Assembly (NCBI GenBank): GCA_030377865.1
Contig: JAUCGA010000036.1
Coordinates: 1-47,128 of the forward strand
Origin: Anaerolineales bacterium HSG25
GTDB lineage: Bacteria; Chloroflexota; Anaerolineae; 4572-78; J111
Length of the DNA: 47,128 nucleotides
Direction of reading: 5' to 3'
The notes below the pieces were generated by a model, which worked only from the letters and a program-made list of their open reading frames with translations, searched no databases and had not been told where the DNA came from. This document shows positions 1 to 47,128 of this stretch, piece after piece; positions within the stretch are counted from its first letter, which is position 1; the number at the start of each line of letters is the position of its first letter. The translations under genes and the position numbers were made by a program.

Positions 1-125
1 GTGACATCGTGGCCTCCCCACTGTCTTTTAAGGTTATGAGATATTATACTTCAAGTAGGGTGCAAAACGCTACTTTCTACTAATACTATTCATTTTATAC
101 TACTTCATACTAGCGAATGGGGAGT
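1..125. repeat. 125-bp terminal inverted repeat, left copy (RAYT leader)
   Basis: Positions 1-125 are the exact reverse complement of 47003-47127, with no mismatch that I can find by base-by-base reading. This copy runs straight into the start codon of the RAYT gene, so it forms that gene's 5' leader. It is AT-rich and has no strong internal hairpin. Because it reaches the window edge, a likely explanation is that the contig was broken at a multi-copy repeat. Confidence 0.95.
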
Positions 126-984
126 GACAAACAAAAAACCATTACAATATGGCTGTTACTACCACATCTACAATCGAGGCAACAACCGCGAAAACCTATT
201 CGTGGAGCGTCGTAACTATCCCTATTTCTTAAAGCTATACGCTCACCACATTCAACCCGTTGCCGAAACTTATGCTTACTGCCTGTTGCCCAACCATTTT
301 CACTTCGCCATCCGCACTTACACCGAAGCGGAACAAGAAGCGTACTGGAAGCGTAGCCAGAGTAGCGGCGACCAGAGTGGTTCACTCTTAAAGAGTGAAC
401 CACTCTCAAACCCAGACGACAAGACTGATCCTGACCAGAGTGACAGTCAGAATGGTTCAATCTCAAAGATTGAACCATTCTCGGCCACTGAACCACTCTC
501 AAACCTTGACGACAAGACAGAGTCCGACCGGATGGCTAGCCAGAGTGACGACCAGAGTGGGCCAATCTTAGAGATTGGCCCACTCTCGAACTCTGAACCA
601 CTCTCTCCTACTTTCAAACTCCGCCCCCCAAGCCGAGCCTTCAACAACATGTTCATCGCCTATGCCCGTGCCTTTAACAAGGCCACGCAACGCACCGGCG
701 CATTGTTTGAAAGCCCATTTGGCCGGAAAATTGTTGACACGCATCCCTATTTGATAACCCTAATTGCCTATATTCATCGTAATCCACAAAAACATGGTAT
801 TGTAACCGACTTTCGAGAATGGCTCTGGTCATCGTATCATGCCATGCTCTCTAGCAAGCCGACCAAAGTTCAACGGGATGAGGTATTGACTTGGTATCAC
901 AATCGCTCTCAGTTCATCAAAACACATCTGCAAGAAGTGGACGAACAGTTCATCGCCTCGTTAATTGTTGATGATTGGGATTGA
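124..984 (+). CDS. REP-associated tyrosine transposase (RAYT, Y1/HUH family) with hairpin-encoded insert
   Basis: This is a 286-residue Y1 transposase of the IS200/IS605-related RAYT branch, which cuts and joins single-stranded DNA at REP hairpins. The N-terminal YHIYNRGNNRE segment is the usual RAYT opening. The HUH metal motif is HFH at residues 58-60 (context LLPNHFHF). The catalytic tyrosine is probably Y216 in AYIHRNPQKHG. Residues about 76-165 form a hydrophilic insert that ordinary RAYTs lack. It contains three REP-like palindromes translated as SGSLLKSEPLS, NGSISKIEPFS and SGPILEIGPLS. The start is GTG with GGGGAG just upstream, and its leader is the terminal repeat. The reading frame is open throughout, so the insert is tolerated or recent. 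Activity is not shown. It is the only recognisable mobile-element enzyme in the window and is a natural candidate for dispersing the family A hairpins. Confidence 0.9.
   Translation: MTNKKPLQYGCYYHIYNRGNNRENLFVERRNYPYFLKLYAHHIQPVAETYAYCLLPNHFHFAIRTYTEAEQEAYWKRSQSSGDQSGSLLKSEPLSNPDDKTDPDQSDSQNGSISKIEPFSATEPLSNLDDKTESDRMASQSDDQSGPILEIGPLSNSEPLSPTFKLRPPSRAFNNMFIAYARAFNKATQRTGALFESPFGRKIVDTHPYLITLIAYIHRNPQKHGIVTDFREWLWSSYHAMLSSKPTKVQRDEVLTWYHNRSQFIKTHLQEVDEQFIASLIVDDWD
374..586. repeat. Three REP-like hairpins inside the RAYT coding sequence
   Basis: Palindromes lie at 374-406 (16-bp arms around one base), 449-481 (15-bp arms, 3-nt loop) and 554-586 (15-bp arms, 3-nt loop). Each is a variant of the family A hairpin. 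The arms differ between copies but stay complementary: GGTTCACTCT pairs with AGAGTGAACC, GGTTCAATCT with AGATTGAACC, and GGGCCAATCT with AGATTGGCCC. Centre-to-centre spacings are 75 and 105 bp, both multiples of three, so the frame is kept. Confidence 0.9.
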
Positions 985-1000
985 GCGCTGTTCGGAGACG

Positions 1001-1058
1001 GAGAGTGGTTCATTCCTCATAACGGAGAGTGGTTCATTCTCAAAGAATGAACCACTCT
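1001..1058. repeat. REP family A hairpin plus a half copy, upstream of the ABC1 kinase gene
   Basis: A perfect 15-bp-arm hairpin lies at 1026-1058 (arm AGAGTGGTTCATTCT, loop CAA). It is preceded by a half copy at about 1001-1016 that shares GAGAGTGGTTCATTC. The hairpin sits 25 bp before the start codon of the next gene, so it would form in that gene's leader RNA and could affect its expression. That effect is inferred only. Confidence 0.85.
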
Positions 1059-1083
1059 GGCATACTCCTGAAATCGAAAATTT

Positions 1084-2796
1084 ATGCAAACAACTCAAAA
1101 ACATATTTCACCAACAACCCCTCCCGCCAGATTCCGATTCCTGCGCGCCTTTTCGGGGACATTCAGAATCTTCATCAGCTTAACTTTCTTCCATTTTTTG
1201 GGAAAACTCTTCGGGTCAGAATGGGAAAATAGCCGCAAACCGGATGTCTATCGCCAAAATGCTCGTCGCTTAAAACGACTGCTTCTCTCATTGCGAGGCA
1301 TATTCCTCAAACTGGGTCAACTTATTAGCATTTTGAGCAACTTTTTACCCGACTATTTTCGTAAAGAGCTAGAAGAGCTACAGGACAAGATTCCGCCCCG
1401 ACCGTTGCATGAAGTTACCGGAAGGATTCGGCAAGAGTTTGGCAAAGAACCTAGCCAACTATTTGCCGAGTTTGATGAGACACCGCTGGCGAGTGCCTCG
1501 TTAGCTCAGGTTCATTTAGCTCGTTTGCATGATGGTCGCCAAGTGGCGGTCAAGGTGCAATATTTGGATATTGAAGCCACCGCCAAAGAAGATTTGCGAA
1601 CCATTAAGACGTTGCTTTTCTTTTACAGTGCTATTTTGCGAATAAAAGGATTGGGCAATATTCATACTCAGTTGAGCGAAATGATTCTTGAAGAGTTGGA
1701 TTTTCGTCGAGAAGCCGAGCATATCACCACTATATCGGCTAACTTTAGCGACAATCCTCGGGTTGCGTTCCCAACCGTCATCCCTGAACTATCATCAGAA
1801 CGAGTGCTGACCACCGAATATATGCCGGGCATGAACATCGCGAATTTGGAAAAATTGGCTGAACTGAACATCAATCGACAAGACCTCGCCGAGCGCTTAT
1901 TAACCGCCTATTGCCAGATGATTTTCAGCGATGGCATTTATCATGCCGACCCGCATCCGGGTAACATTTTGGTTCAGTCGGATGGCACGATAGTTTTTCT
2001 GGATTTTGGGGCCGTTTCTAAACTGTCAGATGACATGCGAGAGGGAATCATCCTGTTTTTTGAGGGGGTTCTCAAACGCAACAATAATCAAATTTCATCA
2101 GCCTTAAAACAGATGGGCTTTATCGCCCTGCATGAGGATAATCGGCATGTTGAGCAGATTGTCGAACAACTGGTTGATTATCTCTACAGCCATTTTTTAG
2201 AACAGATGACCCTCGATTCTTGGAGTTTGTCCGATATTCAGGTTGATATGCAGTCGAAACTTGAGGTCATGGTCGATCTTTCCAACATGGACATCTCGCT
2301 CCGAGAGTTGACTTCGACCTTTCAAATACCCAAAGATTGGGTTCTATTAGAGCGCACAATTTTACTACTTTTGGGGCTATACACCCACCTCGACCCGACT
2401 ATGAACCCTATCAAAACAATTCAACCCTATTTAGAGGAGTTTGTTTTGGGTCAGGATAAAAATTGGCTCAAGTTGATTGAGTCGGCGGTGAAAGATATTG
2501 CTCTGTCGGCGGTCACTGTTCCAGCTGATATTCAAAATTTTCTAAATAAGGCCAATCGGGGCGAATTGGAGGTTCGGGTCAAAGGCCTGACCGAAAGTGC
2601 TAACCTACTGTACGCCCTCGGTCATCAACTTCTTTATGGCCTATTTGTTATGTTTTTTGGTGGATTTGCGTATATAACTTATACCAATGGCGATGTTCTG
2701 CTCTCGAAAGGTTTGGTTGGCTTGAGCATTTTTTTCCTACTCAGCTTGGGCGTTTCTTTTTTACGGGCTGGTAAATGGCGGAAAAGAGGCAGGTAG
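1084..2796 (+). CDS. ABC1/AarF/UbiB-family atypical protein kinase
   Basis: This 570-residue protein belongs to the ABC1 (UbiB/ADCK) family, membrane-associated atypical kinases or ATPases linked in other organisms to quinone and isoprenoid lipid metabolism. Visible motifs are KLGQ at 76-79, the alanine-rich loop ASASLAQVH at 136-144, the lysine of VAVKV (K157), the catalytic loop ADPHPGN near 288-294, and the metal-binding LDFGAV near 305-310. Two hydrophobic segments near the C-terminus (about 508-535 and 543-560) fit the usual pair of transmembrane helices. The ATG start has no strong Shine-Dalgarno, and a later start cannot be excluded. The gene stands alone between palindromic repeats, with a REP hairpin 25 bp upstream and another 12 bp downstream. 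The family assignment is firm; the substrate is unknown. Confidence 0.9.
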   Translation: MQTTQKHISPTTPPARFRFLRAFSGTFRIFISLTFFHFLGKLFGSEWENSRKPDVYRQNARRLKRLLLSLRGIFLKLGQLISILSNFLPDYFRKELEELQDKIPPRPLHEVTGRIRQEFGKEPSQLFAEFDETPLASASLAQVHLARLHDGRQVAVKVQYLDIEATAKEDLRTIKTLLFFYSAILRIKGLGNIHTQLSEMILEELDFRREAEHITTISANFSDNPRVAFPTVIPELSSERVLTTEYMPGMNIANLEKLAELNINRQDLAERLLTAYCQMIFSDGIYHADPHPGNILVQSDGTIVFLDFGAVSKLSDDMREGIILFFEGVLKRNNNQISSALKQMGFIALHEDNRHVEQIVEQLVDYLYSHFLEQMTLDSWSLSDIQVDMQSKLEVMVDLSNMDISLRELTSTFQIPKDWVLLERTILLLLGLYTHLDPTMNPIKTIQPYLEEFVLGQDKNWLKLIESAVKDIALSAVTVPADIQNFLNKANRGELEVRVKGLTESANLLYALGHQLLYGLFVMFFGGFAYITYTNGDVLLSKGLVGLSIFFLLSLGVSFLRAGKWRKRGR

Positions 2797-2807
2797 TATA
2801 GAAAGGA

Positions 2808-2840
2808 AGAGTGGTTCAATCTTCAAGATTGAACCACTCT
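2808..2840. repeat. REP family A hairpin
   Basis: This is a perfect palindrome with 15-bp arms (AGAGTGGTTCAATCT) and loop TCA, 12 bp after the ABC1 kinase stop codon. It may serve as a transcript 3'-end hairpin, but no T-run follows it. Confidence 0.9.
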
Positions 2841-2861
2841 AAAGACACCAAAAGGCCGTTA

Positions 2862-2933
2862 CCTTCCCGCAAGTTCTAAACTTGCGGGAAGATTGGTATT
2901 GAATTAAAAGCCATTATCTGAAAAACTGTGTGA
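2862..2933. repeat. Family G palindrome, copy 1
   Basis: A perfect hairpin lies at 2863-2891 (13-bp arm CTTCCCGCAAGTT, 3-nt loop). A conserved tail follows it up to about 2933. The same hairpin and tail occur in the opposite orientation at 11528-11593, so this is a dispersed unit and not a gene-specific terminator. Confidence 0.75.
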
Positions 2934-2952
2934 TATTCTAGAGGACATAACT

Positions 2953-3675
2953 ATGAGTTTCAACTTTACAGAACTTGATTATCGCCAGACCGACATGGGC
3001 GAGTTAATCCTACGACGACGACGGATTCCCTCGTTGGGTGATACGGACGTGTTTGAGGTTAAACTCGGCGATGAGTTCCTCATGTCCAGCCTGTTCAACG
3101 CCGGAGAGGTGGCCTTGGCCGAACTAGGGCTGGCCGATTTCGGCTCCACGCCGTTGGATGTGGTGGTGGGCGGTCTAGGCTTGGGTTACACCACCAGCGC
3201 GGCCTTGGATCATCCTCATGTAGAATCGGTGTTGGTGGTTGATGCGTTGGCTGATGTAATCGACTGGCATCAAAAAGGACTAGTTCCACTCGGAGAAAAG
3301 CTGTCTGCTGACCCGCGTTGCCGCTTTATCAACGACGACTTTTTTGCACTAGCAAACCCGTCGGGACAGGGCTTCGATCCCCAAGCCCCCAACCGGTGCT
3401 TCCATGCTATTTTGTTGGATATCGACCACTCACCGCGTAACCTGCTGAATCCGAGTCACGGCCCATTTTATGAACCTGCCGGACTGCGTCACTTGACCAG
3501 TTACCTGCATCCCGGCGGAGTCTTCGCTCTGTGGTCGGATGATCCGCCCGATGATGAATTTTTAGCAACACTCGCTTCAACCTTTGCTACGGCCCAAGCG
3601 CATGTTGTCACTTTCCCGAATCCATTGACGAACGGTGAGGCCGCGAACACGGTGTACGTTGCTCGTGTGGCATAA
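2953..3675 (+). CDS. Spermidine-synthase-like SAM-dependent methyltransferase-fold protein
   Basis: This 240-residue protein has a Rossmann methyltransferase-type fold. The glycine-rich SAM motif VVGGLGLGYT is at residues 71-80, and an acidic residue at the end of the next strand (D97 in VVDALADV) would contact the ribose. The overall pattern resembles proteins annotated as spermidine-synthase-like, but I do not see the polyamine-binding signature well enough to call a true aminopropyltransferase. The ATG start is supported by an AGAGGA Shine-Dalgarno about 7 nt upstream. It is a single gene flanked by repeats, with no operon partner. The substrate is unknown. Confidence 0.75.
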   Translation: MSFNFTELDYRQTDMGELILRRRRIPSLGDTDVFEVKLGDEFLMSSLFNAGEVALAELGLADFGSTPLDVVVGGLGLGYTTSAALDHPHVESVLVVDALADVIDWHQKGLVPLGEKLSADPRCRFINDDFFALANPSGQGFDPQAPNRCFHAILLDIDHSPRNLLNPSHGPFYEPAGLRHLTSYLHPGGVFALWSDDPPDDEFLATLASTFATAQAHVVTFPNPLTNGEAANTVYVARVA

Positions 3676-3684
3676 CATAACCGT

Positions 3685-3842
3685 AGAGAGGTTCATAAAT
3701 GATTTTTTGCCCCCAAAGTGCGTCATAAGAATTATGCAGGGCGGAATTTGGTTTTGTATATAGTTCAAACAACGCAAATTTCGCCCTTTAAGCGAGTGAA
3801 AAATCATTTATAAGGTTCAATCTTCAAGATTGAACCACTCTC
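3685..3842. repeat. 118-bp palindromic element inserted inside a REP hairpin
   Basis: The element occupies 3695-3812. Its ends are an inverted repeat (ATAAATGATTTTT against AAAAATCATTTAT), and an inner inverted repeat is built on AGGGCGRAATTTG. It is flanked by a 6-bp direct repeat, AGGTTC, at 3689-3694 and 3813-3818. Removing the element and one duplicate restores a near-complete family A hairpin with one arm mismatch. The REP was therefore there first and was used as the target. Confidence 0.8.
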
Positions 3843-3878
3843 ACCATGAACCGCACAAGTTAATTAATCCCGATTCCT
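3843..3878. repeat. Right half of a composite family A element
   Basis: This stretch contains the outer arm AAGTTAATTAATCCCGATTC, also seen inverted in the composite elements at 15830-15931 and 44164-44263. Only the right half is recognisable here, beside the interrupted hairpin. Confidence 0.65.
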
Positions 3879-3883
3879 AGCTG

Positions 3884-3914
3884 TAAAAAAGCCCTTGCTG
3901 AAAAAGCAAGGGCT
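3884..3914 (-). terminator. Rho-independent terminator (minus strand)
   Basis: A perfect 10-bp stem (AGCCCTTGCT at 3890-3899, AGCAAGGGCT at 3905-3914) has a 5-nt loop. Read on the minus strand it is followed by six T. It lies about 320 bp beyond the stop of the minus-strand cyclic-nucleotide-binding gene and is the nearest canonical terminator for it. Confidence 0.7.
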
Positions 3915-4072
3915 AGCTAAAGTACATGTCTAGTACGTTCTATTGTATAATAAAAATTATCAAATATGGTTCCTGCCATTCAACCACCAATAGGCATTAG
4001 TACTCTAAAAAAATAGGCTTTTCTGCTAACTCATGTCATTTAGTTAGGCAATATTAGTTCTTACATTAGACC

Positions 4073-4201
4073 TGTTCGGCAATAACCTATTATCGCATAA
4101 AAACTCAAATTCGAGGTCTGCGGAGTGCAAAAGCTTCTTGCTTTTGCATGTTTGTCTCCGGCAAAAGCAAGAAGCTTTTGCACTCCTTTATTGCCGAACA
4201 G
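4073..4201. repeat. Family F long palindrome, full copy
   Basis: Perfect 26-bp arms lie at 4122-4147 and 4161-4186 around a 13-nt spacer. Outer inverted arms CTGTTCGGCAATAA at 4073-4086 match 4188-4201. A second, truncated copy in the opposite orientation lies at 46894-46975. The remainder of the 3676-4231 gap holds only the elements listed here. Confidence 0.9.
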
Positions 4202-4231
4202 CTTTATTGCCTCATGCTAACAATGGTTGCT

Positions 4232-4762
4232 TTAATTACGTTCCGAATCGTTATACATCAGTGATTCGCGAACCATTAGGTTTGTTTGCCTAATTTTAAA
4301 AGAGAGATCCGCGGCTAAATTTCGCATGACAATGTATCCCATAGCTTTATTTTCTTGTAGTAGTTGAACAAAATCTTCTCGGTCAATCACTAACAGTTTT
4401 GCTGTTTCAGACCCACACCGAGCAGTCGCAGAGCGGATACCTTGGTCAACTAGAGCAACTTCACCAAAACATTGTCCCCGACGTAATACAGCAATAGTAC
4501 TAGGCTCGTAATTATCTGCGCCATCACCAATTGTATCGGGGTCAACTTGAATTTCAATTTCTCCGCCCATAATAACATAAAACTCCTTACTAGGCGAGTT
4601 TTCTCGGAAAATTATATCTCCAAGAGTATAAAGTTTCGGCCTACAAACGCTGTTTATCAGTTGCAAGTGTTCAGTTTCTAGGTCTTCGAGGATGTCTACC
4701 TGTCTCAATATATACAAGTTGGTCATCTGGTGATCCTCCATCACAGTTTTTTGTACAGCCAT
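4232..4762 (-). CDS. Cyclic-nucleotide-binding domain protein (no DNA-binding domain)
   Basis: This 176-residue protein is essentially one CRP/CAP-type cNMP-binding beta-roll (about residues 20-150). The phosphate-binding cassette reads FGEVALVDQGIRSATA at 99-114, with the expected glutamate and arginine (R110), so cyclic nucleotide binding is plausible. There is no C-terminal helix-turn-helix, so it is not a CRP-type transcription factor. It may act as a stand-alone sensor or partner. The start ATG has a good AAGGAG Shine-Dalgarno about 8 nt upstream. An internal ATG at residue 13 is less well supported. It is transcribed alone. The ligand (cAMP, cGMP or none) cannot be told from sequence. 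Confidence 0.85.
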   Translation of the reverse strand: MAVQKTVMEDHQMTNLYILRQVDILEDLETEHLQLINSVCRPKLYTLGDIIFRENSPSKEFYVIMGGEIEIQVDPDTIGDGADNYEPSTIAVLRRGQCFGEVALVDQGIRSATARCGSETAKLLVIDREDFVQLLQENKAMGYIVMRNLAADLSFKIRQTNLMVRESLMYNDSERN

Positions 4763-4939
4763 TGTGTAACACTCCTTAAGATTAAAAAATATTTAGGTAA
4801 ATCTTAACATGAGCATGTAGCAAAATCAATGGGACTTTTGGTTGTAGAATGAGAGTTGAGGAATGAGGTGTTACACTGTCAATATTATGTTGAGTAGAGT
4901 TTTTGATCATCGGGATAGTTCAGTTCACCCCGATTAAAT

Positions 4940-5044
4940 AGATTTTTTATTTTCTGTAGTGGTCAAGATGATGTTACAAAAACATTTGAGCAAAGGCTGA
5001 ATTTTTTCAACATCAGGCTGACCACCACAAGATTTTTTATTTTC
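4940..5044. repeat. Family E palindromic element (75 bp) with 15-bp target duplication
   Basis: The element spans 4955-5029 and has inverted ends TGTAGTGGTCA and TGACCACCACA (allowing for G or A changes). It is flanked by an exact 15-bp direct repeat AGATTTTTTATTTTC at 4940-4954 and 5030-5044. Its interior differs from the 103-bp copies elsewhere, so this is a shorter variant with the same ends. Confidence 0.85.
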
Positions 5045-5239
5045 CCTATTATAACTGAGTTGGATATGATAAACAAACCTGTTTTCACAACAGAGTAAGA
5101 CTCCTTCCTTATTATGAGAAGGGATGACAGCATGCTCCTCGAAATTAACATGGCATCTTTTTTGCGTATCTAGTACCTATATTTTGAGTGGTACAGTGCT
5201 TGCGATATATGGAGTTATCTGGTAAATTTTGTAGTAGTC

Positions 5240-5412
5240 AATACACAGAAGTTTATCGTTTCAACATGACTAAAACAATATCTGACAGGATTAACGGGAT
5301 TGATAGGATTACAAGCAAAAAAATCCTGTTAATCTTGTTAATCCTGTCAAAAAATGCTTTTGGTTTTATCAATATGTCAGGTCATGAATGAAACAACAAA
5401 CTTTTGAATACA
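5240..5412. repeat. Family D element (161 bp), copy 1
   Basis: The element spans 5246-5406 and has ends CAGAAGTTT and AAACTTTTG. Its core is a long palindrome made of GACAGGATTAACGGGATT-type repeats. It is flanked by a 6-bp direct repeat AATACA at 5240-5245 and 5407-5412. Related copies lie at 36113-36273 and 11624-11775 in the opposite orientation. The 4763-5483 gap otherwise shows only promoter-length AT-rich DNA. Confidence 0.8.
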
Positions 5413-5483
5413 GTAGCAAACAGACCTTCCAATAACTTAAACGGTATAAAAAACTGAGTTAATTTACCACTATCACAAAAATT

Positions 5484-6230
5484 ATGATGAATCCCTCTCT
5501 TAAAGCAATTACATTCGATTTTTGGTCTACCCTTTATCGAGGGCAACCAACCAATCGTCATAAACGAGCTCAGAAATTAAAAGCTGAGATAGAGCAATAT
5601 AGTCAACAAAATATTGCGTTTGATGATTTTGAGCAGGCAACGCAAACGGCCAAAACAATCTGGGGACAAATTTGGCAAGATGAGCATCGTACTCTTAAGG
5701 CTCAACAATGGTTAGAGATTGTTTTAACTGAGTTGAGTATTTCAATCGCCGCGGCCGATAAAATCAACATTATCTACAATATGGAAAATGCTATTTTAGC
5801 CAATCGGCCATATTTGGTAGAGAATGGGGTGCAGATTTTGGCTGACTTATCGGCTCGTTACAAATTGGCAATTATATCGGATACGGGAACGACACCGGGT
5901 CGAGTGCTTCGCCAGATTATGACCGATGATAAGATTTTGCCGTACTTTTCTCACCTCACCTTTTCCGACGAGTTTGGTTATAGCAAACCTCACCGCAAAC
6001 CATTTTTAGCCACCCTAAAACAGCTAGAGTGTCAGCCAAATCAGGCTGTACATATTGGTGATTTATTAAGAACCGATATCCAAGGGGCAAAAAATATCGG
6101 CATGCGAGCCATCCAGTATACGGGTTTTAACGAAGATACAGATAACAAAACCGATGTTATTCCTGATGCAGTTATTAGTAGCTATGATTCTTTAAACCCA
6201 CTATTAATGCAGTGGTTCACCCATACCTAA
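5484..6230 (+). CDS. HAD-superfamily hydrolase
   Basis: This 248-residue haloacid-dehalogenase-like protein is probably a cytosolic phosphatase of the HAD-IA type. Motif I is TFDFWSTL (nucleophile D12; the second acidic residue is replaced by W14, a variant seen in many HAD-IA members). Motif II is IISDTG. The motif III lysine is in GYSKPHRKPF. Motif IV is HIGDLLRTDIQGA. A helical cap lies between motifs I and II. The gene opens with two adjacent ATG codons and no clear Shine-Dalgarno, so either could be used. It is preceded by palindromic elements and followed by the large surface-protein gene after 228 bp. The substrate is unknown. Confidence 0.85.
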   Translation: MMNPSLKAITFDFWSTLYRGQPTNRHKRAQKLKAEIEQYSQQNIAFDDFEQATQTAKTIWGQIWQDEHRTLKAQQWLEIVLTELSISIAAADKINIIYNMENAILANRPYLVENGVQILADLSARYKLAIISDTGTTPGRVLRQIMTDDKILPYFSHLTFSDEFGYSKPHRKPFLATLKQLECQPNQAVHIGDLLRTDIQGAKNIGMRAIQYTGFNEDTDNKTDVIPDAVISSYDSLNPLLMQWFTHT

Positions 6231-6458
6231 ATACTAATCTCTAAATTATATATAAGAAAACAGTCCTTTTAGTTTCTATAATTCTAAGCATGGCTCTATA
6301 ATTTACTATTAGAGTCGGTAAACCCTGCTTCAACAATTGGTAAAACAGCTATCTTGGCCTAATATTGTCAAAATAGTTGGTAAATTTCTTTGCCCGCTTG
6401 CAACTACTTACATTGAAAAATTCCGAAACAGCCTTATCTTAACAAAGGGTCGTTAATT

Positions 6459-9400
6459 ATGAAGATTCATAAACTGTATCAAACCGTTATAATCATCGGT
6501 ATTATACTATTGTTACTTATTACCATGTCAGCCTCCATCTATGCAAAAGGAGAAGTTGATACATCCATAAATCAGCCGATGTTAGCGTCATCCCAATCGG
6601 CTGATAGACTATCGACGCGGCTACAGCCAGACCGATTAAACACGCCCGAAAATATCACTTGGCATACTTTTTTAGGTTCCATAGCAAACGATAAAGTAAC
6701 CGCGTTGACAACAGATGAGGAAGGTCGAATCTATGTTGTAGGTACCAGTGATGCATCATGGGGTGAACCGATTAATCCCCATAGTGGTGGACGAGATATT
6801 TTTGTAGCCAAATTTAGTCGCGGCGGCAACCTACTATGGAATAATTTTTTTGGTGATGAGGGTAATAACAATCCCAAAGCAATTGCGGTTGATGCCGATG
6901 AACGCATATACATCAGCGGAAGCAGTAACCATAGTTGGGGACAACCAATCAGCGAGCATGCGGGTCAACAAGATATATTTGCCGCTCGATTAGGGGCAGG
7001 CGGGAAGTTACAATGGCTTAATTATTTTGGCTCTACAGGCGACGATGTAGCAAACGACATGGCGATTGGCTCTGATGGTACAATCTATCTGGTTGGGAGT
7101 AGTGATGCTGAGTGGGACGATACCAGTGTGACCGCGCACACAGCAGACAACGATGCGGTTGTACTACAGATTAGTAATGACGGCAAATTAGTTTGGCACA
7201 GTTTTATGGGGGGCACCGGTTTTGAAAGTGGTGATGCCATTGGCCTAGATACCAACAACAATATATATATCGCCGGAACAAGTAGCGAAAGTTGGGGCGA
7301 TACGATTCTTAATGACCATAACGGTGATAGTCGTGACGCATTTATTGCCAAACTGAATAATCAAGGCGAACTAAGTTGGAACCGTTTTGTCGGTAATAGT
7401 GAAGGTAGTGATGCCATTGAGGCACTGACTCTTGATGATTTTGGCAACCTCTACACCGCAGGATATAGCTGGGATGGATGGGGTGAACCGGTCTCTGCTT
7501 TTGCAGGTACAGGTTTTTTTGATGCATTTGTCGCCAAATGGACTCCTGATGGGGATTTGGAATGGCACACCTTTATGGGTAACACCTCTCAGGCCGCAGA
7601 TGCAGACCGAGCATACGACATTGCTTATGATGAAACGACTGGTAGAATTTACGTCGTTGGTGATAGCCGCGGTGATAGTTGGGGTGAACCGCTCGACAGT
7701 TTTTCTGGCGAACGTGACATGTTCGTCGCCCGTTTAGACCGTAACAGTGGCGAGCGAGTATGGGAAACTTTTTTGGGCGGCGCAGAGTTTGATTATGGAA
7801 ACGGTGTAACCGTCGACAACAATGGCAATATCTATGTAGGTGGCTATAGCCAAACCGATTGGGGTGACTCCATCATCCCATACACGGGAGCAGAAGAAGG
7901 ATTTTTAGTCCGGATCCCAGCCTGTTTGCCTAAATGTTCAGTAGTAGAAGCAGAATCTGAATCTACCGAAACCGATGATGAAACAGCTACTAATGCTGAT
8001 ACATCATCCACCGAAGTGCTATCGCCACAAGTTATTGAAGAGGCTACACGAGCATCACAAATCGTCGAAGAAGCTACTGCCACACCTGTCACCAATCAGT
8101 CAGATGAGGCAGATGAAGAGACACCTACTCCAACGGCTACGGTGATTAATGATGAGCAGACTGATAGCGAAGAGACAGAAACAACCATTCAACCTTCGTC
8201 AACTGCCACGTCTCGTCCTGAAGATGACACGGTCGAAAGCCAAGATAGCACCGAAAGTAGTAATGACACCGAATCAACGGCAAGTGTAACTCAAGATGGT
8301 ACCACCGTTACAACCAGTCAAGCTAATACAGCGGAGAGCATGTCCTCGACCGAATTACTCCAAGATGCTGAGTTTCTAATGTCATTGAGTGCCTTGGGGT
8401 ATAACGAGGTGACTCTCAAAGGGCCTTATGATGTCGCCGAATATACATTCAGCGTGCCAGACAGTTGGGAAATTAGTGATTTGGCCTACATTCTCATGGA
8501 AGTCAGCTTTGTCTACAACCCCATTATCGGCAGTGGCGAAATCTATACGCCGACTCTGTTTGGCAATATTATTGTCGCCATTGACGGCGAAACCCAAAAA
8601 ATCACGCCGATTCAAACTGCGCCTCTCATCAACTCCCGATACCGAGTTAATATCCCGTTGGACATGCTGAATAATTCTGACAAGAGTCAACATGTTATCA
8701 GTGTGGCCCTCGACACCAGCCCGAGTTGCACCATGCCCCATGATGCCCGACTGGTGATTCATCCTGAGACAACCCATATAACCTTTACTTACGATGAAAC
8801 GCCATTAAATCCTGATTTGGCCCAATACCCCGCCCCTTTTAATGATCCTCAATTTAATATTGAGCGGGTTAACGACCAAAATGTATACCTGCCAAAAACA
8901 TCGAAGATTATCATCGTTTTGCCAGAAATTCCCAATCAAGAAGAGTTAAACAGTGCCGTTGCTATTGCCGCTCGATTAGGAAACTTAGGAGCGCTATTGG
9001 TCACAGTTGATGGCATGAGTGACCAGAAGCTTCTCGAACAAATTGAAGCTGGAACATCCCCAAACGCCCATTTTGTGGTCATTGGAACGCCAGACCGTAA
9101 TAAAGTTGTAGCAAAGCTAAACGAATGGGGAACACTGCCTACCCTATTTAGAGAGCGAAGCCTCGGTTTGACCAGCCAAGGGCCGACCACGGTGCAACCT
9201 AATGGTGAACTATCATACAACCTCAAAGTGACCAACTCAACGGCAAACGAGGTCAACTCCCTACTGCTGTCTAATATTTTACCCCATGACGTGGCCTTAC
9301 AAGGTTGTAACCCCCTTTGCCAAGAAACCACCAGCGGGCAAGAAGTGACATGGTTTATCAAATCATTAGCACCGGGTGAAACAGCCAACTTTGGCATCAC

Positions 9401-10985
9401 CGTGCGACTCAGTGACACGCCCAATGGCACGTTACTTGAAAACACTTCCATCTTATTGAATGACCAATCTGAGCCGATTAACGTCAATACATGGACGACC
9501 AAGATTAACACCGACCAAGCTAGTGACGATACTACCTCGATTTTGCCTAACGCCCCCATCGGTAACTATTTCTTGGCTCAAAAAGGATGGAACGCGGCCC
9601 AGAGCGATGGGATTATTCAAGCCATGTCAGCCCCTTGGGATGCCAAGCGAGCCATTTTGGTGGTTACGGGACTAAATGACGAGGCGGTGAGTAAAGCCGG
9701 TCAGGCTATGGGAGTCAAACAACAATTGCCCGGCCTGCTTGGCACAACGGCCTTGGTTGACCAGATTCAGCTTTTAACCCACACCACCGCGTCACCAAAT
9801 GTCTCGGCCTCGTTATCAAAATTGGGCTATTCTGACCAAACCATGACCGGAATCTCAACCGAGGCCAGTTACAGCTTTGATATTCCCCCCGGTTGGCGTT
9901 TGTCCGAAGGAGACACCCTATTTAACCTGAAGTTCAGTCATTCTCAACTGATAGATTTTGAGAACTCATCGTTACGAGTACTATTTAACGGGCAACCATT
10001 AGCCGAGATGATACTCACGGAGGAAAGTTCTCAAAACGGACAACTTCCGGTTGAGTTACCCTCCTTAAACACAAGGTCTGGTCGCACCAATAAAATTACG
10101 GTTCAGGCCCACCTTGAAGCCCTTGACCGTTGCGCGGCCCTAAATAGTAGCTGGATTACCCTAAATGGAAATTCAGCCTTGAATTTGAAATATCTGCCCA
10201 ATGAGGTTGATGATCCCGATTTTGATAAGTTCCCAGTTCCGTTTAATCAGCAAACGAACCTCACCAACCTGTTGTTTGTTTTGCCCGAAGCCCCCATCTT
10301 TATCGAGTGGAGAGAGGCGATTCGGATCGCGGCCCTGATTGGACAGGGAAGCGATGGGACTATTTTTGCCCCTAAATTGGCCCTTGGTACAAATTGGTCA
10401 GAGAGTTTGTTAGATGACCATCATCTTGTGGCGATTGGACGACCTTCTCGCAATGCTTTACTAGAACAAATTAACGATTATCTATTACAGCCCTTTATCG
10501 TTGGCACGGACATGATGCGACAAGAACTGAATAACGTCTCCTTCCGTTCTCTGCCCGACACGAATATTGGCGTGGTACAAATTACCACTGCTCCGGGCAA
10601 GAATCGAGCCTTGTTAGTCCTAACTGGCACTACCGACGAGGCCGTGTCTTGGGCCGGTGATGCCCTACAAAACCGTTTTAGGCGACTTGGTTCAGGAAAC
10701 TTGGCCTTTGTAGGCAAGGGCAGTAGCAGTATTATTGATGCCACTCGTTTGACTGAAAGTGGCACATCTGAAGCGGTGCTAGAAGCCCTACCAGAGTTTA
10801 CCGAAGCCCCCACCGCAGATGAAGCAACTTCCGCGGTAGAGGGTGATACGGAAAATGATACCCCCTTGACCATCACAACGACGGCTGAACGTCCCCGATG
10901 GCTCATTGCCCTAATCGGTTTAGCCGCGGTACTAATCATTGCCACTTTCGCCCTAGCCTATTGGCAGAGTCAGCGAAGTGTGTAG
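6459..10985 (+). CDS. Membrane-anchored surface protein: SBBP propeller, acidic linker, two BcsB-like regions
   Basis: The protein has 1508 residues. Residues 1-29 look like a signal peptide or anchor. Seven SBBP-type repeats (about 65-485, each near SWGEP and DxFVAK) predict a complete beta-propeller. Residues about 495-630 are a Thr/Glu/Asp-rich linker. Two regions then resemble the cellulose-synthase regulatory subunit BcsB. In the first (about 635-895, resuming 1035-1095) a DUF11/CARDB-like beta domain (about 900-1020) interrupts the fold between the VIGTPDRN segment and the AILVVTGLNDEAV segment. The second (about 1110-1425) is continuous and repeats both landmarks (AIGRPSRN, ALLVLTGTTDEAV). 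A C-terminal transmembrane helix (about 1480-1502) follows. BcsB pairs with BcsA to export cellulose, but no bcsA or glycosyltransferase is in this window, so a role in exopolysaccharide export or adhesion is only inferred. No Shine-Dalgarno stronger than AAAGGG is visible. Confidence 0.75.
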   Translation: MKIHKLYQTVIIIGIILLLLITMSASIYAKGEVDTSINQPMLASSQSADRLSTRLQPDRLNTPENITWHTFLGSIANDKVTALTTDEEGRIYVVGTSDASWGEPINPHSGGRDIFVAKFSRGGNLLWNNFFGDEGNNNPKAIAVDADERIYISGSSNHSWGQPISEHAGQQDIFAARLGAGGKLQWLNYFGSTGDDVANDMAIGSDGTIYLVGSSDAEWDDTSVTAHTADNDAVVLQISNDGKLVWHSFMGGTGFESGDAIGLDTNNNIYIAGTSSESWGDTILNDHNGDSRDAFIAKLNNQGELSWNRFVGNSEGSDAIEALTLDDFGNLYTAGYSWDGWGEPVSAFAGTGFFDAFVAKWTPDGDLEWHTFMGNTSQAADADRAYDIAYDETTGRIYVVGDSRGDSWGEPLDSFSGERDMFVARLDRNSGERVWETFLGGAEFDYGNGVTVDNNGNIYVGGYSQTDWGDSIIPYTGAEEGFLVRIPACLPKCSVVEAESESTETDDETATNADTSSTEVLSPQVIEEATRASQIVEEATATPVTNQSDEADEETPTPTATVINDEQTDSEETETTIQPSSTATSRPEDDTVESQDSTESSNDTESTASVTQDGTTVTTSQANTAESMSSTELLQDAEFLMSLSALGYNEVTLKGPYDVAEYTFSVPDSWEISDLAYILMEVSFVYNPIIGSGEIYTPTLFGNIIVAIDGETQKITPIQTAPLINSRYRVNIPLDMLNNSDKSQHVISVALDTSPSCTMPHDARLVIHPETTHITFTYDETPLNPDLAQYPAPFNDPQFNIERVNDQNVYLPKTSKIIIVLPEIPNQEELNSAVAIAARLGNLGALLVTVDGMSDQKLLEQIEAGTSPNAHFVVIGTPDRNKVVAKLNEWGTLPTLFRERSLGLTSQGPTTVQPNGELSYNLKVTNSTANEVNSLLLSNILPHDVALQGCNPLCQETTSGQEVTWFIKSLAPGETANFGITVRLSDTPNGTLLENTSILLNDQSEPINVNTWTTKINTDQASDDTTSILPNAPIGNYFLAQKGWNAAQSDGIIQAMSAPWDAKRAILVVTGLNDEAVSKAGQAMGVKQQLPGLLGTTALVDQIQLLTHTTASPNVSASLSKLGYSDQTMTGISTEASYSFDIPPGWRLSEGDTLFNLKFSHSQLIDFENSSLRVLFNGQPLAEMILTEESSQNGQLPVELPSLNTRSGRTNKITVQAHLEALDRCAALNSSWITLNGNSALNLKYLPNEVDDPDFDKFPVPFNQQTNLTNLLFVLPEAPIFIEWREAIRIAALIGQGSDGTIFAPKLALGTNWSESLLDDHHLVAIGRPSRNALLEQINDYLLQPFIVGTDMMRQELNNVSFRSLPDTNIGVVQITTAPGKNRALLVLTGTTDEAVSWAGDALQNRFRRLGSGNLAFVGKGSSSIIDATRLTESGTSEAVLEALPEFTEAPTADEATSAVEGDTENDTPLTITTTAERPRWLIALIGLAAVLIIATFALAYWQSQRSV

Positions 10986-11045
10986 TGCTACAGTCTTTCA
11001 GGAAGTTCCAGAATTTAGAACCTCCCAAAACCATTGTGACACGCT

Positions 11046-11119
11046 ACCCCCCTCCCAGCCTCCCCCTGCTAGGGGGAGGAGCCGCTTCCCCCCTAGCAGG
11101 GGGGACTGAGGGGGGTAGA
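11046..11119. repeat. C/G-rich palindrome built on CTCCCCCTGCTAGGGGGAG
   Basis: Inverted arms rich in CCCCCTCCCAGCCTCCCCC and its complement flank short hairpins. It lies 60 bp beyond the stop of the large surface-protein gene and is unlike the local AT-rich composition. It is probably another dispersed palindrome. No other copy is seen in this window. Confidence 0.7.
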
Positions 11120-11296
11120 GACTCTGCTCAATTTGGGAGATTTATTTTCTTGGAATTGCCTCAGATTATACGAATAACTGAAATCGCTGAATCCGTTTGA
11201 CGATCATGTCGATATTTGGAGGATGTCCAGTTTAGAAGGCAAAATCAGCGTTCATCATTGTTTTTTCAGCAGTTCAGCGTTTCAAAGCAGTAGCTT

Positions 11297-11403
11297 GCTC
11301 GTTTGTAAAAGTTCAGTAAAACTGCCCTAAAAACCCGATTTCTTTGAGAAATCGGGTTTCTGACGTTCTTTCTGGCGAGTTCACTGAATATTTACGCTCG
11401 TTT
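11297..11403. repeat. Family C 91-bp MITE with 8-bp target duplication (GTAA ends)
   Basis: The element spans 11305-11395. It starts GTAAAAGTTCAGTAAAA and ends with the inverse of GTAAATATTCAGTGAAC. Its core is a perfect hairpin of AAACCCGATTTCT. It is flanked by an exact 8-bp direct repeat GCTCGTTT at 11297-11304 and 11396-11403. GTAA termini and 8-bp duplications are the known signature of IS66-family insertion sequences. Confidence 0.9.
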
Positions 11404-11527
11404 TACCAGTTCAAGTTAATAGCTCACTGATTGTTACGGATTTTGGATGGGTTTTGACCTCAATCTGTAAAATTTCGTGAGCTATTTTTTGTAGACGTAC
11501 CGGCCCAGATAAGGTATAATAACCAAC

Positions 11528-11593
11528 AGTCTTTCAGATAATGGTTTTCAATTCAAGGCCAACCTTCCCGCAAGTTTAGAACTTGCGGGAAGG
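11528..11593. repeat. Family G palindrome, copy 2 (inverted)
   Basis: The hairpin at 11564-11592 (arm CTTCCCGCAAGTT) is preceded by the inverted tail motif CTTTCAGATAATGG. This matches copy 1 at 2862-2933 in reverse orientation. Confidence 0.75.
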
Positions 11594-11623
11594 TGATGGC
11601 TGAAAATATTTATCTGAACATCT

Positions 11624-11775
11624 AAAGAGTTTGTCATTTCATTCATGACCTGATATATTGATAAAATCAAAAGCATTTTTTGATAGGATTAACAGGATTG
11701 ACAGGATTTTTTTACTTGTAATCCTGTCAATCCTGTCAGATATTGTTTTAGTCATGTTGAAATGATAAACTTCTG
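11624..11775. repeat. Family D element, copy 2 (inverted)
   Basis: This stretch is the reverse complement of the element at 5246-5406, with base differences and a shorter core. I find no clear 6-bp flanking duplication, so this copy is probably older or has lost an end. The 10986-11879 gap contains only this and the other palindromic elements listed. Confidence 0.75.
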
Positions 11776-11879
11776 TTCTGAATAACGACAAAAGCCGGAG
11801 CCACAAGTAGGGGAGGCCGCCAAGGTTACGGCTCGCTGTAGTGGTAGATCACGAATGGGTCTCGGGTGGAGAACAAGTC

Positions 11880-13478
11880 ATGAAAAAATTAGGGTTGGGA
11901 ATACAGGAATTATCTAAATTTAAGACAAACAACTTGATCTATGTGGATAAAACTGAGCATATTTACAAACTTATAAATGATGGTAGTTATTATTTCTTGT
12001 CTCGTCCCCGTCGATTTGGTAAATCATTATTGGTTAATACCCTTAAAGATATTTTTGGAGGTAATAAAGAACTTTTTGAAGGGTGCTGGATTTATGATAA
12101 GTGGCATTGGGGAAAAAAATACCCGGTTATAAAACTCAGTTTCTCAAAGATGGGCTATAAAGAACAAGGTCTTAAAAAAGCTTTAGAACTTTGTTTGTTA
12201 CAACAAGCTAAAATGCACGGAGTTCAACTTGAGACTCAAAATTATGGGGACCAGTTTTTAGAGTTAATTGAAATATTGGGCAAAGAAATTCCTGTAGTGG
12301 TATTAATTGATGAGTATGATAAACCGATTATAGATTATCTTGAAAAATCTGAAATGAACCAAGCAAATGAAAATAGAGAGATATTAAAAACGTTCTACGC
12401 TGGGGTTAAAGACCAAGATAAATATCTGCGTTTTTTCTTCATCACGGGGGTATCAAAATTTAGCAGGGTTTCAATCTTTAGTGATCTTAACCATTTAACG
12501 GATATAACCATCTCTAAACATTTTGCTAGCCTTGTGGGTTACACTGAGGATGAAATTAAAAAAAATTACGCTCCTTATCTTAGCAGTCTTAGCCAAGAAC
12601 TTGAACAAACGGAAGAAAAAATAATGAAAAAAGTAGCCTATTGGTATGATGGCTACTCTTGGGATGGCAAAACGTTTGTATTTAATCCCTATTCAATAAT
12701 CAACTTATTTTATCATCAAGAATTTAGAAATTTTTGGTTTGAAACAGGAACCCCCACCTTTCTAATGAAAAAATGGAAAGAGACTAATTATAAACTGGAC
12801 CAAGCCATTAACAGATTGGTTAAGGAATCTACGTTTAATAAATATGATGTAGATAATCTTAACATTACAGCGATACTGTTTCAAACAGGCTATTTAACTA
12901 TTAAGAAAATTGACCATGAGAAAAACCGGTATTTGCTAGACTTTCCCAATAAAGAGGTGCGAGACTCCTTTCTTGATGTAGCCGTTGAAAATTATGCCAA
13001 TAGTACCTTGTATGAAATGGAAACTATTGTTGATGGTTTGCTTGTGGCTCTGACCCACAATGATATGCAAAGCTTCTTCAATACCTTGCATACCCTTTTT
13101 AGTTCGATAGCAGTGAAACAGTTAGACAAAGTAAAAGAATATGAGGGATTTTATCATAGTATAATCTACATCGTCTTGAAAATAGTAGGCATCCAAATAG
13201 GGTGTGAAGTTCAATCAAGTTTTGGCATTACCGATGCGGTAATCAAAACAACTGATTATATCTATGTAATGGAATTTAAGATGGGAAAGGCTCAAAGCGC
13301 GATTGATCAGATTAAAAAGAAAAAATACTATGCCCCCTATCTGGCAGACAAACGGGAAGTTGTTATTGTTGGTTTTGGATTTAACAAGGTAGAAAAAAAT
13401 CTGGAGGATTTTCTGGTTGAAACAATAAAAAAATGTAGTGGTCAGACTGATGTTGAAAATGGAGTGCAACGGGTTTAG
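11880..13478 (+). CDS. AAA-ATPase-like plus PD-(D/E)XK nuclease-superfamily protein (PF09820/PF08011 type)
   Basis: This 532-residue protein belongs to a large, mostly uncharacterised family common in environmental bacteria. It opens with the family signature KLGLGIQELSK and YVDKTEHIYKL. The nucleotide-binding motif is RPRRFGKSLL (about 42-51). The Walker-B-like strand is VVVLIDEYDKP. The C-terminal PD-(D/E)XK-like domain shows ITDAVIKTTDYIYVMEFKMG, with the D...EFK pattern. The ATG at 11880 has GGAGAA about 7 nt upstream and matches where the family begins, so it is preferred over the upstream start at 11841. Codon use is visibly more AT-rich than the neighbours, which suggests transfer. The last 15 or so residues are encoded by an inserted family E element, so the natural C-terminus has been replaced. 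Function is unknown. A role in DNA defence or mobile-element biology is a guess. Confidence 0.85.
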   Translation: MKKLGLGIQELSKFKTNNLIYVDKTEHIYKLINDGSYYFLSRPRRFGKSLLVNTLKDIFGGNKELFEGCWIYDKWHWGKKYPVIKLSFSKMGYKEQGLKKALELCLLQQAKMHGVQLETQNYGDQFLELIEILGKEIPVVVLIDEYDKPIIDYLEKSEMNQANENREILKTFYAGVKDQDKYLRFFFITGVSKFSRVSIFSDLNHLTDITISKHFASLVGYTEDEIKKNYAPYLSSLSQELEQTEEKIMKKVAYWYDGYSWDGKTFVFNPYSIINLFYHQEFRNFWFETGTPTFLMKKWKETNYKLDQAINRLVKESTFNKYDVDNLNITAILFQTGYLTIKKIDHEKNRYLLDFPNKEVRDSFLDVAVENYANSTLYEMETIVDGLLVALTHNDMQSFFNTLHTLFSSIAVKQLDKVKEYEGFYHSIIYIVLKIVGIQIGCEVQSSFGITDAVIKTTDYIYVMEFKMGKAQSAIDQIKKKKYYAPYLADKREVVIVGFGFNKVEKNLEDFLVETIKKCSGQTDVENGVQRV

Positions 13479-13551
13479 CCGTTGCCAAAAGCAATGGCTG
13501 AACCCATTGCACTCCAACATCATCTTGACCACCATAGAAACAATAAAAAAA
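13419..13551. repeat. Family E 103-bp palindromic element with 15-bp target duplication, overlapping a gene end
   Basis: The element spans 13434-13536 and has ends TGTAGTGG and ACCACCATA. Its core palindrome is GGAGTGCAACGGGTTTAGCC with its near-inverse. An exact 15-bp direct repeat GAAACAATAAAAAAA lies at 13419-13433 and 13537-13551. The left part of the element encodes the final residues and stop codon of the AAA/nuclease gene. Confidence 0.92.
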
Positions 13552-13567
13552 AGGTAGTTCTGCCAAG

Positions 13568-13674
13568 GGCTGTTAGTAAATATTCAGTGAACTCGCCAGA
13601 AGGAGCGTCAGAAACCCGATTTCTTTAAGAAATCGGGTTTCTAGGGCGGTTTTACTGGACTTTTATGGCTGTTC
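13568..13674. repeat. Family C 91-bp MITE, inverted, with 8-bp target duplication (7 of 8 matching)
   Basis: The element spans 13576-13666. It has the same ends and AAACCCGATTTCT hairpin as the 11305 copy but lies in the opposite orientation. Flanks GGCTGTTA (13568-13575) and GGCTGTTC (13667-13674) agree at seven of eight bases. Confidence 0.85.
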
Positions 13675-13707
13675 CAATTTTTAAAACCTCCCAAAAATCG
13701 TTGGCTG

Positions 13708-13842
13708 AGCTTGTCGAAGCCAGTTCCCTTCGACAGGCTCAGGGAACGGTGTCGGCTCTACAGGCTTGCCTTGCATGCAAAGGAATCGGAATCAAACAAG
13801 TTGCGCGCTCCAGAGTGATTCAATCTTTAAAATTGAACCACC
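13708..13842. repeat. GCTGAGCTTGTCGAAG palindrome followed by a degenerate composite family A element
   Basis: The stretch 13708-13750 is a hairpin between GCTGAGCTTGTCGAAG and CTTCGACAGGCTCAGG, related to 37110-37150. From 13781 the outer arm GGAATCGGAATCAAACAAGT precedes a decayed REP hairpin with several arm mismatches. Confidence 0.65.
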
Positions 13843-13890
13843 GCAACAAAATAAATTAGGACATGGAATTTCGCCTATTCGCCCATTCGC

Positions 13891-15594
13891 CTATTCGCCT
13901 AACCGCAAATCCTTAACATTTAACTGCATGGTTCGTTGACCATGCCAGTCATTAAACTCCAGATTATAGACCACATCAATCGAATGGGCTGGGGTGAGAG
14001 TGTGAATCCAATGCCCTTGTTGAAAGGCGATGGCGCTCCAATCTTGTTTACCGTCATGCAGGGTTAATTTAAGATGCCTTTGCTCTTGACCGACAGCTCG
14101 ACAATATTTAACTCGTAAATTACGGCTAAAAAATCGTGGTGTAGGGTTGCCAATCCCAAACGGTTGCAGGTTATTAATGGACTGCACCAAGCTAGAACGT
14201 ACTCCACGCAGGTTGACCTCCCCGTCAATCGAGATAGTTGGACGTAACTCTTCACACTCCAATTTTTGAAGCGCAATCTCTTGCAGACGGGTTTTTAGTG
14301 TCTCAACCAGTTCATTTTTGACAGTGAATCCGGCCGCGGCGGCATGCCCGCCATATCGAACTAATAGGTCAGAACATTCATCCAGTGCTTCGGTGATGTG
14401 GAACTCTGCGATGCTTCGAGCCGACCCTTTGGTTACTTCTGGGCCTTGCTCGGCAATTAAGGCGGGACGATAAAACTCCTCGGTAATTCGAGAGGCGGCT
14501 AGCCCTACAATACCCGGATTAAATTCGGGATGATGAACAAAATACAGCAAACTCTGGCTAGTGTCACTCAAAACCGCTTCACGCACCATCTCAACCGTTT
14601 CCTGAGTTAGCTTCTGACGTTCCTTGTTTTGACTGTCGAGTTGTTCTGCTAAATCGAGTGCTTTGCGCCCGTTTTGTTCCATCAGAAGTTTATAGGCCAC
14701 CAAGGCACTATCTAAACGTCCGGCGGCATTCAGACGTGGGCCTAGCACAAAGCCGATGGTTGTGGCTGTTATTTCGGTTGCTTTGGAGCCACTTTGTTGA
14801 AGGAGCGCGGCCAGCCCCGGCCGGAGAGAATCGTTCAGTTTTCGCAATCCTAATCCAGCTAATTTACGATTTTCTTTATACAACGGTACCAAATCAGCGA
14901 TAGTACCAAGGGCGACAAGGTCAAGAAAATCCTCGGCCACAATACCTTGCGGATTCGGGATGTCTGACATGAGCAGAGCTTGGGTAAGTTTGTAGGCCAA
15001 TCCGACACCAGCTAACTCCTTAAAAGGATAGGAGCAGTCAGTCTGTTTGGGGTTAACAATCGCTACCGCAGGCGGAAGTTCGTCAGCCAAGCTATGATGG
15101 TCGGTGATAATCATCTGTAAGCCAAGACTGTTAGCATAAGCCACTTCGTCAACCGAGCGAATACCGCAATCAACTGTTATAATCAGGTTAGTGCCTTGGT
15201 TAGCGAGTTCTGTTAAGGCATGTTTGTTCAGCCCGTATCCCTCATCAAACCTGTTAGGAATATAGGGTTGCACTCGGGCACCTAAGGCTTGTAATATCTG
15301 CATCACGACTACAGTTGAGGTGACACCATCCACATCATAATCACCATAAATCACAATTTGTTCTTGATTGACCAGAGCCTGTTTCAACCGCTCAACGGCG
15401 GCTGACATGCCTTTTAAGGTATAAGGGTCATCTTGACCCCAATGATGGCTGATGAACTGCTCGGCTTCTAGGGGGTCGATGATCCCTCTGTTGTATAAAA
15501 CCTGAACAACCAATGGGGGTAGGTTGGGGAACTTGGCAAAATGAGAGGCTGAGGCACGAGGTGCGACTTCCCATCGTTTTGGTTGTTGTTGCAA
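13891..15594 (-). CDS. recJ: Single-stranded-DNA-specific exonuclease RecJ
   Basis: RecJ is a 5'-3' exonuclease on single-stranded DNA that acts in RecF-pathway recombination, mismatch repair and base-excision repair. The 567 residues match the compact RecJ length. DHH-family motifs are GDYDVDGVT (84-92; D85, D87 and D89 bind metal), TVDCG (D142) and the signature ITDHH (164-167). The DHHA1 domain has RYGGHAAAAGF near 410, and an OB-like tail follows. The start is TTG, supported by a GGAGG Shine-Dalgarno 6 nt upstream; no in-frame ATG fits better. It is a single-gene unit. Both flanks carry short TTCGCC/GGCGAA repeats (13870-13902 and 15614-15660). Confidence 0.95.
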   Translation of the reverse strand: MQQQPKRWEVAPRASASHFAKFPNLPPLVVQVLYNRGIIDPLEAEQFISHHWGQDDPYTLKGMSAAVERLKQALVNQEQIVIYGDYDVDGVTSTVVVMQILQALGARVQPYIPNRFDEGYGLNKHALTELANQGTNLIITVDCGIRSVDEVAYANSLGLQMIITDHHSLADELPPAVAIVNPKQTDCSYPFKELAGVGLAYKLTQALLMSDIPNPQGIVAEDFLDLVALGTIADLVPLYKENRKLAGLGLRKLNDSLRPGLAALLQQSGSKATEITATTIGFVLGPRLNAAGRLDSALVAYKLLMEQNGRKALDLAEQLDSQNKERQKLTQETVEMVREAVLSDTSQSLLYFVHHPEFNPGIVGLAASRITEEFYRPALIAEQGPEVTKGSARSIAEFHITEALDECSDLLVRYGGHAAAAGFTVKNELVETLKTRLQEIALQKLECEELRPTISIDGEVNLRGVRSSLVQSINNLQPFGIGNPTPRFFSRNLRVKYCRAVGQEQRHLKLTLHDGKQDWSAIAFQQGHWIHTLTPAHSIDVVYNLEFNDWHGQRTMQLNVKDLRLGE

Positions 15595-15618
15595 ATTAAA
15601 CCTCCATGTTATGAATGG

Positions 15619-15660
15619 GCGAATTGCGAATGGGCGAATATTCGCTTATTCGCAATTCGC
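15619..15660. repeat. TTCGC-rich palindrome upstream of recJ
   Basis: 12-bp arms GCGAATTGCGAA and TTCGCAATTCGC lie at 15619-15630 and 15649-15660. Related TTCGCC units occur in tandem just beyond the recJ stop (13870-13902). It sits in the recJ promoter/leader region. Confidence 0.7.
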
Positions 15661-15672
15661 TTGACTACAATT

Positions 15673-15708
15673 AAAAGCCCCTGCACAAAACCATCGGCAG
15701 GGGCTTTT
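15673..15708. terminator. Bidirectional rho-independent terminator
   Basis: A perfect 12-bp stem (AAAAGCCCCTGC and its inverse) has a 12-nt loop and T-runs on both strands. It would insulate recJ from minus-strand transcription arriving from the DUF4870-like gene. Confidence 0.75.
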
Positions 15709-15725
15709 TATCATTATGATTTACT

Positions 15726-15832
15726 GTCTCAGGGTAAATATTCAGTGAACTTGCCAGAAGGAGTGTCAGAAACCCGATTTCTTTAAGAAATCGGGTTTCT
15801 AGGGCGGTTTTACTGAACTTTTACGTCTCAGG
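15726..15832. repeat. Family C 91-bp MITE, inverted, with exact 8-bp target duplication
   Basis: The element spans 15734-15824 and has GTAA ends. The exact 8-bp direct repeat GTCTCAGG lies at 15726-15733 and 15825-15832. It abuts the composite family A element that begins at 15830. Confidence 0.92.
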
Positions 15833-15931
15833 AGTGGGTATTAATTAACCTGTGCATATCGGTCATGAGAGTGGTTCAATCTTAAAGATTGAACCACTCT
15901 GGAACGCGCAACTTATTTAATCCCGATTCCT
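15830..15931. repeat. Composite family A element (102 bp) carrying a REP hairpin
   Basis: Outer inverted arms AGGAGTGGGTATTAATTAA and its near-inverse ending GATTCCT enclose a perfect REP hairpin at 15868-15900 (arm AGAGTGGTTCAATCT, loop TAA). The same architecture is seen at 44164-44263. Confidence 0.8.
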
Positions 15932-15989
15932 CAGTAATGTATGTTAAGCCTCGAATATTGTTTAGACTGCTGATTGAAACTACAGATAA

Positions 15990-16104
15990 AGGTTAGGCAA
16001 TTTCAGAAAGATAAATCTCCCAAACAATCCACTGAAATCAGCGTCTTAAACGAAAAACCTGCTTAAGCAGGTTTCCTGTATTAGCCTGTGAATGAATTCA
16101 CAGG
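15990..16104. repeat. Family H small palindromes
   Basis: Perfect short palindromes AAACCTGCTTAAGCAGGTTT (16055-16074) and CCTGTGAATGAATTCACAGG (16085-16104) follow a GTTAGGCAATTTC module that recurs near 34350. The first palindrome also recurs at about 17702-17719. The second could end transcripts of the adjacent minus-strand gene. The 15595-16117 gap holds only these repeats and the terminator. Confidence 0.65.
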
Positions 16105-16117
16105 GCAGGGTTTAGTT

Positions 16118-16432
16118 TTAGACCATACCTTGTTGTTTGATAAAGTCAGTTAGCATAGGAATTTCAACCCATGAGCCTTGGTAGGCCATGAAAGCCCAAT
16201 AAAAAGCTACAAACCACAATAATCCTAAACAGCCTCCAAAACCCATTGTGCAAATACTAAGAACTGTTATAGCCGCAAAAAACAGGACTGAAAAAGCTAG
16301 AGAGTGAATAGCATGATACTTAATAAAGGCCCGATCCTTCTTCTCCTCCATAAGAAGCATAATAATCGCGACCAATGGAATTGCCCATGATATAGCCGCC
16401 CAAAGCTTGTCATCACTTGTTACATCATTCAT
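16118..16432 (-). CDS. Small membrane protein, DUF4870/Tic20-like
   Basis: This is a predicted inner-membrane protein of about 104 residues. Three hydrophobic segments are separated by a charged loop EEKKDRAFIKYHAIHSL. That loop (charged residues, then a conserved F..HA.QSL-like stretch) is typical of DUF4870/Tic20-like proteins. The preferred start is the ATG at 16432 (MNDVTSDDKLW). The upstream in-frame start at 16480 would add a Cys/Trp-rich stretch with no Shine-Dalgarno. It is transcribed alone and divergent from fmt. The family has no settled function. Confidence 0.7.
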   Translation of the reverse strand: MNDVTSDDKLWAAISWAIPLVAIIMLLMEEKKDRAFIKYHAIHSLAFSVLFFAAITVLSICTMGFGGCLGLLWFVAFYWAFMAYQGSWVEIPMLTDFIKQQGMV

Positions 16433-16673
16433 AAATATTTTCCATTTTAGGGTTATACATTGCCAAAAAAAGCATGCCATGTTAAGGTTATTATCTCTTT
16501 TGAGCCTATATAACGCATTTAGATATTAGGGGAAAGAAGAATTTTAACACAACTTTGCATGTCACGCCAACATGCATGATGTTTTTCAGGCATGGTTATT
16601 CGTGGTATACTTGAATTAACAAACTTTTGGTTTGTTAATTTCTTTCATAAATTTCTACAGAAGCGAGATAATA

Positions 16674-17624
16674 TTGAGTATCAACGTTGTTTTTATGGGA
16701 ACACCGGAGTTTGCAGTTCCTAGCCTCAAAGCATTAATCAATACATCCGATTATAATATGGTTGCAGTGGTTACTCAACCAGACCGTCCAAAGGGGCGAG
16801 GGCGAAAGTTGGTTTCACCACCGATAAAAGTTGCCGCTCTTGAGGCCAATATTCCTGTTATGCAACCGCCAACCCTACGAGATAGCGCGGTCGTTTCTGA
16901 ATTGCGTACATTACAGCCGGATGTGATTATAGTTGCCGCTTTTGGGCAAATCTTAAAACCAGATGTGCTGACCATGCCTCCGCATGGGTGTTTGAATGTG
17001 CATGCCTCATTGCTTCCACGCTGGCGAGGGGCATCACCTGTGGCTACGGCGATTCGAGCCGGAGACTCTGAAACTGGAATCACTTTGATGAAAATGGACG
17101 AAGGGCTAGATACCGGCCCGATGATTAGCCAGCGTACCATGCCGATTAGTCAAACCCACACCCGCGGTAGTTTGACCATCGAGTTGGCAGAGCTAGGGGC
17201 GAGCCTGTTGGTCGATTCTTTGACTGATTGGATTGCTGGTAAAATCGAAATACAACTACAAGATAACCAACTAGCTACCAAAGCCTCACTACTCAAAAAA
17301 TCAGCCGGTAACATCGACTGGTACAACCGCGCGGTTGAGATAGAACGTCAGGTACGTGCCTTTTCTCCATGGCCGGGAACATACACCCAAGGCACTCGAG
17401 GTCGATTTAAAGTCCTAACCGTGGCCCATACCCCAAACATCCCTCCTCCTCCATCAGCCAAACCCGGCACAGTTTTTAAGCATAAACGCCAAGTTTATGT
17501 TACAACAAGCTCAGAACCAATTCAGTTATTGACTGTTCAGCCGGCGAGCAAAAAGCCCATGACGGCACAATCTATGCTCAATGGTCAACCTGATTTATGG
17601 AATACTCAACTAAATGAAACGTGA
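16674..17624 (+). CDS. fmt: Methionyl-tRNA formyltransferase
   Basis: Fmt transfers a formyl group from 10-formyl-tetrahydrofolate to Met-tRNA(fMet) for translation initiation. Reading from the TTG at 16674 gives 316 residues, the usual length. The N-terminus MSINVVFMGTPEFAVPSL is canonical. Catalytic residues N108 and H110 (LNVHASLLPRWRG) and D146 (MDEGLDTGPM) are all present, and the C-terminal tRNA-binding OB domain follows (FSPWPGTYT). A longer in-frame TTG at 16632 exists but would add an unconserved extension. Start choice rests on family length because the Shine-Dalgarno is weak. No def (peptide deformylase) lies next to it, unlike many bacteria. Confidence 0.95.
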   Translation: MSINVVFMGTPEFAVPSLKALINTSDYNMVAVVTQPDRPKGRGRKLVSPPIKVAALEANIPVMQPPTLRDSAVVSELRTLQPDVIIVAAFGQILKPDVLTMPPHGCLNVHASLLPRWRGASPVATAIRAGDSETGITLMKMDEGLDTGPMISQRTMPISQTHTRGSLTIELAELGASLLVDSLTDWIAGKIEIQLQDNQLATKASLLKKSAGNIDWYNRAVEIERQVRAFSPWPGTYTQGTRGRFKVLTVAHTPNIPPPPSAKPGTVFKHKRQVYVTTSSEPIQLLTVQPASKKPMTAQSMLNGQPDLWNTQLNET

Positions 17625-17640
17625 AGTGTGAAGCGTGATA

Positions 17641-17792
17641 GGAATCGGGATTAAATAAGTTGCGTTTTCACATAAGAATGAATTCTTATGCTGATACGAG
17701 AAACCTGCTTAAGCAGGTTTTCCGTTTAAGACGCTGATTTCAATCAGCGGTCATCAGCGGTCAACTGCACAAGTTAAAAAAATCTCATTCCT
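17641..17792. repeat. Nested palindromic element (composite A arms around family H hairpins)
   Basis: Outer arms GGAATCGGGATTAAATAAGT and its approximate inverse ending CTCATTCCT enclose three shorter palindromes: CATAAGAATGAATTCTTATG, an AACCTGCTTAAGCAGGTT hairpin and GCTGATTTCAATCAGC. Beyond them, GTGAAGCGTGAT before and CACGCTTCACG after form a further outer inverted pair. The same outer arms carry a REP hairpin elsewhere, so interiors are exchangeable. Confidence 0.75.
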
Positions 17793-17846
17793 AAGAACGC
17801 GGTGTAAAATACGCCTCACGCTTCACGTATCACGTATTATATCACC

Positions 17847-19391
17847 ATGCATGATGCTGTTAACTATTGCCTAAACTTAAACCAAGATAGTATTGAGTTT
17901 CTGTCACGAATTGAAGCCCAAATGGGAATTGTCTCAGACCTAAGTCGAGCCGATATTTTGCTTTATGGACGAAAATCGGGTGATGAGGTTGTGGTTTTAG
18001 CCCATGCCCGTCCCACCTCAATTGCTAGAGTTTACAATAAAAGCCGTGAGGGACGAATTATAGAAGAAAAAATTCGTCCAGAGGTGTTTAAAGCCTTAAT
18101 AGAGGGAACTCGTCAAGCCGATATTCGTAGTTTTATCTTTGAAGGTGCGCCCGTGGTACGCACGATTTATCCCGTGTACTATCCGCCCCCCTTGGGCCAA
18201 AATTGGGGAACGAGTAAAGCACAGATTGTGGGTGCGTTAACAATTGTAACAAACCTGATCGAGTATGAACGACAACGCCTCCGTAACCAAGTGTTTCGTG
18301 AGGTTGTAAGTAATTTACAGGTCATGCTATTACGAGCACGCGTCCCCGGCACTAATAAACTTACTCCTTTTGGTGAACAGGATGGTGTTTTATTTGCCGA
18401 TATAAATGGTGTTATTCGGTACGCAAGTGGTGTAGCGGCCAATCTATATCGACGCATTGGCTACAAAGAGACACTGGTAGGGCGACATTTGCTTGAGCTT
18501 GATACCACAGATGAAGAGATGCGTCAATTGTCTCTGGAGCATCAAAACAGTTTCGAGAAGGAGTCGGAAGAAAATGGCCGAATCTGGATTCGTAAAGTTA
18601 TCCCCGTATTTAGTTACCCGAGCCAGAATTGGCGCTGGCTTAAAATACTAAAATCACAGTCTGCCGCTGAAAAAATGAGTGGCGTTCTTTTGACCTTTCA
18701 TGATGAAACTGACGTGCGTCGCCAAAGTCAAGAACTACGCATCAAAAACGCCATGATCCAAGAGGTGCATCATCGGGTCAAAAACAATCTACAAACTATC
18801 GCCGGTTTGGTACGGATGCAAACTCGACGGGTGAAATCTTCAGAGGCAAAAGTAGTCTTAGAAGAGACCTTAAGTCGTATTTTAAGTGTAGCAATTATTC
18901 ATGAATTTCTCTCTAACGAAGATGGCAACATCATCGACATAAAAGAGATAAGTGGTCGTATTTTAAGCCAATTTCGGCAAGGCATGATAAGCCCCGACCA
19001 AAAAATTCAGTTAGAACTAACCGGCGAAGCAATCTATTTACCGGCTCGTCAAGCAACCGCGTGTTCGTTGGTTATCAACGAGCTGTTGCAAAATGCACTT
19101 GAACATGGCGTAGGCAAAAAACGATCAGGAACTATTCGAGTCAATTTGCATGATGGTGGTGATGACGTTATTATCAGTGTGAGTGATGACGGTGATGGAT
19201 TACCGCATGACTTTTCTTTTGATAACACCACCAGCCTCGGTTTACAAATTGTCAAGATTTTGGTTGAGGGTGATTTACGAGGAAAAATAAAGGTTGTTAA
19301 AAATGATGACTCTACCGGAGCATCAATTCAAGTTGTTTTTCAAAAAACATTATTTGAGGGTGAAGAAGGATGGAAAGAACACGCGTCGTAA
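17847..19391 (+). CDS. PdtaS-type sensor histidine kinase (HisKA_2)
   Basis: This 514-residue soluble histidine kinase has an N-terminal sensory region (about 1-150) like the GAF-like domain of PdtaS kinases. A PAS-like domain follows (about 165-295), then a HisKA_2 dimerisation domain with the signature EVHHRVKNNLQ (phospho-acceptor probably H309) and a HATPase domain with the N-box NELLQNALEH and G-box DDGDGLP and SLGLQIV. There are no transmembrane segments, so it should sense a cytosolic signal. Its last 22 bp overlap the response-regulator gene, giving tight translational coupling. In actinobacteria PdtaS phosphorylates an ANTAR regulator that controls antitermination; the same pairing is inferred here. 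Confidence 0.9.
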   Translation: MHDAVNYCLNLNQDSIEFLSRIEAQMGIVSDLSRADILLYGRKSGDEVVVLAHARPTSIARVYNKSREGRIIEEKIRPEVFKALIEGTRQADIRSFIFEGAPVVRTIYPVYYPPPLGQNWGTSKAQIVGALTIVTNLIEYERQRLRNQVFREVVSNLQVMLLRARVPGTNKLTPFGEQDGVLFADINGVIRYASGVAANLYRRIGYKETLVGRHLLELDTTDEEMRQLSLEHQNSFEKESEENGRIWIRKVIPVFSYPSQNWRWLKILKSQSAAEKMSGVLLTFHDETDVRRQSQELRIKNAMIQEVHHRVKNNLQTIAGLVRMQTRRVKSSEAKVVLEETLSRILSVAIIHEFLSNEDGNIIDIKEISGRILSQFRQGMISPDQKIQLELTGEAIYLPARQATACSLVINELLQNALEHGVGKKRSGTIRVNLHDGGDDVIISVSDDGDGLPHDFSFDNTTSLGLQIVKILVEGDLRGKIKVVKNDDSTGASIQVVFQKTLFEGEEGWKEHAS

Positions 19392-19957
19392 TTGCTGATG
19401 ATGAAGCAATTGTCAGAACAGACTTAAAAGAAATGCTAACCAGCTTAGGTTATTTGGTGGTTGGTGATGTTGGTGATGGTAAAAGTGCCGTTAATTTAGC
19501 ACGTAAGTTAAAACCGAATGTTGTCCTGATGGATATTAAAATGCCCGACATGGACGGTATTACAGCCTCTAAAATTTTAACCGAAGAACATATTGCTCCG
19601 GTTGTGTTGCTAACCGCGTACAGTCAAAAAGATTTGGTAGACCGTGCCAGAGATGCAGGCGTTGTCGGTTATTTGGTCAAACCGTTCCGAGAATCGGATT
19701 TGTTGCCAGCCATTGAAATCGCGTTAGCTCGATTTAATGAGTTTGAGACGATTAACCAAGAGGTTGATGACTTACAAAATGCACTTGAGACTCGTAAGTT
19801 GGTTGAACGAGCCAAAGGTATTTTAATGGACTCGCAAAAACTGGATGAGCAGGTTTCTTTCCGCAAGATTCAAAAAATGAGCATGAACACTCGCAAGTCG
19901 ATGAAAGAAGTCGCAGAAGCGATTATTTTGGCTCATGAAGCATCTCAACAGCAATAA
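19370..19957 (+). CDS. PdtaR-type response regulator with ANTAR RNA-binding domain
   Basis: The protein has 195 residues. The receiver domain has the acidic pair D10/D11, phosphorylation site D55 (LMDIKMPD), T82 and K104 (VKPF). A coiled linker leads to an ANTAR domain at about 128-190 (ETRKLVERAKGILMDSQKL). ANTAR domains bind paired hairpins in leader RNAs and prevent termination. It overlaps the kinase gene by 22 bp. Its stop codon was originally 13 bp before the nadE start; a family E element has since been inserted between them. Confidence 0.93.
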   Translation: MERTRVVIADDEAIVRTDLKEMLTSLGYLVVGDVGDGKSAVNLARKLKPNVVLMDIKMPDMDGITASKILTEEHIAPVVLLTAYSQKDLVDRARDAGVVGYLVKPFRESDLLPAIEIALARFNEFETINQEVDDLQNALETRKLVERAKGILMDSQKLDEQVSFRKIQKMSMNTRKSMKEVAEAIILAHEASQQQ

Positions 19958-20089
19958 AATGGTATTATTATGTAGTGATCAGCTTGATATTGAAAACGGA
20001 GTGCAACGGGTTTAGCCGTTGCTACAAGCAATGGCTGAACCCATTGCACTCCAACATCATCTTGACCACCACATAAAATGGTATTATTA
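19955..20089. repeat. Family E 103-bp palindromic element with 16-bp target duplication, between pdtaR and nadE
   Basis: The element spans 19971-20073. A 16-bp direct repeat TAAAATGGTATTATTA lies at 19955-19970 and 20074-20089. The left copy contains the pdtaR stop and the right copy ends in the first base of the nadE ATG. The core matches the 13434 copy with few differences. Confidence 0.93.
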
Positions 20090-21840
20090 TGACCAAACTA
20101 CGAATCGCCTTAGCCCAAATCAATGTCACGGTTGGTGATATTGAGGGCAACATGGCAAAAATTAAAGCAGGTCTCAAGCAGGCGGCTGATGTTGGCGCGC
20201 AAATCGTCCTTTTTCCCGAATTAACCCTATCAGGATATCCACCAGAGGATCTGTTGCTAAAGCCAGACTTCGCCAAAGCGAACCGTTCAGCCTTAGAAGC
20301 GTTACTTCCCGAAACAAAAGGATTGACCGCCATTATCGGTTTTGTTGATCGACATGATGATCTGTTTAACGCGGCCGCGGTATTGCATGACGGAACATTG
20401 GCAGGCGTGTATCATAAAGCCTTTTTGCCAAACTACGCGGTGTTTGACGAGGATCGCTACTTTGCTGAGGGCAATACGCCGATTTTGTTTGAGCTTCCAC
20501 TGTCCGACCAAGCTACTGTCACCTTTGGAGTGAGTATCTGTGAGGATATCTGGTATCCTGCTGGACCGCCTCAAGCACAAGCCGCGGCTGGAGCAGAACT
20601 TTTGCTCAATATCTCTGCCTCGCCTTATCAAAGTGGCAAAATAAAGTATCGCGAACAGATGATGGCGGTGCGGGCTATAGATGATTTGGCAATTGTGGCC
20701 TTTTGTAACCTAGTTGGAGGCCAAGACGAGCTGATTTTTGATGGTAGTAGCCTCATAGTTGATGAACAGGGCCATCTACTCGCTCAAGGAGAATCATTCA
20801 ACGAGAATTTTCTGGTAGCGGATGTGAATATCGGGAACGTGTTTCGGCAACGTTTACGAGACCCAAGAGGGCGTAAAAATAGTCTAACCTCGGTATATGC
20901 AGACCGTTTCAAACGAATCATGTTAAATCCGTGTTATGGTCATGATGAGACAACATCGTCAACCATACCTCCCCAAATAGCGAATAGCTTAGATGACGTG
21001 GCCGCGACTTATCAAGCCCTTGTATTAGGAACCCGTGACTATATCCGCAAAAACGGGTTCCAAAAGGTCACATTAGGGCTATCGGGAGGGATTGATAGTT
21101 CGTTGGTAGCGGCTATAGCGGTTGATGCACTTGGCCCCGAAAACGTCATCGGAATTCTGATGCCTTCTCGGTACTCTTCTGACCATTCAAAAAGTGATGC
21201 CGCAGAATTGGCCGAACATTTAGGCATGAATTACCAAGTTGTACCGATTGAACCGGTTTACAAAGCCTATTTGGAGGTGTTAGCCGACTCATTTGCCAAT
21301 ACTGAACTTGATGTAGCTGAAGAAAATCTACAAAGCCGTACTAGAGGCAATATTCTCATGGCCTTAAGTAACAAATTTGGTTGGATGGTTTTAACGACAG
21401 GTAACAAAAGTGAGATGGCTGTCGGTTATGCGACGATTTATGGTGACATGGCCGGCGGCTATGCAGTCATTAAAGATGTACCAAAAACACTAGTTTATGA
21501 ACTTTGTCGCTACAGAAATGACCATATCGGTTATGCTATTCCTGAAAATGTATTAATCAAACCCCCCTCTGCTGAGTTACGTCCTGATCAAAAAGATACC
21601 GATTCTCTACCGGATTATGATACTTTGGACGCTATATTAAGCGCATATATTGAAAAAGAGTACAGTCCAGCCGAAATCATCAAAACTGGGTTTGATTCGG
21701 CGACGGTTAACCGGATTGTACAGTTGGTTGATCGTAATGAATATAAAAGACGACAAGCACCACCCGGCCCAAAAATAACCTCAAAAGCCTTCGGTAAAGA
21801 CCGAAGATTACCCATTACTAACCGCTATCGTTCAACTTAG
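20089..21840 (+). CDS. nadE: Glutamine-dependent NAD+ synthetase
   Basis: This 583-residue two-domain enzyme makes NAD+ from deamido-NAD+, ATP and glutamine. The N-terminal nitrilase-type glutaminase domain has the catalytic triad E44 (LFPELTLSGYP), K110 (YHKAFLPNY) and C151 (SICEDIWYP). The C-terminal synthetase domain has the ATP pyrophosphatase loop LSGGIDSSL (about 331) and the TTGNKSE motif. The ATG lies at the edge of the inserted palindrome, and no Shine-Dalgarno is seen in either the present or the reconstructed ancestral sequence. It was probably co-transcribed with the pdtaSR genes before the insertion. A 286-bp gap to the next gene holds no repeat that I recognise. Confidence 0.95.
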   Translation: MTKLRIALAQINVTVGDIEGNMAKIKAGLKQAADVGAQIVLFPELTLSGYPPEDLLLKPDFAKANRSALEALLPETKGLTAIIGFVDRHDDLFNAAAVLHDGTLAGVYHKAFLPNYAVFDEDRYFAEGNTPILFELPLSDQATVTFGVSICEDIWYPAGPPQAQAAAGAELLLNISASPYQSGKIKYREQMMAVRAIDDLAIVAFCNLVGGQDELIFDGSSLIVDEQGHLLAQGESFNENFLVADVNIGNVFRQRLRDPRGRKNSLTSVYADRFKRIMLNPCYGHDETTSSTIPPQIANSLDDVAATYQALVLGTRDYIRKNGFQKVTLGLSGGIDSSLVAAIAVDALGPENVIGILMPSRYSSDHSKSDAAELAEHLGMNYQVVPIEPVYKAYLEVLADSFANTELDVAEENLQSRTRGNILMALSNKFGWMVLTTGNKSEMAVGYATIYGDMAGGYAVIKDVPKTLVYELCRYRNDHIGYAIPENVLIKPPSAELRPDQKDTDSLPDYDTLDAILSAYIEKEYSPAEIIKTGFDSATVNRIVQLVDRNEYKRRQAPPGPKITSKAFGKDRRLPITNRYRST

Positions 21841-22126
21841 TACCACATTATTCCCCCTAAATCAGAACTCTGGATGTCCAAATCGCTTTTAGACAGATTA
21901 TGTATACGTGCCTAAATTCTACGGCTATGCTTAAAGGTTTTAAAGCTCTCTAAGCATTATATGCTACAAAAATTTTATGTCGATACATGTAGGCGGTTGG
22001 ATAGATACCTCACCATTTATATTGTCTCAAAGATTCCGTTACAATCACAAAACAACTATCCATTTTACATCTGAATAGATAATGGTTATAGTTTAAACAT
22101 TAGGTGTGAGAGATTAAGGCAGACTG

Positions 22127-22978
22127 ATGAACGAAAAGCGCATACTTGTTGTAGATGACGACAAATTTATCTTGACTTTTTTGGAGCATACGCTTAAAAA
22201 ATTTGAACCAAATTTTGATGTGACCACTGTCGTCAGTGGCTCTGAGGCATTGGAACAACTTCAAATGGCTCGTTTTGATTTAGTGATTACCGACTACCTT
22301 ATGCCGGGCATTAGTGGGGTCGATTTAGCGAACGCGATTCGGCATATGACTCCTGAAACAGCAGTAGTTCTAATGACCGCGTACGCCAACGACCAGCTCC
22401 ACCATACGATTGAGTTACTCAGCGTTGATGGATATATCCGCAAACCGATTAACCTGTCTCAAGTACGAAAAGTGGTCACCCAAACGATTGGTGGAATAGA
22501 CCAACAGGTTTCGTCCCATTCCGACCAAGAAAATCTCGACCAAGAAATTCATAAATATTTACAAACCCTGCACCTTAATGCTGGTGCTCGATTTGTCGTT
22601 TTGTTGAGTGCGAATGGTGAAGCGATGCAGACCGTAGGGCAAGTTAGCACCGCCGAAGCGTCCGACATTGCCAAGTTGGTCGCGGCTCACTGTTTAGCCG
22701 CTCAAAAACTGGCTGATTTGCTTAAACGTAAATCTCATTATCGCTCAAGCTCCTTTGAGGAAGAAGACTATTACATTTACACCTATAATGTCGATGATCG
22801 ATTTCTATTGGCTGTTATATTTGGTAAAGAGACCCGCCCCGGTGTGGTCTGGATATACACTAAACAGGCCGCCGAAGGATTACGCCCCCTCGTAGAGCAA
22901 CTATCGGATGCTACTCTTATGATCGACATGGCTTTAACCCTATCGCTCAATGGCAATGGGTTGGTCGCGAAAACATGA
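22127..22978 (+). CDS. Response-regulator receiver fused to a Roadblock/LC7 domain
   Basis: The protein has 283 residues. The receiver domain (1-125) carries D10-D12, phosphorylation site D56 (LVITDYLMPG), T84 and K106 (RKPI). After a short linker, residues about 140-270 have the length and strand pattern of Roadblock/LC7 domains (ARFVVLLSANGEAMQTVG, then RFLLAVIFGKE). Free-standing Roadblock proteins such as MglB regulate small Ras-like GTPases. No GTPase gene is adjacent here, so the partner is unknown. A terminator-like hairpin follows at 23082-23109. Phosphorylation-controlled GTPase regulation is inferred from the domains. Confidence 0.8.
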   Translation: MNEKRILVVDDDKFILTFLEHTLKKFEPNFDVTTVVSGSEALEQLQMARFDLVITDYLMPGISGVDLANAIRHMTPETAVVLMTAYANDQLHHTIELLSVDGYIRKPINLSQVRKVVTQTIGGIDQQVSSHSDQENLDQEIHKYLQTLHLNAGARFVVLLSANGEAMQTVGQVSTAEASDIAKLVAAHCLAAQKLADLLKRKSHYRSSSFEEEDYYIYTYNVDDRFLLAVIFGKETRPGVVWIYTKQAAEGLRPLVEQLSDATLMIDMALTLSLNGNGLVAKT

Positions 22979-22982
22979 GACT

Positions 22983-23061
22983 AGCCGACCCGTTCAGCTA
23001 GTCGGCTAGGAAGTCGATGCGCCGCAAACCCGTTATTTTTCAACATCAAGCTGACCACTAC
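22983..23061. repeat. AGCCGAC hairpin joined to a family E right end
   Basis: The hairpin AGCCGAC/GTCGGCT (22983-22989 and 23001-23007) is followed by CATCAAGCTGACCACTACA, the right-hand end of family E. A related module with GTCGGCTTCCTAGC is at 34465-34556. No left family E end or target duplication is visible. Confidence 0.6.
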
Positions 23062-23081
23062 AAAAAACGTAGTTAATCCAA

Positions 23082-23109
23082 AAGCCCGCCGGACTTATCC
23101 GACGGGCTT
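23082..23109 (+). terminator. Likely terminator after the receiver-Roadblock gene
   Basis: A 12-bp stem (AAGCCCGCCGGA against TCCGACGGGCTT, one G-T pair) has a 4-nt loop and is followed by CTTTG. It lies about 100 bp beyond the stop codon. Confidence 0.6.
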
Positions 23110-23152
23110 CTTTGATTCTGAGCCTATTCTCACAGTTGATAGAGTCATCTTG

Positions 23153-23289
23153 AGAGTGGTTCAATCTCTAAGGCAGACGGAAGAAATAAAACATCTCAAT
23201 TGAGGAGTCAGCACCCGCGGTGCGGCACGACGCGTGCCTACTCCACGGGACAATTATTTTTTTCCGCGTGCCTAAGGTTGAACCACTCC
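23153..23289. repeat. 98-bp element inserted inside a REP hairpin (6-bp duplication)
   Basis: The REP arms at 23153-23167 and 23278-23289 are separated by an element at 23174-23271. It is flanked by the direct repeat CTAAGG (23168-23173 and 23272-23277). The element has approximate inverted ends (ACGGAAGAAATA and its near-inverse). Removing it restores a hairpin with 11-bp arms. Confidence 0.8.
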
Positions 23290-23370
23290 AGTAAAACCGC
23301 CCTAGAAACCCGATTTCTCAAAGAAATCGGGTTTCTGACACCCTTTCTAGCGAGTTTACTGAATATTTAC
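23290..23370. repeat. Family C MITE, left-truncated copy
   Basis: This is the body of the 91-bp element from AGTAAAACCGCC through ACTGAATATTTAC, missing its first 10 or so bases where it abuts the interrupted REP. No target duplication is seen. With the preceding entries this accounts for the 22979-23393 gap. Confidence 0.8.
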
Positions 23371-23393
23371 CTACAGAAAGCCTCAAAGAGTCA

Positions 23394-25109
23394 TTAAATC
23401 GAGATCAACATCTCATCTTCGGCATGGGAGACAAACAGTTTGGGGCGTTCGCCCGTTGCCAACTCGGTGCGGTGGAAACTGTTGAAGGTCTTAACTCCCC
23501 CGGCCAAGGTTGAGCAGTCAGCATGACCCGCTTGATAGGCGATGCGATAGGCCAAATAGCTCCGAAAACCGCTCAAACAGTAGATGTAGAGCGGGCTGGG
23601 CAGGTCGTTTAGTTCATCCAACCGACCGCGTAACTCACGTAAGGGAATATGCACCGACCCCGGAATATGCCAAGTGTCATGCTCATTTTGGGTACGGACA
23701 TCCAACAACGTGCCGGAACTGGTATTATCAGGATAGTTTTCTGGATACCAGAACTGCACATCACCCCTTAGCAGATTGGTGGCTAAAAAGCCAGCCATGT
23801 TGACCGGGTCTTTGGCCGAGCCATACGGTGGGGCATAGGCCAACTCAAAATGCTCTAGGTCGTAGACGGTTAAACCGGCTCGGATGGCCGTGGCTAACAC
23901 ATCAAGCCGTTTATCGACTCCATCAAACCCGACGATTTGTGCGCCCAATATTTTACCCTCATCGGGAGTAAAAAGTAGTTTCATGTGCATTGAGGCTGTA
24001 CCCGGATAGTAGCTCGCATGTCCAGATGGATGAAGATACACTTTGTGATAGGGTTGGTTCCGTTGACGAAGCTGTTTTTCTGATATGCCGGTTCCGCCGC
24101 CGGTCATCTCAAACACTTTGACAATGGCTGTCCCTTGGGTCGAACGGTAGGCACTGTCTCGCCCCTTGATATGATCCGCGGCGATACGTCCTTGCCGATT
24201 GGCCGGGCCAGCCAAAGCGATGATGGCCGTCTCGTCGGTGATGGTGTTTTTGACCTCGACCATGTCCCCCACCGCGTAGATGTCGGGGTCGGAGGTTTGT
24301 TGATGGGGATTGACCGCCACGCCGCCCAAGTCGCCAACGGCTAGACCGGCATGTTGAGCCAAGCCAGAGATGGCTCGCACGCCCGCGGCCATCAGCACCA
24401 AATCGGTTTTGATGGTGGTGTCATCACTGAGCGTGACCTGCACCCGTCCTGAGACATCTTGAAACTTTTGCGCCGACACGCCCAAATGGAAGGTCACGCC
24501 ATGAAACTCCATGTGGTAACGCAGGTCGGTCGCCATTTCGGGGTCGAGTGGGGGCATGACTTGTTCTTGTAGCTCAACCAGATGCACCGCCAAACCCCGC
24601 TGACACAGGGCTTCGGTCATCTCGACCCCGATATATCCACCCCCAATCACCACCGCATGTTTTGAGCCACCATCTACCGCGGCCTTAATCGCGTCCATGT
24701 CGGTCAACGATTGCAGAGTGAAAATACGAGGGTGATCGACTCCCGGCAAGGGCAGGCGCACCGCGGCTCCCCCCTGCGCCAACACCAGTTTGTCGTATCC
24801 TTCTTGATACGGTCGTCCGGTATGCAGGTCGATAATCTTGACCGTTTTTTCGGCTCGGTCGATCTCCGTGACCATGTGACCTGTACGGACATTGATGTTC
24901 AGGTTTGCCCGCAGTTGATCCGGGGTGATGACCAACAGACTATCACGATTTTTGATGTCGCCCCCAATGTGATAGGGCAAACCACAGTTGGCAAACGAAA
25001 CGTATCGATTGCGCTCAAATACAATAATTTCGGCCTGTTCATCAAGCCGTCGTAATCGAGCCGCGGCGGACATGCCGCCCGCCACGCCTCCTACAATTAA
25101 TATTTTCAT
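23394..25109 (-). CDS. CoA-disulfide reductase-type flavoprotein with C-terminal rhodanese domain
   Basis: This 571-residue FAD/NAD(P)H-dependent pyridine nucleotide-disulfide oxidoreductase belongs to the CoADR-Rhd group. The FAD motif is VGGVAGGMSAAARLR (6-20). The redox cysteine is C42 in SFANCGLPYHIGG, matching the single-cysteine active site of CoA-disulfide and polysulfide reductases. The NAD(P)H motif is VIGGGYIGVE, and the second FAD motif ends IYAVGDM. A C-terminal rhodanese domain (about 460-555) has a catalytic loop CLSGFRS starting at C511. The family links CoA redox balance to persulfide or polysulfide metabolism. GAGAGA precedes the ATG. It is a single gene whose GC-richer codons differ slightly from its neighbours. 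Confidence 0.9.
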   Translation of the reverse strand: MKILIVGGVAGGMSAAARLRRLDEQAEIIVFERNRYVSFANCGLPYHIGGDIKNRDSLLVITPDQLRANLNINVRTGHMVTEIDRAEKTVKIIDLHTGRPYQEGYDKLVLAQGGAAVRLPLPGVDHPRIFTLQSLTDMDAIKAAVDGGSKHAVVIGGGYIGVEMTEALCQRGLAVHLVELQEQVMPPLDPEMATDLRYHMEFHGVTFHLGVSAQKFQDVSGRVQVTLSDDTTIKTDLVLMAAGVRAISGLAQHAGLAVGDLGGVAVNPHQQTSDPDIYAVGDMVEVKNTITDETAIIALAGPANRQGRIAADHIKGRDSAYRSTQGTAIVKVFEMTGGGTGISEKQLRQRNQPYHKVYLHPSGHASYYPGTASMHMKLLFTPDEGKILGAQIVGFDGVDKRLDVLATAIRAGLTVYDLEHFELAYAPPYGSAKDPVNMAGFLATNLLRGDVQFWYPENYPDNTSSGTLLDVRTQNEHDTWHIPGSVHIPLRELRGRLDELNDLPSPLYIYCLSGFRSYLAYRIAYQAGHADCSTLAGGVKTFNSFHRTELATGERPKLFVSHAEDEMLISI

Positions 25110-25178
25110 TATATATCTCTCTTCTGAAGTTAGTATCTTAAGTCTTTAAAAAAGATAATCTTACCTCATACGCCATCT

Positions 25179-25721
25179 TTACTTCAACACCAGCGGCAAA
25201 TAAACATGTTGATCCAACACCGGCGTGGGCATGGCGGTTGAGCCGAGCGGCGGAGTCTGCGTCGGCGTGGCTGTATCAACCGGAACGGTGGTTGGGGTGG
25301 CCTGCTCTGCGGCCTCGATATCCAGATAGTTGAGCATGGTGTACTCGTCAAAAATACCCATCGACATGGTCAGCTTCTGGTCGCTAATCGTCACTTGATT
25401 GGTGCGTACCAGATACGGATCCGTGGCCTCATCATTGACAAAACTGACCCCTTCAATCTCGATGAGGTTGCGGCTGTAGGTTTTTCCCTGCCAGCCGACT
25501 GATACGGTAACATTATACGTCCCATTGGGTAAATCAAACTCAAAGGTTTTCTGGCGACCCCAATCATCGTAAACAATACTGCCTTGTAGCACATTCGGAG
25601 CGTCGCTCCGGTACTGGTATTTTATGTGAGCCATGTCACCGTACCAGCCATACCCAAGTGAGGTATCGGTCTCATATTCATTCCAGCCGATCTTCATATA
25701 GGTTTTGCCATCCACCACCAA
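25179..25721 (-). pseudogene. 3' remnant of a secreted beta-rich protein ending in VYLPLVLK
   Basis: About 180 residues are open, starting with no signal peptide. The N-terminal 130 residues are beta-rich (FDLPNGTYNVTVSVGW and similar) and look like the last part of a carbohydrate-binding or malectin-like domain. A Pro/Thr-rich linker follows, and the final HVYLPLVLK matches the C-terminal tail of many Chloroflexota exported proteins. The open frame continues upstream without a credible start and runs into the middle of the PIN gene near 25735. The most economical reading is that a deletion removed the 5' part of this gene. It might still be translated by read-through from the PIN transcript, but would lack an export signal. 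Confidence 0.7.
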
Positions 25722-26068
25722 CGGATCAGCCGATGGTTCGCCACTTCTAACAACGCCTCGATGTAGGTTGTGAAATCAACACAGGCTTGATAACAGATTG
25801 CTGAAAGTTCTGTATCTTGTTTAAGATGGCGATGAATTCGTTTGATTTTAGTGGATTGCAACTCAAGAGAGGCTTTACCAACCAAAATAGCATAAAAAAC
25901 TTCATTTAACACCGCTGTTGAGGTAACACCGTTGATTTGACCAATCTCAATACCATACAGAAATGTACTACAACTCTCTTGGAATGGCTCACTGTTTAAG
26001 GCGAAATATGTCCATATATTGGCATCAATAAAAATTGGTGCGGCTTCGGAATATTCAGTAAGATTCAT
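25694..26068 (-). pseudogene. PIN-domain (VapC-like) toxin, C-terminally truncated
   Basis: The protein has 124 residues. The N-terminal PIN features are present: FIDANIW (D15) and LNEVFY (E56). The usual C-terminal third, with the third and fourth acidic residues (typically near an NDA and TND.DF stretch), is missing. After EVANHRL the frame reads IRWWWMAKPI, which is secreted-protein DNA in another frame. The ATG overlaps the upstream antitoxin-like gene by 4 bp (ATGA), the standard toxin-antitoxin arrangement. The break makes RNase activity unlikely. Confidence 0.75.
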
Positions 26069-26328
26069 TCTACATCACCCATTAAGGAAAGCTCGTAGGC
26101 TGTCGTCAATTCAGATACCGTTAAGGGCGCTTGTACAAATCCTCGAAAACGATGGGTTAAGCTATCGGCTGGAACTGTGAGTGGGCTAGTTGGTTTAACG
26201 ATTCGGGTTTCCTTTTTAGGCGTTTTAAGCCGATATTTAAGGTACAAAAACTCAATAAATCGGCTCAACTCGGCTAAACCAGCCGGAGGAAGTTGCTCTA
26301 ATAATCGTTGCGTCTGTTTATGTAACAT
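26065..26328 (-). CDS. Antitoxin-like partner of the truncated PIN gene
   Basis: This 87-residue protein has an N-terminal helix MLHKQTQRLLEQLPPAGLAELSRFIEFL resembling DUF2281/VapB-like antitoxins. A basic linker and a C-terminal toxin-facing tail (FRGFVQAPLTVSELTTAYE) follow. The ATG at 26328 is chosen because AGGAGC lies 7 nt upstream; the ORF could extend to 26346 only by reading through that site. It overlaps the PIN gene by 4 bp. With the toxin broken, it may persist as an orphan. Confidence 0.65.
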   Translation of the reverse strand: MLHKQTQRLLEQLPPAGLAELSRFIEFLYLKYRLKTPKKETRIVKPTSPLTVPADSLTHRFRGFVQAPLTVSELTTAYELSLMGDVE

Positions 26329-26349
26329 TTTAATGCTCCTATTCAACTA

Positions 26350-26772
26350 TTAATCCAGAAATTCATATACCACTTCATTCAAACAAATCTTTTCAAACAC
26401 CACATCCACCACCGAACCACCAGAAAAGCAGAGTTGCTGGTGATACAAGCGCGTATCTTGAGCCATGCCATGTTGCCGGAGGTCGTCAATCAGCGGGGAT
26501 GGGTGAATAACCTTCCAATCAAGCAACACCTCTTTAGGCCAACTATCTCCCCGAATATCTGATTTGAGCCGCCAGATTTGCTCAAAACGAATATCGACCA
26601 CCGTGCTGTTGATACCAATCTCAACCAGCGGTTTTAGCGATTCTTCAGGGTTGATTTCTAGGCGGAGTAGGGCTTGGGCCGCGCCGTCGTCTGGCCATGA
26701 TATGTTGAAGTTATGAACCTCGGCATCGTGCCAAGGTAGTGCGTTGATGATGAAATCTTGTGACATGGACAT
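26350..26772 (-). CDS. Conserved-looking hypothetical protein next to the STAND-like ATPase
   Basis: This 140-residue protein is soluble and beta-rich. It opens with LPWHDAEVHNFNIS, and a loose similarity to Imm50-type small proteins is possible but not established. The ATG lies 7 bp after the stop of the upstream ATPase gene, so the two are probably one transcript. Function is unknown. Confidence 0.65.
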   Translation of the reverse strand: MSMSQDFIINALPWHDAEVHNFNISWPDDGAAQALLRLEINPEESLKPLVEIGINSTVVDIRFEQIWRLKSDIRGDSWPKEVLLDWKVIHPSPLIDDLRQHGMAQDTRLYHQQLCFSGGSVVDVVFEKICLNEVVYEFLD

Positions 26773-26779
26773 ACTGATT

Positions 26780-28060
26780 CTACTTCACCAACAATCGCAA
26801 CAAGCCGATTGCGCCCGTTACCGTGGCCGGGTTCGTTATCCAACTGAGGAACTGTTCGCGATAGATTTCTTTGATATGGGGTAAAATTTGCTCGGTGAGT
26901 TCGGTTCCCAAACCACCTTTGAGACGAGCAAGCAGGTTTTGGGTCGGGGGTTGGTTGAGCCATTCTTTGTAGCTTTGGCTGGAGAGTTGCTCGGCTTTGA
27001 TTTCTTGGCGAATCCATTCGGCAAAGACGGTGGAGAAGAGGGCATACTGACTCTCTTGTTCGTCAACCAAACCTTGCCGAGTTAACCTATCGAGCAGGTA
27101 TTGATTGTTTTGGTAATAGTCGGTCAACCTGTCTTTACTGAAACCGGGGAGCGTCTGCTCACTGTCGGTCGTCAGCAGGGCTAAGACCATCAAGCTGATT
27201 TTCTCACCATCAGAGGCATGTCGCCATGTATATTCTAGGGTATCCTCAACCTCAGGGGAAAAGCGACGTTTCACTTCAGCAAATCGTTCCGTCGAGGGCA
27301 ATTCGGGGTAGACATCGAACAGATATTTACCCGCAATTTGCAGGTAGTAGGGAAACCGTCCGGCAATAGAGGTCAGGAAAGTCCGTTCTTTGTGCCGAAA
27401 CTCGATACCTGTTCCTTCCATATAACGACCAAATAGGTCATCCACCTCGGTGGGTTTGAAGGCCCCCACATGCACAGTGGCGAAGATGTTGAAGAAGGGG
27501 GAGGAGCGAATCTCCGGTGAGTGGGAGAGGTCACTTAAATCGGCATAACTGCTGGTGATTAAGGCCAAGTTGTGATGAATGGCTAAGTAACGCATGCCAT
27601 AAAAGAAGTCGGGGCTAAAGTTGGTGTTGCTGGTTATCAGGTCGAACTCATCGAGCAACAGCACAATGAACACTCCGGCTCGGTCAAATTGTCGGAACAA
27701 CCGTTTCAGGTGACGGGTGTCGGTTTTGCCATCGGCACGAAACTTTTCTACCGTCGCCCTATGCTCAGTTTCGGCTAAAGTATCGACTAACTCGTATAAC
27801 ACCTCATCCCAAAAATCGGCTGAGGTGTTATCGGCCTGAAACAGTTGCAAATCGACAAAGACATGGTAAACCTGTTCGCCGATTGATTCTTGGGTGACCA
27901 TTTTGAGCAGGGAGGTTTTGCCAATGCGCCGTTGCCCTACAATTGAGGTCGATTCAAATGCTTCACTCCGCAGACGAGTGATAATTTGGTGTAACTCGTC
28001 TCGCCGCCCAATAAAGCGACTGGGGGTAGTGATGGGGTTGCCATAAGTGAAGGGGTTCAT
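26780..28060 (-). CDS. STAND-like AAA ATPase
   Basis: This 426-residue protein has a P-loop ATPase domain at about 15-260, with Walker A VGQRRIGKTS (41-50) and Walker B FIVLLLDEFD (131-140). The motif style matches prokaryotic STAND/AAA-like sensors. The middle (about 260-350) is helical, winged-helix-like. The C-terminal region (about 360-426) ends in a hydrophobic stretch. GGAGAG precedes the ATG by 7 nt. A 28-codon ORF with a strong Shine-Dalgarno lies just upstream, and a 140-residue gene follows 7 bp downstream. STAND proteins often act as signal-triggered switches, including in phage defence, but no effector domain is evident here. Confidence 0.85.
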   Translation of the reverse strand: MNPFTYGNPITTPSRFIGRRDELHQIITRLRSEAFESTSIVGQRRIGKTSLLKMVTQESIGEQVYHVFVDLQLFQADNTSADFWDEVLYELVDTLAETEHRATVEKFRADGKTDTRHLKRLFRQFDRAGVFIVLLLDEFDLITSNTNFSPDFFYGMRYLAIHHNLALITSSYADLSDLSHSPEIRSSPFFNIFATVHVGAFKPTEVDDLFGRYMEGTGIEFRHKERTFLTSIAGRFPYYLQIAGKYLFDVYPELPSTERFAEVKRRFSPEVEDTLEYTWRHASDGEKISLMVLALLTTDSEQTLPGFSKDRLTDYYQNNQYLLDRLTRQGLVDEQESQYALFSTVFAEWIRQEIKAEQLSSQSYKEWLNQPPTQNLLARLKGGLGTELTEQILPHIKEIYREQFLSWITNPATVTGAIGLLRLLVK

Positions 28061-28109
28061 GATAACTCTCCGGTTACATTAAGGGTATAGTTTTTGTATG
28101 TCAGGGATT

Positions 28110-28196
28110 TTATGCCTCCCATACATTATCGTAATATTCTGTCATATTGTCCATCAAACAAATGGGGATATTTTCAATAGATAAGGTAATATCCAT
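28110..28196 (-). CDS. Possible 28-residue leader or small protein upstream of the ATPase
   Basis: The ATG at 28196 is preceded by a strong AAAGGAGATA Shine-Dalgarno at good spacing. The frame gives 28 residues, rich in Asp/Glu/Asn, before TAA. It ends about 50 bp before the ATPase start. No family is recognised. It could be a leader peptide or a chance ORF. Confidence 0.4.
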   Translation of the reverse strand: MDITLSIENIPICLMDNMTEYYDNVWEA

Positions 28197-28258
28197 GAAT
28201 AAATATCTCCTTTTGTCCGATATTGATTAAGTATAAATCTAACCCCATACCCTGTCAA

Positions 28259-28300
28259 ACAAACAGCCCCATCGGCTATAAACCGGATGGGGCTGTTTGT
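28259..28300. terminator. Terminator hairpin, copy 1 of a duplicated cassette
   Basis: Perfect arms ACAAACAGCCCCATC and inverse lie around a 12-nt loop. The hairpin and the following GTCTGATTACGTGGTTCGTT are repeated at 29508-29562. The copy here follows the minus-strand 88-residue gene. The 28061-28361 gap contains only this and the small ORF. Confidence 0.7.
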
Positions 28301-28361
28301 CTGATTACGTGGTTCGTTTTATGGCATTGGATGACTAAGCTGAACGATGATTGAGACATGT

Positions 28362-28628
28362 TCAAGCAAATTCCATGATTCCAGCCCGTTCAATAGGTTC
28401 TTGGGCATATTCTAGTTCAGGCATCGAATATGATGACCCTTTTTTGTATTTATCCAATAGCTCAAAAAATAAATCCAACGACTCTGGCTCGTCTTTGGCA
28501 AAGGAACGAATGATCTGTGCCCATGATTGATTTGAGTGGACATTATATCGTACCGCAACCCAATCTTGGAAACCAGCAAATTCTAGGTCATCCTTGTCTG
28601 ATGGAACTTTATAAGCTGTTTGAGCCAT
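28362..28628 (-). CDS. Hypothetical 88-residue protein
   Basis: This small acidic soluble protein has a charged N-terminus (PSDKDDLEF) and a helical middle (WAQIIRSFAKDEPESLDLFFELLDKYK). No known domain is recognised. Support comes from a clean frame, an ATG start and a terminator cassette behind it. The Shine-Dalgarno is weak. Confidence 0.5.
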   Translation of the reverse strand: MAQTAYKVPSDKDDLEFAGFQDWVAVRYNVHSNQSWAQIIRSFAKDEPESLDLFFELLDKYKKGSSYSMPELEYAQEPIERAGIMEFA

Positions 28629-28761
28629 GAAGAAACCGAGTAAAAATACTATTGATATATAAAGCTGGTTTTTTCTTTATTTGATCTAATAATTGGTAAA
28701 GCATGTGATTTATGTTCCTAATTCTATTTTTGTACTTATAACAAAAGGGTAGTAGCCCTTC

Positions 28762-29148
28762 CTATTTTTTGTGATATGGCACCACAGGATTAATAATCAT
28801 AGGAAAATGTTTTGTGTTTAAAGTCACTAATCTGGCCTGTCGTAGTTCAGCCGTTGCCGCAATCAAGGCATCAGCAAGCCCGACATGGTGGCTTTTGAAA
28901 TAATCACGTCGATACAAGCCACCTTTGATAGCAATCTCGGTGGATATAGGCACAATCTCAAAAACTTTGAGAAACTGTTCTAACTGTTGTCGTTCCCGAC
29001 CTTCTCGCACACCAGCGTATAGTTCAGCCACAGTGATAATCGAAATCAACAGATGGTTACTCAAATTTTCAAGGTAGTTCACGGCCTCAGCATGGTTGCG
29101 GAGATAATCAATTAGAACATCCGTATCAAGTAAAAGAAGTTCCATCAT
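28762..29148 (-). CDS. VapC-type PIN-domain toxin
   Basis: This 128-residue complete PIN domain is a predicted Mg-dependent RNase toxin. Acidic residues are D8 (LLLDTDVLID), E42 (VAELYAG), D93 (HVGLADALIAATA) and the N111/T112 end motif (TLNTKHF). It overlaps its antitoxin gene by 4 bp. Unlike the PIN gene at 25.7 kb, the C-terminal third is intact, so this pair may be functional. VapC toxins usually cleave tRNA or rRNA; the target here is unknown. Confidence 0.88.
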   Translation of the reverse strand: MMELLLLDTDVLIDYLRNHAEAVNYLENLSNHLLISIITVAELYAGVREGRERQQLEQFLKVFEIVPISTEIAIKGGLYRRDYFKSHHVGLADALIAATAELRQARLVTLNTKHFPMIINPVVPYHKK

Positions 29149-29414
29149 TGTTGACCCCGTGGCCGGTCAAACTCAGTTCGTAATTCCCTCACAGAGGGTA
29201 TATCCGGTCTATCTTCCCACATACCTCGTGCTTGACGCAACAACGCCAACTTCCGAGTTCGGTCAAATTGCTTAACAAATTGCTCCACTGCTTCGCGAAT
29301 CAACTCTATTTCGCTTTTACCCGTTTGTTTGGCAATACCCTCTAAGGCAATTAATAGCTGTTCATTAAACAAGCTAACGAACTGTTCAGTGGATGTGATC
29401 GTTAAAGTCGTCAT
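29145..29414 (-). CDS. VapB-like antitoxin (ribbon-helix-helix-type)
   Basis: This 89-residue protein has an N-terminal strand (MTTLTITS), then helices (ALEGIAKQTGKSEIELIREAVEQFVKQF) of ribbon-helix-helix style, and a disordered C-terminal tail that would wrap the toxin. A good GGAGG lies upstream of the ATG. It is co-transcribed with vapC (ATGA overlap) and probably autorepressed through a site in the 29415-29500 promoter region. Confidence 0.8.
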   Translation of the reverse strand: MTTLTITSTEQFVSLFNEQLLIALEGIAKQTGKSEIELIREAVEQFVKQFDRTRKLALLRQARGMWEDRPDIPSVRELRTEFDRPRGQQ

Positions 29415-29507
29415 TATCTAACTCCTCCCAGAAAATATATCTAATTTAGTACTTTTCGTAGATTATTTAGAGAGTATAAATTCACTCCCAAACAATGTCA
29501 AACCCAA

Positions 29508-29562
29508 ACAGCCCCACCGACCCTAAACCGGATGGGGCTTTTTGTCTGATTACGTGGTTCGT
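29508..29562. terminator. Terminator hairpin, copy 2 of the duplicated cassette
   Basis: Arms AGCCCCACC/GGATGGGGCT are followed on the plus strand by TTTTTG and the shared tail GTCTGATTACGTGGTTCGTT. The unit matches 28259-28320, so a block of about 70 bp including the terminator has been duplicated. Confidence 0.65.
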
Positions 29563-29612
29563 TTTATGATAAGGCGAGACGATAACCGTCGCGAGATCAA
29601 ATCCATTTGGAT

Positions 29613-29846
29613 TTAGTCGGTTGGCGCTGACACGGGGCGGTTATCGTCCACCTTTGAGGCATGGACGGTGAGATTGAGTCGTACTGCCTGATGGCAATGC
29701 GGACAAACAATACGTTTGCTGGGCATGGTGCTTTGTTGATGGTTGAGCCGATGCAGGACGTAATGCATGGCTTCGATAATACTGACCTTACCTGCCCGCC
29801 ATAGCTCAAGCAGTTGGCTTGGGCTGAGGTGTTTTAGGTTGTCCAT
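29613..29846 (-). CDS. Small hypothetical protein with a CPHC motif
   Basis: The protein has 77 residues. The N-terminal half is helical (LSPSQLLELWRAGKVSIIEAMHYVLHRL). The second half contains VCPHCHQAV, half of a typical zinc ribbon, so metal binding is possible but unproven. A perfect AAAGGAGGT Shine-Dalgarno supports the ATG. It is divergent from the XRE regulator gene, with a palindromic operator candidate between them. No family is recognised. Confidence 0.7.
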   Translation of the reverse strand: MDNLKHLSPSQLLELWRAGKVSIIEAMHYVLHRLNHQQSTMPSKRIVCPHCHQAVRLNLTVHASKVDDNRPVSAPTD

Positions 29847-29887
29847 TTTTGGTGTTGACCTCCTTTTAGATTATTTTCATTAACTCA

Positions 29888-29907
29888 TTAGAGCCTAATG
29901 GCTCTAA
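29888..29907. promoter_or_regulatory. Candidate operator in the divergent promoter region
   Basis: The perfect palindrome TTAGAGCC-TAAT-GGCTCTAA is centred between the divergent genes at 29846 and 29947. Its size and place fit an operator for the adjacent XRE-type regulator. Confidence 0.55.
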
Positions 29908-29946
29908 CATCATAACGCAGCTTCTAGGAACTGTCAAATTTTTGCT

Positions 29947-30156
29947 ATGAAACGGTTTGGGGAAAAATTGCGAACGCTACGACAACAACATGGCATGTCC
30001 CAAGGAGATGTGGGGGACATGCTTGGAGTCTCTCAACGACATGTTTCTAACATGGAGCGGGGAGAAAAAATGCCCCATGTAGCGATGTTGCTCAAAATAT
30101 CCCGTATATTTGATGTGTCGTCAGATCAATTGATTAAGGATGAGCTTGAGTTGTAG
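29947..30156 (+). CDS. XRE-family helix-turn-helix regulator
   Basis: This 69-residue protein is one Cro/CI-type HTH domain (KLRTLRQQHGMSQGDVGDMLGVSQRHVSNMERGEKMP). It has the expected turn and recognition helix and no effector domain. Such small regulators usually repress their own promoter. A palindromic candidate operator lies 40-60 bp upstream. It is divergently arranged with the CPHC small-protein gene, which it may control. Confidence 0.9.
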   Translation: MKRFGEKLRTLRQQHGMSQGDVGDMLGVSQRHVSNMERGEKMPHVAMLLKISRIFDVSSDQLIKDELEL

Positions 30157-30210
30157 AGCAGAATTCTCAGGATGAGAGAATTTATTCTCCTATCCTGTTA
30201 ATTCTGCTCT
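30155..30210. terminator. Hairpin at the end of the XRE gene
   Basis: Arms AGAGCAGAATT and AATTCTGCTCT (30155-30165 and 30200-30210) enclose a second inverted pair (CAGGAT...ATCCTG). A run of five A follows at 30211, giving a T-run only on the minus strand. It may terminate convergent transcripts from either side. Confidence 0.5.
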
Positions 30211-30289
30211 AAAAAGGTTACAATCAGAACAAAATTAGCAGAATGATAGAAACGACCAAAATTGTAACCCATCTTTCCTTAACGCCACC

Positions 30290-33154
30290 TCAAGGCGTTG
30301 CCCCCAACTCTCGCAACCGTTCCTCAGCCTGCTCACGCCAGTAAGGATCAGTTGCCAATTCTAGATAACGTCTAAAGTCAGCGATTGCTTTTTCTTTTTC
30401 GTCTTGTTTTTTGTAGGTATTTCCCCGTCCGTAGTAGGCATTGGCATAATTGGGGTCAAGTTCAATCGCCTTATCATAATCGGCAATCGCTTGTTCATGT
30501 TGCCCTAAATTCCTGTAGGCATTCCCTCGATTATTGTAAGGCCAACTGAGTGGGTCATGGTCAAGTTCAATCGCCTTGTCAAAATCGGCTATAGCTTTCT
30601 CATACTGCTCTAAATCTGCGTAGGCAGACCCCCGATTGTTGTAGGCAAGGGCAAAATTGGGGTCAAGTTCAATCGCCTTGTCAAAATCAGCTATCGCTTG
30701 CTCATACTGCTCCAACTTCGCGTTGGCAATCCCACGATAGTAGTAGGCATTGACATAATTGGGGTCAAGTTCAATCGCCTTGTCATAATCGGCAATCGCT
30801 TGCTCATACTGCTCTAAATTTCTGTAGGCATTCCCACGATTGTTGTAGGCATCGACATACTTGGGGTCAAGTTCAATCGCCTTGTTGTAATCGGCAATTG
30901 CGTCCTCATAACGTTTTTGATTATAGTAGGCATTCCCACGATTGTAGTAGGCATCGACATACTTGGGGTCAAGTTCAATCGCCTTGTCATAATCGGCAAT
31001 CGCTTGCTCATACTGCTCTAAATTTTTGTATACAATCCCACGATTGTAGTAGGCAAAGGCATAATTGGGGTCAAGTTCAATCGCCTTGTCATAATCGGCA
31101 ATCGCTTGCTCATACTGCTCTAAATCATCGTAGACATTCCCACGATTGTAGTAGGCAAAGACATAATTGGGGTCAAGTTCAATCGCCTTGTCATAATCGG
31201 CAATCGCTTGCTCATACTGCTCTAAATCATCGTAGGCAATTCCACGATAATTGTAAGCCGATATTTTATAAGGCACAGTCTGAATGACCAGGCTCATGGC
31301 CTTAATGGTGGTTTCATAGTCACCATCGGCGTAGGCTTGTTTGCCTTGGTCAAAATCAATTTGCCAAGGTAATTTGCCCTGAGCGATGTCCGTCGCCCTA
31401 GCTAACCCCGGTTCATCACAGGTAAAATGTTCAATATTTAGGAGTTCAGGTTGAGCTGACGTTAAGTAACGGTACTCCATTTTCTCCTCTTTACCGTTTT
31501 GCATAATGACCACATGCCCTTTTTCCCATGTTTCTTTCCATGCAATCGTATAGACAGGAAAATTACCTGATTCTATCGTGTATTTGAGGTCACTGCTATC
31601 GGTACCGCTTCCGTTTTCCTCAAATCCGTACTCGCCCCCAACGGCAAGACGCATTTCATCTGTAACCATATCAGCTGTCAGGGTAATCTCAACCGATTCT
31701 TCTAAGCTTCGATTTCGTTGAACAGTGTAGGTTTCCGATGACTTATTTTTACAGTTGTTAACGGGGGCATCTTCCAACTCGATTCGTTCTTCATATTCGC
31801 CGGACTTGATGATCTCACCGATTTCGTAATCGGCTATAGGTTGGTTTTGTGATGTGTATATACTGACGGTTAAAGCGCATATCGCTACCAAACCTACCAA
31901 CATTCCAAATAAAGTGATTAACTCATTAAATTTCCCATATAAATTTTTGTCTTTCCATCTATTTGATTCTTCCTGAACAGGCTCATCCGGCACTTCCGGC
32001 ACAAACTCATGTAACTCCCCTCGCACCGACTGCAACGGTTTCTCCTTCGCCAACCATCGCTCCACCAAAGCCACATGCATACGGGGCAGGGCAACAACCT
32101 CCCGATTGCGAAGTTCCTGCAAGGCATGGCTAATATTCTTCGCACTTAATGGAATCTCGGCCTGTTTCAGATGTTTCTCAATCGTTTTGGGTGAGGCCTT
32201 GTTACTCCCCATCTCGGCCAAGGCCGACAGGACAAACTTCTCATTCGGCTTGGCCTCATCCCACACATATTTCAGATTAACCACTGCCAAACGGGTAGCC
32301 TCATCAAGCAAACTGTCATCAATATCAGCCACCGTTACCCGTTTGAAGCGCGCTTGCTCCCAACGGGCAAAGATGGTATGGCATATAATTTGAGTAAAAT
32401 AGGGATGTCCAGAAGTCAGCGTAAGGAGTCGGGAAATAGCCGCCTCGTCAAAACTGTATAAGCCCGCGACAGGTTCAGTAATCAACTTATGGGCTGATGC
32501 CTGCTCAAGAAAGCTGACCTCTAAGGTAATCGCATTGTTCAAGGTCAAGGTGTAATCAGATTGGAGCGATTCCAGCTTACTGCCCAACGAAAAGACAAAG
32601 CAGATATCAGGCGTATGTTGAATTAAATGACGGAGATGATCAAAAATCTCCCGTTCCATCGAACTGTTGAGGATTGCCTCCTCAAAGCGCATGGCCTCAT
32701 CAAACATGAGTACCAATCGTATGCCCGTTGCCGTTTGAACAGTCAGCAAATAATCCCGAAAAGCTTTGCGGGCATTGGCCTCAAAAGGCTTTTCATCCAA
32801 TTCGGGTAAATCGTAGCGGTCGATTAAGGCATCTTCAATCGTGAAGGCCAAATCCAGCAAGAAGGCATCTAATTGGCTCAAATCCATGCCTTGTAGGTCA
32901 AGCATCACCGTCTGATAACGCTCTTCACCTGCACGGGCATTGAGGTAGCGTTCCATCTGATATAACACCGAGGTTTTACCTGTTCGCCGTTGTCCCTGAA
33001 TAATAATCGGATTGTCCCGATGTTTCCCCATCAGGTGACGACAGATTTTCTCAAAAATATCATCCCGACCAAAGAACATCTCTTTTCCTTTGATAGGTGA
33101 GCCAACGATGTAGGGGTTTTGGGTGGTATTACGTTTAGTGATTTGGTTAGACAT
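30290..33154 (-). CDS. STAND-like ATPase with transmembrane helix and TPR array
   Basis: The protein has 954 residues from the preferred ATG at 33154 (AGGA 7 nt upstream); the ORF can extend to a TTG at 33181. An AAA/STAND ATPase domain has Walker A GQRRTGKTS (54-62) and Walker B LVLMFDE (147-153). A winged-helix-like region leads to one transmembrane segment (about 411-433). An extracytoplasmic beta-rich stretch follows (about 440-600). The C-terminus has about ten TPRs of 34 residues, most reading AIADYDKAIELDPNY. The layout suggests an inside ATPase coupled across the membrane to an outside TPR interaction surface, a topology inferred only from hydrophobicity. Near-identical repeat DNA implies recent expansion. 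Confidence 0.85.
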   Translation of the reverse strand: MSNQITKRNTTQNPYIVGSPIKGKEMFFGRDDIFEKICRHLMGKHRDNPIIIQGQRRTGKTSVLYQMERYLNARAGEERYQTVMLDLQGMDLSQLDAFLLDLAFTIEDALIDRYDLPELDEKPFEANARKAFRDYLLTVQTATGIRLVLMFDEAMRFEEAILNSSMEREIFDHLRHLIQHTPDICFVFSLGSKLESLQSDYTLTLNNAITLEVSFLEQASAHKLITEPVAGLYSFDEAAISRLLTLTSGHPYFTQIICHTIFARWEQARFKRVTVADIDDSLLDEATRLAVVNLKYVWDEAKPNEKFVLSALAEMGSNKASPKTIEKHLKQAEIPLSAKNISHALQELRNREVVALPRMHVALVERWLAKEKPLQSVRGELHEFVPEVPDEPVQEESNRWKDKNLYGKFNELITLFGMLVGLVAICALTVSIYTSQNQPIADYEIGEIIKSGEYEERIELEDAPVNNCKNKSSETYTVQRNRSLEESVEITLTADMVTDEMRLAVGGEYGFEENGSGTDSSDLKYTIESGNFPVYTIAWKETWEKGHVVIMQNGKEEKMEYRYLTSAQPELLNIEHFTCDEPGLARATDIAQGKLPWQIDFDQGKQAYADGDYETTIKAMSLVIQTVPYKISAYNYRGIAYDDLEQYEQAIADYDKAIELDPNYVFAYYNRGNVYDDLEQYEQAIADYDKAIELDPNYAFAYYNRGIVYKNLEQYEQAIADYDKAIELDPKYVDAYYNRGNAYYNQKRYEDAIADYNKAIELDPKYVDAYNNRGNAYRNLEQYEQAIADYDKAIELDPNYVNAYYYRGIANAKLEQYEQAIADFDKAIELDPNFALAYNNRGSAYADLEQYEKAIADFDKAIELDHDPLSWPYNNRGNAYRNLGQHEQAIADYDKAIELDPNYANAYYGRGNTYKKQDEKEKAIADFRRYLELATDPYWREQAEERLRELGATP
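30400..31270. repeat. Tandem 102-bp TPR-coding repeats
   Basis: Eight or more 102-bp units, in register with the 34-residue TPR, repeat the segment TTGGGGTCAAGTTCAATCGC with very few changes. They would be prone to slippage and copy-number change. Confidence 0.85.
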
Positions 33155-33181
33155 TATCAGTCCTGTAAAGATTGGGGTCAA

Positions 33182-33553
33182 CGGGTAAAAACTATCTCAA
33201 CCTGATTAAAAACACCGTCGATTATCGTTTTTGTTACCATATCCCCGTATTATAGCAGAGAGAAGATTTTAGCGAAAAAACTATCCTGTCCTGATGCTTC
33301 TCAAGCACAGAACATGGCTATTCTCCGAGATTGAAAGGGCTTAATTATCATCCGGTATTTGCATCTCCAACTGACCCAAATAGATCATGGTTGGGTCAGG
33401 CGGGTGATTTCTTCTTGGTCATGGTCAGTAGAACAACGAATTGGGGGACAAACGAATCTTGTGTCGCATTGAGGTGGTAATTCGCTTGTTCACGTAATTC
33501 GTTGTGCTTAATTTCTTGCATTGTCTCTCGGCAATGACCCGGTCTGGCGTGGG
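33182..33553. other. Intergenic stretch without recognised genes
   Basis: I see no credible ORF, RNA gene or dispersed palindrome here. It would hold the promoter of the STAND/TPR gene at its left and the 3' region of the next minus-strand gene at its right. Confidence 0.5.
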
Positions 33554-34201
33554 TCATGGCGCTGGAACCGTAATCAGCATGTGATTCCGCCGCCAGTCCG
33601 ATAAGGCTTGTTCTAGCGATGGGACATCTATCTCTGTTGGGGCCGGGTATTGCCAGACTGTCTGCTCATGAAACCAAGCAGTCACAACCTGCCATGCTTG
33701 GCTTCGGACGGCGATAACGGCTTGGTTATTATGCATAGCTCGCTCCGGCCACAACGAGAAATCGTTCTGTGTCCAATGCTGATAGGCGGTCGGGTCATCG
33801 GTCTGCCAGCGCTGGATTTGTTGGGCGTTGATGGCTTCGTTGATGGCATAACAACAGGCCGAGGTTACGGTAAATGGGTTGTTGGGGTAGCTGTAGGTCA
33901 GTAATAAACCACTAAAACAACTCCTAAAGGCGGCGGTCGCCATGTCAGCCTTTTCTGAGTTTGAGGTATCGGGAAAGGTACGACCATGCACGGCTTGCCA
34001 TTGGCCTGGGTCATGCAATATCTGGCGCGGCCAAATCACGGTTGGACATGTCGCCTCAAAAACCGGCAGGTAACGGCGTATCATCATAATTGCCAAGTTT
34101 TGTTGTAGCTCTACGGGCAAGCCATACAGAATTTGGAAACATGTTTCGGCGCATGCTCCCCATTGTTGGGCGGTTATCGCTTGGTTCAGTTGCTCTAACA
34201 A
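33554..34201 (-). CDS. Hypothetical protein, 215 residues
   Basis: This soluble protein has many Trp, Gln and paired Cys residues (CFSGLLLTYSYPNNPFT, then ACCYAINEA). No domain is recognised. The start is probably the TTG at 34201, which overlaps the stop region of a 30-codon ORF with a better Shine-Dalgarno; this could be translational coupling. It is not near other genes of its strand except that small ORF. Confidence 0.6.
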   Translation of the reverse strand: MLEQLNQAITAQQWGACAETCFQILYGLPVELQQNLAIMMIRRYLPVFEATCPTVIWPRQILHDPGQWQAVHGRTFPDTSNSEKADMATAAFRSCFSGLLLTYSYPNNPFTVTSACCYAINEAINAQQIQRWQTDDPTAYQHWTQNDFSLWPERAMHNNQAVIAVRSQAWQVVTAWFHEQTVWQYPAPTEIDVPSLEQALSDWRRNHMLITVPAP

Positions 34202-34287
34202 CAGTTGTCTATCGCAAACATGGTAAAAGGGTTAAATGGAATCTTCACATCGTCTAAATTATCAGCTATCGGTTTATCTGCATTCAT
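34195..34287 (-). CDS. Possible 30-residue peptide overlapping the start of the next gene
   Basis: The ATG at 34287 is preceded by AAAGGACA at a good distance. The frame gives 30 residues ending in Cys-Cys, and its TAG overlaps the TTG start at 34201. It could be a coupled leader peptide or a short gene. No homologue is known to me. Confidence 0.4.
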   Translation of the reverse strand: MNADKPIADNLDDVKIPFNPFTMFAIDNCC

Positions 34288-34339
34288 AAAGTGTCCTTTA
34301 GAGAGACTATATACGAGTATTTGTCGTCAATTTTGTGGT

Positions 34340-34556
34340 AATCAGCTTGAGGTTAGGCAGTTTCAACTTTTAAAACCTCTCAAAATCGGCCTTGGCCTGT
34401 GATTTCAATTAGCGGATTGTTTGGGAGAATTATTTTTTCGGAATTATCTTAAGAAATAACGTTTTTGCGGCACGTCGGCTTCCTAGCTGACCTGTTCAAC
34501 TAGTTGGCTAGGAAGCCGATGCGCCATTCTCAGCATCATCCTGACTACTACAATTT
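34340..34556. repeat. Mixed palindromic modules upstream of the TolB-like gene
   Basis: A GGTTAGGCAGTTTC module resembles 15990-16040. A hairpin between GTCGGCTTCCTAGC and GCTAGGAAGCC (34473-34520) is followed by a family E-like right end (CATCCTGACTACTACA, to 34556). This fills the gap before the next gene. Confidence 0.6.
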
Positions 34557-34631
34557 GTCGCCAATTCATCATTTTTGTATTATACTCCCTTGCAAATTGG
34601 ATGTACAATCACCGGAGTAAACAATCCCTTC

Positions 34632-36020
34632 ATGACCAGATTTATCCCCCGTTTTGTCACTCCTACATTTGGCCGTTTTGATGCCTTGATAATAACGATT
34701 CTAATCGGTTTGTTCCTGTTCAACATGGGCATGCTGTGGCGAGGTAATCAAGTTGGAGTACGGTTGATTACCAGCCATCCCCAACCATACGCCACGTCAG
34801 TTTCGACGCTCAGTCATATCAGCCTAACCTTTGACCAGCCGATTAGCCCAACCGTTGAATCTCCCCTCAGCCTGACCCCGGCGGTATCAGGTACGACAAT
34901 GTGGGACGGTGGCCGTCTTACATTCACCCCTCATCAACCGCTCCAGCCCGATACCCACTATCAGGCCAAGCTCGATCCGACCCTAACCAGTCAATCAGGC
35001 CGACCATACACTGACCTAACCACATGGCAGTTCCGCACTCGTCAACCCAAAATCATCTATCTGGTGCCGCATGAGACCGAACCGACCCAACTCCACCTGC
35101 TTGACCCGCACACCCGACAGAGTCAACCCCTAACCTCAGAGCCGCATGGCGTGTTTGACTATGCCCTCTCGCCGGATGGAGGAATGATCGCTTATTCGAC
35201 TTGGAATCGGGCCGAGGAGCGGAATTTATGGCTGATTGATCTTGAGACACATGAACGGCAAGCCCTGTTTCCATGTTTAGATGGCATCTGTAGCGGGGTT
35301 AGTTGGGCCAAGGATGGTCGGCGATTGATCTATGAGCGGCGCGACTTTATAACCGGCAGTGACCGACTCTCTGCGCCGCGCCTGTGGTGGTTTGACCTAA
35401 CCAATCAGCAAACATGGTCGCTGTTTGAAGACGAGTCTCAACTTGGCTACGGTGCGACCATTTCACCAGATGGTTTGTGGCTCAGTTATATGGCTGGCAA
35501 CGAGCAAAGCATCGCCATTCAGAATCTACAAACAGGTGATACTCGCCTCATTCCCAACGGCACCGGGGCACGACCAGTCTGGAATCCTGATAGTCAGTCG
35601 CTCACTATAACCGATATTCAGGCTGACCATGACGGGTTTGGGGTACATCTGTTCAAGGCCGAATTGGGAAACGAGCAACTGATTGACCTCAGCACGGGAC
35701 AAATACAGGTCGAAGATAGCTCGCCGGCATGGTCGCCGGATGGTCAGCAGTTGGCTTTTACCCGCAAGTTGGCCGGAGTCAGCATGGGCAAACAGGTATG
35801 GTTGCTCGACCTAAATAGCGGCAAACCATACTCCCTAACGGATGAGTTAGACATCCATTTCAGTGTACCGACTTGGTCACCCGATGGGATGCAACTAATC
35901 TTTCAGCAATTCTCGCTAAAACAGATGGGGAGCCTACCCTCGATTTGGCGCATGGATGTAGTATCGGGGGAAATAAACCAACTGGCTCCAGTGGGGAGTC
36001 AACCAAGTTGGTTGCCCTAA
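34632..36020 (+). CDS. Membrane-anchored Ig-like/TolB-type beta-propeller protein
   Basis: The protein has about 462 residues from the ATG at 34632; an upstream TTG at 34575 is open but less likely. A signal-anchor helix (ALIITILIGLFLFNMGML) is followed by a bacterial Ig-like domain of the Big_5 type (about 55-150; ISLTFDQPIS, TFTPHQPLQPDTHY). Five or more PD40/TolB-like propeller repeats follow, each with a SPDG or similar turn (YALSPDGGMIAYS, AWSPDGQQLAFTR, TWSPDGMQLIFQ). It is probably exported and anchored outside the membrane. The function of such proteins is unknown. A REP hairpin and a family D element follow. Confidence 0.8.
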   Translation: MTRFIPRFVTPTFGRFDALIITILIGLFLFNMGMLWRGNQVGVRLITSHPQPYATSVSTLSHISLTFDQPISPTVESPLSLTPAVSGTTMWDGGRLTFTPHQPLQPDTHYQAKLDPTLTSQSGRPYTDLTTWQFRTRQPKIIYLVPHETEPTQLHLLDPHTRQSQPLTSEPHGVFDYALSPDGGMIAYSTWNRAEERNLWLIDLETHERQALFPCLDGICSGVSWAKDGRRLIYERRDFITGSDRLSAPRLWWFDLTNQQTWSLFEDESQLGYGATISPDGLWLSYMAGNEQSIAIQNLQTGDTRLIPNGTGARPVWNPDSQSLTITDIQADHDGFGVHLFKAELGNEQLIDLSTGQIQVEDSSPAWSPDGQQLAFTRKLAGVSMGKQVWLLDLNSGKPYSLTDELDIHFSVPTWSPDGMQLIFQQFSLKQMGSLPSIWRMDVVSGEINQLAPVGSQPSWLP

Positions 36021-36050
36021 AGAATGAGGCCTAAATAAGTTACATGCTTC

Positions 36051-36083
36051 AGAGTGGTTCAATCTTTAAGATTGAACCACTCT
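36051..36083. repeat. REP family A hairpin after the TolB-like gene
   Basis: This is a perfect hairpin with 15-bp arms (AGAGTGGTTCAATCT) and loop TTA, 30 bp past the stop. A degenerate outer arm resembling the composite element precedes it. Confidence 0.88.
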
Positions 36084-36106
36084 CATGACGAATTACGATT
36101 TTACTT

Positions 36107-36279
36107 AAGTAACAAGAGTTTGTCGTTTCATTCATGACCTGATATATTGATAAAATCAAAAGCATTTTTTGACAGGATTAACGGGATTAACAGGATTTTT
36201 TTGCTTGTAATCCTGTCAATCCCGTTAATCCTGTCAAAAAATGCTTTAGTCATGTTGAAATGATAAACTTCTGAAGTAA
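36107..36279. repeat. Family D element (161 bp), copy 3, with 6-bp target duplication
   Basis: The element spans 36113-36273, the same length as the copy at 5246-5406 but inverted. The direct repeat AAGTAA lies at 36107-36112 and 36274-36279. The internal palindrome joins GACAGGATTAACGGGATTAA to its inverse. Confidence 0.85.
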
Positions 36280-36325
36280 CTTTCATTTCTAAGTTGTGAT
36301 TTTTGCCCAAATACCATGTTCTGAT

Positions 36326-36430
36326 CGTTGCGATTATGTAATCGCAACGGGTATTTGGCGGGTAGCGCGAAGCCTCCTTGAAGGAGGATACACCCGCCTG
36401 TTATGGGTAACAGGTACACACCCGTTACCA
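36326..36430. repeat. CGTTGCGATTA palindrome with GGCGGGT/ACCCGCC modules, copy 1
   Basis: The perfect palindrome CGTTGCGATTA-TG-TAATCGCAACG (36326-36349) is followed by inverted GGCGGGT and ACCCGCC arms and a GGGTAACAGG region. The first part recurs at 36859-36882. Confidence 0.75.
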
Positions 36431-36489
36431 TCATGGAAAGAAAAAGTTAGGGTGAGGAATTTTTGAATCTGCCGAATTACACCGGAATC

Positions 36490-36518
36490 AAAAATCCCCA
36501 CACCAGAATGATGTGGGG
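36490..36518 (-). terminator. Terminator after the tRNA pair
   Basis: Stem CCCCACA/TGTGGGG has a 9-nt loop and is followed on the minus strand by ATTTTT. It lies 6 bp beyond the tRNA-CAT gene. Confidence 0.7.
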
Positions 36519-36523
36519 GTGAG

Positions 36524-36596
36524 TGGGCCTGGTAGGGTTCGAACCTACGACCAACCGGTTATGAGCCGGTCGCTCTAACCACTGAGCTACAGGCCC
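36524..36596 (-). tRNA. tRNA with CAT anticodon, probably tRNA-Ile2 (lysidine type)
   Basis: A full 73-nt cloverleaf reads on the minus strand. The acceptor stem is GGGCCTG/CAGGCCC, the anticodon loop is CTCATAA with stem ACCGG/CCGGT, the variable loop is TGGTCG, and the T arm is GTAGG-TTCGAAC-CCTAC. CAT can be initiator Met, elongator Met or Ile2. The CTCATAA loop and TTGGTCG variable region resemble bacterial tRNA-Ile2, whose C34 is changed to lysidine by TilS. No CCA is encoded. Confidence 0.85.
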
Positions 36597-36615
36597 TTTT
36601 ATAAGGGGCTAAAAG

Positions 36616-36686
36616 AGCGGGCAACGGGGCTCGAACCCGTGTAACTAGCTTGGAAGGCTAGGGCTTTACCACTAAGCTATGCCCGC
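36616..36686 (-). tRNA. tRNA-Gly (TCC)
   Basis: A 71-nt cloverleaf reads on the minus strand. The acceptor stem is GCGGGCA/TGCCCGC, the anticodon loop is CTTCCAA (anticodon TCC) with stem CTAGC/GCTAG, and the T arm is ACGGG-TTCGAGC-CCCGT. It lies 19 bp upstream of the CAT tRNA, probably in one transcript ending at 36490. No CCA is encoded. Confidence 0.93.
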
Positions 36687-36751
36687 AGACAAGGCAATAT
36701 TATACACAAATTTGTGGATGTGCCAAATCTAGGCATTAATGATTTTATTGT

Positions 36752-36920
36752 AGTGGTCAGCTTAAGTAACTTTCACTTCTAAGTTGTAACTTTTCCCGGA
36801 GTGCAAGAATTCTATTCTTGCTGTCAAAATACAATTTTGACACTCCTGTTTTCCTGATCGTTGCGATTATGTAATCGCAACGGGTATTTGGCGGGTATAT
36901 ACCCGCCTGTTATGGATACA
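36752..36920. repeat. Family E left end plus mixed palindromes
   Basis: TGTAGTGGTCAGCTT, the left end of family E, leads into a hairpin region CAAGAATTCTATTCTTG and a second copy of CGTTGCGATTA-TG-TAATCGCAACG (36859-36882) with GGCGGGTATATACCCGCC. No matching right end is seen, so this looks rearranged. Confidence 0.65.
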
Positions 36921-37012
36921 CTTCTGTTTTTTACAAGTTAGTTCTGAAAACTACTTAATGTTGAAATGTTCATGTCACCCTGAGTGGGCTACCAACTTAA
37001 ACCGCGACAGTC

Positions 37013-37103
37013 GTAAAAGTTCAGTAAAACCGCCCTAGAAACCCGATTTCTCAAAGAAATCGGGTTTCTGATGCTCTTTCTAGCGAGTTCACTGAATATT
37101 TAC
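37013..37103. repeat. Family C 91-bp MITE
   Basis: This is a full-length copy with GTAA ends and the AAACCCGATTTCT hairpin. The flanks (CGACAGTC, TCCCATTG) do not match, so it has no target duplication. A TGGGCTACCAACTTAA motif upstream also precedes the copy at 43923. Confidence 0.88.
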
Positions 37104-37109
37104 TCCCAT

Positions 37110-37150
37110 TGTTTCCTGAGCCTGTCGAAAGGAACTGGCTTCGGCAAGAT
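37110..37150. repeat. CCTGAGCCTGTCGAAAGG palindrome
   Basis: This is the inverse of the 13708-13750 module: CCTGAGCCTGTCGAAAGG faces CTTCGGCAAG. It sits just beyond the stop codon of the large fusion gene and may act as a 3'-end hairpin. Confidence 0.6.
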
Positions 37151-37192
37151 TAACCAACGGTTCTTGGAAGATTTTAAAAGTTGACACTCCCT

Positions 37193-40100
37193 TTAGCTCT
37201 CACCCTTTAGCACCTGCTCAATTGTGGCCAAGGTCTCTTCACACAACGCTACGCCCCGCCGATTGCCGATTAAGCGGTTAATCTCTAACGCATGCACGGC
37301 GTAGGTTTTGGCCTTATTCGGATGACCAGTTTTAAGGTGTAAACTGCCCAAATTGTTGAGCGTGGCCGCTTGATTGATCCAAAAATAGTTGGTGTGACTA
37401 ACGGTTAAGGCTTGTTGATAGTACTCCTCGGCTTCGCTGTAGTTGGCCTGATGTTGATGCACAATCCCCAAGCCATTTAGGACACGGGCCTGATGATAGG
37501 AATCATCAGCCTGAGGGAGCAGATTGTGTGCGCTGGAAAGATGTTGCTCGGCTACAGACAGGTTTCCTTGGCCGATGGCAATATAGGCCAACTGCACCAG
37601 ACTTTCACCCTGTAATACCGCATCATCCGTTGCTTTAGTCTTAACTAAGGCCATATCTGCCGCTGTTTGGGCTAAGGACAGTTGTTTGGTCAGTCGATAA
37701 TAGGCCGCTTGGCGCTGATAAACTCTGGCCTGTTGAGCCGGATTTTCCGCATGGATGGAATCCACAAGGTCGGTCAATTCGGCTAACAATATAGCCTCAC
37801 TATCGAACCAGCCCAAATTTTTATAAACTTGCTCCTGCGCCAACAGTAGCTCAAATCGCTGAGTCAGCATATCCTCCGGTGCTAACTCAGCCAAAGCGGT
37901 CAGGGCGGTTTGATACCATGTTAAAGCCATATCGTTCGCCTGAAAAACAACCATCTGCTCGGCGGCCTGCTGACTATAGGTCAACAGTTTTTCCAAATTG
38001 CCCGCTTCTTGAAAATGGTAAACCAACCGAGGCGCGATATAACGTTGCTCAGATAGATAAAGGTGCTCTAACGTCTCGGCGGCTTCCTGATGCAAGCGCC
38101 CTCTTTTTGAGTCGCTTAAACCGTCATAAACAACCTGCCGAATCTCAGGATGGTCAAAATAAAGGAGATTTTGAGCCGCATCAATCTTAATCAGTTGCCG
38201 CCCCAACAGAACATCCAAACAGTCCAACACCTGTTGTTCCGGTAGATAACTCATCTCAAAAAGGGTGGCAAATTGGAAACTATTCCCCAACACCGCGGCC
38301 TGAGTCAGCAAGGTTTGTACCTCTTTGGGCAAATAAGCAATACGACGAGGAATCGTCTCTTGAATCGTATCCGGCAAATCATGCAGGCTGATATGCTTAA
38401 AGACCCATTTTTGATCCTCCCAAACGATATTTTCTTCATCTAACAAAATATGAATTAACTGCTTTATATATAGCGGATTACCCTGACTTAGACGAGCCAA
38501 CAGGCGAGTCAAATCGGTGGGGAATTGGGTTGACCAGTAATGGTTCAATATCTGCCCCACGGCCTGTTGATTAAGGCGAGCCAAGGAGAGCGTATGCTCT
38601 GAGGCATGCCGTTTAAGCAGATAATTCAGATGGGTGTCTGACTTTAGATGACTATGAGCATAAGAAACCACAATCATCAACGGTAAATCACGACAACTGG
38701 CAATCAAATAATCTAATAAGTAGAGACTATTTGCGTCAGCCCAATGCACATCATCAAAAATGAGCAAACATGGTTGTTTCTGAGCCACCTGTTTCAGTGC
38801 CTCGGCCAAACGGGGGAACTCGATAATCGGGGATGGGGCGATTTTTAGCCGTTTGGGGTCGGTATTGGCCTCAAGGCTGATAACATTTCGGCCATAAACG
38901 GGCGGAAGGTTTTGTACAATTTGTTGAAATAGATGATGCGGTTTTTCATCCGGTACGATAGTCGTTTCGCCATACGTTTGATTTAGATGGCTTTGAATTG
39001 CCTCTAAAAAAGGTTGATAAGGCATCATTTGTCGCCGAATACCAAAGCTACCGGTCAGCAAAAAGACATCCGAGGCAATTTGTTGGGCAAACTCTTGTAA
39101 AAGGCGAGTTTTGCCCGCCCCACTTTCGCCGGTCACAAAGGTGATTTGGCTTTGTCCCTGCTGACATGTGGCCCACAAATTGGTCAGATAAATCAGTGGT
39201 TTTTCGCGACTAACCATTGGCGATGGTGGCATACGACGGTAGACGGTGGTTTGAGCGATGGTTTTTCGTACTGGCACGATTCCGGCTAAAATATGCCGAA
39301 TCTTCCGAATAGATTTATAACGCTTATTCGGGTCTTTGTTGAGCAGTTTAAGGATAAAATGCTCTAACATGGGAGAAATATCGGGTACATGCTCACGTAG
39401 TGGACGAGGGGGGACGCTCAAATGTTGCTCCAAAATCTGCTGATCTGTCCCCTCAAAGGGTAGCACACCGGTCAGCAACTCATACATAATAATCCCAAAG
39501 GCGTAGATGTCCGTCCGTTCGTCAATCGGGTGACCCAATACCTGCTCCGGCGCGAGATAGGAGGCCGTGACCAAGGCCAATGGAACATGGATATTGAGTA
39601 ATGATTTGCCCGTTTCCAGTCGTCCTAAACCAAAGTCGCTAATTTTTAAGGTTTTCCCGTCCATCAACACATTTTTCGGTTTGAGATCGCCATGAATCAC
39701 GCCATGAGTATGCGCGTATTCCAAGGCCGAGGCCATCCGTTCGGCAATAGAAAGCGCCACATCCAGTTTTAGTGGCTTACCCTGCTTTTCGATCAACAGA
39801 TAGTCCAAGGTCAGCCCTTCCACGAACTCCTCGACCATAAAGGGCAAACCTTGGTCTTTGTCACAGTGCATAATATTGGCGATGTGGGGATGGTCAAGCT
39901 CAATCACTTGCCGAGCATGGCGCAAAAAATGTTCAATCGCACCGTCACTAAAGGAGGGGGAGAGGATTTTGATGGCGATAGTCTTCTTTTGTTGCAGGTC
40001 GACGGCTCGATAGACCGTACCGAGTCGCCCATCGCCCACCTTCTCTTCCAGATAATAACGATTTTTGATAGTCTGTCCGGGTAGATTGGTACGCTTATAA

Positions 40101-41473
40101 GCCTGTAACGCTTCGAGCGCCTCCTCCACTGAGGGATGAATGGCGAAAAAGTCGAGATAACCAGCCAACTCAATCAACTGCTGAACATTGATAGACGGCG
40201 CGGCCAGCACAATCGAAGAACCGGCATATTTTTTACGTAGTTTGACCAAGGCTCGCAGACCAGCCACTTGTAACATCTCCACTGCCGACATGTCGATAAT
40301 CAGTTGTGAGGGAAAATCATCACCGGGTAGACCTTCGACCTGCATGTTCAGGTCAGTGGCAACATGCTCGTTAAAAATGCCACGCGGACTTAAAATGGCG
40401 ATGTCATCCCCTGAGCGGTGGTGCAGGTCGGTCATTTTGGGTGGAGTTAGGTCGAACTCTTGCCCATCCTGAGCAATCAGAATCTCCATCGGTTTTTCGT
40501 TGGGATACTGATTCTCTTGGAATTTGAGCGTGTCAACCAGAATTTTCTCAAGCGCCACATCAGAATAGGTCGGGTCGTAATGGTACAGCAAAAGTGTCTT
40601 TACATTGGCCGCCTGAGCCATCTCGACCCCCATAAAGGAGGAGCTATGCCCCCAATCCTCTTTTTCATCCGATTCTCGTTGGGTAAACTGGGTGTCAAAA
40701 ATTAGGACATCGGCATTTTTGAAAAAGTTGATATACGGGTGCAAGTCGGCCTCATGCGGGTATGATGAATCGGAGGCGTAGACAAATACCTTGTTTCCTT
40801 TCTCGAACCGATAACTATACGCGTCGCCGGGATGGTCGTTGCGAATGTTCCGAATCCGCAGATTTCCAAACCCTAGCACCTCTTCCGCGTCAAGCTGTCT
40901 AAATTCAAAATCAGCCTGCATGTAATCAATCGAGACCGGAAAATTGGTAAAATTCTGCTGTTGTCGCAGAATCGGTTCCATGTCATGCACGCTGTAGATG
41001 ATAATCTTGTTTCCGGCAATAAAAGCGGGTCGAAAGAAAGGAAACCCCTGAATATGATCCCAATGGGGATGACTAAAAATCAGATGAATAACCCCTTTCC
41101 CCTTTCCCCAAGGGCCTTGCATCAGTTCTATGCCCAACTCCCGAATTCCAGAACCGGCATCAATGATAAACAGATCATCGCCCGCTTCTACCGAGATACA
41201 TGGCGTATTGCCACTAGCCGTTGACCCCGCTAACGGTGAGAGATTATCAAGATAGGTTTCGATAATTTGCCGTTGTACAATGGGGCTACTCCTTTTTTCA
41301 GGGTCATCACCGGGCAGGGGAAGTCCCAAGATCGCGGCCACCAGTTTTTCACGTAAACTAATATCCTCGACTCGGGAGACTTTTAAGAAGGCACTAATAA
41401 TTTTTTCGCGGATTGCTTGTGATTGAAGCGGTGTTGGGATGGAGCCTCGCGCTCCCCAAATCTTTACTAACAT
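37193..41473 (-). CDS. Giant signalling fusion: MBL hydrolase, STAS, Ser/Thr kinase, AAA ATPase, TPR
   Basis: The protein has 1426 residues in one frame. Residues 1-340 form a metallo-beta-lactamase-fold hydrolase starting KIWGARGSIPTP, with HPHWDH (H135, H137, D139, H140), H214, D235 and a late His set. Residues about 355-458 are a STAS domain whose usual phosphorylated Ser position reads VAGL (Val), so switching by phosphorylation there is unlikely. Residues about 473-735 are a Ser/Thr kinase with GDGRLGTVY, K502, HGDLKPKN (594-601; HRD reads HGD) and DFG (613-615). Residues about 755-1000 are an AAA_16-like ATPase with GESGAGKT (781-788) and LLIFDDVHWAD. TPR-like helices run to the end. 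The kinase-AAA-TPR part is known from large bacterial sensor kinases; the MBL-STAS front end is unusual. The gene is followed on the same strand by nothing and preceded by a truncated AAA-TPR relative. Confidence 0.88.
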   Translation of the reverse strand: MLVKIWGARGSIPTPLQSQAIREKIISAFLKVSRVEDISLREKLVAAILGLPLPGDDPEKRSSPIVQRQIIETYLDNLSPLAGSTASGNTPCISVEAGDDLFIIDAGSGIRELGIELMQGPWGKGKGVIHLIFSHPHWDHIQGFPFFRPAFIAGNKIIIYSVHDMEPILRQQQNFTNFPVSIDYMQADFEFRQLDAEEVLGFGNLRIRNIRNDHPGDAYSYRFEKGNKVFVYASDSSYPHEADLHPYINFFKNADVLIFDTQFTQRESDEKEDWGHSSSFMGVEMAQAANVKTLLLYHYDPTYSDVALEKILVDTLKFQENQYPNEKPMEILIAQDGQEFDLTPPKMTDLHHRSGDDIAILSPRGIFNEHVATDLNMQVEGLPGDDFPSQLIIDMSAVEMLQVAGLRALVKLRKKYAGSSIVLAAPSINVQQLIELAGYLDFFAIHPSVEEALEALQAYKRTNLPGQTIKNRYYLEEKVGDGRLGTVYRAVDLQQKKTIAIKILSPSFSDGAIEHFLRHARQVIELDHPHIANIMHCDKDQGLPFMVEEFVEGLTLDYLLIEKQGKPLKLDVALSIAERMASALEYAHTHGVIHGDLKPKNVLMDGKTLKISDFGLGRLETGKSLLNIHVPLALVTASYLAPEQVLGHPIDERTDIYAFGIIMYELLTGVLPFEGTDQQILEQHLSVPPRPLREHVPDISPMLEHFILKLLNKDPNKRYKSIRKIRHILAGIVPVRKTIAQTTVYRRMPPSPMVSREKPLIYLTNLWATCQQGQSQITFVTGESGAGKTRLLQEFAQQIASDVFLLTGSFGIRRQMMPYQPFLEAIQSHLNQTYGETTIVPDEKPHHLFQQIVQNLPPVYGRNVISLEANTDPKRLKIAPSPIIEFPRLAEALKQVAQKQPCLLIFDDVHWADANSLYLLDYLIASCRDLPLMIVVSYAHSHLKSDTHLNYLLKRHASEHTLSLARLNQQAVGQILNHYWSTQFPTDLTRLLARLSQGNPLYIKQLIHILLDEENIVWEDQKWVFKHISLHDLPDTIQETIPRRIAYLPKEVQTLLTQAAVLGNSFQFATLFEMSYLPEQQVLDCLDVLLGRQLIKIDAAQNLLYFDHPEIRQVVYDGLSDSKRGRLHQEAAETLEHLYLSEQRYIAPRLVYHFQEAGNLEKLLTYSQQAAEQMVVFQANDMALTWYQTALTALAELAPEDMLTQRFELLLAQEQVYKNLGWFDSEAILLAELTDLVDSIHAENPAQQARVYQRQAAYYRLTKQLSLAQTAADMALVKTKATDDAVLQGESLVQLAYIAIGQGNLSVAEQHLSSAHNLLPQADDSYHQARVLNGLGIVHQHQANYSEAEEYYQQALTVSHTNYFWINQAATLNNLGSLHLKTGHPNKAKTYAVHALEINRLIGNRRGVALCEETLATIEQVLKGES

Positions 41474-41485
41474 ACGATTTGCCTC

Positions 41486-43063
41486 TCAGGATTGATTTTC
41501 GATTTGCCATGCTTCGATAATTTCTCGGTTGACCGTGACTCGGTTTCTAAAACAGTGACGTAGTTTCTCGTCGCTAATTTGGGTGGCGCGTTGCTCAAGC
41601 AAAGTATGCGCTTCATTTAACAACTGACGGGCGGTATCAGCCTCACCTAAAGCACTCAAAAGTTGATAAACCGACAGGTAGATGCTCCACGGATCCCAGA
41701 ACTGTTGGGCTTTGCCGTCCAATATCCAAGCCGTTACAGCCTCGGTATTTTGACGGGCTGTCTTGTCATTGTTGGCCTGTAAGGCCAAATGAGCCAAGCG
41801 TGTTTGGTCAAAAATAACCAGCGTTGTCGCCCCAATTTCTTGATGAATCTGTAGCGCCTGATAATAATGCTCGTAGGCCAATTGAGGCTGATTTTGCCCC
41901 TCGTAGTTCAAGGCTAATCCGGCTAACGAGTAGGCTTCGTTCTCACGGTCGCCGATCATGCATGACATCTCTAACGCCTGCTGACAAAGCTCAAGCCCTT
42001 TTTCGTACTCGTTTTTATCATAAGCGACCCAGCCTAAATGGCTCAGAGCAGTCGCCTGACCATATTTGTCGCCCGTAATTTGCCGCTTTTCAAGTACAGC
42101 CTGAAACTCCGTCTCAGCCTTATCGTAATAGCCCAAACGTTGATAAATCCAGCCCAAAATCAGATGGGCGTTGGCCTCACTGTCAGGATTGTCAACCAGT
42201 TGAGCCAACTCCTGTACGGCCTGAATATACTCTAGGGCAATATCGTACTGCCCCAAGCGATAGCTGGCTTTGCCCAAATGGAGCAGGCTGTTAATCTGAT
42301 TTAACGGGTCGCTGGTCACATGCAGGGCATTTAGCGCCTGTTCAGCATAAACTTTAACCTGCGGATAGTCGAATCGTCGCCATGCTGACCATGCTAACAG
42401 GTTGAGACTCTGGGCCTTTAGCCGTTCGTTGTTGGCTCGTTTGGCGTAGGTCAGCCCTTTTTCAGCCGCTTCATTCGCGGCTTGATATTGGCTAATCTTG
42501 TCCAACTGAGTCGCCTGTCGATTATAGCTCATGGCTAGTCGAATATTGTCGGCCATCAGATTCGCCAACTGCCGGAGCGCCTCTAAATCTTGCGCCTGTT
42601 GTTCACGCAGACCTAATCGGTCGGCGACCTGTTCTCGGTCAGCCAGAATATCCCACTGCGTTTGTAGGTCATTCTCTTCGGTTAGCTCTAGTAGTTGGTC
42701 ATACAGCGTTTTGGCTTCTTGATTAGCATAACTGGCTTTGGCCTTGGCCGCGGCCTGTTTGAGATATTTTATTGATCGAGTACGGTCGCCACCTTGCTCA
42801 AAATGATGAGCCAGTAGTAACGCGGTTTCATTTGAATCTTGATTGTCGGAGCCGCCGGTTAACGGGGTATGAACATATAAATCCTCTAGCACCTCACCCA
42901 CCTGCTGATGTAGGGCGCGGCGGTCACTGAGTAACATGCTACTATAAACCGACTCCTGAGTAAAGATATGCTTAAAGGTATAAACCGGCTCCGGCTCTCT
43001 CTGCTGGAGGGTAATTAAATCGAGCAGTTCTAAACGGTGTAAATATTCAGTTAATTTTGTCAT
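41486..43063 (-). pseudogene. N-terminally truncated AAA-TPR protein (C-terminal part only)
   Basis: The 525-residue open frame begins in the segment that normally follows an AAA_16 domain (YTFKHIFTQESVYSSMLLSDRRALHQQVGEVLE) and continues with about nine TPR-like repeats. No nucleotide-binding or kinase domain precedes it. The ATG at 43063 has no Shine-Dalgarno, and upstream lies a palindromic element, with an in-frame stop eight codons before the ATG. It appears to be the remnant of a kinase-AAA-TPR gene like its neighbour, cut by insertion or deletion. Its stop is 12 bp from the fusion gene start, so it could once have been the upstream gene of an operon. Expression of a free TPR protein cannot be excluded. 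Confidence 0.65.
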
Positions 43064-43082
43064 AAGAAAAACAATGATGTTT

Positions 43083-43161
43083 GATTAATCAGCGACTACT
43101 GGGAGCGCAGGCTTCCAGCCTGCGGCAGACAGGATGTCTGCGCTTCCAGTCATTGATTAAT
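43083..43161. repeat. GGAGCGCAGGCTTCCAGCC-type palindrome
   Basis: Outer arms ATTAATCAGCGACT and AGTCATTGATTAAT enclose GCGCAGGCTTCC and GCCTGCGGCAGACAG hairpins. It marks the truncated 5' end of the TPR remnant. Confidence 0.7.
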
Positions 43162-43258
43162 ATGGTCATCCACTCGTCTCTACCAACCGAGCTAACACAT
43201 CCCTAAACCACTTTGTTGGGTAACAGGATTGGGCGTTGGTCTTCATTTGGGCCACAAG

Positions 43259-43326
43259 AACAGGATGTGCGGAATGACACTGATTAAATCATGCCAAAAT
43301 CAGTGTCATTCCACGCATCCTGTTCT
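43259..43326. repeat. 28-bp-arm hairpin
   Basis: GAACAGGATG...GGAATGACACTGATT faces its inverse, with two mismatches in 28 bp, across a 12-nt spacer. It stands alone in this window. Confidence 0.75.
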
Positions 43327-43431
43327 AAGATTGGCCGAAACAAAGACTATAGCCTTATTTCTTTCCCTCTGCCTAAGTAATTTTCAATTCTAAATATTTC
43401 TCACCTAACTTTTTTTGGTTCAGTTGAAAAC

Positions 43432-43559
43432 AAGACTACAACGGATAATAGAAAGAAACGGATTGGTTCTCGATGACACGAATTAACCGAATTTGGATGT
43501 AATCAGTTCGTTATCGGGGAGGTTTTTATCCGTTAAATTTCCAGATCCGTTGTAGTCTT
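43432..43559. repeat. Element with 15-bp perfect inverted ends
   Basis: AAGACTACAACGGAT at 43432-43446 is repeated inverted at 43545-43559. The 128-bp span looks like a further MITE-type unit. I see no flanking duplication. Confidence 0.65.
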
Positions 43560-43922
43560 ACTCGCCTAAAGATTCCGTTCGTCAGATATTTTGGCGTGTT
43601 AACATCGTTGATAGCCTATGAGTTGGTAAAGTACGTGACGTGATGACATAAAGTGAGAATAAAAAGAGGCAAAATGCAGATTGATTGCTTATAGAGGAGG
43701 GACTTGGATTGACCATGTCGGTCAAATCATCCGGTAGATAATGGGTTAGGTTGTAATCCGTCAACATTACTGTTAATTTTAACATGGAATAACTAAATAA
43801 GTAGGGGTATTTTAGGGGGATTGACTGATTATCAGTAGCGCACAACGCGGTAGGCTACCAACTTAAGGTGCGACAGTTATGAAGGCCAAAAGTTGCGAGA
43901 AGAGAAGTTACGTCATAAGCTA

Positions 43923-44013
43923 GGTAAAAATTTAGTAAAACCGCCCTAGAAACCCGATTTCTCAAAGAAATCGGGTTTCTGACGTTCCTTCTGGTGAGTT
44001 CACTGAATATATC
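43923..44013. repeat. Family C MITE, decayed right end
   Basis: This copy is 91 bp from GTAAAAATTTAG, but the last bases read ATCG instead of TTAC. It lies beside a transposase fragment and after a CTACCAACTTAAGG motif shared with 36991. Confidence 0.75.
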
Positions 44014-44120
44014 GACCATAGTTCGCAACCGCGATATCAAAGTAGTATCCCACATAGCCAAGTATGGCATGCAATCATTAAGAAAAATAGCCGAGAAGAC
44101 TGGGTTATCAAAAGACACTA
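44011..44120 (+). pseudogene. Transposase N-terminal fragment (helix-turn-helix)
   Basis: About 35 codons read STIVRNRDIKVVSH, then IAKYGMQSLRKIAEKTGLSKDT, which looks like the N-terminal HTH of an IS transposase. It has no start codon and ends in unrelated sequence after GLSKDT. It is a relic and the only transposase trace here besides the RAYT. Everything from 43064 to 44296 is repeats and relics. Confidence 0.5.
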
Positions 44121-44163
44121 ACGAAGTGTGGAACAGGCTTTAGCCTGTTTTAGCTTTTAGCTT

Positions 44164-44263
44164 GGAATCGGAATCAAACAAGTTGCGCGCTCCAGAGTGG
44201 TTCAATCTTAAAGATTGAACCACTCTCATGACCAACATGCACAAGTTAATTAATGCTCATTCC
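44164..44263. repeat. Composite family A element (100 bp) carrying a REP hairpin
   Basis: Outer arms GGAATCGGAATCAAACAAGT and inverse ACAAGTTAATTAATGC...ATTCC enclose the perfect REP hairpin at 44194-44226 (arm AGAGTGGTTCAATCT, loop TAA). It is the inverted counterpart of 15830-15931. Confidence 0.85.
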
Positions 44264-44296
44264 TTGAGGGTTTAGCCTCAAGTTCTTTTTCTTGCG

Positions 44297-44566
44297 CTAT
44301 TGCGGCGGAGTCCAGCCTTCAACCTGTTCTGCACCAGCGCCAAAGAAAAAATCTTCTAACTGTTCTATTAAAAATTTACGCGCTCGAGGGTCGGCTAACA
44401 CGAGGCCATTATGGTTGATTAAATTAACTTGATGGTCGAGCCATAATTCCCAACTAGCTTGGGAGACATTCTCAAAAATTTTATCTCCTAACTCACCGGG
44501 AAAGGGTGGTTTTTCTAAACCGGGCAACTCTTGGCCCATTTTTACACATTGTACCATACGGGTCAT
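44297..44566 (-). CDS. yggX: YggX-family Fe(II)-trafficking/oxidative-damage protection protein
   Basis: This 89-residue protein matches the YggX family along its length (MTRMVQCVKMGQE..., FPGELGDKIFENVS, LADPRARKFLIEQ, FFFGAG). YggX protects Fe-S clusters against oxidative damage and is thought to handle ferrous iron; the conserved N-terminal cysteine is C7. The ATG at 44566 is chosen because AGGAGA lies 7 nt upstream. The longer ORF to 44674 would run into an inserted palindromic element. The family is best known from Proteobacteria, so its presence here is notable but not unique. Confidence 0.88.
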   Translation of the reverse strand: MTRMVQCVKMGQELPGLEKPPFPGELGDKIFENVSQASWELWLDHQVNLINHNGLVLADPRARKFLIEQLEDFFFGAGAEQVEGWTPPQ

Positions 44567-44604
44567 GGTTAAATCTCCTGTTGTTTTAAGTTGATAAGGA
44601 ATCG

Positions 44605-44737
44605 GAACTGCCTTAATTGTGTGGTGGTCAAGATGATGTTGGAGTGCAATGGGTTCAGCCATTGCCTGTAGCAACGGCTAAACCCGTTGCACTCCGTTTT
44701 CAACATCAAGCTGACCACTACAAAACTGCCTTATGAT
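44605..44737. repeat. Family E 103-bp element upstream of yggX, decayed duplication
   Basis: The element spans 44620-44722, exactly 103 bp, inverted relative to the 13434 copy. The 15-bp flanks share AACTGCCTTA (44606-44615 and 44724-44733) in the same register as the intact duplications, so this is an older insertion. It sits in the yggX promoter region. The rest of the 44567-44909 gap is AT-rich promoter DNA. Confidence 0.85.
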
Positions 44738-44909
44738 TCATATTCTGAGTTAGGAAGCGTTATACCTCATATCAACTGACTAAGCAAATAATCTGGCTAT
44801 TGCTGATGGGCAGGTAGGGCACGATAATTTTTGTTCGATTATGGATTGTGATAGAATATAGTGGATATATTAGTCGCTATAAAAATTTATTATCGAATCG
44901 AAAAAACTC

Positions 44910-46787
44910 ATGAAAAATTACTATAAAATTTTAGGGATACCGAGCCACGCTTCTGATGAGCAAATTAGAAAGGTGTACCGAAAGCTGGCACAAATTTATC
45001 ACCCTGATATTACCGTGTTGGACAAGTCACATGCTCACGAAAAATTTCGGGAGATTAACGAGGCGTACGAAGTATTATCACATCCAGAAAACCGAAATTC
45101 TCATGACCGTACCTTGAACATTAAAACCCTGCGCCAGCCACAACGAGATAAGCGAATGACCTCTTCGGAATATCGACAGAGTAAAGTTTCGCCTAAACCG
45201 GTTCCGTCAGCCAATCAGCTTGATTTTGGTCGAGTAACGGTCGGGTATCGCCGTTATAGGACGTTTCGCCTCAATAATACGGGTGGGCCGGTGCTTGAAT
45301 CTTCTATTAATTTGAGTGATCCTGAAAATGCTTGGTTTAAGGTGTCTAACCTGACGCCGGTTTCCACCACTGACTATCCGATGGATGTTGAAATTCAGGT
45401 CGATACATCCGGTTTGGAAGCAAACAAGGTTCATCAAGGTTGGCTAGAGATTGATTGGGATGGCAAAACTGCCCGTATTGCCTTGAGTGTCAGAGTTACT
45501 CCCGCCCCGAAACTGGCCTTAACTCCCCTTAAATTAGATTTTGGTGAGTTTTATCCGGGCGAAACCCATGTTTTAACTTTTATGGTCAACAACGTTGGCG
45601 GTCCAGCTAATCATAAGGTCGAATTTGAGACCAGCCCTCATGATGATTGGTTTGATATTACAGGATACAAAAAACGGACAAATGATTTTTGTCCCATAGA
45701 GGTTGAGGTCATGGTAAAATCTGACAATTTGAAATTGGGTCGTCCGTATCAGGGCTGGATTGAGGCTGATTTGGAAGGGCAGAAGGCTAAAGTATCTTTA
45801 GAGGCTAGAGTTGCCAAACCTCCTGAGCCGGAAGTTCAGATTAACCTAACCAAGTTGCAGACTTTACAAAAACATGCGGAAGGTATATGGAGTATCGCCT
45901 TTAATCCGGCGGGTGACACTTTAGCTTCAGGTGGGGATGACGGTCAGGTTTTATTATGGGAGCGGGGCAAGAATTGGCAAGCTCGTCAGCTTAAGTTTGG
46001 TAAATGGGGGGGCTGGTTTGGGTTTGGCTCATCCAAGTCGGCCATTCACCAAGTTAGTTTTAGTCCTGATGGTCGGTTTTTGGCATTAGCCACGTTAGAA
46101 AAAGTTATTTTGCATGAGTTGGCGACAAAAAAGAGTTCTCAACTCTCTATTAGCGCGAACCACCAGAGTCATGCCGTTGCCTTTACGCCAGACAGTAAAA
46201 CACTGGTCGCAGACGGAAATCGAGGTGAGTTATGGATTTGGGATGTCGTCACTCAGCAAGAGCAAGGGCGTATTTCAGCACATCAGAACGATGTTCAGAC
46301 AATAGCTTTTAGCTCTGATGGTGCGGTGTTTGTGACTGGTGGGGAGAATGGGCGGATTCGTTTATGGATGTTAAATAGTCAAAAAGAGGTTGGCTGTTTT
46401 GAGGGGCATACTGGTTTAGTGCGAAACTTGGCTTTTGACCCGCGGGGACATCTACTCGCCTCGGCGGGGAGTTTGCAGTTTGTGAAGGGGAAGCGAAGAA
46501 CTGATGAATCGGTACGCTTGTGGAAGTTGCAAACCGGCGAACAGCTTAAGGTGCTATCCGGTCATACCAAATCGGTTGAAGCTGTGGCTTTTAATCCAGC
46601 CGGAACCGTGTTGGCCTCTTCCAGTGTTGATCATACCATCCGTCTGTGGGATGTAGCCACCGGCCTTGAAATCGCTTGTTTAACCGACCATGCCATGTCG
46701 GTTAGTTCCATTGCCTTTAGCCCCAACGGCGAGTTGCTGGCCTCGGCTAGTTGGGATAAGACCATTAACCTGTATCAAATTTCGTAA
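44910..46787 (+). CDS. J-domain protein with two Ig-like domains and a seven-bladed WD40 propeller
   Basis: The protein has 625 residues. The N-terminal J domain (about 3-68) has the catalytic HPD in YHPDI, so it should stimulate a DnaK-type Hsp70 ATPase. Two related beta-sandwich repeats follow (about 95-195 and 205-310; LDFGRVTVGYR... and LDFGEFYPGETH..., each ending ...GWLEID/GWIEAD...). Then come seven WD40 repeats (about 325-622; HAEGIWSIAFNPAGDTLASGG, HTKSVEAVAFNPAGTVLASSS and others), enough for a complete propeller. There is no signal peptide. It may recruit Hsp70 to clients held by the propeller. Neither dnaK nor grpE is in this window. The architecture is uncommon. Confidence 0.85.
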   Translation: MKNYYKILGIPSHASDEQIRKVYRKLAQIYHPDITVLDKSHAHEKFREINEAYEVLSHPENRNSHDRTLNIKTLRQPQRDKRMTSSEYRQSKVSPKPVPSANQLDFGRVTVGYRRYRTFRLNNTGGPVLESSINLSDPENAWFKVSNLTPVSTTDYPMDVEIQVDTSGLEANKVHQGWLEIDWDGKTARIALSVRVTPAPKLALTPLKLDFGEFYPGETHVLTFMVNNVGGPANHKVEFETSPHDDWFDITGYKKRTNDFCPIEVEVMVKSDNLKLGRPYQGWIEADLEGQKAKVSLEARVAKPPEPEVQINLTKLQTLQKHAEGIWSIAFNPAGDTLASGGDDGQVLLWERGKNWQARQLKFGKWGGWFGFGSSKSAIHQVSFSPDGRFLALATLEKVILHELATKKSSQLSISANHQSHAVAFTPDSKTLVADGNRGELWIWDVVTQQEQGRISAHQNDVQTIAFSSDGAVFVTGGENGRIRLWMLNSQKEVGCFEGHTGLVRNLAFDPRGHLLASAGSLQFVKGKRRTDESVRLWKLQTGEQLKVLSGHTKSVEAVAFNPAGTVLASSSVDHTIRLWDVATGLEIACLTDHAMSVSSIAFSPNGELLASASWDKTINLYQIS

Positions 46788-46893
46788 CTTATGAGATTTG
46801 ATAATATGTCGAACAAAAATAATGACCAACCAGATTTTTCCTCACCATGTGGAGATTGTCAAACATGAGGTGGGTGTTTTGAGCGTTAAAGTT

Positions 46894-46975
46894 GTTCGGC
46901 AATAACGGAGTGCAAAAGCTTCTTGCTTTTGCCGGAGACAAACATGCAAAAGCAAGAAGCTTTTGCACTCCGCAG
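46894..46975. repeat. Family F palindrome, inverted and truncated copy
   Basis: Perfect 26-bp arms at 46907-46932 and 46946-46971 match those at 4122-4186. The spacer is inverted, as expected for the opposite orientation. One outer arm (GTTCGGCAATAA) is present at 46894-46905. The other side is cut at GCAG where a family C element begins. Confidence 0.9.
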
Positions 46976-46976
46976 G

Positions 46977-47003
46977 TAAAAGTTCAGTAAAGCCGTCCTA
47001 GAA
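46977..47003. repeat. Family C MITE, first 27 bp only
   Basis: GTAAAAGTTCAGTAAAGCCG and CCTAGAA match the left end of the 91-bp element. The match stops exactly where the terminal repeat begins. Confidence 0.85.
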
Positions 47004-47127
47004 CTCCCCATTCGCTAGTATGAAGTAGTATAAAATGAATAGTATTAGTAGAAAGTAGCGTTTTGCACCCTACTTGAAGTATAATATCTCATAACCTTAA
47101 AAGACAGTGGGGAGGCCACGATGTCAC
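47003..47127. repeat. 125-bp terminal inverted repeat, right copy
   Basis: This is the exact inverse of positions 1-125. Here the repeat is not followed by a RAYT gene but joins a broken family C element, so the repeat unit exists apart from the transposase gene. See the left copy for the assembly caveat. Confidence 0.95.
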
Positions 47128-47128
47128 A

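Follow-up and report, generated by a model that had tools for sequence, protein, structure and literature searches.

A predicted RAYT gene of Anaerolineales bacterium HSG25, encoding a TnpA_REP-like HUH-Y1 transposase, carries within its own reading frame three hairpins of a REP family dispersed through the host genome, and these are probably copies that landed in a permissive loop of the protein, predicted to be disordered, and were then duplicated together with their linkers. REPs are common small bacterial repeats. The gene lies near one end of the window, the 47,128-nt stretch of DNA analysed here, and hairpins at the same place recur in about half of the 124 unique relatives that we compared, where they follow the local REP type and decay much as the hairpins flanking the gene do.

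The RAYT gene occupies positions 124–984 on the forward strand, starts with a GTG codon after the first 123 bases of the window and is predicted to encode 286 residues. Its protein has an HUH motif (NHFH at residues 57–60, with H58 and H60; codons 58–60, HFH, at 295–303), a single-tyrosine Y---NP motif (YIHRNP) whose predicted catalytic residue, Y216 (codon at 769–771), is invariant in a 24-row alignment, and a predicted TnpA_REP fold. The NCBIfam model NF047646 (REP_Tyr_transpos) matches it with E = 2.7 × 10−10 and 40.3 bits, below the model's 80-bit cut-off, and the match to Pfam Y1_Tnp is weak. Foldseek comparison of the predicted structure (pTM 0.66, with a confident core) gave a single match with E ≤ 0.001, PDB entry 4er8, the complex of E. 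coli TnpA_REP with a REP hairpin (E = 6.5 × 10−5; TM 0.39 by query and 0.62 by target). The REP-derived insert, residues 83–156 (370–591, forward strand), has pLDDT below 50 nearly throughout and is flanked in the model by helices 68–80 and 169–188. The initial annotation had allowed either an extension of the catalytic domain or a tolerated surface loop at residues 76–165; the prediction of a disordered stretch between helices agrees with the loop and speaks against the extension. An Rfam search of window positions 1–3,000 returned nothing at E ≤ 0.1.

The three hairpins lie between the HUH motif and the predicted catalytic tyrosine, where the initial annotation had placed them, at 374–406 (hairpin 1), 449–481 (hairpin 2) and 554–586 (hairpin 3) on the forward strand. 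All are in frame and are perfect 33-nt inverted repeats, with arms of 15–16 bp and loops of 1–3 nt; as single-stranded DNA they fold with −14.1 to −17 kcal/mol, a stability equalled by 0 of 200 shuffles. The arm differences noted at the outset (GGTTCA/TGAACC against GGGCCA/TGGCCC, the latter in hairpin 3) are indeed compensated on the opposite arm, and two more variants behave likewise, CACTCT/AGAGTG in hairpin 1 and GAATGG/CCATTC in hairpin 2. Right-arm remnants with the sequence TGAACCACTCTC stand at 489–500 and 594–605, on the same strand. Blocks of hairpin plus linker are repeated within the insert (66 nt at 79% and 59 nt at 78%), which suggests that the insert is more than three simple insertions and that hairpin-plus-linker units were segmentally duplicated. 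Directly past the stop codon is a single REP arm (1001–1015, forward strand), followed by a right-flank cognate hairpin 41 nt 3′ of the stop (1026–1058, forward strand); no left-flank hairpin was seen in the 123 bases 5′ of the gene, where the contig begins. Assembly error, which had been named as a possible source of the insert, is unlikely, because the same insert is encoded in a second assembly: the RAYT of Anaerolineales bacterium HSG6 (P0002; 282 residues, 96% identity) carries the same three units at the protein level.

The family to which these hairpins belong is widespread in the host. The exact hairpin pattern has 96 forward matches in the 4.99-Mb genome, a count that takes in hairpin 1 and the copy past the stop (1026–1058), and 0 matches for the reversed control. 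When 58 copies, among them those of the window, are aligned, conservation starts and stops sharply at 33 nt, AGAGTGGTTCAATCT-nnn-AGATTGAACCACTCT, and each in-gene unit departs from this consensus by changes on both arms. Dispersed copies within the window lie at 2808–2840, 15868–15900, 36051–36083 and 44194–44226. The idea that compensation is a special mark of the RAYT copies is weakened by the rest of the genome: the variant of hairpin 2 is a dispersed subfamily whose pattern fits 32 places in the forward direction, hairpin 2 itself among them, and 29 of these in reverse too; at the CACTCT position of hairpin 1, both places in the RAYT locus are fully compensated, as are 2 of the 9 found elsewhere. 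Among the three variants only the GGGCCA unit, hairpin 3, is private to RAYT, being the sole copy found in the genome; it may be old, since related RAYTs carry GP...GP units of the GGGCCA type. Of 61 family hairpins from 56 stretches, which sample part of the family, the three in RAYT are the only ones inside a long open reading frame (ORF).

The window also holds a different 33-nt hairpin family, AGAAACCCGATTTCT, at 13610–13642, 15768–15800, 23304–23336, 37037–37069 and 43948–43980. Long GGAGTGCAAAAGC inverted repeats bracket a third Y1 transposase-like ORF of the same genome (locus L211, positions 1429–1977; G000 contig C6), and the window has two repeats like them, at 4122–4186 and 46906–46972.

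A homologue search returned 4,194 proteins and, among the 120 listed, many have by eye hairpin-type peptides at the same place (IGSISEIEPIS, IGPISKIGPI, ICLFSENRQIS). Related loci were gathered by a contig scan, from which the best 80 of 573 stretches were taken, and by a class-wide search with matches in 72 of 396 genomes, which contributed the 30 loci given and 38 further near-full-length places, weaker or partial places being left out. The resulting 151 sequences gave 149 near-full-length genes, which discarding duplicates and contained copies reduced to 124 unique genes, counting that of the window; this sample leans toward close relatives, and broken or partial relatives have dropped out of it. 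The taxa compared for recurrence are Chloroflexota, Bacteroidota, Gammaproteobacteria and a Geobacter. Hairpins were scored as paired bases minus 3 per mismatch, with a score of 12 or more counted as strong. The search for the insert in homologues, proposed in the initial annotation, found an in-gene hairpin 16–86 nt 3′ of the HUH motif in 60 of the 124 genes; five genes have a C-terminal hairpin and none has one elsewhere in the coding sequence. Scores are bimodal across the 124 genes, and 14 of 2,480 synonymous shuffles reach 12 anywhere in the coding sequence.

The 65 in-gene hairpins are uniform in size, with 58 of them 33–35 nt long, and their single arms tend to be palindromic in turn, on a small scale (4.06 pairs on average, against 2.57 when shuffled), so that the REP unit looks like two inverted half-REPs. 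Their reading phase is not uniform: the hairpin centres use all three phases (34, 20 and 4, the remaining 7 having an even loop), and peptides from different phases are unrelated. Since several phases are used and 54 of the 65 have more than one open forward frame, the peptide does not appear to be what is kept. Hairpins also stand beside the genes. One lies within 200 nt upstream in 74 of the 124 loci, ending 8–57 nt before the start codon chosen by script in 71 of these 74, and one lies around or after the stop in 65 of the 124, in 54 of these starting no more than 31 nt past it.

In-gene hairpins resemble the flanking hairpins of their own locus. Across 54 loci, the similarity of in-gene to own flanking hairpins is 0.83, against 0.54 for those of other loci, a result reached by 0 of 10,000 permutations, and the own-flank match is in the top 5% for 33 of the 54. 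Genome-wide, the specificity of the arms across ten genomes is mixed. The TTGGTCCAAT arm occurs at 42 places in genome G387, at 2 in G190 (one inside its RAYT) and at 0 in the 8 others, and the ACCCTTAGGG arm at 4 places in G087, two of which lie within RAYT genes of that genome, and at a single place in G387; the ACCTGACAGGT arm is present in 7 of the 10 genomes and hence is not specific. This ten-genome scan included G125, and locus L125 belongs to G118. In-gene and flanking hairpins tend to occur together (47/52 against 34/60, p = 1 × 10−4), an association that is not significant in phylogenetically independent pairs. Other genes of related genomes hold in-frame hairpins as well: among 116 hairpins located more than 250 bp from RAYT, 25 fall within a long ORF (a few not REP-like by eye), against 4,830 of 7,232 random 33-nt windows, so hairpins outside RAYT avoid ORFs and the RAYT loop is an exception.

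In-gene copies turn over like flanking ones. Among the nearest relatives (core identity of at least 66%), a strong in-gene hairpin is kept in 23 of 35 cases, while 9 others retain a remnant and 3 show no recognisable trace; the corresponding numbers are 24 of 38, 8 and 6 for the left flank and 18 of 38, 15 and 5 for the right flank. A strong hairpin is absent from 64 of the 124 genes, and REP remnants are present in the loop of 13 of the 26 testable hairpin-less genes with flanking hairpins. The 38 of 124 genes without the helix motif that ends the loop are omitted from the remnant and loop-length tests; in the 86 genes measured, the loop ranges from 18 to 112 residues. That the hairpin has decayed in a fair share of the relatives speaks against its being strictly required for any self-targeting or autoregulation.

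A comparison of 12 independent ortholog pairs found third codon positions identical at 102 of 131 sites within hairpins and at 1,266 of 2,329 outside. Of the hairpin base pairs, 145 show no change, 22 a change in both partners and 1 a change in a single partner. These both-side changes would be as expected under selection for pairing, in a count biased by the picking of both pair members for strong hairpins. The earlier proposal that pairing is kept up or restored as a unit is supported. Hairpins are more alike where the proteins are closer, their similarity going from 0.48 at 40–50% protein identity to 0.89 at 80–90%. On a quick tree, built without a mixture model, presence and absence require at least 30 changes, against a shuffled mean of 41.6 with 0 of 500 shuffles as low, and presence is thus clumped.

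Taken together, the results favour a permissive loop in which REPs come and go, rather than a required part of the gene or protein, and the copies that persist may have a function. REP copies would land in a loop that tolerates any in-frame insert and would then be duplicated with their linkers. RAYT presumably moves these REPs, and local hopping next to the flanking copies would make its gene a frequent target; replacement or both-arm changes would hold in-gene copies in line with the family, and damaged copies would decay or be lost. Against simple tolerance stand the avoidance of ORFs by hairpins elsewhere, the both-side changes, with the bias named, and the bimodal scores; tolerance alone also leaves unexplained why this one loop is hit so often.

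The in-gene hairpin might be a cis-acting control site: by acting on the hairpin in the RAYT gene or transcript, the RAYT protein or the folded mRNA itself would restrain RAYT production. The near-perfect pairing with both-arm changes and the fixed site 3′ of the HUH motif suit such a role, as do the association with flanking hairpins and the position of the left hairpins just before the start codon, a place suited to translation control; but renewal from the family explains the both-arm changes equally well, and the flank association, as noted, loses significance in independent pairs. With 64 genes lacking a strong hairpin, decayed remnants being all that half of the testable hairpin-less genes keep, and in-gene retention not clearly better than that of flanking copies, we entertain this control site only tentatively. 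Rather unlikely, too, is the proposal that the in-gene hairpin is the third recognition site of a self-contained package, with matching-arm hairpins before the start codon, inside the gene and at the stop. Were this true, the gene would take the seed of its own REP family along wherever it goes and RAYT would copy, renew or regulate that seed by acting on the gene that encodes it, which would explain the match between transposase and repeat through horizontal transfer.

Two further explanations are less likely. During replication, template-directed repair between the two arms of a quasi-palindrome can keep the arms complementary, and a single ancestral acquisition followed by vertical inheritance with such correction would require neither selection nor transposition. 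The climb of hairpin similarity with protein identity, the clumping on the tree and the presence of the window's three units in HSG6 are as this would have it, yet the hairpins stand in different reading phases, each set matches the flanking hairpins of its own locus and the tree still needs its 30 or more changes in presence, which makes pure inheritance improbable. Least credible, and in our view very improbable, is an inserted peptide that extends the DNA-binding or catalytic domain: its location between the HUH motif and the tyrosine helix would suit it, and the predicted disorder, the wide variation in loop length and the unrelated peptides of different phases all run against it.

Restriction-modification (R-M) ORFs were called by similarity (E ≤ 1 × 10−8) to any of 10 R-M ORFs drawn from L018 and the contig-scan loci themselves. 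Among those 80 loci, the best of 573 stretches, 18 have such an ORF no more than 3 kb from RAYT (L019, L020, L021, L024, L025, L034, L037, L039, L041, L044, L045, L055, L061, L063, L069, L075, L077 and L086) and 14 have one within 600 bp. The R-M ORFs listed, up to four per locus, are on the strand of RAYT, and in six loci (L019, L021, L041, L044, L063 and L075) the gene order is hsdM-hsdS-RAYT-hsdR. R-M coverage is 11–17% within 2.5 kb of RAYT and 0.9% at 5–10 kb; near the REP loci of the window's genome, 0 of 55 have an R-M ORF. The HsdM genes of L021 (8323–8355 and 8498–8530) and L044 (7810–7843 and 7996–8029) carry in-frame REP hairpins at the same two sites with a different arm type. Further in-frame REP-type hairpins occur in L044:12685–15888, L018:1675–2802, L075:7701–9983, L025:6958–9936, L055:5884–9915, L045:10706–12475, L079:1207–5427 and L097:8672–10849, the genes at these eight coordinates being HsdR, HsdS, MmeI-type, Eco57I-type, HsdM, a STAND/WD40 and a radical SAM. 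A second RAYT-like ORF of the window's genome (L018, G000 contig C25, positions 768–1367) is without an in-gene hairpin and sits between hsdS-like and hsdR-like ORFs; the hairpins on its flanks belong to a different family, which contains CTACCCGC/GCGGGTAG. The titles and abstracts of the open-licence literature searched mention no link between RAYTs or REPs and R-M systems.

Several known systems share parts of this arrangement. E. coli TnpA_REP (4ER8, subclass 2.2) has the HUH motif, Y-x-x-x-NP and, by the predicted structure, the fold in common with the window protein, and differs in its 165 residues, too short for the insert; according to the parts of the literature consulted, TnpA_REP recognises folded single-stranded REPs (PMC8266576), and the REPs of the E. 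coli enzyme carry a 5′ GTAG guide (PMC6006769). Intragenic REPs and Rickettsia palindromic elements, as described in the portions consulted of Di Nocera et al. 2013 (PMC3733652), are likewise palindromic repeats in frame in coding genes; those cases concern other genes, of repair and replication, whereas here the host gene encodes the transposase thought to act on the repeat. REPtron and REPIN arrangements, in the account available to us (PMC6006769), share a RAYT flanked by cognate hairpins and the making of one hairpin from two inverted half-units, and the window RAYT adds a third, in-gene site.

The closest counterpart is TnpA_Y1 subclass 2.4 (group 4 of the RAYTs of Bertels). The initial annotation knew of no described RAYT with substrate hairpins in its coding sequence, a claim that does not survive: in the sections consulted, Quentin et al. 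2018 (PMC6006769) report in-frame REPs inside tnpA_REP, generally between HuH and Y, as unique to this subclass, and judge the REP-bearing region peripheral, perhaps with little impact. In-gene REPs were thus already known in 2018, and what is new is their counts across 124 genes: they are now measured rather than only remarked on, with one site in about half of the genes, the local REP type followed, and decay. The passages searched in open-licence literature give no function for the in-gene copies, and whether they are tolerated cargo or a working part can now be tested by synonymous recoding. Judging from the description consulted, the window RAYT and subclass 2.4 share in-frame REPs between HuH and Y, there between β3 and αC, a peripheral insert of variable length, gene-flanking REPs, symmetric long REPs ('double foot') and the HuH motif NH[IFV]H (NHFH in the window protein; 114 of 124 genes). 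They differ in that the subclass has WQ and YIxNNP motifs where the window protein has LFE and YIHRNP (W[QE] between HUH and Y occurs in 12 of 124 genes and YIxNNP in 10), that its REPs have a GT[AG]G foot, seen at the foot of 0 of 65 in-gene hairpins here and within a few bases in 4 (two of them the window's, with GTGG 3 nt inside the stem), and that the window RAYT has three hairpin units. Because the WQ and YIxNNP motifs and the GT[AG]G foot are not found, the window protein is, on its sequence, filed as a RAYT and not as subclass 2.4. The trait, described as unique to subclass 2.4, is thereby extended to proteins that lack three of the subclass's features, and in-gene REPs may reach beyond it.
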